From IMG/VR virus record IMGVR_UViG_3300046321_000023, positions 1 to 42,215 of that record: DNA of 42,215 nt. One strand, given 5' to 3'. Each line of letters begins with the position of its first letter. Within the stretch, counting starts at the first letter, position 1. Both the position numbers and the translations under genes were made by a program. The DNA is from a virus. Below the pieces are notes generated by a model. That model saw only the letters and a list, made by a program, of their open reading frames with translations, was not told the origin of the DNA and did not search any database. Shown here piece by piece: positions 1 through 42,215 of this stretch.

Positions 1-438
1 TTGTTCTACTGGCACAGATTCTAGTTTTGCAATCGCTTTCTCTGCTAGCTCTTCAAGTTCGGGAGAAAATGGCTCATCTTTGTGAAATGCTTCAAGTTTT
101 TTATCAATTCGCGCATTAATTTCTTTAAGCGCAACTACTGCTGGCTCAGGCTGTGCTTGCTTTAAGCTCGCCTCAATGCGTTTAATTACTGCCTTTGCTG
201 TAGCTGTCTGGCTGTCATCTGTTGTTCCACAACCATCTACCGAGAAGTCAGTAAACATAAGTTTTCCATTTTCCTCGTGAATAGTCCCGAAATGTTTGAT
301 AATCGTTTCAGGTTGTGCTTGCTGCTCTGCTAGAGCGATTTCAATGGCTTTGTTGCAAATATCGCGAGGCTTTACATTGCCAGTAAGTTGTGCCGATGCT
401 GCCCAATAATACTGGTGTGTAATTTTTGGTATTGTCAT
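1..438 (-). CDS. Hypothetical early protein, 3' end outside window
   Basis: The frame is open from ATG at 438 to base 1, so at least 146 residues are present and the C-terminus lies beyond the window. The start follows an AGGAG ribosome site by a few bases. The product looks soluble: it begins MTIPKITHQYYWAASAQLTG, and its second half is rich in Glu, Lys and Ala and probably helical or coiled coil (EINARIDKKLEAF, ELEELAEKAIAKLE). I do not recognise a family. It is the last gene of the accessory block and is separated from its upstream neighbour by an 83-base gap holding a small inverted repeat. Confidence 0.75.
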   Translation of the reverse strand, partial: MTIPKITHQYYWAASAQLTGNVKPRDICNKAIEIALAEQQAQPETIIKHFGTIHEENGKLMFTDFSVDGCGTTDDSQTATAKAVIKRIEASLKQAQPEPAVVALKEINARIDKKLEAFHKDEPFSPELEELAEKAIAKLESVPVEQ

Positions 439-469
439 TTTAGTTCTCCTTTGTTGCGATGTTTAGATT

Positions 470-498
470 CTACTGCATATTTCTCTTGATTGCAGTAG
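470..498 (-). other. Small inverted repeat in gap before the last gene
   Basis: CTACTGCA at 470-477 and TGCAGTAG at 491-498 are perfect 8-base inverted arms around a 13-base loop. There is no T-run after the stem, so it does not look like an intrinsic terminator. It could be an RNA processing site or operator, or chance. It sits about 30 bases upstream of the ATG at 438. Confidence 0.4.
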
Positions 499-521
499 TT
501 ATTTGTAATAATAAGTAATAT

Positions 522-713
522 TTACCCTTCTCTTGTTCTATTTAAATAGTTCATCCGAGGTTCACATAGAGTTAACTTGTGTTGTAATCTTTCGATATGC
601 CTTGTAAGAGCATTCACAAGCTCCCCTAAACTACCTACTCCATAGAATAGTTGTAGACTTTTTATTTCCTCAATGTCTTGTGGGAGCATTGTTGTGCAGT
701 AAAGATTACTCAT
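522..713 (-). CDS. Hypothetical small protein (63 aa)
   Basis: A 63-residue protein with a helical middle (IEEIKSLQLFYGVGSLGELV) and a C-terminus rich in Arg and Asn. Its ATG overlaps the TGA of the upstream gene (ATGA), which indicates translational coupling. No family is recognised. Tight packing with its neighbours is the main evidence that it is real. Confidence 0.65.
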   Translation of the reverse strand: MSNLYCTTMLPQDIEEIKSLQLFYGVGSLGELVNALTRHIERLQHKLTLCEPRMNYLNRTREG

Positions 714-952
714 TTCTTGCTCCAGACAAACACATCAGCCCAAGCTGCAAGATGCACTAAGTTGTGTGGTTTATTAAGTTCCCAACAGTAAGAATACATA
801 CCGTCTGTGTGGTCAAAGTGAATAGGGAAATCACTACTATCCATTGTATCAACAGTCACAACACTTCCTCTTGGAACGTCATAGAGTTTAACAGGTTCTT
901 TGCACTGCTTGTAATCTGATTTCCAGTCATTAATATCAATTTCGCTAACCAT
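710..952 (-). CDS. Hypothetical protein (80 aa)
   Basis: An acidic 80-residue protein beginning MVSEIDINDWKSDYKQC. It has a beta-rich centre (GSVVTVDTMDSSDFPIHF) and several Trp and His residues towards the C-terminus. The ATG is preceded by GGAGG a few bases upstream. It lies 9 bases downstream of the SprT-like gene and overlaps the next gene by four bases, so it is part of the same operon. I do not recognise the family. Confidence 0.7.
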   Translation of the reverse strand: MVSEIDINDWKSDYKQCKEPVKLYDVPRGSVVTVDTMDSSDFPIHFDHTDGMYSYCWELNKPHNLVHLAAWADVFVWSKK

Positions 953-961
953 ATTCCCTCC

Positions 962-1480
962 TTAATAATTTTCTGTTCGTGGATAATATATTAGTCGAGT
1001 GCTACAGCTTCCGCATTTTAGCACTTTCCCTTGTTGTAGCTGCTTATGCCTCGCTTCAGGGATTTGATGATACCTTGTACCATCTCCACAACAGCAAGTA
1101 TAACGGTAAACCTTCTTATCTACTGCACTAATATCTAAGTCATGATACACATTAGGCTTCAACCCCAACTGAAGCATCAGATTCTTCCAATTGACTCCGT
1201 GGTCAACGCGTTCATCGGGGTATAAGATGTACTGAACAATATGAGCAGTCTCATGCGGGATAATCTCCTCAAAGAACTCCTCTTGGTTTGCTAAAAATAA
1301 GCCCTCGTTCAGTACAATCTTCAAGTCTCCATTATAAGCTAGACCAGCGTTAAGCCCTAAAGTCTTTTTAAACTGTACTTGTACTTTTACGTACTTAGCT
1401 GTCTCTTCTCCGAGTAGGATGTTTAGGCACTGCTGTACACGTTCTTGAACTTTTAGCTGTAAAAGGATTGACACTGTCAA
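962..1480 (-). CDS. SprT-like zinc metalloprotease
   Basis: A 172-residue SprT/Spartan-like metalloprotease. The zinc-binding catalytic motif HETAH is at residues 76-80, with a third ligand candidate H94 in DHGVNWKNLM, matching the usual H..G..W...M pattern. A C-terminal zinc ribbon follows (C129/C131 paired with C156 and C159). Family members in eukaryotes cut DNA-protein crosslinks, but the role in phages is not established. The start appears to be TTG at 1480, with GGAG six bases upstream. An internal GTG two codons later is the alternative. A TATAAT -10 lies just upstream, so this gene may lead its own transcript. Confidence 0.85.
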   Translation of the reverse strand: MTVSILLQLKVQERVQQCLNILLGEETAKYVKVQVQFKKTLGLNAGLAYNGDLKIVLNEGLFLANQEEFFEEIIPHETAHIVQYILYPDERVDHGVNWKNLMLQLGLKPNVYHDLDISAVDKKVYRYTCCCGDGTRYHQIPEARHKQLQQGKVLKCGSCSTRLIYYPRTENY

Positions 1481-1508
1481 AGTTTACTCCGTTTGATTTG
1501 ATGAGTTG

Positions 1509-1537
1509 ATTATACACAAAAATCCGAAGGTTGTTGT
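1509..1537 (-). promoter_or_regulatory. Putative sigma70-type promoter
   Basis: On the minus strand a perfect TATAAT (1514-1509) lies 17 bases downstream of ACAACA (1537-1532), a weak -35. It sits in the 61-base gap between the dCMP deaminase stop and the SprT-like gene. The spacing and exact -10 support it; the poor -35 lowers confidence. Confidence 0.45.
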
Positions 1538-1541
1538 ACTG

Positions 1542-1973
1542 TTACAAAGAGTTGCACTCTTCACCTAACCATTCAACCTTAACACCTTTAGATTCTAAAT
1601 AATCCAATCCATTTAAATCCCTGTACTCATGTTTGTAATAAAACTTCCTGATACCCGAGTCTACAATCTCAATAGCGCACCCAAGACAGCACAGATGACT
1701 GCAAAACATACTAGCACCGCTTGATGAGCCGTTAGAGCGTCTGAGCTTGTTTAAAGCGTTGACCTCAGCATGCCGCACTACGCTGCTGGTGTTACCGTCA
1801 ACATCTTCGCAGAGGTTAGTTAACCAACCACGAGGTGTTCCGTTTACACCACAGGAGATAATGGTGTCGTCTTTGACAATGAGTGCGCCTACTTTGAGAC
1901 GAGTTGCTTCAGAGGTTTGACCGAAGCGGTTAGCCATGTCTAGATAGGCGTGAAGGTACTTAGTTTTCATCAT
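1542..1973 (-). CDS. dCMP deaminase (cytidine/deoxycytidylate deaminase family)
   Basis: Predicted to deaminate dCMP to dUMP, the substrate for the phage ThyX. Zinc and catalytic residues are visible: H68-A-E70 (HAEVNAL) and the second zinc site CCLGC, in which C96 and C99 are the ligands. In most family members this site reads PCxxC; here Cys95 replaces the proline. The substrate loop resembles dCMP deaminases (GVNGTPRGW). The length of 143 aa is normal for phage enzymes. The ATG overlaps the upstream TGA. Family assignment is firm, while substrate preference is inferred from context. Confidence 0.88.
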   Translation of the reverse strand: MMKTKYLHAYLDMANRFGQTSEATRLKVGALIVKDDTIISCGVNGTPRGWLTNLCEDVDGNTSSVVRHAEVNALNKLRRSNGSSSGASMFCSHLCCLGCAIEIVDSGIRKFYYKHEYRDLNGLDYLESKGVKVEWLGEECNSL

Positions 1974-2422
1974 TGCAACCGCTTAATCTGTTTAATTAGG
2001 TTAGCTAATCTAGCTTCACGTTTTTTATGCTGCAGGAAGAACTTTCGGCTTAAACTGAAATCTTCAAAATGCCCTGAAGTTGTAAAATCTTCTTTGTCAC
2101 AAAGATTCCATACTCGTTGTGCCTCCTGCTTGTACTCATTTCTAATCTCCGTCACCATTGACAATGTATCACGAAGCTCGTGGAGTAGTTGTTGAACTTC
2201 ACCTTGACTTAGACTAGCTGAGCGAGCAACCTCATTTTGTTTTGTATCCGTATCAGTAAATCTCCATTCAGTAATGTCTGCCACATTACCCTCTAAAGAC
2301 CAATCAAAATCACCAAAGAGTGCCTCACTGGAGTTAATAATTTCATCATTTCGTAACTTCACCTCAAAGTTAGACACCCCTGTGTACGGTTTTACACCTG
2401 TATTTTTAATCCATTTACTCAT
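1970..2422 (-). CDS. Hypothetical protein (150 aa)
   Basis: The N-terminal half is Trp-containing and beta-rich (MSKWIKNTGVKPYTGVSNFE, with DWSL and TEWRF later). The C-terminal half from about residue 70 is helical and charged, probably a coiled coil, ending LANLIKQIKRLQ. I recognise no family. It overlaps the genes on both sides by a few bases, which supports translation within the operon. Confidence 0.7.
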   Translation of the reverse strand: MSKWIKNTGVKPYTGVSNFEVKLRNDEIINSSEALFGDFDWSLEGNVADITEWRFTDTDTKQNEVARSASLSQGEVQQLLHELRDTLSMVTEIRNEYKQEAQRVWNLCDKEDFTTSGHFEDFSLSRKFFLQHKKREARLANLIKQIKRLQ

Positions 2423-2672
2423 ACTTTTCTCCTCTGCTTGTGAAATTATCTAAAAAATCTATCCAAAATTCTTCGCCTTCTTCTGTGTGTTCCCAGAAGA
2501 ATGCTGCATAAACTATCTCCTCAACCTCGGTAGCGAAGAATCTTGAGGAGAATATTTCACTCAAAGTACTGGTTGCTTGTTCACGAATCTTTACAGCAAT
2601 ATCATCTGGTACGCCTAACTCAAGACAGCGTTTGTAAAGTATGTATTTTTCATGGGACGTTAATTTTGACAC
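2415..2672 (-). CDS. Hypothetical acidic protein (85 aa)
   Basis: An 85-residue, mostly helical protein with an acidic C-terminal half (EEIVYAAFFWEHTEEGEEFW). The start is GTG at 2672, preceded by AAAGGAG with good spacing. It is the first gene after the terminator and promoter at 2701-2802, so it probably opens the last accessory operon. No family is recognised. Confidence 0.7.
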   Translation of the reverse strand: MSKLTSHEKYILYKRCLELGVPDDIAVKIREQATSTLSEIFSSRFFATEVEEIVYAAFFWEHTEEGEEFWIDFLDNFTSRGEKYE

Positions 2673-2700
2673 TGTTTACTCCTTTTGTTTTGATACCTGA

Positions 2701-2728
2701 ATCATAGCAGAAATTAAACACCTGTCGA
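2701..2728 (-). promoter_or_regulatory. Putative sigma70-type promoter
   Basis: On the minus strand TCGACA (2728-2723) and TATGAT (2706-2701) are separated by 16 bases. Both hexamers are one base off consensus. The element lies directly after the terminator at 2773-2802 and just before the GTG-started gene at 2672, which fits a fresh transcription start. Confidence 0.55.
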
Positions 2729-2770
2729 TAGTTTTTTCACTTAACATGTAATATTCTGTAACAGGTGAAG

Positions 2771-2802
2771 AAAAACCCCTCAACTGCGAAGGAGAGGGGT
2801 TT
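2771..2802 (-). terminator. Rho-independent terminator after the RNR/thioredoxin operon
   Basis: Read on the minus strand, AAACCCCTC and GAGGGGTTT form a 9-base perfect stem around a 12-base loop, ending in a short T-run. It starts three bases after the stop of the thioredoxin-like gene. Confidence 0.85.
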
Positions 2803-2805
2803 GGG

Positions 2806-3063
2806 TTAGTTCGCTATAAACTCTTGTAGAGTCGGCAAAGATATCACGCCCTCGTAGCGTCTTACTTCCTCTCCCTCTTCAAATAATAGAATCGTTGGAT
2901 TAACTTTGATACCAAAAAAGGTACTAATAGCTGCCTCTTGTTCAATGTACACTGTTTGAATACACTCCTTATCAAGCCCTACATTGTGCTCTCTGAGCAG
3001 GGAGGAGAGAACCTTACCATCCTTACTTGATTTTGTTCTGAATAGTGTCAATACTTTTTCCAT
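2806..3063 (-). CDS. Thioredoxin-fold protein lacking the CxxC redox motif
   Basis: An 85-residue thioredoxin-like protein. The second half shows the fold signature: a hydrophobic strand after a cis-proline site (VNPTILLFEEGEEVRRYEG) and a final helix. At the position where CxxC is expected, after the first strand (LFRTKSSKDGKV), there are no cysteines. The only Cys is at about residue 34. It lies 11 bases downstream of the class II ribonucleotide reductase and shares its terminator. A redox partner role would be expected from context, but the missing cysteines argue for a structural or regulatory role, or a degenerate glutaredoxin. Confidence 0.7.
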   Translation of the reverse strand: MEKVLTLFRTKSSKDGKVLSSLLREHNVGLDKECIQTVYIEQEAAISTFFGIKVNPTILLFEEGEEVRRYEGVISLPTLQEFIAN

Positions 3064-3074
3064 CTTAAACTCCT

Positions 3075-5315
3075 TTAAAAACTAATCTCACAAGCACCAC
3101 CTGCACAACCTTCACTGCCAAGTGTATCTACATCTGTGTAACTCTGCTGAGAGAGTTCCTTAGAGAAATCAACCAAAGTCATGCTGCCGGCTACGTTCTC
3201 CCATTTATGCAGATTGTAACAGTCTTTTAAACAGTATGTAGCTTGGAGTACATCACCATCGAAGTATTTTTCTGCATACTTTTTAACCCTCCGTACCCAG
3301 TCTCGTTTCAATAGATGCTCTGAATTTCCTTCATTAAGTACCATACCTCTTCCAAGGGCTGTGTCACAAGCTAACCACAAGTTATTTTCAAAAGCATGTA
3401 AACCATCTACAATTAACCCTGATGCAAACATACTTGCTGTTTTGTAGATAGATAGAATTTGCTCTGCTGTCAAGACCTCTGTGAAAGGTGCTTGAGCATA
3501 GTCCTTGTCCCCACTAGAACTAAGCAACGATACACCAGCAAACCATTCCTTATTTTCAAATAAGTAGTCTGATACGGCATCCCAATCGTCTACACTAATC
3601 GTATTACTAATATTGTGCCGAAGGGTTTTGTCCACACATAAGTCGATATTTGTACCAGCTTCAACCCACACTTGCTGTGCCTTTTTGACAAATTCAAGTT
3701 GTTTCACACCAAGTAATTGACTGCGATAAATAGAGCCTTCTTTTGATACAACAGGGAAACTCACCACATAGTCAGTTCCACTTGCACTCCACACTGATTT
3801 CTCAACCATCTCTGGGTTGCGCTCCTGAATCAACTTTGTTACTTCATCTTCTGCGTTCATCTGTACATTACGGAAGTAACGTGGAGCGTGTTCTCCGTGT
3901 ATGCCTGAAGCCGTACCTAACAAGACTGACGCATTACCAGAGGGTTTTGCACAAGTTGTCCTAGCTGCCTGATTAATACCTAGCAGGTATGCAACCTCTT
4001 TGTTTACTTGCCGAACGACATCTGCACCTAGTCTCAGATTCTCTTCGTTAAAAAGAACATCTGGATTATTCATCCACCCAGTAATACTCACACCAATTAG
4101 GGCTTCTCGCTCTGTGATTTCCTTTGTAGCAGTTGATAGATATTTAAAGTCTGTGTAACCTGCTTGCAGTGTACCAAGAATTGCTGCTGCTTGGCATGAG
4201 CGCAAAAATGTCCCCCTGTCTATAATTTTTCCACCATTTTGCTCGGTTAGATTGCAGAACTGAAAGCCAGATACTCCTTTACGTGTCTTAGGTAACATAC
4301 CTATTTCGACGCAAGGGTTAAAAGCAAATTCTAGGTTGTCAGTAAAGATAAAACCCGGCTCTCCGTAGTCCTTAACAGACTTCATAATAGTCTGCCATTC
4401 ATCTAAACTCAATTCATCACGCTTCAACATTGCAGAGTTATTACTACGCCCTCGTTGTGGGTTATCAATAAACCAATTACCTGTTTTAGCAGCTAACATT
4501 TCCGCATCATCTTTATCAAACAAACAGATTGTCGCAGAACGACGAACACCACCTGAGAGTACAGCATCACTAATGTACATTGTAATATCATAAGCAACAA
4601 TAGGTGTGATTTTAGCCGCATCTGCTTCACCGATAGTCTTATCCAGGAGTGTTTCAATCTTAACTAATGCAGAACGTAGACCGTCTGGGCCGGGGGCTTT
4701 AAACCCTCCAGAAATCATTGCACCTTTAGGACGAATCTTAGTGAAGTCGAAATGCACCTGACAACCCTTGTACTCTGGAAACACTGCACCATCTACAAGG
4801 TATGAACTTAAGAGTACAGCCACTGCATCTGCCCAACCCTCGATTGAATCTGGGACTTGGTAGATTTTAACTTTTTTCTTACTTCGTTGATGGATTGCAG
4901 GGATTTGCTGCACATGGTGTTGCTGAACAGAGAAACCCACACCACAACCACACAGAAGCAAATAGAATGCTTCGTTAAAGAATGCAGAACGGTCTACATG
5001 TGAGACTGAACAATTATAAATCCTAGCTTCATGCTTGAACAGTTGTTCACCACCGAATTGAAGAGCACGCTGAGCACCTAGTACTAACTGTTCTTTATAA
5101 GCTTGCTCTGCAAAAGAGATGTACTCCTCTAGTAGCGGTGTCATCTTGCCTTTGTATTTTTCTCGGTGCATATTCATCACACGAGAGACTGATTCATCCC
5201 ACGATTCGTACCCTTGTTTGTCCTCCAACCAACGAGAGTAACCCATATAAAATTTACTTTGTGAAAGCATTTGTTTACCAATACTTTCGTCTTTTTGTTG
5301 TTCACCTTGACTCAT
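3075..5315 (-). CDS. nrdJ: Class II (adenosylcobalamin-dependent) ribonucleoside-triphosphate reductase
   Basis: A monomeric B12-dependent RNR of the Lactobacillus leichmannii RTPR type (746 aa, against about 739 aa for that enzyme). It reduces ribonucleotides to deoxyribonucleotides using a cobalamin-generated thiyl radical. Visible are the N-terminal active-site Cys in IYNCSVSH (C102), the radical-site motif NPCVE (N333, C335, E337), the partner Cys in FQFCNL (C354), the conserved SGGVRRSATICLF, the CAKPSGNASVLLGTASG loop, and a C-terminal shuttle pair in GCAGGACEISF. It is intact with no intein. It needs host or environmental B12. It overlaps the upstream HNH gene by four bases and is followed by a thioredoxin-like gene. 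Confidence 0.93.
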   Translation of the reverse strand: MSQGEQQKDESIGKQMLSQSKFYMGYSRWLEDKQGYESWDESVSRVMNMHREKYKGKMTPLLEEYISFAEQAYKEQLVLGAQRALQFGGEQLFKHEARIYNCSVSHVDRSAFFNEAFYLLLCGCGVGFSVQQHHVQQIPAIHQRSKKKVKIYQVPDSIEGWADAVAVLLSSYLVDGAVFPEYKGCQVHFDFTKIRPKGAMISGGFKAPGPDGLRSALVKIETLLDKTIGEADAAKITPIVAYDITMYISDAVLSGGVRRSATICLFDKDDAEMLAAKTGNWFIDNPQRGRSNNSAMLKRDELSLDEWQTIMKSVKDYGEPGFIFTDNLEFAFNPCVEIGMLPKTRKGVSGFQFCNLTEQNGGKIIDRGTFLRSCQAAAILGTLQAGYTDFKYLSTATKEITEREALIGVSITGWMNNPDVLFNEENLRLGADVVRQVNKEVAYLLGINQAARTTCAKPSGNASVLLGTASGIHGEHAPRYFRNVQMNAEDEVTKLIQERNPEMVEKSVWSASGTDYVVSFPVVSKEGSIYRSQLLGVKQLEFVKKAQQVWVEAGTNIDLCVDKTLRHNISNTISVDDWDAVSDYLFENKEWFAGVSLLSSSGDKDYAQAPFTEVLTAEQILSIYKTASMFASGLIVDGLHAFENNLWLACDTALGRGMVLNEGNSEHLLKRDWVRRVKKYAEKYFDGDVLQATYCLKDCYNLHKWENVAGSMTLVDFSKELSQQSYTDVDTLGSEGCAGGACEISF

Positions 5316-6097
5316 TTATTTCCTTTGTTAATAGTTTCTTCTGTTACTACTGATACCTTGTGTGCAACGGCAGCTTGGAGAGCAAGCTCACCTGAACCAT
5401 GTTTGAGAACACTGAAGTACTTATTTTCTACGTCATACCCCTCTCCAAGAAATGTGTACCCTTTCAGAGTACCATTTCTAATATTTTCCTGAATATTTAC
5501 ATACCCACTTTTACTAATTAAAGATTTTCTCCTAGAGTTAACTGCCTGTGTCACTTGCTCAAGATTATTAGGATTATTATTTAATCCATTACCATCCTTA
5601 TGATTTATTGTTAAATCCTTGGAAATATTCTTATTTTCCAATAAGTATACAATCCTGTGGACAAGATACGCTTTCGTCTTAACTTTCACTATCCAATAGT
5701 GTTTCCCTCGACTGGTTCTCTTGTATCCCGCTACGTCCCCAATAGTTCTATGATTTTTTCCGTGCGCTTTATTAGACTGTTTGTACGATAAACCGCTAGC
5801 GGAAGCAGGGTCAATATAGAATCTCAAATTAAGCTCTTCAAAATTCATATCGGAAAAAGATTGTACCTTTCTCTTATTAATAACTGTTTCCTGATTATCA
5901 GTGATGAGAGATTTTTTCAACGCCAATGCTTGCTCTCTTGATAATTCTTTTTCAACAATTACCACATCAACTCTGCCAGCGCTGAAAACCTTTTTCCAAA
6001 TTTTTGACCTGTTACCAATATCATAAGCACGACTTCCTACTCCGACCCCTACAAAAAGGATAAGCCCATCAAGATTATGTGTATACACGTAAAACAA
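5312..6097 (-). CDS. GIY-YIG-like/HNH fusion homing endonuclease
   Basis: A 261-residue putative homing endonuclease with two nuclease modules. Residues 1-65 resemble a GIY-YIG domain: FYVYTH at 2-7, LFVGVGVGSRAYD at 14-26 with the conserved Arg at 23, and the closing helix LALKKSLI, where Lys61 replaces the usual catalytic Glu. Residues about 140-190 form an HNH_3-type domain (YLVHRIVY, then INHKDGNGLNNNPNNLE). The start is TTG, immediately after the TAA of the upstream gene and preceded by GAAGGGG. Its stop overlaps the RNR start. The GIY-YIG half is probably catalytically dead, leaving HNH as the active nuclease. Confidence 0.8.
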   Translation of the reverse strand: MFYVYTHNLDGLILFVGVGVGSRAYDIGNRSKIWKKVFSAGRVDVVIVEKELSREQALALKKSLITDNQETVINKRKVQSFSDMNFEELNLRFYIDPASASGLSYKQSNKAHGKNHRTIGDVAGYKRTSRGKHYWIVKVKTKAYLVHRIVYLLENKNISKDLTINHKDGNGLNNNPNNLEQVTQAVNSRRKSLISKSGYVNIQENIRNGTLKGYTFLGEGYDVENKYFSVLKHGSGELALQAAVAHKVSVVTEETINKGNK

Positions 6098-6430
6098 TTA
6101 GTGCAACCCCTTCTGTCTGTATAAATCATCTAATAATTTACTACCGCTAGCTCGGTCTTTAGCTTCTCTGCTTGCATAACCTGACGCTAGCCACTCAAGG
6201 TCGATGCGTTCCGAACCTACATACCTATCTCCTTGCACCACATCGCCTGCTAGTGTACGATGGAGGACGTTCTCTTGCGTTTCAAAACCTGTGTTGACAT
6301 TCATACCAAAACGGTAAAGGATGTCTTTAAAATTTTCTGGATTATCTTGCACAAACTGATATGTAAAATCCTTCTTGACTTTAGCAATATCGTATGAACT
6401 AACAATACTCAAAGCAATAATATTACTCAA
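6098..6430 (-). CDS. Hypothetical protein (110 aa)
   Basis: A 110-residue protein of unknown function beginning MSNIIALSIVSSYDIAKVKK. The C-terminal part is charged and helical (ASREAKDRASGSKLLDDLY). The start is TTG at 6430, preceded by AAGGAG at normal spacing. It is the first gene after the strong promoter at 6471-6499, and its stop abuts the TTG of the GIY-YIG/HNH gene, so it leads the RNR transcript. Confidence 0.75.
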   Translation of the reverse strand: MSNIIALSIVSSYDIAKVKKDFTYQFVQDNPENFKDILYRFGMNVNTGFETQENVLHRTLAGDVVQGDRYVGSERIDLEWLASGYASREAKDRASGSKLLDDLYRQKGLH

Positions 6431-6470
6431 TATATTCTCCTTATTAATTTACAGTAAAAATCTGTAACAT

Positions 6471-6499
6471 ATTATATCACAAATTTGTTTAATATTCAA
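6471..6499 (-). promoter_or_regulatory. Strong sigma70-type promoter with extended -10
   Basis: On the minus strand TTGAAT (6499-6494) is followed after 17 bases by TATAAT (6476-6471), and a TG one base upstream of the -10 gives TGATATAAT. It lies between thyX and the gene starting at 6430 and should drive that gene, the fusion endonuclease, RNR and the thioredoxin-like gene down to the terminator at 2773. Confidence 0.78.
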
Positions 6500-6502
6500 G
6501 TT

Positions 6503-7162
6503 TTAAACTAACTCAGAGTAATTAAATACTTTAGAGATAACCTCAGCAACCTTTAAAGCTAATTCACGGTGCTCTTTTTGTGTACTGACATCCCTACGAA
6601 CTTGGATATAATGAATCCAAGAGCGAATACTTCCTTGTACATACAGTTTAGACATCGTATTACCCTCTGGCAGTACTACACGAGCCTGTTCTTTGGCAAT
6701 ACCATTACTTACTGCCCAATTGTAATTTCGCCGTGCAAGGTTAATAATCTCTAGTTGCTTCTCGTCCCATATATCTTGAAGTTCTTTATCTTGTACTTCA
6801 ATACTATTTTGTCGGTTTTTTATATCCTGTAAACGGGCTTCACGTAGAACAAACTCCATGTCTGTAGTTGGATTTGCGTATCTCTGACTGTATTCCTGAA
6901 ATGAAAATGAACGGTGACGTAAAAGTTGTCGTGCAATATCACGAGGGCATTCAATCTCTAGTGTAGCATTGCACATTTCAAGGGGTGACCAGTGTTGATT
7001 CTTAATCAAGTAATTGATAAGTTTATCAGCAGTTTCATTGTTTAACTGGTTACTTGGATTTGAAACCCTAGCACAGAAGGCGATTAAATCCTTTGGTGTT
7101 TTGAAGGAGTCCTTAAAATCTTCTGAAGGTTGTGTGTAACCAATAATTTTAGCACTAATCAA
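6503..7162 (-). CDS. thyX: FAD-dependent thymidylate synthase ThyX
   Basis: Converts dUMP to dTMP using FAD and methylene-tetrahydrofolate. The diagnostic RHR-x7-S motif is present at residues 82-92 (RHRSFSFQEYS), followed by QRYANP. The length of 219 aa is typical. The start is TTG at 7162, preceded by AGGAGG six to seven bases upstream, and it overlaps the TGA of the small membrane protein gene. It completes a dCMP to dUMP to dTMP route with the deaminase at 1542-1973. No thyA is seen in the window. Confidence 0.95.
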   Translation of the reverse strand: MISAKIIGYTQPSEDFKDSFKTPKDLIAFCARVSNPSNQLNNETADKLINYLIKNQHWSPLEMCNATLEIECPRDIARQLLRHRSFSFQEYSQRYANPTTDMEFVLREARLQDIKNRQNSIEVQDKELQDIWDEKQLEIINLARRNYNWAVSNGIAKEQARVVLPEGNTMSKLYVQGSIRSWIHYIQVRRDVSTQKEHRELALKVAEVISKVFNYSELV

Positions 7163-7362
7163 ATCTTACCTCCTTTAATAAAGGACTTCAATGTAGAAGT
7201 AAATACTTCAATTACACCTCTATCAACAATTTCCACTGTCCCTATCAATATAATAGCAGGCAGAAGAGCAAGTATCCCGACAGTTGTGTAAATAAATGCA
7301 GCCAAGTACCCCATCTTATGCGTAGCTAACCACTCAAGCATTTTCCAATACTTACTAATCAT
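7159..7362 (-). CDS. Small membrane protein (67 aa)
   Basis: One long hydrophobic stretch (MGYLAAFIYTTVGILALLPA at about 17-36, continuing through IILIG) predicts one or two membrane helices, with a basic C-terminus. The start is ATG with AAGGAG upstream. It overlaps the stop of the dATP/dGTP diphosphohydrolase gene and the start of thyX. Function unknown. Confidence 0.7.
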   Translation of the reverse strand: MISKYWKMLEWLATHKMGYLAAFIYTTVGILALLPAIILIGTVEIVDRGVIEVFTSTLKSFIKGGKI

Positions 7363-7879
7363 TTTGTTTCTCCTTGTTTAGTTCAGGGTTCTTCTCAAAC
7401 TCTACCAAAAACGCCAAGTTAGCCATAGCACACGTAAAATGATGTGAGCCACTTTCCTTGTCGTACTCTTCCCCTTGGCGTACAAGCTCGATGTGTCGTA
7501 GGGCAGCATCTAAGTACCTTACTTTAGGGTTACTGACTCGTTTCCAATTGTCAGGTGCGTATTTCTTTGCACCAAATGTTAAACATTTTGCCAGTTCAGC
7601 GAGAGCGTAAGGTGGTATTAATGAGTATTGTACCTTACCGTTATCAAACTTCATTCCTACAGCTTCACTAGCACCCAGTGCTACCTTAGGTGCTGAAGGT
7701 TCTGCATTAATAAGGTCTTCATCTTTAAACACATAATAGCTTGAGCAATGTTCGTCACTCAGAGCCTTACACAAATCAATGTTATACCTTGCTATGCACT
7801 TCTCGCAGTTATATCCATAATGCTCTACAGTTTCCGAGGTGTAGGTAACACCTTTGTGAATTTTAATTATGTTTTCCAT
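7355..7879 (-). CDS. dATP/dGTP diphosphohydrolase-like protein
   Basis: The C-terminal 100 residues match the phage family annotated as dATP/dGTP diphosphohydrolase, N-terminal type (DUF5664-like): KFDNGKVQYSLIPP, LTFGAKKYAPDNW, RYLDAALRH and a final helix AMANLAFLVEF. Residues 1-70 form a separate piece with two Cys pairs (CEKC at about 24-27, and C37/C45) that may bind metal. The family is expected to hydrolyse purine dNTPs to dNMP and pyrophosphate; this substrate is from family naming, not visible in the sequence. It overlaps the MazG-like gene by 17 bases, so the two are probably co-translated. Confidence 0.78.
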   Translation of the reverse strand: MENIIKIHKGVTYTSETVEHYGYNCEKCIARYNIDLCKALSDEHCSSYYVFKDEDLINAEPSAPKVALGASEAVGMKFDNGKVQYSLIPPYALAELAKCLTFGAKKYAPDNWKRVSNPKVRYLDAALRHIELVRQGEEYDKESGSHHFTCAMANLAFLVEFEKNPELNKEKQND

Positions 7880-8399
7880 AGTTCTCCTCTACTCGTTTAG
7901 AAACAAACTTACCTAGGTCATTAGATACAAAATTAAAGGGCTTTTTAACCTTCCCAGTTTTCACATCCCGCAGGACATAACAATTCTCATCCTGATGAAA
8001 CACAGAGGTAACCTCTGCACCTTGCCGTGCATAACGGTCAACAGATTCTTGTGCCACATATGGAGAGTTTGTGTACTTTGAAAGATTGTTCTCTGCTGTA
8101 GCTATAGCCGCCGAATCTACATTCACCCCTAGAGCTTCCAGCTTCTGTAAGAACCCCATGACTGTAATGATGATGTCTAGACAATCATCTAATGCTGGCA
8201 CAAGCATGTAGTCCTCTAAAGTCATACGGTTTTCATCATAGGCAACGTCACCACCTAGAGTAGATGTAAGTTCTTCAAACTCCTCACGGACGTAGGAGTA
8301 TTGCTCGATGAAAGCTTTTTGTGATAACTCCTTAGAAGCACCTGAAATGTTATTGAACTTTTTAGTAAGTTCATATAACTCGCTGAATTTATTTGTCAT
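7863..8399 (-). CDS. MazG-like nucleotide pyrophosphohydrolase
   Basis: An all-alpha NTP pyrophosphohydrolase of the MazG/HisE-like superfamily. The metal-binding ExxE/ExxD-type motifs are visible: E39-E40-x-x-E43 (REEFEEL) and D72-x-x-D75 (DDCLDIIITV), followed by the typical NLSKY segment. The last 60 residues form a beta-rich extension (CYVLRDVKTGKVKKPFNFVS) also found in phage members. It is expected to hydrolyse an NTP or dNTP to the monophosphate; the substrate is unknown. It directly precedes the second pyrophosphohydrolase gene. Confidence 0.8.
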   Translation of the reverse strand: MTNKFSELYELTKKFNNISGASKELSQKAFIEQYSYVREEFEELTSTLGGDVAYDENRMTLEDYMLVPALDDCLDIIITVMGFLQKLEALGVNVDSAAIATAENNLSKYTNSPYVAQESVDRYARQGAEVTSVFHQDENCYVLRDVKTGKVKKPFNFVSNDLGKFVSKRVEENYGKHN

Positions 8400-8572
8400 T
8401 TATTCTCCTTTAAAATTTCACAGTCGGTTTTGTAGATAATGTTTGAATAGCCGCCTGCTGCACGAACTAGATAGCTATCATCGTATTCACGGTAAGCTGT
8501 AAATATCTCATCGATGTGTGAACTATACCACATAAGTCCATCTAAACATTGTGTGATTCTTATTTTTATCAT
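8396..8572 (-). CDS. Hypothetical small protein (58 aa)
   Basis: A short reading frame of 58 codons plus stop, found by reading the gap. ATG at 8572 is preceded by AAAGGAG, and its TGA overlaps the ATG of the MazG-like gene (ATGA). The protein begins MIKIRITQCLDGLMWYSSHI and ends KTDCEILKENK. It is probably a single alpha/beta domain, with family unknown. The strong ribosome site and coupled overlap support it as a real gene. Confidence 0.8.
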   Translation of the reverse strand: MIKIRITQCLDGLMWYSSHIDEIFTAYREYDDSYLVRAAGGYSNIIYKTDCEILKENK

Positions 8573-8591
8573 GACTCTCCTTTCAAATTAT

Positions 8592-8622
8592 AAAACCCCA
8601 GAGGATTGCTAATCCAATGGGG
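8592..8622 (-). terminator. Rho-independent terminator after the metallophosphoesterase gene
   Basis: On the minus strand CCCCA pairs with TGGGG and an inner GGATT pairs with AATCC around a 3-base loop, followed by TTTTAT. It lies 17 bases past the stop of the intein-bearing gene and closes the replication operon. Confidence 0.85.
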
Positions 8623-8625
8623 CTT

Positions 8626-8634
8626 ATTATACCA
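8626..8634 (-). promoter_or_regulatory. Possible extended -10 promoter abutting the terminator
   Basis: TGGTATAAT on the minus strand is an exact TATAAT with the extended TGn. The best -35, TTACAA at 17 bases, is weak. Initiation about seven bases downstream would fall inside the first arm of the terminator hairpin, so new transcripts would escape termination and could feed the genes from 8572 onward. Confidence 0.4.
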
Positions 8635-8638
8635 CAGA

Positions 8639-10522
8639 TTACTCTGTCTTGTAACGATTGATTAAATATTCTGTTGATACGAAAGCTGGTTCAGCAAAGC
8701 CATCTTTAGCTTGGTATAACATCACAATTCCACGGAAGTGATTGTTACCCTGATGCCCCTTGTATGCCTCCTTAAAAGGGTAGCTAGCTCCTGCGACAAT
8801 ACCAATCCGCATTGTGTTATCCAGTACAGGCTGAATTGCTACGTCAAGGGTTTGCTTGTGTCCTACACAAAAGGATACGCCAACAGCTTTCAACTGACTA
8901 GCTGCATTGCCGCCATAAGGTTTCCCATTAAAAGGATTGGATAAGTAATGTACGAAATTGATGCCTTGAATATTAACAGGTTTCAAGAAGTCGTGTACCT
9001 CCCAGTCTTTTTCTAGGTCAAGTAGATGATAGCCGATGAAGCCTTCAAGTTCAGTATTCTCAGAGGGCAGTCGCATAAGACGACAGTTGCCTGTGAAACC
9101 AACAACTCCGTCCCTTCGGGTTATAAGTGTGCCATTTTTAGTCTGGATTGCAACAACTGTTCCCTTAGCGGCAACTTCCTCCACCTTGACATATCGTCTG
9201 TTAAATACGCCATTGTCGGCTATAGAGCAACGATACTGTACCTTTGATTTTGACGGATTAAAACCTGACCTGTTCACACCACTATTGAACTTGAAAGGTA
9301 CTCCATTCATAATACAAGCGAACTGCAGTACATCAACATCTGATTCTGAAGTAGTGACCCATGACAACTTGTTGTAATGTCGGCAACCATCTGTCCTGCT
9401 AATCTCATCTAGTACGATGCGAAGCTGTCGCTCATTCATGTTTCTCCAAATCAGAGGGAAATTTTTAACACCGTTTAGTTGCTCAAATATCTTACGTGCA
9501 GCGTCAGCATACATGCGAATATAAAACGGCTGTAGATTATTCAGGTTGCTTTTAGTTGCTTCCCGTAGAGTAAACTCAACTCCCATTCGAGTTAACAATT
9601 CCTTCAAGTAATCAATTTTTCTTGTTTTACTGAGCTTAAACTGAACTCGTTTGTTTCTTTCTGATATGTCAACAATAGTACCATCTGTCACCACCCACGT
9701 CAGTAGACGTAACTCATCATCAGATAGTGATACACCGACTTGATTATTCTTCACAGAATACTTCATTCTTGTCTGATTAACCTTCTCTCCAATAAAGTCC
9801 TTAACTGGTACTAATTGATTGTCTACATCTATACGGTGAGTAATAGACACTAACTCATTACTGAAGTCACCTTTCACGGAAATAAGTTCCGTGTCGGCAA
9901 TTGACAGACAATGTAGTGGTTTATCGTAGCTCACAACAGAGGTGAACTGGTCATAACTAGCTACATCACTATCTCGGGTAATGTCGGATGCCTTAACCCA
10001 CCCACTACTGCATAATACCTCTGTAGATTTTTCTACACATTCGTGATTTCCAAGAGTGAACACCATACGAGGGTTGTAATCAGTGTTAGTCTTTTGGTAA
10101 TCTCGCAGCGGGGCAAGGAGTCGTTCCATACCTTTGATACCAGCTTCAAGGTCTAAGCGCAGTCTTCGTCCTTCAAAGGATAATTTACCTTTATCGTACG
10201 AACTAAGAGATGGAAAGTCAAAAAAATCTCCAGCGTTTACAACTACGTCAGGTTTCTTGTCAATAATGTATTGACCAATCGCATCAAGGTATTCTAAGTC
10301 CTCGTTAGGCTTCACCTGACAGTCGGGAACAAACATAATTGTCAAAGCTTCCTTCTGTTCAGTTTTTGCAAGTTCATCCACTTCTTGATTACGCCCAAGA
10401 ATGTAATTCACTGTGGACTTTTTCGTTTCTGAACCAAGTACAGATAGTGCAATCTTACGTGAAGCCCACCCTAGACTTGAAAGGGTTTTAATTTCATTAA
10501 TAATCTTATCGCTGTAACTCAA
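8639..10522 (-). CDS. Calcineurin-like metallophosphoesterase interrupted by an intein
   Basis: A 627-residue precursor. The host protein is residues 1-161 plus 480-627. Residues 1-45 look like a helix-turn-helix (SSLGWASRKIALSVLG). The metallophosphoesterase core then shows PDCQ (D67, Q69), GDFFDF (D99), GNHE (158-161) and, after the intein, GH at 554-555. Such phage proteins are usually nucleases or phosphodiesterases; here it sits last in the replication operon after the resolvase and exonuclease genes, so a DNA-processing role is inferred. The intein lies directly after the catalytic GNHE. Its ATG overlaps the upstream TGA, and it is followed by a terminator. Confidence 0.85.
   Translation of the reverse strand: MSYSDKIINEIKTLSSLGWASRKIALSVLGSETKKSTVNYILGRNQEVDELAKTEQKEALTIMFVPDCQVKPNEDLEYLDAIGQYIIDKKPDVVVNAGDFFDFPSLSSYDKGKLSFEGRRLRLDLEAGIKGMERLLAPLRDYQKTNTDYNPRMVFTLGNHECVEKSTEVLCSSGWVKASDITRDSDVASYDQFTSVVSYDKPLHCLSIADTELISVKGDFSNELVSITHRIDVDNQLVPVKDFIGEKVNQTRMKYSVKNNQVGVSLSDDELRLLTWVVTDGTIVDISERNKRVQFKLSKTRKIDYLKELLTRMGVEFTLREATKSNLNNLQPFYIRMYADAARKIFEQLNGVKNFPLIWRNMNERQLRIVLDEISRTDGCRHYNKLSWVTTSESDVDVLQFACIMNGVPFKFNSGVNRSGFNPSKSKVQYRCSIADNGVFNRRYVKVEEVAAKGTVVAIQTKNGTLITRRDGVVGFTGNCRLMRLPSENTELEGFIGYHLLDLEKDWEVHDFLKPVNIQGINFVHYLSNPFNGKPYGGNAASQLKAVGVSFCVGHKQTLDVAIQPVLDNTMRIGIVAGASYPFKEAYKGHQGNNHFRGIVMLYQAKDGFAEPAFVSTEYLINRYKTE
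9086..10039 (-). mobile_element. Intein with LAGLIDADG homing endonuclease domain
   Basis: Residues 162-479 of the metallophosphoesterase precursor (318 aa). Block A starts at Cys162 (CVEKSTEVLCSSGWVKASDI), and block B contains SITHRI (H229). The endonuclease has two LAGLIDADG-type motifs, LRLLTWVVTDGTI (D280) and LRIVLDEISRTDG (D378). Block F is TLITRRDGVVGFTG, and block G ends in Asn479 followed by Cys480 as first C-extein residue. The usual penultimate His is a Gly (TGN/C), a variation seen in some active inteins. Splicing would rejoin GNHE to CRLMRL. All key residues appear intact. Confidence 0.9.
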
Positions 10523-10902
10523 ACTGCACCTCCCTTAACTTTAACAATCCCACGTAGAAACTCCTCTAGTGGACAAGGAACAGGTTCTGCTTCAAAAGCA
10601 CAGTCTTGTGGGTTACCTTGGAACGGAGGACAAGAATCCTCGGGGTGACTCCAATCGTCCTCTGGATACACACCTCCTGATATGTAGTAGTTCCCACTCC
10701 ACGCGCACTCATCAGCTTCGATGTCTGCATTAAGTGCAACAGCGTTATTAGCTACTGTATAGCCAACTCCACGAGTGAAGTCCAAGAAACGAGAGAGGGC
10801 TTCAATCCATGTTTCTGATTTAGTAGAGAAGGATTTAGTTGTAATATTCCCCTCTCCGTCGTTATAGGTGAAACCCCATGTTGGTTGTGTGTAATCTCGC
10901 AT
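10519..10902 (-). CDS. Hypothetical acidic protein (127 aa)
   Basis: A 127-residue protein with many Trp, Asp and Glu residues and several cysteines in its C-terminal half (CAWSGNYYISGG; EDSCPPF; PQDCAFEAEPVPCP). These cysteines might bind metal or form a compact fold. It has ATG with AAAGGAG upstream and overlaps the metallophosphoesterase start by four bases. No family is recognised. Confidence 0.7.
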   Translation of the reverse strand: MRDYTQPTWGFTYNDGEGNITTKSFSTKSETWIEALSRFLDFTRGVGYTVANNAVALNADIEADECAWSGNYYISGGVYPEDDWSHPEDSCPPFQGNPQDCAFEAEPVPCPLEEFLRGIVKVKGGAV

Positions 10903-11181
10903 TTAATTTACTCCTTTAATAAACATTGAGGGTTGTGCCTCAAAACACCATCTACCTAGCACTGGTAAATTAATTAATATTCGTCCGTTTAGACCCCTTT
11001 TGTACCTATATGTTCGTTGATAATTTAAACCAGTGGCACAACTTTCCGAGAACCTTGCATAATTTAAAACCCAACGCCATGTCAGGGATTTTGGATTATG
11101 CCATGAAGCAATGACCCATTCGTTTATAGGTGTCCCGTTTGAGTGCATTTGTTTAAATAAACTTAATCCTCTAAATTTCAT
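10903..11181 (-). CDS. Hypothetical basic protein (92 aa)
   Basis: A basic, aromatic-rich 92-residue protein (SWHNPKSLTWRWVLNYARF; YQRTYRYKRGLNG). High Arg and Trp content could reflect nucleic-acid binding, but no family is recognised. Its ATG overlaps the stop of the resolvase gene, and its stop directly precedes the ATG of the next gene, so it is embedded in the replication operon. Confidence 0.65.
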   Translation of the reverse strand: MKFRGLSLFKQMHSNGTPINEWVIASWHNPKSLTWRWVLNYARFSESCATGLNYQRTYRYKRGLNGRILINLPVLGRWCFEAQPSMFIKGVN

Positions 11182-11672
11182 GTTGCCCCTTTTAAAATGT
11201 TGTTTATTTTCTCGTACCCATAAGCACGGTTTAGAATTATTTTAGCAAATACATCCTTACGCTCTTTTGAATTTTTACCGTCTGGTTTACCGAACGATTC
11301 TAGGACTGTTCGCTTCTGTCCTTCCGACAACTTATTAAACTGCACCTTTAATTGCTTCTGCCACTGAGGATGACGATACCGCTCATCTGGTGGTTGCTCT
11401 AGGTAAGTTGCAGCTTGCCGTAGGAAGTTAGATAGACTACCAGTATACCAATGGCGTATGTAGCGATTAAAAGCATTTTCGATTTTCCCTATCATTGAAT
11501 TAGTTGCACGGTTCAAGACACCACGTACAAAAAGGTTCTGGTGATTATGGTCAAGAACGTACTGAGAGGGATGCATCAAAGAAAGGGTCAACTTATCCAG
11601 CTGCTCCTGCTCTTGGACTAATAACTCTCGCACTTCTTTTACGTCTTTTACGTTGAATAAATCTCTAGTCAA
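11178..11672 (-). CDS. Endonuclease VII-like Holliday junction resolvase
   Basis: Matches the T4 endonuclease VII fold in the catalytic strand-helix: YVLDHNHQ (D41-H-N-H44), FVRGVLNRATNSMIGKIENA and the later LSNFLRQAATYLEQ. In T4 gp49 four cysteines bind a structural zinc; here the two-Cys positions after RG are Asn and Ala, and no CxxC precedes the motif, so this is a zinc-less variant. It is expected to resolve branched DNA during replication or packaging. The start is TTG at 11672, preceded by AGGAG and overlapping the exonuclease TGA. The last 45 residues are a basic extension of unknown role. Confidence 0.8.
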   Translation of the reverse strand: MTRDLFNVKDVKEVRELLVQEQEQLDKLTLSLMHPSQYVLDHNHQNLFVRGVLNRATNSMIGKIENAFNRYIRHWYTGSLSNFLRQAATYLEQPPDERYRHPQWQKQLKVQFNKLSEGQKRTVLESFGKPDGKNSKERKDVFAKIILNRAYGYEKINNILKGAT

Positions 11673-12679
11673 TCCTGTATCTCCTCTACATAGTTCAGTA
11701 AGTCAATACCGTACTTTTTAGCAAAGTTGTAGAACACTAACTCATCTCCTTCGGCTTCCCTCATACGGACGCACTTGTGATAAAGTCCAATCATGAACTT
11801 CCAAGTTGGTTGGTGTTGGACCCCGAAGCAGTCCTTGTAGGTAAACTGTTTAGGATACCACTGAAGATACTTCCCGATAACAAGTTGCAAAGCTTCTTGT
11901 TCTGAAGTGCAGTCCTTAAGTAAATCGTATGAACTTTTCTCACCGAAACTTACCTTTGAATTTGTTAAGTCCGTGGGTTTATAACCATCAGTTAAATCCC
12001 CAATCAACATCTGGTGACAGTAGTGCAAGAAGCCCAGACCACGTACCTTGCCTTTAGGGTCAATCCAAAGAGAACCGAGTTGAGGTATTTTAACAATCTC
12101 TGGGGTTTCTTTAGTGTAATCATAAAGCTTCAGACCTGAGTAGCAGTTACTGTCCTTGTCGTTAGAAACAATAATAACTTCGTACCCTTTAGCTAAGTAT
12201 TCATAGCCAATATAAATCAAAGCGTCATCGGTCTCACAACCATCAATCACTTCTGCCTTGTACTTACCAATCAAGTAGCTTTTGCACTCTTGTCGAACTA
12301 AAGGCTTCAAGGTGTCGTCACGGTTACCTTTGTATTTACGTGGCAATGGCAACTCATCTCTGAAATTATTACTTCCAGAGATTAAAAGCCTCATCTCATC
12401 CCACCAAAGATTTTCTTTCAAAGACTTCAACTGATTCTTTAGGAGAAAGGTATAAGACATATCCTCGTTCAAAGTCTGCACATCCGTGAAAGTGTAATCC
12501 TGCTCAACGTACTCGAAGTCCTTGGCTTTTAAAAACTCCTTGAACTCTGTTTTGTTCTTAAAGCTCTTAGTCTTTAAGCTTTTATTGTGCAGGACTTCCA
12601 CCGAACGAGACTCGCATATCGCAGAAGTGCGGAACACAAGGATGTCACCATCAATAAGAACGACTCGTTTTTTCTTCAC
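11669..12679 (-). CDS. 5'-3' exonuclease (FEN/PIN superfamily)
   Basis: A 336-residue flap-type 5'-3' exonuclease related to T7 gp6 and the polymerase I exonuclease domain. Metal ligands are visible: D10 and D12 (LIDGD), E149/D151/D152 (ETDDAL) and D174/D176 (SNDKDSN), then a helix-hairpin-helix-like GDLTDGY segment. KYKGNR at about 115-120 fits the mobile arch. It probably removes RNA primers and degrades host DNA, acting with the phage DNA polymerase. It is followed with overlap by the resolvase gene, and an HNH gene sits immediately upstream. Confidence 0.9.
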   Translation of the reverse strand: MKKKRVVLIDGDILVFRTSAICESRSVEVLHNKSLKTKSFKNKTEFKEFLKAKDFEYVEQDYTFTDVQTLNEDMSYTFLLKNQLKSLKENLWWDEMRLLISGSNNFRDELPLPRKYKGNRDDTLKPLVRQECKSYLIGKYKAEVIDGCETDDALIYIGYEYLAKGYEVIIVSNDKDSNCYSGLKLYDYTKETPEIVKIPQLGSLWIDPKGKVRGLGFLHYCHQMLIGDLTDGYKPTDLTNSKVSFGEKSSYDLLKDCTSEQEALQLVIGKYLQWYPKQFTYKDCFGVQHQPTWKFMIGLYHKCVRMREAEGDELVFYNFAKKYGIDLLNYVEEIQD

Positions 12680-12690
12680 TGTTTCTCCTT

Positions 12691-13287
12691 TTAAGTTCCA
12701 TGCCGTACTGAGTAGACTATGCCGTGGTTTAGTTCTAATAAGCGTAGCTGCTCCGCACGATAATCTACTGCCATTTGTTTAGCTTGGTCTTCTCCAAGTT
12801 TATGAATTGGGAATTTCTTCTCCTGTAGTTTACCATTCTCATCGCACCAAGAGGCCGTCCAATACCAATTTTTCTTAGTCCTAGTACCATTCCACATTCC
12901 TTTCCGAGAAACACCAGTGATACCTGATTTGTTTCTGGAATGCATCTTCTGATTCCTACTGTTTTCAATAGTAGAAGAAGCCTTAAGGTTAGCAATCCTA
13001 TTGTCGTCTTTTTTACCATTAATATGGTCAATATAAGGTTGTTCTCCGTCAGGGTAATTACCATTAACGTGTGTCCACGCTAGTCTGTGCGCTTGGTATT
13101 TGTAACCGTTAACCCCAATCTCAATGTAACCCTCTTTGTTTATACTTCCAGCAATTTGTCCTGCTCTAGCTCTACTATTCCTATTGGTGTTATTAATAAT
13201 CATACCTGTATTTGGGTCGTAACCAAACAATTCACGCACCAACTTCTGCGGCATAACCACTTGTGCTTCTTTATTTATTTTAGCCAT
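12691..13287 (-). CDS. Freestanding HNH homing endonuclease (AP2-like C-terminus)
   Basis: A 198-residue HNH_3-type endonuclease. The N-terminal FGYDPNTGMI marks the 'NPETG' subgroup. The HNH core is AHRLAW...YIDHINGKKDDNRIANL at about 66-102. The C-terminal DNA-binding part (KSGITGVSRKG, then WTASWCDENGK) is AP2-like. It ends with SVRHGT, a tail motif shared with the HNH genes at 17644 and 37288. It lies between a small helical protein gene and the 5'-3' exonuclease gene. No clear Shine-Dalgarno precedes the ATG; the only GGAG is in the hairpin 16 bases upstream, suggesting weak translation. Confidence 0.88.
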   Translation of the reverse strand: MAKINKEAQVVMPQKLVRELFGYDPNTGMIINNTNRNSRARAGQIAGSINKEGYIEIGVNGYKYQAHRLAWTHVNGNYPDGEQPYIDHINGKKDDNRIANLKASSTIENSRNQKMHSRNKSGITGVSRKGMWNGTRTKKNWYWTASWCDENGKLQEKKFPIHKLGEDQAKQMAVDYRAEQLRLLELNHGIVYSVRHGT

Positions 13288-13303
13288 ATTTATGTCGTAG
13301 AAA

Positions 13304-13330
13304 CTCCGAGCAACTGTCCGTCACTCGGAG
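13304..13330 (-). terminator. Hairpin between helical protein gene and HNH gene, probable weak terminator
   Basis: CTCCGAG and CTCGGAG form a 7-base perfect stem with a 13-base loop, followed by TTTCT on the minus strand. It starts nine bases after the upstream stop. The T-run is short, so read-through into the HNH and exonuclease genes is expected. Its 3' arm holds the only GGAG near the HNH start. Confidence 0.55.
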
Positions 13331-13338
13331 AAGTTTAA

Positions 13339-13557
13339 TTAGTCATCTAATTTGTCAAGTAAACCCAAAGTCTCCTCGTATTTCCCACGAAGTTTTCCTG
13401 ATTTACCATCCGAGATTGACTTTGCAATCGTTGACAAGATTGCACCATCTAACCCTGAAGCTTTGGCATCTTCTTTGAGGAGTTTCATGTCTTCGTTGAT
13501 TGCTGTGATGCTGTCAAAAATAGCTGTCATTTTTGCGATAATTTGTTTAACCTGCAT
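13339..13557 (-). CDS. Small helical protein, possibly DsbA/DUF2312-like DNA-binding
   Basis: The start is taken at ATG 13557 (MQVKQIIAKM) because AAAGGA lies about seven bases upstream; a longer frame from 13596 lacks a ribosome site and would overlap the upstream gene. The 72-residue product is all helical with a charged centre (LKEDAKASGLDGAILSTIAK). The pattern of a helix, then AKxxGxDG, then a helix recalls small phage dsDNA-binding proteins such as T4 DsbA or DUF2312 proteins, but similarity is weak. It lies in the replication operon near the putative SSB. Confidence 0.6.
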   Translation of the reverse strand: MQVKQIIAKMTAIFDSITAINEDMKLLKEDAKASGLDGAILSTIAKSISDGKSGKLRGKYEETLGLLDKLDD

Positions 13558-13576
13558 ATATTTTTCCTTTGTTTGT

Positions 13577-13768
13577 TTACTTAAATTTTGGTGCAAGTGT
13601 TACAGCCGATAACCAGAAACTTGCAAACCATGTACTGAATGTGTATGCAATGTTTAGACTGAAGATTGTGTTAAGACTCCAGATTGAAACCAGCGGTGCA
13701 AAAATTGCAAGTGCCACCAACAGCAAAAACCCCAGAACTATAATTGCATTTTTAGATGTATTTCCCAT
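13577..13768 (-). CDS. Small membrane protein (63 aa)
   Basis: Two hydrophobic segments (AIIVLGFLLLVALAIFAPLV at about 8-27 and TFSTWFASFWLSAVTL at about 43-58) predict a two-helix membrane protein. The ATG follows AAGGAGAAGT. Function unknown; it sits between the SSB-like gene and the small helical protein gene in the replication operon. Confidence 0.65.
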   Translation of the reverse strand: MGNTSKNAIIVLGFLLLVALAIFAPLVSIWSLNTIFSLNIAYTFSTWFASFWLSAVTLAPKFK

Positions 13769-13786
13769 ACTTCTCCTTATTGATTT

Positions 13787-13840
13787 AAAAGCCCTAGGAG
13801 ACGATTTAGCAGTTATAAGCTACCTGTGTATCACCTAGGG
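13787..13840 (-). terminator. Long-loop hairpin after the SSB-like gene
   Basis: CCCTAGG (13840-13834) and CCTAGGG (13798-13792) form a 7-base stem enclosing 35 bases that contain a smaller TAGC/GCTA stem. On the minus strand it is followed by CTTTT. It may be a leaky terminator or a processing site lowering expression downstream of the SSB gene. The long loop makes it weaker than the other terminators. Confidence 0.4.
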
Positions 13841-13873
13841 TAAATTGAACTAACTTAGACCTGTTTAATCAGT

Positions 13874-14881
13874 TTAAAACGGTGACCCGTCATCTTCTAC
13901 TGGCTGCACCTTAGGTTTACGAGGTGTGGTAACTTTAACTGGTTCAGGTTTAGTTACAACAGGTGGTACTTCATCTTGTTCATCATCACCTTTAGGGGCA
14001 GAAGAGTAACTGGGTCGTGCAGCTTCCAGTTGCTTCTGAATTGGACTACCTTCGTAATTCTTCGCTGCCTTGATTGTGTTCACAACATGCGCACGAACTT
14101 CTTTGAGCATCTTTTCATCGTTCTTTTCGTTGAACTGAATGATGAATGTCTCAGTCGGTAATTCTGGAGCAGTTTGTCCACGTCCAAGACCTGATTTGAA
14201 GGCTACCTTCTCAGTCAAATACTCCTTACCGTCCTTACCCTTCTTCATAAAGATTTGAGCTTCAAACTGAAATGCTTGTCCTACCAATTGGTCAATATCT
14301 TGTGGAAGGAACACACCATCAGGTTGAATAATCTTAGCAGCTACTGCCATCTTGAAGAATAAGTGCAAGTTCGCAAATGTCCATTGCCCTTTAGTGTTTT
14401 TACCGATACGCATTGGTGTAGGTCGTGCAACGACTTGTCCACCTAGGGCACTATTGTAAAAATTACCACCGAGCCACATACGTAGAGGTTTAGTCTCGCC
14501 TGATGTATCACCAAAGAATTGACCCTTATCGAGTTGAATCTCAGGAAAGTCGATTGCTACTGCAACAGATTGAATCTCCTTTTGAGGGTAGCATTTCAGA
14601 CGACAAGGTTTACCTGTGTCTGGGTCTACACCATCTTTAAAGTACGTTGCTGGTTTATCATCAATTGCATCAGCTTCATCGTCTGCTGTGCCAGTGAACA
14701 CCAGTTCAGCATCTTCACGGTATTGCAAACCTAAGTCAACAATTCCAGCGACAACGCCTACTAGCACCTCTGGTTTTTCAAGTTGTGCTGTTTCAACGAT
14801 GTACTTATTCAGTGCGTTGAAGTCCACTTTGGACTTACGCCCTTCATTTGTGTTACCTGTACCGTATACGCCAAAAGCCAT
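13874..14881 (-). CDS. Putative single-stranded DNA-binding protein
   Basis: A 335-residue protein with features of phage SSBs: a globular N-terminal 250 residues, then a low-complexity Pro/Lys/Glu linker, and the acidic aromatic tail EDDGSPF like the DDxxPF tails that recruit replication partners. N-terminal segments (MAFGVYGTGNTNEGRKSK; KPLRMWLGGNF) recur in phage proteins called DNA-binding. It lies between the polymerase and exonuclease genes. The assignment rests on the tail and location; no OB-fold signature is provable by eye. RBS AAAGGAG precedes the ATG. Confidence 0.65.
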   Translation of the reverse strand: MAFGVYGTGNTNEGRKSKVDFNALNKYIVETAQLEKPEVLVGVVAGIVDLGLQYREDAELVFTGTADDEADAIDDKPATYFKDGVDPDTGKPCRLKCYPQKEIQSVAVAIDFPEIQLDKGQFFGDTSGETKPLRMWLGGNFYNSALGGQVVARPTPMRIGKNTKGQWTFANLHLFFKMAVAAKIIQPDGVFLPQDIDQLVGQAFQFEAQIFMKKGKDGKEYLTEKVAFKSGLGRGQTAPELPTETFIIQFNEKNDEKMLKEVRAHVVNTIKAAKNYEGSPIQKQLEAARPSYSSAPKGDDEQDEVPPVVTKPEPVKVTTPRKPKVQPVEDDGSPF

Positions 14882-14893
14882 AATATTTCTCCT

Positions 14894-15178
14894 TTAATTA
14901 AATTGTGTCAAAATTGACTGGATAGTTTTAGAGACTATAAACTCATACTCTTCTTTAGATTTAATCTCAACTTTGCCACTTATTCTTGCAATAGCTAAGT
15001 TATCTCCATCAAGATAAAACTCCCCTTGTGGATTTTTATAATACTTCTCAATGTACCCTTGCTCCTCGTCTGCTACTGTCACAAAGGTTTGCAAAAAGCC
15101 ATCAAGAAACACCTCTACTCTGGTAAAGTGCAAGTCAGCTAATTGCCTCTCTGTTAGGTTATTGATGTCTAACCGCAT
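14894..15178 (-). CDS. Hypothetical protein (94 aa)
   Basis: An acidic 94-residue alpha/beta protein (FTRVEVFLDGFLQTFVTVAD; LAIARISGKVEIKSKEEYEF). The ATG is six bases after AGGA and two bases after the upstream stop, so it is translationally linked to the 75-aa protein gene. No family is recognised. Confidence 0.7.
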   Translation of the reverse strand: MRLDINNLTERQLADLHFTRVEVFLDGFLQTFVTVADEEQGYIEKYYKNPQGEFYLDGDNLAIARISGKVEIKSKEEYEFIVSKTIQSILTQFN

Positions 15179-15180
15179 TG

Positions 15181-15408
15181 TTAATCCTGCGTCAAAACAA
15201 CTTGAGAGCCTGAGGGGAGTCGTTGCCAGTCTAAACCACTGGTGCAGTTAACAAAGCAATCACAAAAGTCACCGAGGGTTTGATAGGTACTATCCTTTAC
15301 TACCATCCCTGTACAGGTGTCTGTGAAAAGAACAACAGCACCACAGGGGATTGCCTTGTATAAGGCAGGGAATGTGTGGGTTGGTTCATACTTTAGTTCT
15401 GATTTCAT
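15181..15408 (-). CDS. Hypothetical protein (75 aa)
   Basis: A beta-rich 75-residue protein with several cysteines (AIPCGAVVLFTDTCTGMVV; DFCDCFVNCTSGLDW). AAGGAG precedes the ATG, and an extended -10 promoter lies 28 bases upstream. It is similar in size and style to small T7-like early proteins; function unknown. Confidence 0.7.
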   Translation of the reverse strand: MKSELKYEPTHTFPALYKAIPCGAVVLFTDTCTGMVVKDSTYQTLGDFCDCFVNCTSGLDWQRLPSGSQVVLTQD

Positions 15409-15435
15409 GTTTACTCCTTTTTGTTTATATTCCGT

Positions 15436-15444
15436 ATTATAACA
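15436..15444 (-). promoter_or_regulatory. Putative extended -10 promoter
   Basis: TGTTATAAT on the minus strand: an exact TATAAT with TG one base upstream. No good -35 is seen at 16-18 bases, which is tolerated by extended -10 promoters. It lies in the gap between the DNA polymerase stop and the 75-aa gene and would boost the SSB region. Confidence 0.5.
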
Positions 15445-15487
15445 TAAGTTAGTTCGTTATTGGTTGTTTATTTGCAACATGTGGGTA

Positions 15488-17611
15488 TTAATGCACATTT
15501 TGCCAAGTACCTTCAAAAGCCATTTTACCCTCTGCTGCTAATGGTAATGCTAATTTTAGGACTTCACCTGCCTTAACAATACCTTTTACACTTAACTCTC
15601 TAATCCTGTCTTGTACACCGTCTTCAACCTCCCAAGAATATTCATCATGGAAGAAGGATACCCTTTTAACTTTCTTATTTTCATACAGATAATAAGGTCT
15701 ACCCAACTCATCGAGGTATAAATCCCCTAGCCAATTATCCATCAAGCAAGCTGCATAAGACATCGAGATTGCACCACAGCCTTGCCCTAAACAAGAAAGT
15801 AAAACATTCTTACCTCGTACAGATACAATTCTACCATCAATTGCAGGAATGTATTTCTTATTCCCTGTAGTGTCGTAATAACCCTCTACCGCTTTCTTTA
15901 GTAATCCAAGACCTTTATTCTTCTCCCAGTAGTTATTAAAAGCAGCTTGTCCATCAGACTTAGATAATCCAAGACTTGAAGCCAGCTTAGGTGCGCCACC
16001 ACCGAAAGCTAACAGGTATGCACCAGTCTTGGCTTTATTTCGCCAAGGTTTGAACTCAGGGTTCTCTTTATTCTCTTGGTTATCAATATCGAACTTCTTC
16101 AACAAGTGAGGGAAGAAAGCAAAAGCATTGAACGAGTGCGGGTCGCCTTCTAACTGAACTCTTGCAAACTCTCCGTTATCGTACTTGTATGTGTACCCTG
16201 CTAGGGTTCTATTTTCTAAGGCAGAAGCGTCTGTTCCAATGTACCAGTTACCCTCATCTACGCAGAATAATTCTCGCATCTCGTGACCAAGCAGAACATC
16301 ATCAGCCGCCTTTGGTACATTGACAACTAACTTGTGCTTAACCCTTGATGTAGGTGCATAACCTGAAATCTCAGCACTAAGTCTACCATCAAACTCCAGT
16401 CTCCAATTGTTCAACCAACCAGTGATAACACCTAAGCGGTTTCGATAGCTCAGGAATTTAACAACCTTCTTAGGTACATCGCCGTCAAGTTTTAAAAGAT
16501 TAGGGCAAAGTTTACCTGCGTGATTAATCTTAGGGGTAGTCTTGATGAACTTATTATTAGCATCCCGAACAGGTTTACCATCCGCACCCTTCTTCACATT
16601 CCAGTAATCATCGCTAGGTGTCCACCCACTATCTATGAAGTATTGTTTTAATTCCACATTATCATCAATCTCCATAGGGAGTTTAACTGGCAGTATAACA
16701 TTGCTTTCAACTTGGACTTCAAAGCCATACGCCTTAATGGTTCGTCCTTCGATTGTAGCGTTATGCTTCTCTAGGAACTTAATCATACTAGCAGACATCT
16801 CACCTGACATTGTGAAGGGCTTAGCTGGCTGCTTATAGTAAGCCATCTCAACAGTCTTTAGTGGACGTGGTGGCAGTAAAGGGTCAACATAGTCCTTGAG
16901 AAGTTTCATCTCTGCTTCAATATGCCCAACCAATTTCAGTGCCTTCTCTTTATCGAATTTCACACCTGTATATGCTTGTGCGGTATACAGGAAATAGTCC
17001 TTCTGGTTCTGTCGAAAGCTAGGGTGTAGCCAAGACTCTCCGTACATTTCTTGTGCCTGTTTCCAAAGGGTGTTAACAACCCTGATAGTGGCATCAACGT
17101 CTCTGTCACAATACGATTCAATAAGTGGGTGATAAAAGGAGAACTCAAAGCCTTTTGACTCGTCACCCTTCATCGCACCAGCTTTGATTAAACTGCTACG
17201 GTAGTCAATTTTACCATTGTCACCTTCAGACCCTGATAGAGCAGATAGAGAGTGCATAGGTGCGTTTGGATTTAAATACTGGCTGAGTACATAGCCATCG
17301 ATAAATTGAACGTGCTTACCACCTAACCAATCCTTTGATTGCTTACCAACACAAGGTTGGATTCCGAAGAATTTCCAAAGCATCCAAGTATCATAACCCA
17401 AGCCGTTGAATGAGACAACGTGAGCACCATCTTCAAATGAGTTAACCCACTCAGTAATCTGATTGTAGTTCTCTTCCTTTGAATTACGAAAAGGTAGTAT
17501 TTTCATTTGGCGAGTACCGTCTAGGGATTTGAAACGAATGTACCAAATCTTAGTTGACTGCAGATATAGATTATTTGCCTCAATATCGAATGACCAACCT
17601 TTTAGCTCCAT
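15488..17611 (-). CDS. T7-like family A DNA polymerase with 3'-5' exonuclease
   Basis: The replicative polymerase, 707 aa (T7 gp5 is 704). The exonuclease domain has exo I FDIEAN (D9, E11), exo II FNGLGYD (N69, D74) and exo III YCDRDVDAT (D171). The polymerase domain has motif A GTDASALENR (D461), motif B RNKAKTGAY (R524, K528, Y532) and motif C FFHDEYSW (H655, D656, E657). Tyr532 aligns with T7 Tyr526, the position that permits dideoxynucleotides. It lacks a 5'-3' nuclease domain, supplied separately by the gene at 11669. An HNH gene lies directly upstream, and a -10 element overlaps that HNH stop. Confidence 0.95.
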   Translation of the reverse strand: MELKGWSFDIEANNLYLQSTKIWYIRFKSLDGTRQMKILPFRNSKEENYNQITEWVNSFEDGAHVVSFNGLGYDTWMLWKFFGIQPCVGKQSKDWLGGKHVQFIDGYVLSQYLNPNAPMHSLSALSGSEGDNGKIDYRSSLIKAGAMKGDESKGFEFSFYHPLIESYCDRDVDATIRVVNTLWKQAQEMYGESWLHPSFRQNQKDYFLYTAQAYTGVKFDKEKALKLVGHIEAEMKLLKDYVDPLLPPRPLKTVEMAYYKQPAKPFTMSGEMSASMIKFLEKHNATIEGRTIKAYGFEVQVESNVILPVKLPMEIDDNVELKQYFIDSGWTPSDDYWNVKKGADGKPVRDANNKFIKTTPKINHAGKLCPNLLKLDGDVPKKVVKFLSYRNRLGVITGWLNNWRLEFDGRLSAEISGYAPTSRVKHKLVVNVPKAADDVLLGHEMRELFCVDEGNWYIGTDASALENRTLAGYTYKYDNGEFARVQLEGDPHSFNAFAFFPHLLKKFDIDNQENKENPEFKPWRNKAKTGAYLLAFGGGAPKLASSLGLSKSDGQAAFNNYWEKNKGLGLLKKAVEGYYDTTGNKKYIPAIDGRIVSVRGKNVLLSCLGQGCGAISMSYAACLMDNWLGDLYLDELGRPYYLYENKKVKRVSFFHDEYSWEVEDGVQDRIRELSVKGIVKAGEVLKLALPLAAEGKMAFEGTWQNVH

Positions 17612-17642
17612 GTAGCTCCTTTAATTTTATTACTGTTCAATG

Positions 17643-17651
17643 ATTATAACA
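17643..17651 (-). promoter_or_regulatory. Putative extended -10 promoter overlapping the HNH stop codon
   Basis: TGTTATAAT on the minus strand. The TAA stop of the HNH gene lies inside the TATAAT. A weak -35, ACGTCA, is at 17 bases. It would drive the DNA polymerase gene about 30 bases downstream. Confidence 0.5.
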
Positions 17652-18279
17652 TACCTGTAATCCCATGACGTGTTGTGTACCCTGCCCCCTGAACATTTAA
17701 CTCCTTGATTCTTTCTAATCTGTAGTCACACGCCATCTTCATAGCGGGTAGGAGTCCATATTTATCGATAGAGAATGACTTTGTTTTTTGAGTGCCGTCT
17801 AATTCCATCCAAGATGCTTTCCAGTAGTATCGTACTTGCCGTGTACCATTTTGCCATATTTTTGTATCAAAATACACGCCGACCTTACCTGATGTGTTAT
17901 TCGAGTAGATTTTAGTATTTCGATTATTTTCAGCATCAGATACTATTCTCAGATTATCTGTGTGATTATCAGTCTTATCTCCGTTGATGTGGTCAATAAT
18001 ACAGTCCACAGGGATGTCAACTTTGTACTTAAGAATCCATATAATTCTGTGAACCTGAAAAATTCCATATTTATAAGAGTTATATACATAATACCCACTC
18101 TTAGCTATTGAACCTGCAATATCACCAGTCCTTGCTTTTACCAGTGTTTTACCGTTACCATAGCAGATGTCTCTGGCATGTAGTAGCCCACTTGGACTAT
18201 TTTCATCGTAATACACTAACTCTGACCAAGGGACATGGGACATCTCTTTCGCGCCCTTGGCTCTTATTGTTGCAGCCAT
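17644..18279 (-). CDS. Freestanding HNH homing endonuclease
   Basis: A 211-residue HNH_3 endonuclease of the 'SPSGL' subgroup (SELVYYDENSPSGLLHARD). The HNH core is QVHRIIWILKY...IIDHINGDKTDNHTDNLR, followed by an AP2-like DNA-binding part (SGKVGVYFD; YYWKASWMELDG) and the C-terminal tail YTTRHG shared with two other HNH genes here. It is inserted between the primase-helicase and polymerase genes. The ATG at 18279 lacks a strong ribosome site; an internal ATG 12 codons later (MSHVPWSEL) matches the family N-terminus better and may be the true start. Confidence 0.88.
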   Translation of the reverse strand: MAATIRAKGAKEMSHVPWSELVYYDENSPSGLLHARDICYGNGKTLVKARTGDIAGSIAKSGYYVYNSYKYGIFQVHRIIWILKYKVDIPVDCIIDHINGDKTDNHTDNLRIVSDAENNRNTKIYSNNTSGKVGVYFDTKIWQNGTRQVRYYWKASWMELDGTQKTKSFSIDKYGLLPAMKMACDYRLERIKELNVQGAGYTTRHGITGML

Positions 18280-18281
18280 CT

Positions 18282-20054
18282 TCAGAAGCCAACCATGCCG
18301 TTAACCTCTTTCCACTCCTCTAAGTCAAACATTTGGTGCGTCTTGGAACAATAATACAAGTTGCCAGCTTCACCTGTAACGCTTCCGCGCCTGTTTTTAC
18401 TCAAGACAACATTGGTTGTATTCCTAATAATGGGGTCTGTGTTGTACTTATCCCTTGATAGCATAGCTACCCAAGATGCTGACTTGGTTAATGCCCCTGA
18501 ACCATAGATTGCCTCCTCTGGTACAAATGCACCAGAACTAGCAGCGTCTTTATTGCTTGATGATTTACGGATATGAGCTAGAAGTAAAAAACTAACTTCA
18601 TAGTTTTTCATCGTAGCCTTCAAGAACTTCATAAACCCTGCGGCTGCTTCATGTGGTAGGTTTTCAAACAAATCAGATACTGGGTCAAGGATGATGATTT
18701 GACAACCTGCTACTTTAATCATTTCCAGTATTTTTTCCTCCATGACCTCTAGTGAAAAGTCCCTCTCATCAAGTACCATGAAACGATTTGTACCGTCATC
18801 ATTTAAGAATAAATTATCTGCTTTCTTTTTAATATCCTCTGTTTTGAGATAATTAACACGGTCAACTGGGTCGTCAATAGACGCAATTCTGTTATTAATG
18901 TGGCGTGATAACAAACTCTGAGCGTACTGCCCTGCGTCTAACTCTAAACTCACAATACCTGTTTTATATGCAGTGTTGAATAAGAGGTGGTAGATAATTT
19001 CATTAGCAATCGTTGTTTTGGCTGCACCTGTTCCAGCAGCAATCACTCCACAAGTTTGCAGTTCAAATGAGCCAAGCATCTTCTCTAGTTTACTCATAAA
19101 CGGAGGTAATGGAATACGGTCACGCCCTGCTTGCTCAAGTAATTTATCATATAATTCTGAGCTACCGACAACACCAGCTAGACTCCAAGGTTGCGCTGCG
19201 AAATAGTTATTCAAGAACTCTTTCTCTTTCCCTTGTTCTAAGTATTCAGCGATATCTTTCAAGTTCCCCTTGAACACAAAAGCTTTACCACGAGGAAGAG
19301 CCTTAGCTACATCATCGACGGCAGCTTGACCAGCTTTATCAGAGTCCATAGCAATAATAACCTTAGTGAAACCCTCGAAGAAAGAGTAATTTGCTGCAAT
19401 TTGCTTATGTGCAGTATTTGCACCTGTGGATACCCCTACAACTACAGGTTCACCAAAGTCTGTTGAACGCCTATCATTGTACTCTTTAAGCATCTGAAAC
19501 CCCGCCATCGCACACTGCTCACCCTCTGTGATAAGGCAGTACTTTGCAGATTTATTTTTATAACGAAACTGCCCAAAAAGTTCGACAGTTGCTGTAGTAT
19601 CCCCAATACCTGAGAATGACTTAGGTAGTAGTCGTTTCTTGTAGCCTACAAGTTTACCATCACGAGTCGCAGGATAAAAAATGGACTCTAACTCACCTGT
19701 AGCTTCGTCATAAGCTCCGCGAGTTGCATAGAACTTTGCAGTATCCTGCGTGATTTTTCTCCAGCCTTGGAGGTCTGTTGTTGTAGTTGTTTTAATCTCC
19801 TCTTTAGCCTCTTCTGTGATAGGGTCTTTAATCTTAACTTGTACTGGTTCTATCATCGGTTTTTCCTTTTCTTTATTATGTACACTGTTATGTTTGCGTT
19901 TACTTACCTTGTTGCGCTGATTAGCCTCAATGAACTCTTCACTAGGCTTAGTAAATAAGCATGAAAAGCAATGCCCTGAGTCGTCCACATAGACTGCATA
20001 AGCGTCTGATGAATTGCACTTAGGGCAACTTGTGTGATGTTTAAATGCTGCCAA
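18282..20054 (-). CDS. T7-like primase-helicase
   Basis: A bifunctional primase-helicase related to T7 gp4, 590 aa. The primase zinc finger is C10/C13 with C29/C32 (SCPKC, HCFSC). The TOPRIM core is LITEGEQ (E177) and AMDSDKAG (D237, D239). The RecA-like helicase has a Walker A reading GTGAAKTT (K346), with Ala where Gly usually precedes the Lys, Walker B-like IIILDPVSDLF, and SLLLAHIRKSS-like downstream motifs. It makes primers and unwinds DNA for the T7-like polymerase. The start is TTG at 20054, preceded by GAAGGAAGG. Low-complexity KEKEK/TTTTT linkers join the zinc finger to TOPRIM. Confidence 0.93.
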   Translation of the reverse strand: MAAFKHHTSCPKCNSSDAYAVYVDDSGHCFSCLFTKPSEEFIEANQRNKVSKRKHNSVHNKEKEKPMIEPVQVKIKDPITEEAKEEIKTTTTTDLQGWRKITQDTAKFYATRGAYDEATGELESIFYPATRDGKLVGYKKRLLPKSFSGIGDTTATVELFGQFRYKNKSAKYCLITEGEQCAMAGFQMLKEYNDRRSTDFGEPVVVGVSTGANTAHKQIAANYSFFEGFTKVIIAMDSDKAGQAAVDDVAKALPRGKAFVFKGNLKDIAEYLEQGKEKEFLNNYFAAQPWSLAGVVGSSELYDKLLEQAGRDRIPLPPFMSKLEKMLGSFELQTCGVIAAGTGAAKTTIANEIIYHLLFNTAYKTGIVSLELDAGQYAQSLLSRHINNRIASIDDPVDRVNYLKTEDIKKKADNLFLNDDGTNRFMVLDERDFSLEVMEEKILEMIKVAGCQIIILDPVSDLFENLPHEAAAGFMKFLKATMKNYEVSFLLLAHIRKSSSNKDAASSGAFVPEEAIYGSGALTKSASWVAMLSRDKYNTDPIIRNTTNVVLSKNRRGSVTGEAGNLYYCSKTHQMFDLEEWKEVNGMVGF

Positions 20055-20068
20055 TTAAGTACCTTCCT

Positions 20069-20464
20069 TCAAGGTTTATAATTTTGCACAGCATCAATCC
20101 CAGCTTGAGCGATTTCATACCCAGAAGCTGATGTCCACCACGTAGGCATATTTCCACCAGCAGCTTGCATCTGTTTCTGAAAGTCCTCCATAATAGCTTG
20201 CTGCTTCTTTGTCCACTTAACATGTTCGGGCTTGTACTTGCACTTCTCTCGAATAGCTTCTTCCATTGCGTGCTGTGCAATCTTCGCAGCAGCTACAAAG
20301 CCAGCGGTATCAGGCTTCACATCGTAAGTGTAAGACCGCCCACCTTCTGTGTAAGCATATGTCAAGACGAACGAACCTACAGGTATCATTGGTGCGTAAT
20401 CGTCAAATGTTTGACGTGCGGGAACGTATTTACGCCCTACTTTTCTGTATAAAATTTCTGTCAT
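20069..20464 (-). CDS. Hypothetical conserved phage protein (131 aa)
   Basis: The start is set at ATG 20464 (MTEILYRKVGRKYVPARQ) because AAAGGAG lies nine bases upstream; an in-frame upstream extension lacks a ribosome site. The opening 'ILYRKVGRKYVP' recalls a family of small proteins found next to replication genes in T7-like and siphophage genomes, with unknown function. The C-terminal half is helical (KWTKKQQAIMEDFQKQMQAA). It lies 14 bases upstream of the primase-helicase. Confidence 0.75.
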   Translation of the reverse strand: MTEILYRKVGRKYVPARQTFDDYAPMIPVGSFVLTYAYTEGGRSYTYDVKPDTAGFVAAAKIAQHAMEEAIREKCKYKPEHVKWTKKQQAIMEDFQKQMQAAGGNMPTWWTSASGYEIAQAGIDAVQNYKP

Positions 20465-20474
20465 ATTTTCTCCT

Positions 20475-20738
20475 TTAAGCAAACGAATAGTCGTATTGTA
20501 CCACACTCTTAACTTCAGTCTTAAACCGCCACAAGATTAATCTGTGTGTGATTATACCATCTTTTTCGTTGTGGTCATAGAGATAGTTTATGTCTTTAAA
20601 ATAATAATCCGAACCTACTGCATTACTGTAAGGCGTATCACCTGTTGTAGTATAAGCTGCAAAGCCAATTGATACATCACAACCGAGAATGTTGAACTTC
20701 TTAATACGTTCTTTTGTGAGGGGGATAATTCTTATCAT
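20475..20738 (-). CDS. Hypothetical protein (87 aa)
   Basis: An 87-residue protein beginning MIRIIPLTKERIKKF, with a beta-rich middle and an aromatic C-terminus (RLILWRFKTEVKSVVQYDYS). The ATG is preceded by AAAGGG. It is a single gene spaced tightly between a zinc-ribbon gene and the conserved 131-aa gene. No family is recognised. Confidence 0.7.
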   Translation of the reverse strand: MIRIIPLTKERIKKFNILGCDVSIGFAAYTTTGDTPYSNAVGSDYYFKDINYLYDHNEKDGIITHRLILWRFKTEVKSVVQYDYSFA

Positions 20739-20739
20739 G

Positions 20740-20922
20740 TTACCCTTTCACTCTAACTTCGTAAGTACATGCAGGACACTTAATAAAATCGTAAACCTGT
20801 TTTCCATCAAAGTAGTCCCGATACACATCGTTAGGTGTGTATTCTAAAGTTGAACCGCAATTCTTACAGATGATTTCCTTGGTTACACTTTTGTCTGGCT
20901 CGGTTTTGATTACTTTAACCAT
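20740..20922 (-). CDS. Small zinc-ribbon protein (60 aa)
   Basis: The start is placed at ATG 20922 (MVKVIKTEPDKSV), seven bases after AAGGAG. Two Cys pairs, CKNC near residue 20 and CPAC near residue 51, form a classic zinc ribbon. Such small ribbons in phages may bind nucleic acid or host proteins; the target is unknown. It overlaps the upstream gene by eight bases. Confidence 0.72.
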   Translation of the reverse strand: MVKVIKTEPDKSVTKEIICKNCGSTLEYTPNDVYRDYFDGKQVYDFIKCPACTYEVRVKG

Positions 20923-21127
20923 TCTGTTTCTCCTTGATTCTTTTATACAACTCATCAAAACATCTAATTAACTTAACACTAATGTTACCATCACAAGCCA
21001 TCGAAGCGCTACAACCATTCAATCTTGTTGCTGACCAACAACTAAGGGTATCTGAAATAATGAAAGTCATTAAGTCCTCTGCTGTTTTAATTTCATCATT
21101 TGTCAAGTATCTGTACTCTTCTTTCAT
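20915..21127 (-). CDS. Hypothetical protein (70 aa)
   Basis: The start is chosen at ATG 21127 (MKEEYRYLTNDEIK), with GAGGAG just upstream. A longer frame reaching 21214 would overlap the 45-codon gene upstream and lacks a ribosome site. Predicted helical, with three cysteines (CWSATRLNGCSASMACDGN) in the middle. Function unknown. Confidence 0.65.
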   Translation of the reverse strand: MKEEYRYLTNDEIKTAEDLMTFIISDTLSCWSATRLNGCSASMACDGNISVKLIRCFDELYKRIKEKQNG

Positions 21128-21135
21128 ATTTCTCC

Positions 21136-21273
21136 TCATTGACTGCAAATTTGCAGCATAATATTCAACGCTTGGATAAACTGCATTTGCTCTATTGGTT
21201 GCAACTTCTCCCATGAGCGGCTACCGCCTAGTTGTTTTGTAATTGCTGCGTAGAACTTTTCCGTATCAGACAT
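21136..21273 (-). CDS. Hypothetical very small protein (45 aa)
   Basis: A 45-codon frame found by reading the gap: ATG at 21273 preceded by AAAGGAG, ending in TGA at 21136, eight bases before the next start. The product begins MSDTEKFYAAITKQLGGSRS and is mostly helical. It overlaps the upstream stop by eight bases, in keeping with the packing of this early operon. No family is recognised. Confidence 0.7.
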   Translation of the reverse strand: MSDTEKFYAAITKQLGGSRSWEKLQPIEQMQFIQALNIMLQICSQ

Positions 21274-21448
21274 TGTTAAACTCCTTTTTAATTTGTTGTA
21301 GGGCTTCTATTAGCTCATCAATTTGACTTAGTGGGACGTATGCTGGATTATAAGAGCTTGCATCTGCAATTTTAACATCCTTATCAAATAAATCCACTTC
21401 TATATAAGTTGTGAAGCCATTTTTACCCTTGATAACGTATTCTTTCAT
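21266..21448 (-). CDS. Hypothetical protein (60 aa)
   Basis: A 60-residue protein with a beta-hairpin-like N-terminus (MKEYVIKGKNGFTTYIEVDL) and a C-terminal amphipathic helix (IDELIEALQQIKKEF). No convincing ribosome site other than GAGGT precedes the ATG, and the gap to the upstream gene is seven bases, so translation may be coupled. Function unknown. Confidence 0.65.
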   Translation of the reverse strand: MKEYVIKGKNGFTTYIEVDLFDKDVKIADASSYNPAYVPLSQIDELIEALQQIKKEFNNV

Positions 21449-21455
21449 TGTAACC

Positions 21456-21839
21456 TCAATTCAAACGAACATCAAGGTCAATACTATACGTTGTACTTGA
21501 TTCACCAATTACTTGAGCATGAACTAAGTCCACTCCTTGTACAACCATACCTGTGTCAGTTTCATAGGCTTCCACGAGTTTGTAAATCTCTTTCTGAAGG
21601 GCTTGCGTTTTAGCTCGGATTTCTTTGATGGTATCAAATTTCACAACTGGTTGCTCTTTTTCAAGTTTAACCCAGATTACTTCATTACCATCTGCTCTGG
21701 TGGTACAGTTATACTCATCCACAAAAGCAGCACAAGCTGTTCCGCACCACGCACAACCCCTGCAAAGCCCATCTGACTCTGTAGCTTGATATGTTTCACC
21801 TTGGAATTGCACCACTTCTAATTTATCACCTACAGCCAT
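21456..21839 (-). CDS. Hypothetical Cys-rich protein (127 aa)
   Basis: First gene of the replication operon, directly after the promoter at 21866-21893, with AAAGGAG before the ATG. The N-terminus has a Cys cluster (CRGCAWCGTAC, then C45) likely to bind zinc or form disulfides. The middle is helical (IKEIRAKTQALQKEIYKLVE), and the end is beta-rich. No family is recognised. Confidence 0.7.
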   Translation of the reverse strand: MAVGDKLEVVQFQGETYQATESDGLCRGCAWCGTACAAFVDEYNCTTRADGNEVIWVKLEKEQPVVKFDTIKEIRAKTQALQKEIYKLVEAYETDTGMVVQGVDLVHAQVIGESSTTYSIDLDVRLN

Positions 21840-21865
21840 ATAAACTCCTTTTGTTTTGATGAACT

Positions 21866-21893
21866 ATTGTAGCACAGTTTTATAAGATTGCAA
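21866..21893 (-). promoter_or_regulatory. Promoter of the replication operon
   Basis: On the minus strand TTGCAA (21893-21888) and TACAAT (21871-21866) are 16 bases apart, with TG one base upstream of the -10 (TGCTACAAT). It lies between the lysis terminator and the first early gene and should drive the operon down to 8639. Confidence 0.68.
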
Positions 21894-21925
21894 TACCTCT
21901 GCGTTGTTAAAATGCTACAGACGAA

Positions 21926-21957
21926 GAAAAACCCCAGAGGTTTTCACCAATGGGGTT
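21926..21957 (-). terminator. Rho-independent terminator after the lysis cassette
   Basis: On the minus strand ACCCCA and TGGGGT pair, with inner GG/CC pairs, followed by TTTTTC. It starts four bases past the Rz stop and separates late from early transcription. Confidence 0.85.
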
Positions 21958-21960
21958 TGT

Positions 21961-22482
21961 TTATTTCTTTTCAGTAAATAACTCTATGGACTTCTTAGCT
22001 GCATCATAGTCGTTGTAGCATTGTAGTAAGCCTAGTCTTATTTCTTCTGCGTCTCTGGAGAAGTCGATAAGATTTTTTGCATCCTCTCGATAAAGCTGGC
22101 TTGGGTAAGCTCCTGCGGGACTCGCTTCTGTTCTGGTAACTGCACCGTCACTGCTTGTGCTGACTGGACGTGTGGGACGGTCTGACAGGCTTGCAAGCAA
22201 ACCGCTAACAGTATTGTTAAGACTGTTGATTTTTTCATTATACTCTCTTTGACGATTATTAAAGTCTTTTTCAAGTTCTTTTTCTGCTGCTCGTTTTTTA
22301 ACAAACAGGACTTCTTTCTCTGCAAGAACCTCGTCCTTGTGTCTTAGTTCTACAGTCTGTACTGCTTGCGTAACAGCTTGGTGGACTTTGTATTTGTAGC
22401 TACCGTACAAGCCTCCTAAAAGGGCTAGAACAAGTGTAAACTTGATTAGACTACCGTACATACTGTCTAGCGGATTTAACAT
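21961..22482 (-). CDS. Rz: Rz-like inner-membrane spanin
   Basis: A 173-residue i-spanin. One N-terminal membrane anchor (LIKFTLVLALLGGLYGSYKY at about 12-31) precedes a long periplasmic coiled coil (ELRHKDEVLAEKEVLFVKKR onward). With Rz1 it would fuse inner and outer membranes in the final lysis step, which implies a Gram-negative host. GGAGGGG precedes the ATG, which overlaps the 3' end of the lysozyme gene. The o-spanin is embedded in another frame of the same DNA. Confidence 0.85.
   Translation of the reverse strand: MLNPLDSMYGSLIKFTLVLALLGGLYGSYKYKVHQAVTQAVQTVELRHKDEVLAEKEVLFVKKRAAEKELEKDFNNRQREYNEKINSLNNTVSGLLASLSDRPTRPVSTSSDGAVTRTEASPAGAYPSQLYREDAKNLIDFSRDAEEIRLGLLQCYNDYDAAKKSIELFTEKK
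22038..22238 (-). CDS. Rz1: Rz1-like outer-membrane spanin, embedded in Rz
   Basis: A 66-residue lipoprotein encoded wholly inside Rz in a different frame, as in lambda. The start at ATG 22238 follows AGAGAG. The signal peptide MKKSTVLTILLAVCLQAC carries a lipobox with the lipidated Cys at residue 18, followed by a Pro- and Gln-rich mature part (QLPEQKRVPQEL). The mature lipoprotein would sit in the outer membrane and bind Rz through its C-terminus. Confidence 0.85.
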   Translation of the reverse strand: MKKSTVLTILLAVCLQACQTVPHVQSAQAVTVQLPEQKRVPQELTQASFIERMQKILSTSPETQKK

Positions 22483-23029
22483 TGTATAGCCCCTCCTGTG
22501 GACTTATACAAGTATTATACTCCTGCTTTCGTCTATTGTCAAGCCCTTTAAGGACTTTATACTGATACTGCATTAAACCAGTCTGAGAATTTTTGACCCT
22601 AGGTTTAGAATAATCATGAACTTTATTGAATTGCAAGATTGTGAGGCAAGCTTCCTTATACTGCCCTTCATTTAACTTACGAGGAATACTTGATGAACAA
22701 AAAGCACTTGTTCCAATATTATAAGTAAGACTGAGCATTGCACTAAACTCATTCTGAGATAAGGGTGCTGTAACGCACTTACTCATACCAGTTTTAAATT
22801 TATCCAAATCGTGCATCAAATACGCATCAGCGGTTTTCCTGTCAATCTTTTCACCAAGCTTAATAGGTGTACCGTTTAGATGCTCTGTTGAGCCGTAACC
22901 GATTGTAACCTTGTCGTTTGGGATTGGAATATATGCAACAGGCGAGTACGCCTCATACAGCATCACAGAGCCTGTTAAAGCTGCTGTGATTAACAAGGTA
23001 GTAATTGATTTTCTATTTTCCACTGCCAT
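22451..23029 (-). CDS. SAR-type endolysin (phage lysozyme, GH24-like)
   Basis: A muramidase cutting peptidoglycan. The N-terminus (ITTLLITAALTGSVMLYEA) is a weakly hydrophobic signal-anchor-release segment directly preceding the catalytic Glu26, as in the P21 and P1 lysozymes. The active-site region reads YEAYSPVAYIPIPND then VTIGYGST, with T42 and a candidate Asp39. The conserved LSQNEFSAMLSLTYNIG helix follows. The length of 192 aa is normal. It overlaps Rz and the holin-like gene, so it lies at the centre of the lysis cassette. Confidence 0.88.
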   Translation of the reverse strand: MAVENRKSITTLLITAALTGSVMLYEAYSPVAYIPIPNDKVTIGYGSTEHLNGTPIKLGEKIDRKTADAYLMHDLDKFKTGMSKCVTAPLSQNEFSAMLSLTYNIGTSAFCSSSIPRKLNEGQYKEACLTILQFNKVHDYSKPRVKNSQTGLMQYQYKVLKGLDNRRKQEYNTCISPQEGLYNVKSARQYVR

Positions 23030-23303
23030 TTGTAATTCCTTGTTCTATCTCTACTAATTGCCGAGCTAGGACTTTCATTTCCAAGTCGTACTTCAACCTC
23101 GCTCGGTCGTCGGCTTCCTTTTCCCGTAAGTCTGCTCTTGTGTTTCGATAGTATGAGACAATCTGGATAAAAACACCTACAACAAGAGCGACAAAACCAA
23201 GCATCTGGGTAAGGTCAATTCCTTGCAGTAAACTCGCAACCCAAGCTACTCCCCCTGTCATTGACACTTTAAACCCGAACGGTTCGTTCATTACTTCGTT
23301 CAT
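23013..23303 (-). CDS. Putative holin (HP1-like family)
   Basis: A 96-residue protein with two hydrophobic helices (VAWVASLLQGI and MLGFVALVVGVFIQIVSYY) and a long charged C-terminal tail (YYRNTRADLREKEADDRARL), the arrangement of HP1-type phage holins. ATG at 23303 is preceded by AGGA; an in-frame GTG one codon earlier is possible. It overlaps the lysozyme start. The best holin candidate of the three small membrane proteins, probably a pinholin given the SAR lysozyme. Confidence 0.75.
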   Translation of the reverse strand: MNEVMNEPFGFKVSMTGGVAWVASLLQGIDLTQMLGFVALVVGVFIQIVSYYRNTRADLREKEADDRARLKYDLEMKVLARQLVEIEQGITNGSGK

Positions 23304-23499
23304 CACTTTTTCCTAAATTCAAATAAACATAAACTACGGTAAACACAACAGGAACTCTTCCAATTGCGTACAAAATATTTTGTTGCCAAGCATCTACGGT
23401 GAGTTTATTGACAAAAGGTACAACAGCTAGACCAGTGAAAAACAAAACGGCACTAACAGCTAATGTCAAACCTATAACATCTTTGACTTCTAACTTCAT
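23269..23499 (-). CDS. Small membrane protein of lysis cassette (76 aa)
   Basis: Two predicted membrane segments (VIGLTLAVSAVLFFTGLAVV at 9-28 and VPVVFTVVYVYLNLG at about 49-63) and a charged C-terminus. It overlaps the holin-like gene by 35 bases and the upstream gene by four. It could be a second holin or an antiholin; sequence alone does not decide. Confidence 0.68.
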   Translation of the reverse strand: MKLEVKDVIGLTLAVSAVLFFTGLAVVPFVNKLTVDAWQQNILYAIGRVPVVFTVVYVYLNLGKSDERSNERTVRV

Positions 23500-23681
23500 A
23501 CTACACCCCTATCTAGTTTCTTCTCCGCATAGGATGATGTCCCATATACACCTAAAGCCCCTACAACAAGGGACACCAGTGCAGATGCTTCTAATCCAGT
23601 TGTCCATGCTGTGATAAACGCTAAGATAATGACACTAGATGTTTGAATGTACCTTCTTGATAAGTACTTATTATCTTCCAT
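23496..23681 (-). CDS. Small membrane protein of lysis cassette (61 aa)
   Basis: Start set at ATG 23681 (MEDNKYLSRRYIQTSS); a longer version would need TTG and has no ribosome site. Two hydrophobic segments follow (SSVIILAFITAWTTGL and ALVSLVVGALGVYG), with a charged end (EKKLDRG). The topology resembles a small holin. It overlaps the amidase-like gene stop. Confidence 0.65.
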   Translation of the reverse strand: MEDNKYLSRRYIQTSSVIILAFITAWTTGLEASALVSLVVGALGVYGTSSYAEKKLDRGVV

Positions 23682-24102
23682 CTTTTTCTTTCTGAAGCTT
23701 TGCAATGTACGTTAATAAGACTTCGGGTGTGGCTCGTTCATCTACTGCGCCTATCATCATGTAGAGAACGGCTTCGTAGCAGTAGTACCTTTTTGCATCC
23801 CGTACCTTTAAAAATAAAAAGGACAGGAGACTGAAGTAATCATAAGCACAGTCTTTAATCTGGTTATACCGCTCAAGGGCTAGCTCATCAGGGATGTCGT
23901 ACTCAAACCATTCGTAGTCTTGGGCAAGTGCAGTTGTTATAGGATAATCTCTTACACCTGATTTGCTCTGGTCACCTTTTAGTGCAGTGGACTCGTAGAA
24001 TCTATCACCAATCCAAACACCAGCGTGTGACCACTGAGAGGTAGTGAGTGCTCTAACAATACCGCTGTAGCACTTATGACCTTTTTTAAAACCTATCTTC
24101 AT
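23671..24102 (-). CDS. Papain-like (NlpC/P60, YiiX-type) peptidoglycan amidase or endopeptidase
   Basis: A 143-residue protein of the permuted NlpC/P60-like superfamily. The catalytic His is in SQWSHAGVWIG (H26), and the Cys in the later RYYCYEAV motif, the reverse order typical of the YiiX/LRAT-like group. The DYFSLLSFLFLK segment is also family-like. Such proteins often cleave cell-wall peptides or are tail-associated; here it sits between the receptor-binding gene and lysis genes, so either an entry or lysis role is possible. ATG overlaps the upstream TGA. Confidence 0.72.
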   Translation of the reverse strand: MKIGFKKGHKCYSGIVRALTTSQWSHAGVWIGDRFYESTALKGDQSKSGVRDYPITTALAQDYEWFEYDIPDELALERYNQIKDCAYDYFSLLSFLFLKVRDAKRYYCYEAVLYMMIGAVDERATPEVLLTYIAKLQKEKDGR

Positions 24103-25367
24103 GGTTGAGACTCTATTGCTAATTTTAACGTAGCCAAAACCTCTTGCGGAGTATTACCAACGGCAATATAGGTTGTGAACTCTACATGCCTAGAACCATC
24201 AGGAACATACACAGCAGCACCCATAGAACGAGTGTTGTTAGCTGGTGTTGTGGTAGAAATCTGATGATTCTGGAAATATGCTTGATAACTAATACGTGAA
24301 TAAACAGGGTTAGGTACAACAACACATCCGATAGCTTTACCACCCCCAGAGGCTATCACAACACCGTTCACTTCACCACCCTGTGAGCCATACCAACCGC
24401 CTGAGGGGTTACCACTCCACATATCAGAATTAGAGAAGGTAGGAAATTTAGAGTTTGGTATTTGTGTTAACGAGGTGAGCGTAGAATTAGCTTGGTAGAA
24501 ATTACTAAGCTCAGGGTTAATATACAACGCTGGAACTTCGTAGCGAGTAGCGACAGCCTTGGAGTTCCTGTTAGATTCAGGTGTGACAAACGCACTTAAA
24601 CGTATTAGCCTAGGTATACCTATTGGCGACACAACAACTACCTTACGAATGATATCATTACTCAATAGCTGTGAATACTGTCCATCGCTTTGACTCGGTT
24701 GTTTCCAATATGATGTGTTTGTAACCGTCTCTATTACATTCTTGTCCAGTATTGTACTGTTTAATAACCTACTGGATGTAGATAAACCAACAGCATCTTG
24801 CTCTGTGCCTGCTTCAGTCGGGTTGAACTTCTCAGCATGGACAGCAGAGAATGTAGGTTGTGTTGCTGTTCCAGTCGGGCTAGAACCATACTGCCAAGCA
24901 TATTGAGCCTGTCTACCGTGGTCATAGGAGTTAATAAACTCAAAGTTGTCAAACATGATTGAGTCAACAGCACCAGCAAACTGTTTAGAACAGCTAACCG
25001 TTACAGGCTTCCACCAACTCTGTGCTTGACCTGTGTACTTAGAGGTTAGTGTAACTCGCTTATAAGCCCCCATAGGGTCACCATGAGTGTCTAGAGTCTG
25101 AAAACCTATCCGTCCCTCTGCATATCCGTTTGTAATATAGTGCATTGTGGCGGCGTGGAAGTTGTACCAGAATGCTGCTAACAAGTCTGGATACCTTTGC
25201 ATATATTGCAACGAATGGAATGATGGATGTGCCTGCCTACCTTCATACACACCATTGCTTACCCAATGGCTTATTACCTGAGCCTCTGTAACTAGACCGT
25301 AGTTTAATAGGTCAGGGTTTGTGTACAAGTAAAAGCGCCAATTAAAGACGCGATTGTCTGTCATCAT
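24099..25367 (-). CDS. Tail fibre or receptor-binding protein with YPDL/NGYxEGR repeats
   Basis: The start is ATG at 25367 overlapping the upstream stop; a second ATG follows directly. The 422-residue product opens with two copies of a roughly 45-residue repeat: a Y-x-NPDL or RYPDL element followed by HW or HY, then NGVYEGR or NGYAEGR. These 'NPDL...EGR' repeats are seen in surface and fibre proteins. The rest is beta-rich and Ser/Thr/Gly-rich, typical of tail spikes (SGNPSGGWYGSQGGEVNG). Last gene of the tail module, so host recognition is inferred. Confidence 0.7.
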   Translation of the reverse strand: MMTDNRVFNWRFYLYTNPDLLNYGLVTEAQVISHWVSNGVYEGRQAHPSFHSLQYMQRYPDLLAAFWYNFHAATMHYITNGYAEGRIGFQTLDTHGDPMGAYKRVTLTSKYTGQAQSWWKPVTVSCSKQFAGAVDSIMFDNFEFINSYDHGRQAQYAWQYGSSPTGTATQPTFSAVHAEKFNPTEAGTEQDAVGLSTSSRLLNSTILDKNVIETVTNTSYWKQPSQSDGQYSQLLSNDIIRKVVVVSPIGIPRLIRLSAFVTPESNRNSKAVATRYEVPALYINPELSNFYQANSTLTSLTQIPNSKFPTFSNSDMWSGNPSGGWYGSQGGEVNGVVIASGGGKAIGCVVVPNPVYSRISYQAYFQNHQISTTTPANNTRSMGAAVYVPDGSRHVEFTTYIAVGNTPQEVLATLKLAIESQP

Positions 25368-25876
25368 AAGCCTAACTGTCCACGGATTACTGCGACAAAT
25401 CCATCCCACTGCGCCATAGCGGTTGGTACATCATTTGTAATATTGGTTTTTGCCATCAGACGTTGTGCACGTATCGCCGATACCGCACCTCGCCAAGCGA
25501 CTGCTTGAGCTAAGATGTTGTCAGCAGCCGCTGTAGCAGTTAGTCCACTGGCTGTTACCCAGCTAGCAACAAAAGCAGGCACAGTGCCTGTATAGCCAGC
25601 ATCCTTATAAGCCTGCGCTTGTGCCTCAGCAGTTGTGTATTCAAGGCTGCGATTGCCAACAGCCTGCGAATAGATTGCGTCTACATCGGCATCCACTTTT
25701 TTGATGTTGGTTACCTTGATTGCGGCTGCGCTAGGTACATCTGCAGGCTCAGGCGTATTACCTTCTGCTAGCCATTTTAAATAAGCGGCGTAGTCAGAAT
25801 TTGCTTCATCAGTGGGGATAAAAGCACCATCTAAAATACGTGTGATGCTTGATGAGTTTTGATTGAGTTTGTGCAT
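25364..25876 (-). CDS. Tail fibre assembly or accessory protein
   Basis: A 170-residue protein whose opening (ITRILDGAFIPTDEANSDY then LKWLAEGNTPEPAD) matches a widespread phage tail-fibre-associated N-terminus. The C-terminal two thirds are Ala-rich and helical (TTAEAQAQAYKDAGY), like tail-fibre chaperones. It sits between two fibre genes. GAGG precedes the ATG with nine-base spacing. Confidence 0.72.
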   Translation of the reverse strand: MHKLNQNSSSITRILDGAFIPTDEANSDYAAYLKWLAEGNTPEPADVPSAAAIKVTNIKKVDADVDAIYSQAVGNRSLEYTTAEAQAQAYKDAGYTGTVPAFVASWVTASGLTATAAADNILAQAVAWRGAVSAIRAQRLMAKTNITNDVPTAMAQWDGFVAVIRGQLGL

Positions 25877-25879
25877 AGT

Positions 25880-27307
25880 TTATAACCTCGCTGATGCTGT
25901 CCATGTCTCATAAGCGGTTACCTGACCAGCTGCAATAGAGAGGGCGTAACGCATAAATTCAAGGCTTGTCACCACTCTGGACGCACCGACTGCCGAATTT
26001 TGGAGGTTTGTAAATGTTGGGAAAGTCATGGTCGGAGTAGCACGCATACCCCCCGTTAATTGCGAGTTCGTGCCGCCAATTGCTTGGGCACCACCAGAGA
26101 CGTGACCCTCAAAATATAAAGTGCCCGTTCTGTAGTAGCGTTGACACCGAATCATCTCTTGTTCAACACTAATTTCACTCACTGCTGCAACCGTGCCTAG
26201 ATTCAGTGTGACTTTTTCCAGCGCCCATACGTTACTGACTGTTGCGCAGTCGTTGACTTGATTGGCTGTACCTGAAAAGTTACCTGTCTGCCAAGCGTCA
26301 GGTGTGGTTTGAAAGGTTGTTCCACACAGATGTGAAAATGAAATTAGTAAACCCGTGCCGTTGGTGTAGTTCCATGTTCCTGCTGTTGGTAGTCCACCTG
26401 TCACTGCAAATGAGCAATCCTGCCATGTGTTAGCAGTTGGAAAATTTATCTCTTTTACATAAGAGCGGTCAAATCCAGAGTTGCGTAATGAAACACAATG
26501 AATGCCTGACACAGGTACTTTTGCCCTGAACGCAACAGTGAATGTATTACCAACATATTTTTCGACGTTGTAACCTTCAATTTTTGTTGCATCAACAACA
26601 ACCTTACCCGCCGCTACTGCTGCATCAGCGGTAGTAATTGTTACCTGTCGAGCCAAGCGACCCGTTGTGCTCCCTGAAGTCTGTGCGATGGTTAAAACCG
26701 CAGAACTACCTAACTTGCCGTTTTGCCATCCGTCAAGGTCATAGGCATCAGACGCTGGCGCTGCAAAGCTGGCTCCCGCTTGTGCAATGCGAAAGTCACC
26801 GTTAACGATGTCGTTGTATTGGACGTTTGAACTTTGATTTGGTGCAGCGGTTAGTGAAATAGTCCAAGCTGTTTTAGTTCCTGAACCAAACACACCATTG
26901 TTAGGCACTGATACAACTAGGGTTGAGCCTGAGTAGCTGGTGACTTGTGCAAACATGCTATTAACAGCAGGGGCTGCAGTGTCTGCAATCAATAACCACA
27001 TACCAACCACAAAACTTTTACTCGCTGACACTGTAAATGTTTTAGAGCCTGTACCTATCGTGTTACTAGTGATGCTAGTGTCGTTGGTGCTGTTTAATGT
27101 CAGCGCAGCGGCTAGTGCATAGTTCTGTGCAGTTAGGGCGTTGTTTTCTACAGTTAGGGCGTTTGCTTGTGTTGCCCAAGTGTTCATCTCATTCGCACGA
27201 GTTTGTAGACCCGTATTAAGCGTGTAATCCACATTAGCTTCAAAGGTTGCTAGATTTGAAATGGATGGTACATTGACCATCGGATTAATTGTTTGACTGA
27301 TTGCCAT
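25880..27307 (-). CDS. Tail fibre protein
   Basis: A 475-residue fibre-like protein. Residues about 20-75 form a heptad-like helical segment (NTWATQANALTVENNALTAQ) that may trimerise; it is followed by beta-sandwich-like domains rich in Thr, Ser, Gly. The C-terminal region carries the frequent fibre motif EMIRCQRYYRTG and a terminal domain ending AYETWTASARL, as in many Gram-negative siphophage fibres. AAGGA precedes the ATG. It probably binds surface polysaccharide. Confidence 0.78.
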   Translation of the reverse strand: MAISQTINPMVNVPSISNLATFEANVDYTLNTGLQTRANEMNTWATQANALTVENNALTAQNYALAAALTLNSTNDTSITSNTIGTGSKTFTVSASKSFVVGMWLLIADTAAPAVNSMFAQVTSYSGSTLVVSVPNNGVFGSGTKTAWTISLTAAPNQSSNVQYNDIVNGDFRIAQAGASFAAPASDAYDLDGWQNGKLGSSAVLTIAQTSGSTTGRLARQVTITTADAAVAAGKVVVDATKIEGYNVEKYVGNTFTVAFRAKVPVSGIHCVSLRNSGFDRSYVKEINFPTANTWQDCSFAVTGGLPTAGTWNYTNGTGLLISFSHLCGTTFQTTPDAWQTGNFSGTANQVNDCATVSNVWALEKVTLNLGTVAAVSEISVEQEMIRCQRYYRTGTLYFEGHVSGGAQAIGGTNSQLTGGMRATPTMTFPTFTNLQNSAVGASRVVTSLEFMRYALSIAAGQVTAYETWTASARL

Positions 27308-27315
27308 AATTTTCC

Positions 27316-28731
27316 TTAATAGGGTGAAATCGCTTCTAGCTCTAGGTTTAGAGTTGCGAAAGTTGGTGAACCTACATCAATAGGTGCTGATTTAACAATG
27401 CCTACTATGTGTAGTGGCTCATAGTACCCATCACCGTCGTCATCAAGACCAGACCACACAGCGGGGGTAGCATCAAGACTCTGTAAGAGTTCCACCGTCC
27501 CTTTGACGTTGCCTTTGTCTACCCAGATAGTTTGACTTGTCTTAGGAATACCAGAGCGTTGAACAAGTGTTGCAACAGTACCATCAAAATCCCTTGTTAC
27601 AGTGCTGTAGTTTATGTAATCTCGTACTGCGTTGTACTGCGTTTGCCCTACATAGAACTGAGAGCCAAGGATTAAAGACCCGACACCCACTGTCCCGCTT
27701 CCTGTAAAGGTAACTGTAATAACAGGTGATGATACTGGTGGGAGGTCAAACTTGGTGACGGATTTTCTATAGCTAAAAGGAGTAAAAAACCAAGAGTAGT
27801 AGCTTGTGATGTTACGAGTAGTTAGGTTAACTGTTTCGTCATATACTGTGCTTGCTCCACTGGTCACTACAATTCTGACACTGCTTACACCACTGAGATT
27901 TGACAGGTCGATAGCATCAACCCTTTGTGCTGGTGTGATAACAACTACAAGTGGTGAAATTGATTCAGTTCTGCCGCCGTACCTCGCATCAAACATTAAC
28001 TTCTGATTACTTTTACCAATAAGCACCCAAGAATCTGCCTCAACCGTTAATGGGTTATACCTGTTGTTTGCAATAGCGGATTTGTAAATCTTAGCAGAAT
28101 TTACACCGTCACTTACAATACCGTCAAGTGGGTATGTTTCTGAGAGTAGGTGTGCAAAATACGAAGCAGAAACATACCGCCAGTACGCAGGAGAACTTGC
28201 TGGTGTATTACCGATATTACCGTTAGATAGTGAGACGTAGTACAATCTTTTTGCACCACCCTGTGTGTACGCATTTTCTGTATAGACAAATGCTCCTGCT
28301 ACGTAAGTAGTACCAGCGGCGTACAATGTTGAAGACGTTGGCTCTGTATTTGTCTCACTAATCAGTGCCCAAGGTGGAGAGTTGTCTAAAGGTCTTGAGT
28401 GATTATCATCAACAACAGATTCATACACCAAGTTAGTAGCTGCATCTATTACACGTTCACCACTTTGATATACCAAACCATTAGTAAAGTACGGATAACT
28501 ACTTCCTAGATATTTCCACCAAAGAGTAGATGACTCTAAGGGGTGGTCATAGTTTCCATTTTGCAGTGAAACCCATATCCTACGCAAACCACCCCCTCTG
28601 GGGTCTAAATCTGAAACCTTCACGCCTGCTGCATACGTGGCGAACTCGTCGTACCCCGCTTCTTCACCTTCGTACACGGACGTACTAGTGAGTCTTGCAG
28701 GTGTAATCTCCAAAGGAGGTATTACTCTCAT
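27316..28731 (-). CDS. Distal tail/tip protein, probable carbohydrate-binding
   Basis: A 471-residue protein directly after the tape measure, the usual place of distal tail or tail-tip proteins. It opens MRVIPPLEITPARLTSTSV, a common start for siphophage tip proteins. The first 260 residues have three internally similar segments built around Y..G..V......Y.S...N....P....WW/YW (QNGNYDHPLESSTLWW; VVDDNHSRPLDNSPPW; SNGNIGNTPASSPAYW), resembling carbohydrate-binding module repeats. The C-terminal 200 residues are beta-rich. It overlaps the tape-measure stop (ATGA). Confidence 0.75.
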   Translation of the reverse strand: MRVIPPLEITPARLTSTSVYEGEEAGYDEFATYAAGVKVSDLDPRGGGLRRIWVSLQNGNYDHPLESSTLWWKYLGSSYPYFTNGLVYQSGERVIDAATNLVYESVVDDNHSRPLDNSPPWALISETNTEPTSSTLYAAGTTYVAGAFVYTENAYTQGGAKRLYYVSLSNGNIGNTPASSPAYWRYVSASYFAHLLSETYPLDGIVSDGVNSAKIYKSAIANNRYNPLTVEADSWVLIGKSNQKLMFDARYGGRTESISPLVVVITPAQRVDAIDLSNLSGVSSVRIVVTSGASTVYDETVNLTTRNITSYYSWFFTPFSYRKSVTKFDLPPVSSPVITVTFTGSGTVGVGSLILGSQFYVGQTQYNAVRDYINYSTVTRDFDGTVATLVQRSGIPKTSQTIWVDKGNVKGTVELLQSLDATPAVWSGLDDDGDGYYEPLHIVGIVKSAPIDVGSPTFATLNLELEAISPY

Positions 28732-31700
28732 AACACCGCCCTTGTTGGTGGAGCACCTATCGCATTATCCTTCTCTGCTAGGTCTTTCATTTTCTTATTA
28801 CTTTCTTTAATCTGAACCAACTCTGTTTTCACAGCTTTCAGTTCTCCTTGCATTTCACGTAGAGCAACCACTAACACTTCGTTGTTATCTCTTGGAGATT
28901 GAAGTCTTGCGAACAGCTCTCTGTTATCAGCAGCAGGTAGAATGCGTTCACCCTTGTGGATTCTTGCAGTCATGTCGTAAGGTACATTGTTAATACCTAC
29001 AGCAAACGCACCCTCCTCGATTGGTGCAGTTGCAGCAGTCTTACTCTTAAGAAACTTCTTCAAGGGGTCTAACGGGTCGTAACCCTTCTTAACAGCGTTC
29101 TTGTAGTCAGCACTTTCAGGATTAGCAGCAGATGCGCCTAAGATAGCTTGCATCAACTTGTCACCTGTCAACATAGAATCTACAAAATGCTTGTAGCCTG
29201 CTTCATCGGGATTGCGGCTGTAGTATTCACGATAAGCTGCGACAATATCTTTATTTTCCTGTCCTGCTATATCTTCATACTTTGGTGCTTTACCACTTGT
29301 ACTGCCACCACCAGAACCGCCGCCTCCACCACCTGAGCTGCCGCCACCAGAAGTAACAGGGTCAGGCGTGTTGTTAGTAGGGGCTGCTGCGATTGACCTT
29401 GCCAAGCTTGCCAACGACTCATCAAAAGCTTTCACAGCGTCTGCAACGGAGATAATTGAAGTATCAATACCATTCAACTTATCAAGCTGTGCTTGAGCTA
29501 CAGATAAAACGGTGTCTAAGCGTTTCATCTCTGCTTCGTAGTCTGTTTTTAACTTATCCGCGTCTTTCTTCAACTGGTCAAGCATCTGCTGCTCTACACT
29601 AACTTGACTAACCGTTAGTCTAGAGAGTTCCGCAAGTTTTGCAGCAGTTTTTGCTTGCTCTAGTTTGAACTCCCTTGCTGTCTTAAATGTTGATGTGTCA
29701 CCGTTAGACAGTGCCTTCAAAACACCACTCATTGACTCAGTAGTGGGGAACTTCCCTGTAGCCTTGGCTATGTCTATAATTGCATCAAGTTGAGACTTCG
29801 CTTGCTCACGAGTCATTGTTGGTTCTATTTCAGCCTTGGTTGTGCGTATAGCATCAAGAAGTGTGGTAACAGAGTCCAAAGACTTAGACCGCGCTTCCTG
29901 AGCTTTTGTATTAGCTTCCGTAGCTGCAACATTAGCTTCAGTGATAGTTTTACGTTCGGCTTCGACGGCTCGTTTTAAAGCACCAAAAGATTTGTCAACT
30001 ACGGCCTTCAAATCCTCTATAGCCCAAATCATCTTGGTCAAGGAGATAACAGCTTCGTCAGTTACGTTCAATAACTGCTTTGCGCGGTCAACTTCTAACT
30101 GAGATTTTCTACCTAGCAAGACGTCTAATTTACCAGCTAAATCATAGCGTGTTTGAGCAAGTTGCTCTTCTGCACGTCGAGCTTCCTCTGCTGCAGCAGC
30201 ACCTGCTCTAGCGCCTTCAGCAGCACCTCTCGCAGCTTCAATTTGTCGTCTTAGTTCCTCGTTGTAGTCATAGACGGCAATCTCGGATTCTGACATACCT
30301 CTTGTACCGATATTACGAGCTAGATTTGCAGCACCTGCTATGTCTCCTGTGGCTTTCATAAGTTCAATACTTAGGTTTATTGTCTCTCCTGTAAGTTTCT
30401 TCATGGTTGGTGAGGAGTTCTCTAAACCATACATCACATCGCGTAAGCCTTGAGCAGCTTCATCACTACCAATAGCTAACTCTAGGAATGGTAAACCAAT
30501 CAAGGAGTTGTTGAATAGTGCTAGGTCGTTTAGAACTGTTGGGATTTCGTCTTTACCACCGCCGAAGATAGCAAATAAAGCCATTGCACCTGCTGCGAAT
30601 AAACCGACAGGGCCTAATGCAGCCATAATGGATGCACCCATACCACCAACGGCAGTAGTAGCTACAGGGGCTACAGTGCCAATTGTTGTTAGAGCAGGGG
30701 CAAGCGTACTGAGACCTTGACTTGCTAATTCAATACCTGCTAATGATGTTGTTGAAACACCAGATACACCAGCCACTGACCCTGCTGTTGACCCACCGCC
30801 AAACAACCCACCTAACCAGTCAAAGCCCTTGGATAAGAGACTATCACTGCCTTTACCCATAATCATATCCAAGAGTCCACCGCCTTGCCCACCACCCATC
30901 AACCCAGACAGCAATGCTTGCACATTAGCTTGGATATTTAATGTAATAGTCTTAGTCAACTCAGCAACAATCAAGTCACGGAGTTTCTTCTTACCAGCTT
31001 TAGCGCCTTGGGTCATACCTGTAACTAATGCATCAGCAACACCTTCTGAGAACTTTTCTAGCTTAGCATCTTCTAATTCTTTGATAGCTGTTTTATTACC
31101 TTGACGTAGTAAATCCTCTTGGCGTTTGCCTACGCCTTCAATACGAGCCTCTTCTTTTGTAAGGTCAGCTTTTGTCCCGGCATCAATTTCTTTATTTCCT
31201 GTGAGTAATGCGTTGTAACGCTTACGAGCAGCTTCTAATTCCTCTGTCTTTTTACGATTAACTTCAAGTAGATTTTTTTCAAGCTCGTAAGCCCTTTTCA
31301 TTTCTTCTCTCTGTTCGCCGTAAGTACCAATCACGGAGTTTCTAAAGTCCAAGTCGCGTTGTGCAGAATCCATAGAGAATGTTTCTTTATTGAAACTACT
31401 GTCACTGTCCTCTTGTAATTTTTTACGAGCAGCCTCGGTTTGCTTCATCAGAGCCTCAGTGTCTAACTTGCGAGTATTAGTCATCTCCCTGAGTTTTTGA
31501 ACCTCAAGGTTGTATGCCGCTGAAGAAGTTTCAGCGTAGCCGTTTCTCTGTAAGTACGCAACATGCTCTGCTTGTAGTGCCGTGGCACTGTCAAGTCTAG
31601 CAATACGTAGTTCACTGGCTTTTTCTGCACTTAAGCCGATTAGTTCGTTATCTAAAGTCTGAGCTTTATTCTTATCAACGAGAGTTTGAATCTCCGCAAT

Positions 31701-34340
31701 AGTAGCATCTCTCAGTTTTTGGATGTACTCAAGTTGTGCGTATCCCTTCTCAAATTCTTTGTCCTTGATGTCTGATTCAGCCTTCTTGATTTTACCTTCT
31801 AAGGTTTCAATTTCCTTTTTGGAGTTAACCTTCTTCTTTGCAATTTCAATTTCAGCGGTATAAAACTTGATAGAGTCAGCTAAGGACTTCTGCTCAATGC
31901 TTGCTTTTTGAGTGCTGTAGTCATAGTCATTAACTAATCCACGCTTATGTTCACTGTTGATAGCGTCCATCGCCATCTTAGCGTTACGCACAGCTTCGTT
32001 ACGGTCATTCTCGATTTGCTGTTGTTGTGCGCCTAGGGTGTCACGGATTGCTCCTGCTTGACCCTTACCTTTTGGTGTCTTATAATGGTGCTCAATATTT
32101 TTAATTAAATCATCAGCTTCTTGTTTATATCCAGAGGCTTCCTCTGGTGTTTTAGCTCCACGGATTTTTGCAGCAGCTAAACGGTAAGTTGTTGCACTCT
32201 CTTCTGCAATTTTCTTAGCTCGTTGCTCGGGAGTTAGACCTGTATTAGCCTTATACTGGCTCTTCATCTTCTCTGTTTCCTGCGCTGCCTTGATAGCTTC
32301 ACGATTGATTTTATTAGCCTCTAAGTCAACCTTCTTATCTGCTTGCTTTGCTGCAGTACCAGACATGATAGCGTCATTTAGTTTCAAGTGGGCAGTTAGT
32401 TCAGTGCCGAAATCTTCGGTACGCATTTGTCCGATATTCCCGAAAGCTCTTCCTGCTTCTTGTAAAGCAGGGGAAGCAAAGTTCTTACCTGCGATAGCGG
32501 TCAACACTTCCGGCTTGGTGATGGCTGCAACACCTGCCATCATTGCACCAATTGATGCCCCGATTTGCTTAATACCGAAACCAATAACAGAGACAACAAC
32601 AGCAAACCCTCTCCACGCTGTTGTTAGTGCGCTGATATTTGCACCATTCTCAATGGCGCTGTAGAACTCTTCCTTAACTAACTTGATGGCGTCTTTAACT
32701 TCGTGAAAAAGTTTCTCAATGTCTGAGAGGTCACCCTTCTGGATTGCTACAGCCTGAGAATCACTTTCTTGTTTTAGTTTAATTGCTTCTGCGACAGCTT
32801 CATGTTGTTTACCAACTTCAACTAAACTCTTAACTTCTTCGATTTGAGCAAAAGTAACCCTACCTGTGGCAGCACCCAATTCAGTTAAGGCTTTCACAGG
32901 GTCGTCAGCTAATTTAGAATAACCTGCTACTGTATCTTTTACAGCAATACCAGCGTACTTCTGAAGTTCAAGTGCGATTGTGGCAATTCCGCTAATAGAT
33001 TCTTTACCAAGGTTACCTGCTTTAGCTATTTCAGTAATAGCCTTTGCGAAGTCCATAGACGTACCTGCACCGCTTGCTAATGCACTAGACATAGCAAGAG
33101 CTTCATTCTTTGTAATAGCGATTGCAGCGCCACTCATTGAGAGGGCTACAGATAATTCATGAGAAGTTGTAATTACTTCTTTATAAGCAAGGACAAAACC
33201 AACTAGGGCTGCGATACCTGTTGCTACACCAAGTGCAACTGAAGCACCGATAACAGAGCCAACCCTGTCAAAGGCTTTGACCAGAGAAGATGTTTCTCCT
33301 GTTGTAGCTACTAATTTTGCACGTAGGTACTCCAGAGCAGGAGTTACAAATGTTATATCTGCTGCAAATTTTGCAATAGCCTTACCTGAGTCAATGAATG
33401 CGCCGACAACAAACTGACCGAGTACAAGAACAACATCCTTAAAGCCCACCACAATCTGTTTAAAAGCAGAAGACAAGCCTGCCTTCATCTCTTCCCCGCT
33501 CGCGCCAACCTGAGCAAAAATGCCACGCATTTGGTCTGCCTGTTGGATTAGAACTGTGAGAGGATTTTGGCCACCCGCAAGGGACACACCAATATCTCCT
33601 AACTGCACAGAGGTTGCACGAGCTAAGTATTGTAATTGGTCACGGCGTTTTGTTTGCTGAATTGTATCGACACCTGCTAGGGTATTTCTAGCTTTAGCCG
33701 CTGCTAGATAGTCCGCATTTAATGAGCGAATCTGAGTCTTTAACTGAGAGTAAGTAGTTAACTCAGTATTTGTTTGGTCTTTAAACTGCTCAATTAACCT
33801 GAACTTTTCACGATACAAGTCTTTTGCTTGTTTGGTAGAGAGTGCAGCAAATGTAGTACCCTCTGCTTCAGCAGATTGAGCTTTGATTGTTTGACGGTAG
33901 GCTTCACGTAAAGCACCGAGTTCATTTTTCAGAACTTTGATTGCACCGATGGATTTGTCGAAAGGTTCAGAGCCTTGTAACTTTCTTTGTCTGTCTATAG
34001 TATCACCAAGCTTTTGCAACTCGTTCTCGGCTAGCCCTGATGCCTTACCCATAGCTAGGATTGAAGACTGCCCCTTAGAATAACCATCAGACATGAACTT
34101 CAGAATTGACTCTTGACGTTCTAATACAGTTTGATTTTTCTTAATTGCCGTAGAGTTCTCCTCAACAGCTTTTGTAGTTGTATCGATATCGCTTGCAGTA
34201 GATCTGGACTCACTGCCTAGCTTACTTAAAGGCTTATTTAAAGCTGCTACAGACGTAGCTAATGCACTAACTTTTGTGATGGCATCATCTAACTGCTTTG
34301 TCTCTACGGTAAATCTTAACTGGGATAAATCGAAGCTCAT
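28728..34340 (-). CDS. Tape measure protein
   Basis: A 1870-residue tail length tape measure. The N-terminal 120 residues are helical (DDAITKVSALATSVAALNKP), followed by a hydrophobic Gly/Ala-rich region near 360-390 and 590-610, long coiled coils (residues about 690-1130), a second hydrophobic Gly-rich part near 1190-1290, more coiled coil, a poly-Gly/Ser linker near 1665-1685, and a C-terminal domain with a DUF4214-like segment (YREYYSRNPDEAGYKHFVDS) and the ARIHKGERILPA motif. At about 0.15 nm per residue the tail would be near 280 nm. AGGA precedes the ATG. Confidence 0.92.
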   Translation of the reverse strand: MSFDLSQLRFTVETKQLDDAITKVSALATSVAALNKPLSKLGSESRSTASDIDTTTKAVEENSTAIKKNQTVLERQESILKFMSDGYSKGQSSILAMGKASGLAENELQKLGDTIDRQRKLQGSEPFDKSIGAIKVLKNELGALREAYRQTIKAQSAEAEGTTFAALSTKQAKDLYREKFRLIEQFKDQTNTELTTYSQLKTQIRSLNADYLAAAKARNTLAGVDTIQQTKRRDQLQYLARATSVQLGDIGVSLAGGQNPLTVLIQQADQMRGIFAQVGASGEEMKAGLSSAFKQIVVGFKDVVLVLGQFVVGAFIDSGKAIAKFAADITFVTPALEYLRAKLVATTGETSSLVKAFDRVGSVIGASVALGVATGIAALVGFVLAYKEVITTSHELSVALSMSGAAIAITKNEALAMSSALASGAGTSMDFAKAITEIAKAGNLGKESISGIATIALELQKYAGIAVKDTVAGYSKLADDPVKALTELGAATGRVTFAQIEEVKSLVEVGKQHEAVAEAIKLKQESDSQAVAIQKGDLSDIEKLFHEVKDAIKLVKEEFYSAIENGANISALTTAWRGFAVVVSVIGFGIKQIGASIGAMMAGVAAITKPEVLTAIAGKNFASPALQEAGRAFGNIGQMRTEDFGTELTAHLKLNDAIMSGTAAKQADKKVDLEANKINREAIKAAQETEKMKSQYKANTGLTPEQRAKKIAEESATTYRLAAAKIRGAKTPEEASGYKQEADDLIKNIEHHYKTPKGKGQAGAIRDTLGAQQQQIENDRNEAVRNAKMAMDAINSEHKRGLVNDYDYSTQKASIEQKSLADSIKFYTAEIEIAKKKVNSKKEIETLEGKIKKAESDIKDKEFEKGYAQLEYIQKLRDATIAEIQTLVDKNKAQTLDNELIGLSAEKASELRIARLDSATALQAEHVAYLQRNGYAETSSAAYNLEVQKLREMTNTRKLDTEALMKQTEAARKKLQEDSDSSFNKETFSMDSAQRDLDFRNSVIGTYGEQREEMKRAYELEKNLLEVNRKKTEELEAARKRYNALLTGNKEIDAGTKADLTKEEARIEGVGKRQEDLLRQGNKTAIKELEDAKLEKFSEGVADALVTGMTQGAKAGKKKLRDLIVAELTKTITLNIQANVQALLSGLMGGGQGGGLLDMIMGKGSDSLLSKGFDWLGGLFGGGSTAGSVAGVSGVSTTSLAGIELASQGLSTLAPALTTIGTVAPVATTAVGGMGASIMAALGPVGLFAAGAMALFAIFGGGKDEIPTVLNDLALFNNSLIGLPFLELAIGSDEAAQGLRDVMYGLENSSPTMKKLTGETINLSIELMKATGDIAGAANLARNIGTRGMSESEIAVYDYNEELRRQIEAARGAAEGARAGAAAAEEARRAEEQLAQTRYDLAGKLDVLLGRKSQLEVDRAKQLLNVTDEAVISLTKMIWAIEDLKAVVDKSFGALKRAVEAERKTITEANVAATEANTKAQEARSKSLDSVTTLLDAIRTTKAEIEPTMTREQAKSQLDAIIDIAKATGKFPTTESMSGVLKALSNGDTSTFKTAREFKLEQAKTAAKLAELSRLTVSQVSVEQQMLDQLKKDADKLKTDYEAEMKRLDTVLSVAQAQLDKLNGIDTSIISVADAVKAFDESLASLARSIAAAPTNNTPDPVTSGGGSSGGGGGGSGGGSTSGKAPKYEDIAGQENKDIVAAYREYYSRNPDEAGYKHFVDSMLTGDKLMQAILGASAANPESADYKNAVKKGYDPLDPLKKFLKSKTAATAPIEEGAFAVGINNVPYDMTARIHKGERILPAADNRELFARLQSPRDNNEVLVVALREMQGELKAVKTELVQIKESNKKMKDLAEKDNAIGAPPTRAVL

Positions 34341-34396
34341 ATCTGTTTCCTACTTATATTCTTTTTCTGTTTTAGCACTTGTTAAAATACCAAAGC

Positions 34397-34416
34397 AGAA
34401 AAGCCCCGCATGGGGC
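34397..34416 (-). terminator. Rho-independent terminator between HNH gene and tape measure
   Basis: On the minus strand GCCCC, a 4-base loop and GGGGC are followed by TTTTCTG. It begins seven bases after the HNH stop. No strong promoter follows before the tape measure, so termination must be partial or a weak promoter is missed. Confidence 0.78.
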
Positions 34417-34422
34417 AATTGT

Positions 34423-34953
34423 TTAATCTTGTTCTGTTGTGTCTCGGTAGAACTCGCCATGATGTTCTATGCAGAAGTTTTTGTGTGCTTGGATAGCTTC
34501 TTGCTTAACAGAGAAGTAGCCTAGAAAAATTTGCTTGCCCTTCAACATAGGATTAACTATCCACATCCCTCTGGCTTTGTTCCAACTTACACCTTTGTAA
34601 CCTGATGTGTTGTCTTTACGGAGGGTAACATTCTTTTCATTCTCATACCTATTACACAACCTTAGATTATTAGCCTTGTTGTTGACCTTATCCATATCCT
34701 TGTGGTCTAAGAGTTTCCCATCGGGAATATCCCCATACATATACACCCAAGCTAAACGATGCGCTAAATACACTCGCTTGTTGTACCCAATATGTAGGTA
34801 ACCAGTGGTTTTCTTTAAACTTCCAGCGATATCCCCTACTTTTGTTCTTAAACAAGATGGACGAACCCAGATAAAAACACCTGTGTCTGGGTTGTAATCG
34901 AAGATGCTTCTTAATTCTTCCTGAGTTAACTCAATCTTTTTAGGTTTTGTCAT
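34423..34953 (-). CDS. Freestanding HNH homing endonuclease
   Basis: A 176-residue HNH_3 endonuclease of the 'NPETG' subgroup (FDYNPDTGVFIW). The core is YLAHRLAWVYMYGDIPDGKL then LLDHKDMDKVNNKANNLR, where Asp replaces the usual middle Asn of DHxN. The AP2-like end (SGYKGVSWNKARGMW; IFLGYFSVKQEAIQAH) binds DNA. AAGGA precedes the ATG at good spacing. It sits between the tail chaperone G-T and the tape measure, flanked by a stem-loop upstream and a terminator downstream. Confidence 0.88.
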   Translation of the reverse strand: MTKPKKIELTQEELRSIFDYNPDTGVFIWVRPSCLRTKVGDIAGSLKKTTGYLHIGYNKRVYLAHRLAWVYMYGDIPDGKLLDHKDMDKVNNKANNLRLCNRYENEKNVTLRKDNTSGYKGVSWNKARGMWIVNPMLKGKQIFLGYFSVKQEAIQAHKNFCIEHHGEFYRDTTEQD

Positions 34954-34974
34954 TTTGTTTCCTTGTATGAAAAT

Positions 34975-35043
34975 GACATCTTGGTCAAATTAAGCGATAC
35001 AAGCGCCCTCTTCAATTACCACACTGCCGTGTACCAAGATGTC
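34975..35043 (-). other. Stem-loop RNA with 11-base perfect stem in HNH leader
   Basis: GACATCTTGGT (35043-35033 on the minus strand) and ACCAAGATGTC (34985-34975) pair perfectly over 11 bases, enclosing 47 bases that can form two small inner stems (ACAC/GTGT and GCG/CGC), a three-way-junction shape. It starts four bases after the G-T stop and ends 22 bases before the HNH ATG. It may be an attenuator, an RNase III site or a translational control element. Not a tRNA: no T-loop consensus. Confidence 0.55.
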
Positions 35044-35047
35044 TTAT

Positions 35048-35834
35048 TTAACTTTTCTTTTTGCTATCTTGCTTTGCTTTTTCAGCGTAAATACTGAGTA
35101 CTTCCCTGTCCAACCTCTTGAGGATATCAATTTCCCATTGCTCAGGAGTGATTTGTTTTAATTTAAAATATGCTTCAATCTCTGAGTACATAATGGGGTC
35201 AAATCCAAACCCATTAGAAGTTCTACTATCATTGAGATTTAAGAACCACCCCCAAACTTCAAAACAAGAAGCCGGTAACTCGGGGATATTCTCTAACTCT
35301 TTAGGCTTTATTCCTGTCTGTTCCCATACATTGTTAAGTTGGTTACGGAGAGAAGAGCCTGCACCACTTCCAAATACTGCACCTTTAAATTCAGCCTTGC
35401 AATACTCGATAGTGGCTTCAATATCCTCAGGTGCGAAAGTTCAGAAGTTGCTCACTTTCGGCAGTTACCGCCTCACGGATAAATGGGTAATCAGTCATCA
35501 AGCGGATGCATTCATCTTTTGAGTACGGGACTTCTTTACTATCTTCAACAATTCCTGACCATGAGATAACTCGTAAGGCACTTGATTGAATGGCAAAGTC
35601 CTCAGACTCTTGCAAAGACATTGGCTCAGGCTCTTTACCACGTTTCTTAGCTGCTTGTTCTTTTACTTGCATTTGTGAAAATGCATTACGGTAAAAATCC
35701 TTAACTACTTTACTGAGTGAACCACGTACTTTGATTTTGATATCAGTAATAGTACCATCAGGCATGGTAAGGTCAAACTCGTAGCCCACCTCTGCTGCTT
35801 TTGTGGGATCATTTTTTTTCAAATCGAACGACAT
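35048..35834 (-). CDS. Tail assembly chaperone G-T fusion made by +1 frameshift
   Basis: Reading G from 35834 and shifting +1 at TTT-C (35438-35435) gives a 261-residue fusion: 133 residues of G, then 128 residues starting APEDIEATIEYCKAEF and ending KAKQDSKKKS at TAA 35048. The T part has no start codon of its own near its beginning, and its frame is closed by a TGA directly upstream, so it can only be expressed by a shift in the short AAC-TTT-CGC-ACC window. G and G-T pairs in siphophages load the tape measure for tail assembly. The position just before the tape measure, with an HNH gene between, agrees. Confidence 0.82.
35427..35438 (-). promoter_or_regulatory. +1 programmed frameshift site
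   Basis: On the minus strand the sequence TTTCGCACCTGA ends the G frame. The tRNA-Phe on TTT can slip one base to TTC, after which GCA CCT GAG continues in the +1 frame. The next zero-frame codon CGC may be slow, and the stop TGA is six bases further. The shift window is bounded upstream by a +1-frame TGA, so slippage must occur here. Confidence 0.7.
35427..35834 (-). CDS. Tail assembly chaperone G
   Basis: The zero-frame product, 135 aa, beginning MSFDLKKNDPTKAAEVGYEF and ending SEQLLNFRT. It follows the tail tube gene and precedes the tape measure, the fixed place of the G chaperone. The N-terminal half is beta-rich (DLTMPDGTITDIKIKVRG) and the rest helical. AAGGA precedes the ATG, right after an A-tract of about nine bases. 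Driven by the consensus promoter at 35951-35979. The G to G-T ratio would be set by the frameshift near the stop. Confidence 0.85.
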   Translation of the reverse strand: MSFDLKKNDPTKAAEVGYEFDLTMPDGTITDIKIKVRGSLSKVVKDFYRNAFSQMQVKEQAAKKRGKEPEPMSLQESEDFAIQSSALRVISWSGIVEDSKEVPYSKDECIRLMTDYPFIREAVTAESEQLLNFRT

Positions 35835-35880
35835 AATATTCCTTTTTTTTTGTTTCTAGTGAGATTTACATAAATAGAGT

Positions 35881-35898
35881 AACCCCAGAATTGGGGTT
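35881..35898 (-). other. Short hairpin in the tail chaperone leader
   Basis: AACCCC and GGGGTT form a 6-base stem with a 6-base loop, without a T-run on either strand. It lies in the 5' untranslated leader between the promoter at 35951 and the ATG at 35834. It could stabilise the transcript or affect initiation. The 236-base gap 35835-36069 holds only this, the promoter and the terminator; no small gene is seen. Confidence 0.5.
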
Positions 35899-35950
35899 AT
35901 CTTCTTGGACTGCACAGCTTTTATAAGTATTATTAACTGCACATAGTATT

Positions 35951-35979
35951 ATTATATCATACAATCTGTTACATGTCAA
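35951..35979 (-). promoter_or_regulatory. Perfect consensus sigma70 promoter for the tail operon
   Basis: On the minus strand TTGACA (35979-35974), 17 bases, then TATAAT (35956-35951), all exact, with an extended TG one base upstream of the -10. It follows the strong terminator at 36019-36048 and drives the chaperone and tape-measure transcript. Confidence 0.88.
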
Positions 35980-36014
35980 GGGAAATATACTAAAGTGCAT
36001 TACATACAGGCGTT

Positions 36015-36048
36015 AAAAAACCCCTAAGGAGGTTACTCCTTAGGGGTT
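36015..36048 (-). terminator. Strong rho-independent terminator after the tail tube gene
   Basis: AACCCCTAAGGAG and CTCCTTAGGGGTT make a 13-base perfect stem with a 4-base loop, followed by TTTT on the minus strand. It lies 21 bases past the tail tube stop. Confidence 0.93.
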
Positions 36049-36069
36049 ATATATTCTCACTAGAGGATA

Positions 36070-37278
36070 TTAAAGGGTACTGTCTTGTACAGCAAGAGTA
36101 GTTGCAGGGAGTCCACCTGTAGTTACGGAGTTTAACAACGCTGTAAAGGAGGTAGAAGCTGTCAGACCTAACTCCCCGTCCGTTTTATCAAACGAACCAA
36201 GTTTAACTCTAGGGATTGTGTAGCTAACAAAATCCGCATTGGCTGCGTCAGAGGTTGCAAGAGCAAACACTAAAGATACTTCGGTTTCGTCTTTGAAGTA
36301 ATCACGGAAAACAGCATCTTGGAAATAAACACTCAAGTTACCTGTTGCTTTAATACGACCTGTGAAGATGTCCTGAACGGCATTAGAGCCAACAACAACT
36401 GCGTTCTCTGTGGCGCGTTCCACGTTGAAGTCTGCGGAAGTAATCAAAGCTGCTGCTAGTCCGTTGACAAGGACTGCACCTTGGACACTTGCAAAAATTC
36501 CGTTTGTTCCCTGCGCTGTAGGCGATGTAAAATACTGTGAAGTACCTACTTGCCCAAGGTCTGCGCCCATAAAGGAGAAGTCAACTGTTGCTAAACCTGT
36601 AGCTGGCAATTGCGTGTTCATAGAGGTAGTTTTCATACCCACATAAACTTCAGATTGTGCAATATCAGAGTAGAACTCTTCGATAGTGAAGGACTGGTCT
36701 GTGTGACCTGTCAACGGTACGAATGTATCCTTACCACGAACAGTAGCAATTACAGAGGCGATTGGGCCTTCAGCAAGCAGTGCAGTATTGTTCAGAACTT
36801 TAACCGTCAAGACAGTGGCTGTCATAGAAACAATCAAAAGATTCTTAGATACGTTCAGTACGTTAAGCGCACCGCCTGTCAAGGCAATGACTTTACCTAC
36901 GTTGAAGTTATCTGTCAAGAAAGAACCAGTCGCTCGTGTAACAGTCCAGAAACTACCTGAAGCTGCGATAGTTACTGACATAGTTGCTGTCACAGCACCA
37001 GTAGTAAAATCACGAGCTAGGATAGCCTGCATAAAATCGCTGTAAGACGAAGGTGACAACTCACCATTCAAAGAGCCTTCTGCGCTACGCACACCGTGAC
37101 GTGCATCAGCAGTCTGACGGTCTACGCGAATTTCTGCGCTCTCATACTGCTCTTTTTTTAGAGACATTGCAGAGGTAACACGACGAAGATACTTCGCACT
37201 TGCCGCACCTGCTAATGTTCCAAAAGTTGTTTCTTTTTTGTATGCTACGGTTTTTGCCGCACCTTTTCCGATTGTCAT
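36070..37278 (-). CDS. Major tail (tube) protein
   Basis: A 402-residue tail tube protein of the phage tube-2 type: the N-terminus MTIGKGAAKTVAYKKETTFG and the segment YLRRVTSAMSLKKEQYESAE are characteristic, followed by a beta-rich tube domain. A central Thr/Val-rich segment at about 95-185 (SVTIAASGSFWTVTRATGSF) looks like an inserted beta domain exposed on the tail. It lies between the tail terminator/HNH genes and the chaperone gene, ends at a strong terminator, and is expected to be abundant. AAGGA precedes the ATG. Confidence 0.85.
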   Translation of the reverse strand: MTIGKGAAKTVAYKKETTFGTLAGAASAKYLRRVTSAMSLKKEQYESAEIRVDRQTADARHGVRSAEGSLNGELSPSSYSDFMQAILARDFTTGAVTATMSVTIAASGSFWTVTRATGSFLTDNFNVGKVIALTGGALNVLNVSKNLLIVSMTATVLTVKVLNNTALLAEGPIASVIATVRGKDTFVPLTGHTDQSFTIEEFYSDIAQSEVYVGMKTTSMNTQLPATGLATVDFSFMGADLGQVGTSQYFTSPTAQGTNGIFASVQGAVLVNGLAAALITSADFNVERATENAVVVGSNAVQDIFTGRIKATGNLSVYFQDAVFRDYFKDETEVSLVFALATSDAANADFVSYTIPRVKLGSFDKTDGELGLTASTSFTALLNSVTTGGLPATTLAVQDSTL

Positions 37279-37287
37279 GTGTTTTCC

Positions 37288-37941
37288 TTACTCAATTAAA
37301 TTACATTTTGCAAAATGTTCTTGTTTAAAGTCCAAGGGACTTACACCGTGTCTGTCTGTATAAGACATTCCACATTGTTTTAGTTCCTCTAACCGTTCTT
37401 TCCTAAATTGCACTGCTAAATTAAAAGCGGTGTCAGGGGAATAGATAGAGAAATTGAATCTTTTTCTACATAGTTTAGAATTTATATCATTCCATGTAGC
37501 TGTCCAAGCAACATGTTTCTTACGCTTGTAACAGTACTCCATAAATACACCACATACAGAAGATTTATTTCTAATAGATAATCGTATATTCTGATTATTT
37601 TCTCTGACAGTTTTTAAACACAAATTAGAAATTTCATTATTGAATGGATTACCATCTAAATGGTCAATAACCTTATCCTCTGATATGTTTCCGTGAAGTA
37701 GTACCCATATAATTCGATGTACTTGATAGTGCTGCTTATCACACATTGTTCTCCAAGAATGTACGCGGGAGTTTGATTTCAACTCTCCCTCTTTTGTCCC
37801 TGCTTGTGAACCCGCTGAACGTATAATTCGTTTATTGTTCCTTCCTCCATACCTGTTGTTTTTCCACACAAGCCCTGAAGGGGAGTCAGCATCCACACTG
37901 TAAATCTCGTTTAATTTTTCAAAGTTGTATTTATCTATCAT
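37288..37941 (-). CDS. Freestanding HNH homing endonuclease
   Basis: A 217-residue HNH_3 endonuclease of the 'SPSGL' subgroup (YSVDADSPSGLVWKNN). The core is YQVHRIIWVLLHGNISEDKV then IDHLDGNPFNNEISNL. The C-terminal part is AP2-like (KSSVCGVFMEY; AWTATWNDINSK) and ends near the YTDRHG motif shared with two other HNH genes, plus a 17-residue extension. TGGAG precedes the ATG. It separates the tail terminator gene from the tail tube gene. Confidence 0.88.
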   Translation of the reverse strand: MIDKYNFEKLNEIYSVDADSPSGLVWKNNRYGGRNNKRIIRSAGSQAGTKEGELKSNSRVHSWRTMCDKQHYQVHRIIWVLLHGNISEDKVIDHLDGNPFNNEISNLCLKTVRENNQNIRLSIRNKSSVCGVFMEYCYKRKKHVAWTATWNDINSKLCRKRFNFSIYSPDTAFNLAVQFRKERLEELKQCGMSYTDRHGVSPLDFKQEHFAKCNLIE

Positions 37942-37981
37942 ATTTTCTCCATTAAAGAAATCATTACTAAAGAAAACACTT

Positions 37982-38030
37982 AGGCGGGTGAAGGTAATGA
38001 CTCTTCATTTTCGGGAGCAACCCCTAGCCT
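37982..38030 (-). other. Structured RNA leader before HNH gene
   Basis: On the minus strand AGGC...GGGGT pairs with ACCC-GCCT over eight bases with a bulge, enclosing a GGG/CCC stem and an AATGA/TCATT hairpin with a 4-base loop. GTGTTTTCTTT follows, so it may also act as a weak terminator after the tail terminator gene. It fills most of the 98-base gap before the HNH gene. Confidence 0.45.
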
Positions 38031-38039
38031 TGTGTATAA

Positions 38040-38447
38040 TTAAATTGAGACTACTTCTGTAACTACATCAATTAGTACAGGAATAATTGTTCTATTTCCA
38101 ATTTGAGCAGTAGAACCTACTTTAGGTGTTGTTAGAATATGAATCCTAAAAGCACCCTCTTCAAAGGTTGTCCCTTTTTTAAACCAGTTACGAGTTAGCT
38201 CTGCTCTTGTTAAAGCTGCTGCTGTGCCATTGTTAGGTGCATCAACTATGAACACTTGTAACTGCGTTTCATCTCTGTGATAACCTGTACCAAATACAGG
38301 GTCAACTGGGTTCTTCACCATCAGTTGTACACGTTGATACATCGTTGCAGGAGGGTCAAAGCTGACACCCTCAAAAGCTGTTGGAATTGATGGCGTTAAA
38401 GCCATTAGGCGGCGTTCTAAGCACCTTTTTGTTTCTAAGATAGCCAA
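38040..38447 (-). CDS. Tail terminator protein (DUF4128-like)
   Basis: A 135-residue protein fitting the siphophage tail terminator family: helical N-terminus (ILETKRCLERRLMALTPSIP), the F.PP...Y.R.QLM segment (SFDPPATMYQRVQLM) and a C-terminal beta part. The start is TTG at 38447 after GAGGG; the only internal ATG lacks a ribosome site and would cut off the first helix. It would cap the tail tube and join it to the head. The neighbours are the gp10-like protein and (beyond an HNH gene) the tube protein. Confidence 0.78.
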   Translation of the reverse strand: MAILETKRCLERRLMALTPSIPTAFEGVSFDPPATMYQRVQLMVKNPVDPVFGTGYHRDETQLQVFIVDAPNNGTAAALTRAELTRNWFKKGTTFEEGAFRIHILTTPKVGSTAQIGNRTIIPVLIDVVTEVVSI

Positions 38448-38452
38448 TGGTA

Positions 38453-38947
38453 CTAACCCTCTTCATAATACTGTTTAAGGTTGCTTAAATAAGCTCCTTG
38501 GATGGTTGACTCAGCTTTTCCTCTAATGTCGTCAAGGATTTCAAGCTCTTCGTAGGCAGGGCCTGTTGCACCTATAGTGAAGGTGTCTCCGATTTTATAG
38601 TTAGCCTGAGCTTTATAATCCACGTTGCCTAACATAGTAGGGACATCGTAAATAACTGGATTGAACTCTAAAGTACCTTCGGTATAAGTCCACGCACCTT
38701 TATGGAAACCTTCGGTAGCTTCAATACCGTAACCACCCTCTGAGCGAGATTTAGCTCGTTTCTTGTAATACTCCACGTACTTAGCAGTATTACCCCCTTC
38801 AGAGATATGCCCCTTACGAGTAGCTCGGCTAGCTGCTTCGGCTACATCCTGTGCAAACCCCACAACCATGTGTTTGAGTTTTCTTTCAACTTCTGCTTTG
38901 TACTCAACTAAGGATTTTTCTAATTCATCTGTGTTAGCTGAGAGCAT
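38453..38947 (-). CDS. Tail completion/neck protein, HK97 gp10-like
   Basis: A 164-residue protein in the place and style of HK97 gp10-like proteins: a helical N-terminus (EYKAEVERKLKHMVVGFAQD) followed by a charged region with TRKGHISEGGNTAKY, a beta-rich YKIGDTFTIGATGPAYEELE segment and a terminal helix. The 'N/GxAYA-like' ending ATGPAYEELE is typical of this family. It lies between head closure and tail terminator genes. Confidence 0.75.
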   Translation of the reverse strand: MLSANTDELEKSLVEYKAEVERKLKHMVVGFAQDVAEAASRATRKGHISEGGNTAKYVEYYKKRAKSRSEGGYGIEATEGFHKGAWTYTEGTLEFNPVIYDVPTMLGNVDYKAQANYKIGDTFTIGATGPAYEELEILDDIRGKAESTIQGAYLSNLKQYYEEG

Positions 38948-38950
38948 AGT

Positions 38951-39310
38951 TTAATTCCTTGAAGCGATTACCTTGTAAAGCACCACTTGATTGTGAGCCA
39001 TGTGTGAGGTGTAAGAGTCCACGACATATACTTCATTGTCCCAAAGAATCTTATCTTTTACAGAAGGAACAAAAGCTAGTGAATCATTAGCAAGATAGAA
39101 AGTTCCAGCGTCTTTGCCTATTAAATTAGGGAAGTTGTACTGACTGGATTTAATATGCTGCTTGTATGTCCAAACTGTATAGGGTGTCTCAGTATTAGTA
39201 ACTGAACCTGTCTCTACGTTGTATACACCAGTTTGTACTTTTGTGTACGTGCATTGAGCACCGTTACGTTTGATTGCGTCAATAGAGGCTAGGAGAAAGC
39301 GGTTAGCCAT
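38951..39310 (-). CDS. Head closure/head-tail joining protein
   Basis: A 119-residue beta-rich protein in the head-closure (stopper) position of the connector gene set. The N-terminal helix RFLLASIDAIKRNGAQCTYT and the later KDKILWDNEVYVVDSY strand pair (typical 'D.i..g..y.V...') fit the family. It stops four bases before the gp10-like start. The family assignment rests on shape and order. Confidence 0.65.
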   Translation of the reverse strand: MANRFLLASIDAIKRNGAQCTYTKVQTGVYNVETGSVTNTETPYTVWTYKQHIKSSQYNFPNLIGKDAGTFYLANDSLAFVPSVKDKILWDNEVYVVDSYTSHMAHNQVVLYKVIASRN

Positions 39311-39724
39311 TTAAACTCCAAATACCGATACTGATGTATCTTCAGCTAAAGGGGTTGTTACGTTGTTGTTATCAAGTGCATCACTGTTAGCTTGCATATC
39401 ACTAATACTAATGCCACCAGCATATCCATTTACACTGTTATAGACAGGGTTAAGTTGTGGGTTACGGATGAACATTTCTAGGGATGCTCTGTACTCTGCT
39501 GCAGCTTTTGCACCGCCGGTAACGGAGAATATATCTACAGTTTCGTTTGCTGACCACATGGACAATTGCAGAAGAATCACACGAGCTACTTCTAATGATG
39601 CACGATTGACATTTTGGTTATTACGGTCAAGGAAAAATTGAATTTCTTCGTCTGTGGTAAAGTAAAAACCTAAAGCTGTATCTTGAGTAAGTAGACGTAC
39701 TTGCTGGATGAGACTAAGAGCCAT
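39311..39724 (-). CDS. Head-tail adaptor protein
   Basis: Start set at ATG 39724 (MALSLIQQVRLLTQD), seven bases after AAGGA; a GTG two codons earlier is too close to that site. The 137-residue helical protein (YFTTDEEIQFFLDRNNQNVN; SLEVARVILLQLSMWS) resembles HK97 gp6/lambda-type head-tail adaptors that bind below the portal. It is the first connector gene after the capsid block, separated by an HNH gene. Confidence 0.7.
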   Translation of the reverse strand: MALSLIQQVRLLTQDTALGFYFTTDEEIQFFLDRNNQNVNRASLEVARVILLQLSMWSANETVDIFSVTGGAKAAAEYRASLEMFIRNPQLNPVYNSVNGYAGGISISDMQANSDALDNNNVTTPLAEDTSVSVFGV

Positions 39725-39739
39725 TGGCACTTCCTTCTG

Positions 39740-40306
39740 TTAAATTATATCTTGTTTTGAGGATGTCGTAGACTTCGTGTATTCTGCTAAAGCCTGACTG
39801 TGTTCAAAAGAGAACTCACCGTAGAACTCTTTGACCCATTCCAATCTGGCAACGATAGCCTCATCTTTTGTATTAAATCGCTTACGAAGAGGGCACTTTA
39901 CATCTACACTTATATGCGCTACCCACTTATTACGTGCTTTGTCAAAATGCACGCCTATAGTGCCACTTGTGTTTTTCCCAGAAGCAATCTTATTCGTGTT
40001 ATTAGACCTACGAGAACACTCACGTAAGTTAGATATCATATTGTTCAGACGATTACCATCGATGTGGTCGATATCCTCAATTGGAAATCTTCCATGCACA
40101 TGTAGCCAAACTAAGCGATGGGCGTAATTCAACTCACCTGCAAAGTTAATACGCCAGTAACCACTGCTATGTAAAGTACCTGCAACACCTCCAGCCCTGC
40201 ATCCTCCACGACATTGTTTCCAAGTTAAGTTCCCCGTTTCAGGGTTGTAATCTAATGCATCTCTTACTTGTTTTCGAGTTAGCTCAGGTGAATTTATTTT
40301 CGACAT
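39740..40306 (-). CDS. Freestanding HNH homing endonuclease
   Basis: A 188-residue HNH_3 endonuclease of the 'NPETG' subgroup (ALDYNPETGNLTWKQ). The core is YAHRLVWLHVHGRFPIEDID then HIDGNRLNNMISNLREC. The AP2-like part (TSGTIGVHFDKARNKWVAHI) and a Ser/Thr-rich tail follow. AGAGGAT precedes the ATG. It lies between the capsid and adaptor genes, after a promoter and a structured leader. Confidence 0.9.
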   Translation of the reverse strand: MSKINSPELTRKQVRDALDYNPETGNLTWKQCRGGCRAGGVAGTLHSSGYWRINFAGELNYAHRLVWLHVHGRFPIEDIDHIDGNRLNNMISNLRECSRRSNNTNKIASGKNTSGTIGVHFDKARNKWVAHISVDVKCPLRKRFNTKDEAIVARLEWVKEFYGEFSFEHSQALAEYTKSTTSSKQDII

Positions 40307-40331
40307 TTTATCCTCTTTGATAATTATAGGT

Positions 40332-40406
40332 CAAGGCTATCTGCGAAAGAGCACAGAAGAGGCTTACAGACCTCGTTTACCTTGTTAATACTTGACTGTA
40401 ATCAAG
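40332..40406 (-). other. Structured leader RNA before HNH gene
   Basis: After the promoter the leader can fold CTTGA/TCAAG (40406-40391), then a three-way junction closed by CAAGG/CCTTG (40384-40380 with 40336-40332) enclosing GAGG/CCTC and CTGTG/CGCAG stems. It ends 26 bases before the HNH ATG. The pattern parallels the leaders of the two other HNH genes in the structural region. Confidence 0.4.
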
Positions 40407-40422
40407 CTGTAAGTGAAACTAC

Positions 40423-40451
40423 ATTGTAACACATTTTATTACAAATTGCGA
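40423..40451 (-). promoter_or_regulatory. Putative promoter of the connector operon
   Basis: On the minus strand TGTTACAAT (extended -10, TACAAT at 40428-40423) with TCGCAA 17 bases upstream (40451-40446). The -35 is poor. It lies between the capsid terminator and the HNH gene. Confidence 0.48.
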
Positions 40452-40452
40452 T

Positions 40453-40504
40453 TTCTCTTAAAATATCTCACTAAATACTTTAAGAGAAAACCCTCCGAAG
40501 AGGG
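40453..40504 (-). terminator. Tandem terminator after the major capsid gene
   Basis: On the minus strand CCCTC-TTCG-GAGGG followed by TTTTCTC is a textbook UUCG-loop terminator (40504-40487). A second 10-base inverted repeat, TTCTCTTAAA/TTTAAGAGAA (40488-40453), overlaps its T-run. The 217-base gap 40307-40523 holds these, the promoter and the leader, and no gene. Confidence 0.88.
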
Positions 40505-40523
40505 TAGTCCTGTTTATCTACTG

Positions 40524-41546
40524 TTACGTAGAAGAGAATCCACGCGCAACAAAGTTGGGGCGCTTTAAAAGTGATAACATATTGACTTCACTTTCCAATG
40601 TGATTTCAGTGCCACGAGGGTCACGGAACTGCCACAAGTACATCGGTTGAGCGATAGTGTTAACCAATCCAAAGCGGTTTGCTGGGCCGTATACTGTGAC
40701 AAAGCTATCATCATCCGACTCAGCAACGAAGTACGCATCACCTGCTGGAATTAATGCTTGACCTGCGAGTACAGTAGGTACTTCCACAAAGTTAATATTT
40801 GCAAAAGTGAAACGACGATACAGACCCATACCACCTGCGCGGTTACGCAGAATAGATTGACCTTCTGTAGCACTGTAGTACGTGTAAGCTGCCTGTACAC
40901 GGCTATGGTTAATCAACTTACCAAAGAAAGCAGGTGAGCAATATGCAGTTACTGAGTTGATGATTACACCATCAGTTGCCGAGTCTTGAAAACCACGGAT
41001 AACTGCTTCGCATTTAGCAACAATGTCTGTGATAGTTGTAGCCCAGACAAAATCAACTTCATTACGAGTGAAGCCGAAGTCAGTGTAATAGTTAGCCACC
41101 ACTGTACCATTAGGTGCGTAAGCTGCGCCTGTGGTGATAGTCTGAAAACGTGCAATTTCTTTGGTTACATCGAAACTCTTACGAATCTTAGTCATCTTAC
41201 GCAGAAGAGCTTGAGCTTCAGTATCGGCTTGCGATAAGTCACCATAGGCGCTCTTACCAGCAATATCATCAGGATACAAGGCATCCATCAATGGATGGTG
41301 TGTCAAAGAGTAGCTATGAATCTTGCGAACATCGTTGGATGTAGTCTGTGGTTTTGTACCACGAACTTGGTCTTTAACGATTGCAATAGAGCCCTTTGTC
41401 TCTTGAAATGTCACAACATTCTGTGACAAGAACTCATCCTTAAACAAACCAGAATCGCCTAGCAAAGTCCAAGTTTGTGGGAGGGTGTTCAGTTCACGAG
41501 TACTGTCTACAACTTCAAAGTTATTTGTAAAACTACGAACGGTCAT
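40524..41546 (-). CDS. Major capsid protein (lambda gpE-like)
   Basis: A 340-residue HK97-fold capsid protein of the phage capsid E family. Seen are the N-terminal arm, the 'F....V.F......' opening (LLSQNVVTF region), the long E-loop-like segment KGSIAIVKDQVRG, and the family C-terminus (FRDPRGTEITLESEVNMLSL then LKRPN). It follows the gpD-like decoration gene as in lambda and ends at a tandem terminator, consistent with high expression. ATG after AGAGAG. Confidence 0.88.
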   Translation of the reverse strand: MTVRSFTNNFEVVDSTRELNTLPQTWTLLGDSGLFKDEFLSQNVVTFQETKGSIAIVKDQVRGTKPQTTSNDVRKIHSYSLTHHPLMDALYPDDIAGKSAYGDLSQADTEAQALLRKMTKIRKSFDVTKEIARFQTITTGAAYAPNGTVVANYYTDFGFTRNEVDFVWATTITDIVAKCEAVIRGFQDSATDGVIINSVTAYCSPAFFGKLINHSRVQAAYTYYSATEGQSILRNRAGGMGLYRRFTFANINFVEVPTVLAGQALIPAGDAYFVAESDDDSFVTVYGPANRFGLVNTIAQPMYLWQFRDPRGTEITLESEVNMLSLLKRPNFVARGFSST

Positions 41547-41564
41547 TTTATTCTCTCTTCTTTA

Positions 41565-41960
41565 TTAAATAGTTGTCAGGACTTGAATGCCAATATCTTC
41601 GAGTGAAGCGTAGACAACATCTTTTTCAGCGTCCAAGTCGTAGGTTGCATCTAGCACCAAACCTGTCTTAGACACAGATGCAGGGCCACGAGTCAAAGCA
41701 ACAACTTTAGTATCTGTAGCACCCAAGATGGTGATTGGAGTAATCACAATAGCAGCGGCAACCGCTGAACCATCTACAGCAGTTTGAACTGCACGTTTGT
41801 ATTTACCTGTAGCAGTGACCTTGCCGAGCACTGTACCAACTGCCAATGTACCAGCGGTATCATTAACGGTCACACCAGTACGGCAATATGCCAAATCAGC
41901 CCAGAGTTCTTGTTTAATCACGTTACCTTTAACGTGTGTTTCAGTAGCAATAACAGCCAT
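41565..41960 (-). CDS. Head decoration protein (lambda gpD-like)
   Basis: A 131-residue decoration protein. It has the gpD pattern: a short N-terminal arm, beta-rich VTVNDTAGTLAVGTVLG then a VTATGKYKR loop (usual 'G.v.a...y...'), ALTRGPASVSKTGL and a C-terminal QVLTTI strand. Such trimers cap the capsid three-fold axes and stabilise the packed head. AAGGA precedes the ATG, 18 bases upstream of the major capsid protein. Confidence 0.85.
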   Translation of the reverse strand: MAVIATETHVKGNVIKQELWADLAYCRTGVTVNDTAGTLAVGTVLGKVTATGKYKRAVQTAVDGSAVAAAIVITPITILGATDTKVVALTRGPASVSKTGLVLDATYDLDAEKDVVYASLEDIGIQVLTTI

Positions 41961-41984
41961 TTTGAATTTTCCTTATTTATTAAA

Positions 41985-42215
41985 TTACTTAGCAGACTTA
42001 GCTTTTTCAGCAGCAGCTTTAACTGCTTTCATCAAAGGTGTTTCTTCTGTTTTTGTTGCTTCTTCAGAACTAAAACCTTGTTCTTTAAACAAGGCAGAAT
42101 CTTTCTGCACTACCATCAAGCCTTCAAGAGCCTTAACAACTTCTTGGAACACTTCTTCTGATTCAACATTAGCAAGACCTTTTACCAAGGCTTCAACTTT
42201 TGCATCGTCTTTCAC
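41985..42215 (-). CDS. C-terminal fragment of probable scaffold or prohead protease
   Basis: The frame is open to the window edge, so at least 76 residues of the C-terminus are seen and the start lies outside; a GTG at the edge is not evidence of a start. The fragment is helical, charged and Ala/Glu/Lys-rich (SEEVFQEVVKALEGLMVVQK; MKAVKAAAEKAKSAK), as in capsid scaffold domains that follow a prohead protease. It lies just upstream of the decoration gene, the usual place. Confidence 0.6.
   Translation of the reverse strand: MKDDAKVEALVKGLANVESEEVFQEVVKALEGLMVVQKDSALFKEQGFSSEEATKTEETPLMKAVKAAAEKAKSAK

Follow-up and report, generated by a model that had tools for sequence, protein, structure and literature searches.

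The locus analyzed here raises the question of how a reading frame with no start codon of its own, lying just behind a short tail chaperone gene, comes to be translated and, if ribosomes pass from one frame into the other, in which direction they shift. We address this question using the window, which denotes the whole 42,215-nucleotide stretch of viral DNA under analysis, and by comparing the junction of the two frames across homologous loci.

The G and T frames and their setting

The elements of the locus, all of them on the minus strand, are as follows.

35427-35834 (-): G, the short tail assembly chaperone; 135 aa, ATG start, TGA stop at 35429-35427
35427-35429 (-): TGA stop of G, two codons past TTT
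35048-35440 (-): T frame, start-less and +1 relative to G; 130 codons stop to stop, first codon ACT (35440), closed by TAA (35050-35048)
35433-35441 (-): candidate shift site AAC_TTT_CGC (E, P and A codons); +1 re-pairing would move TTT to TTC, followed by GCA
36070-37278 (-): tail tube protein gene, upstream of G (PF18906 Phage_tube_2, E 1e-42)
28728-34340 (-): tape measure protein gene, downstream of T (phrog_24, tail length tape measure protein, E 7e-36)

The last codons of G on the minus strand read CTG AAC TTT CGC ACC TGA. The T frame opens 2 nt before TTT, with an in-frame TGA immediately 5' of the ACT at 35440, and the two frames overlap by 14 nt. An earlier sequence-only reading had described G as ending in TTT CGC ACC TGA, with a start-less +1 frame continuing for 128 codons past the junction to the TAA at 35048 and with about four codons available for a shift; the frames bear out this description in each respect, the 128 codons corresponding to the 130 counted from stop to stop.

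G is similar to phrog_313 (Tail assembly chaperone, E 6e-15), and T to Pfam PF23812 (Phage_TAC_18, E 2e-17) and to the PHROG tail-chaperone families phrog_4966 and phrog_3817. A G-T fusion in which TTTC is read as a single Phe aligns colinearly with phrog_8233 (tail assembly chaperone) over residues 90-259, spanning the junction, and scores 39.3 bits versus 23.4 for G alone. The pair lies between the tail tube and tape measure genes, with an HNH gene preceding the latter. By the similarity of both halves to chaperone families and by this gene order, G and T are a tail assembly chaperone pair, the identity that had first been assigned to them.

Several further elements surround the pair. A perfect sigma-70 consensus (TTGACA, 17 nt, TATAAT, extended TG) is found directly upstream of G at 35951-35979 (-), and a terminator-like hairpin at 36014-36053 stands behind the tail tube gene and before the predicted promoter, as if G-T and the following genes were under their own promoter. 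A second terminator-like hairpin, TAACCCCAATTCTGGGGTTA, occupies 35880-35899 (-) in the leader between the predicted promoter and G. At the other end, a 16-nt inverted repeat (34970-34985 and 35033-35048, 47-nt spacer) extends from the stop codon of T to a point just short of the HNH gene.

A near relative on an 87 kb virus contig (L002/L012) has the same junction, with G 99% and T 85% identical. Three HNH endonuclease genes (34423-34953, 37288-37941 and 39740-40306, all on the minus strand) interrupt the head-tail cluster of the window; the one between T and the tape measure gene, at 34423-34953, is not seen as an ORF in this relative. Before the tail tube gene, the window has an HNH gene (37288-37941), the near relative a different putative endonuclease (L012:680-1504, GIY-YIG-like by eye) and Curvibacter phage P26059A an annotated putative endonuclease. 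Judging from these gene contents, the position before the tail tube gene is one place at which mobile endonucleases are swapped.

Conservation of the junction in relatives that need +1

Two phage isolates, Limnohabitans phage DC31 and Curvibacter phage P26059A, carry G homologues of 46% and 39% identity, respectively, and a junction, AAC_TTT_CGA, at which +1 is needed. Frameshifting is not mentioned in the papers on either phage, and both records contain a gene call that is corrected here: T is unannotated in the DC31 record (PQ492658.1, 67258-67736) and is begun at an internal codon in that of P26059A (KY981271.1, 17434-17661). A one-base sequencing or assembly error splitting a single G-T gene, a caveat of the sequence-only reading, would look identical in a single contig, but the same frame break at the same codons in both isolates and in dozens of independent contigs from other samples removes it, leaving a probability close to nil.

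As our first profile search contained junction columns, we added two scans with T-core-only profiles (alignments A3 and A4), which have none. These scans yielded 124 loci, of which 74 need +1, 48 need -1 and 2 are truncated. In all 74 of the +1 loci, found without use of the junction, G carries close to its end an in-frame TTT with C or T as the next base, preceded by AAY in 71, so the conservation of the TTT-C site that had been put forward as a check holds across homologues, with C or T after TTT. The codon after TTT is mostly CGN and otherwise CAA, CAG, TGC or TGT; over 64 distinct +1 rows the A-site codons are CGA (36), CGC (11), CAA (5), TGT (4), CGT (3), TGC (3) and CAG (2). The commonest CGN codon in the relatives' loci is CGT, yet it takes only 3 of the 64 A sites, a preference confounded by the fact that the same bases set the next T-frame residue. 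A search of phages at the DNA level gave zero matches, and relatives were not found in the bacterial genomes searched with the T alignment.

The Phe codon at the site is TTT in 64/64 distinct +1 relatives, against a background in which TTT makes up ~45-47% of Phe codons, and the base after it is C or T in 64/64, versus ~8% for the remaining in-frame TTT codons of these loci; binomial p-values for both features overstate independence because the rows are related. Within the first set of 39 relatives, no +1 re-pairing site other than TTT_C/T is shared by every member, in keeping with the original designation of TTT-C as the Phe slip site, and in the relatives 1-5 sense codons separate TTT from the G stop. 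The same reading had called the shift window unusually narrow. This does not stand, since the same spacing occurs in 24/39 relatives and the TTT site is retained in others even where as much as 56 nt is open upstream; the narrowness is not special because the +1-frame stop arises from Leu-Asn codons (CTG|A, TTA|A). That reading had also overlooked the contribution of the next codon to the motif (CGN, with CAR/TGY less frequent), the existence of a known UUU_CGN class, and the use of -1 at this very site by close relatives.

The junction of the window has the attributes of the UUU_CGN +1 class, namely an in-frame TTT_CGN in the overlap (AAC_TTT_CGC) that is kept in +1 relatives. It lacks those of a lambda-type -1 site, as T lies in +1 and G_AAC_TTT is no X_XXY_YYZ heptamer. 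In the mechanism that we propose, most ribosomes would terminate at TGA and release G, and a small fraction would pause while Phe-tRNA occupies TTT in the P site and the A site presents CGC. This tRNA would then re-pair one base forward, on TTC, and reading would continue through GCA CCT GAG, generating a 261-residue G-T fusion (...LLNF-APED...). On the model of lambda gpG/gpGT, the tape measure would be coated by G, and recruiting the tail tube protein would fall to the T part.

Expression of T as a separate protein, either by re-initiation once G has terminated or from an unconventional start codon (ATT, for instance), has in its favor that the G stop sits within the overlap and that several -1 and +1 phage records give T an internal start. 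Against it, none of the 64 +1 relatives has an ATG, GTG or TTG within the first 5 codons of T, and 23 of them have none within the first 60; this absence of a common start codon, which agrees with the original description of T as start-less, is accompanied by a conserved T sequence that begins at the junction itself and by the match of the fusion to a chaperone profile through the junction. We regard a separate T product as very unlikely. It is highly improbable, likewise, that the shift proceeds by -2, which leads to the same frame as +1, or by +1 at ACC_TGA, even though stop-adjacent shifts are known in prfB and in the tsh gene of Listeria phages. By inspection, a -2 shift from TTT places the Phe tRNA on ACT with no re-pairing, and a move from ACC to CCT creates a first-position mispair; moreover, the codon before the stop is not conserved, whereas TTT_C/T invariably is. 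The +1 slip at TTT_CGC is the reading that we retain.

Clear avoidance of in-frame TTT_CGN was found neither in the window (5 observed, 7.4 expected) nor in DC31 (8 observed, 11.3 expected), and some avoidance was found in P26059A (4 observed, 14.1 expected). As the other genes of the window contain four further in-frame TTT_CGN and do not clearly avoid the motif, the shift at the site by itself may be only weak. Possible stimulators lie on both sides of it. Most +1 relatives carry GAGGAR ~16-19 nt 5' of TTT (e.g. L013:1960-2002), and Glu-Glu pairs at this position start with GAG in 44/49 cases versus 18/207 elsewhere, an excess that points to nucleotide-level selection. The spacing of this element corresponds neither to that of the Shine-Dalgarno (SD) sequence in prfB (~3 nt) or dnaX (~10 nt) nor to any known +1 or -1 stimulator. 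GAGGAR is absent from the window, where the best SD-like match is weak (-2.5 kcal/mol, 11 nt away) and the A site is CGC. Downstream of the site, the window contains the following candidate.

35363-35416 (-): predicted hairpin, possible stimulator; begins 19 nt 3' of TTT, MFE -22.5 kcal/mol for 71 nt, z -3.7

A similar hairpin is predicted in one relative (L068). Across the family there is no consensus pairing downstream of the site, and both the +1 and the -1 groups show local structure there more often than at control positions.

Relatives that need -1 and changes of direction

The -1 relatives with Asn-Phe at the site usually carry the canonical heptamer A_AAT_TTT at the same position (e.g. 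L069 and L121), and the other -1 relatives have G_GGA_AAC or T-rich sites. Phages R5C, Pan1, L02 and CRP-6, on inspection, also look to need -1. In nearly all -1 relatives TTT is followed by A, and the association of this next base with direction yields a Fisher value of 1e-17 on rows that are related; a Phe tRNA would mispair on TTA, and the base after TTT thus separates the +1 and -1 groups. One +1 locus, L111, combines the -1 heptamer and the +1 motif in A_AAT_TTT_CGA (site at 1419-1427), making it a natural candidate for two-way shifting.

Neighboring pairs illustrate how small the sequence differences between directions can be. L121 (AATTTTCAGCCGAAGAATTAGA; -1, NF-SAEELE) compares with L119 (AACTTTCGACCCAAGTGATTTAGA; +1, NF-DPSDLE) with an equal number of residues and two bases fewer, and L148 (+1, NF-DQNDINQT) and L069 (-1, NF-YPKEDIAQT) are one base and one residue apart. 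A swap of direction would amount to an indel of 1-2 bases just past the Asn-Phe site, plus point changes, with the family using one and the same site for +1 through AAY_TTT_Y or for -1 through A_AAT_TTT.

The main tree was built from G plus T without junction columns (87 rows, 258 columns). It requires 5 direction changes, at least 4 of them forced by supported branches; a single origin is recovered in 0/200 bootstrap trees, and constraining the +1 rows to one clade is rejected (p-AU 9e-6). The G-only tree requires 6 changes and the T-core tree 5, the latter being short (104 columns) and poorly resolved, with better resolution in the concatenated tree. Some -1 relatives are nested within the +1 clade, and L069 (-1) is sister to L148 (+1), near the window, in the G+T, G-only and T-core trees alike. 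Recombination of a +1 G with a -1 T was considered as a source of the mixed directions and is not favored, since L069 and L148 fall together whether the tree is built from G only or from the T core. The change counts are silent on the ancestral direction; the outer relatives are -1, which suggests, without proving it, that the chaperone family had a -1 ancestor.

Direction has been reported to be conserved among orthologues in programmed ribosomal frameshifting, and mixed directions in one gene family to be a sign of transcriptional realignment (Antonov et al., PMC3711429). The latter observation would favor transcriptional slippage, in which RNA polymerase gains or loses a base and so joins the frames. 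The run available for slippage is only TTT (TTTT in -1 relatives), shorter than the usual A/T runs, and both groups preserve the phase of the site relative to the codons as well as the base that comes next, which makes slippage extremely unlikely as the source of the long form. Ribosomal shifting remains our preferred reading, and the chaperone family looks like an exception to the conserved-direction rule.

Taking these lines of evidence together, we consider it highly probable that the long chaperone form is produced by a +1 slip at TTT_CGC, with direction swaps at the same Asn-Phe site across the family, and the mechanism first proposed from the window is very probably right. On present comparisons it is also likely, with rather less assurance, that the Asn-Phe pair near the end of the chaperone gene is a two-way recoding hub, A_AAT_TTT leading to -1 and AAY_TTT_CGN to +1, which has switched at least 4 times through 1-2 base indels just 3' of it while largely keeping the junction protein. 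The natural -1/+1 neighbors (L069 and L148; L121 and L119) retain the protein despite the flip in direction and would make the sequence rules of direction and rate directly measurable.

Comparison with known frameshift systems

In the open-access literature we found no report of this motif in bacteriophage chaperones, nor of direction switching within one family. The novelty lies in how widely bacteriophages conserve the motif and in the repeated switching of direction at a single site. Known shifts in tailed phages are of -1, -2 or +1, differing from phage to phage, and UUU_Ynn is described as +1-prone in bacteria (PMC5009743). Lambda G/G-T and its homologues share with the window a short chaperone with a frameshifted extension, placed between the tail tube and tape measure genes, and a shift near the 3' end of G; lambda and most relatives shift by -1 on a heptamer, whereas the window would shift by +1 on TTT_C. 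The closest precedent in gene role, direction and TTT-CGN motif is that of the archaeal tailed viruses of the HF1 group, for which a TTT-CGC +1 shift at the tail chaperone junction was proposed from an alignment (PMC7230728). That group comprises six genomes with archaeal hosts, in contrast to the tens of diverse bacteriophage loci, with -1 sister groups, described here.

Other +1 systems resemble the junction in part. Bacterial prfB (CUU_UGA) also relies on a P-site slip on bacterial ribosomes, and many of the phage relatives have an SD-like element upstream, but prfB has a stop in the A site, whereas the phage relatives have a sense codon there and GAGGAR 16-19 nt off (absent in the window). 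The Listeria phages PSA, A118 and A500 (tsh, CCC_UGA) provide a +1 shift in a phage tail gene, at a proline codon beside a stop and in the tail shaft gene rather than a chaperone.

The remaining parallels come from eukaryotic viruses and genes. UUU_CGU has been shown to act as a +1 site in influenza PA-X, with a wider class with A-site CGN predicted (PMC3498833), and a UUU_CGN +1 site has been demonstrated in PLEKHM2 (PMC12551717). Influenza A PA-X (UCC_UUU_CGU) and human PLEKHM2 (UCC_UUU_CGG) have in common with the phage site the P-site slip from UUU to UUC and an A-site CGN; they differ in involving eukaryotic ribosomes, other genes and an E-site UCC in place of AAY. The same UUU_CGN motif is described as a +1 site in plant amalgaviruses, likewise with comparative support; unlike the phages, these are RNA viruses, and the motif serves polymerase expression. 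The phage junctions would add to this class a bacteriophage comparative case that is testable in ordinary bacteria. If the two-way reading of the Asn-Phe site is true, the tail chaperones would constitute both an exception to the rule of thumb that direction is conserved and a bacterial counterpart of the influenza-type UUU_CGN shift.
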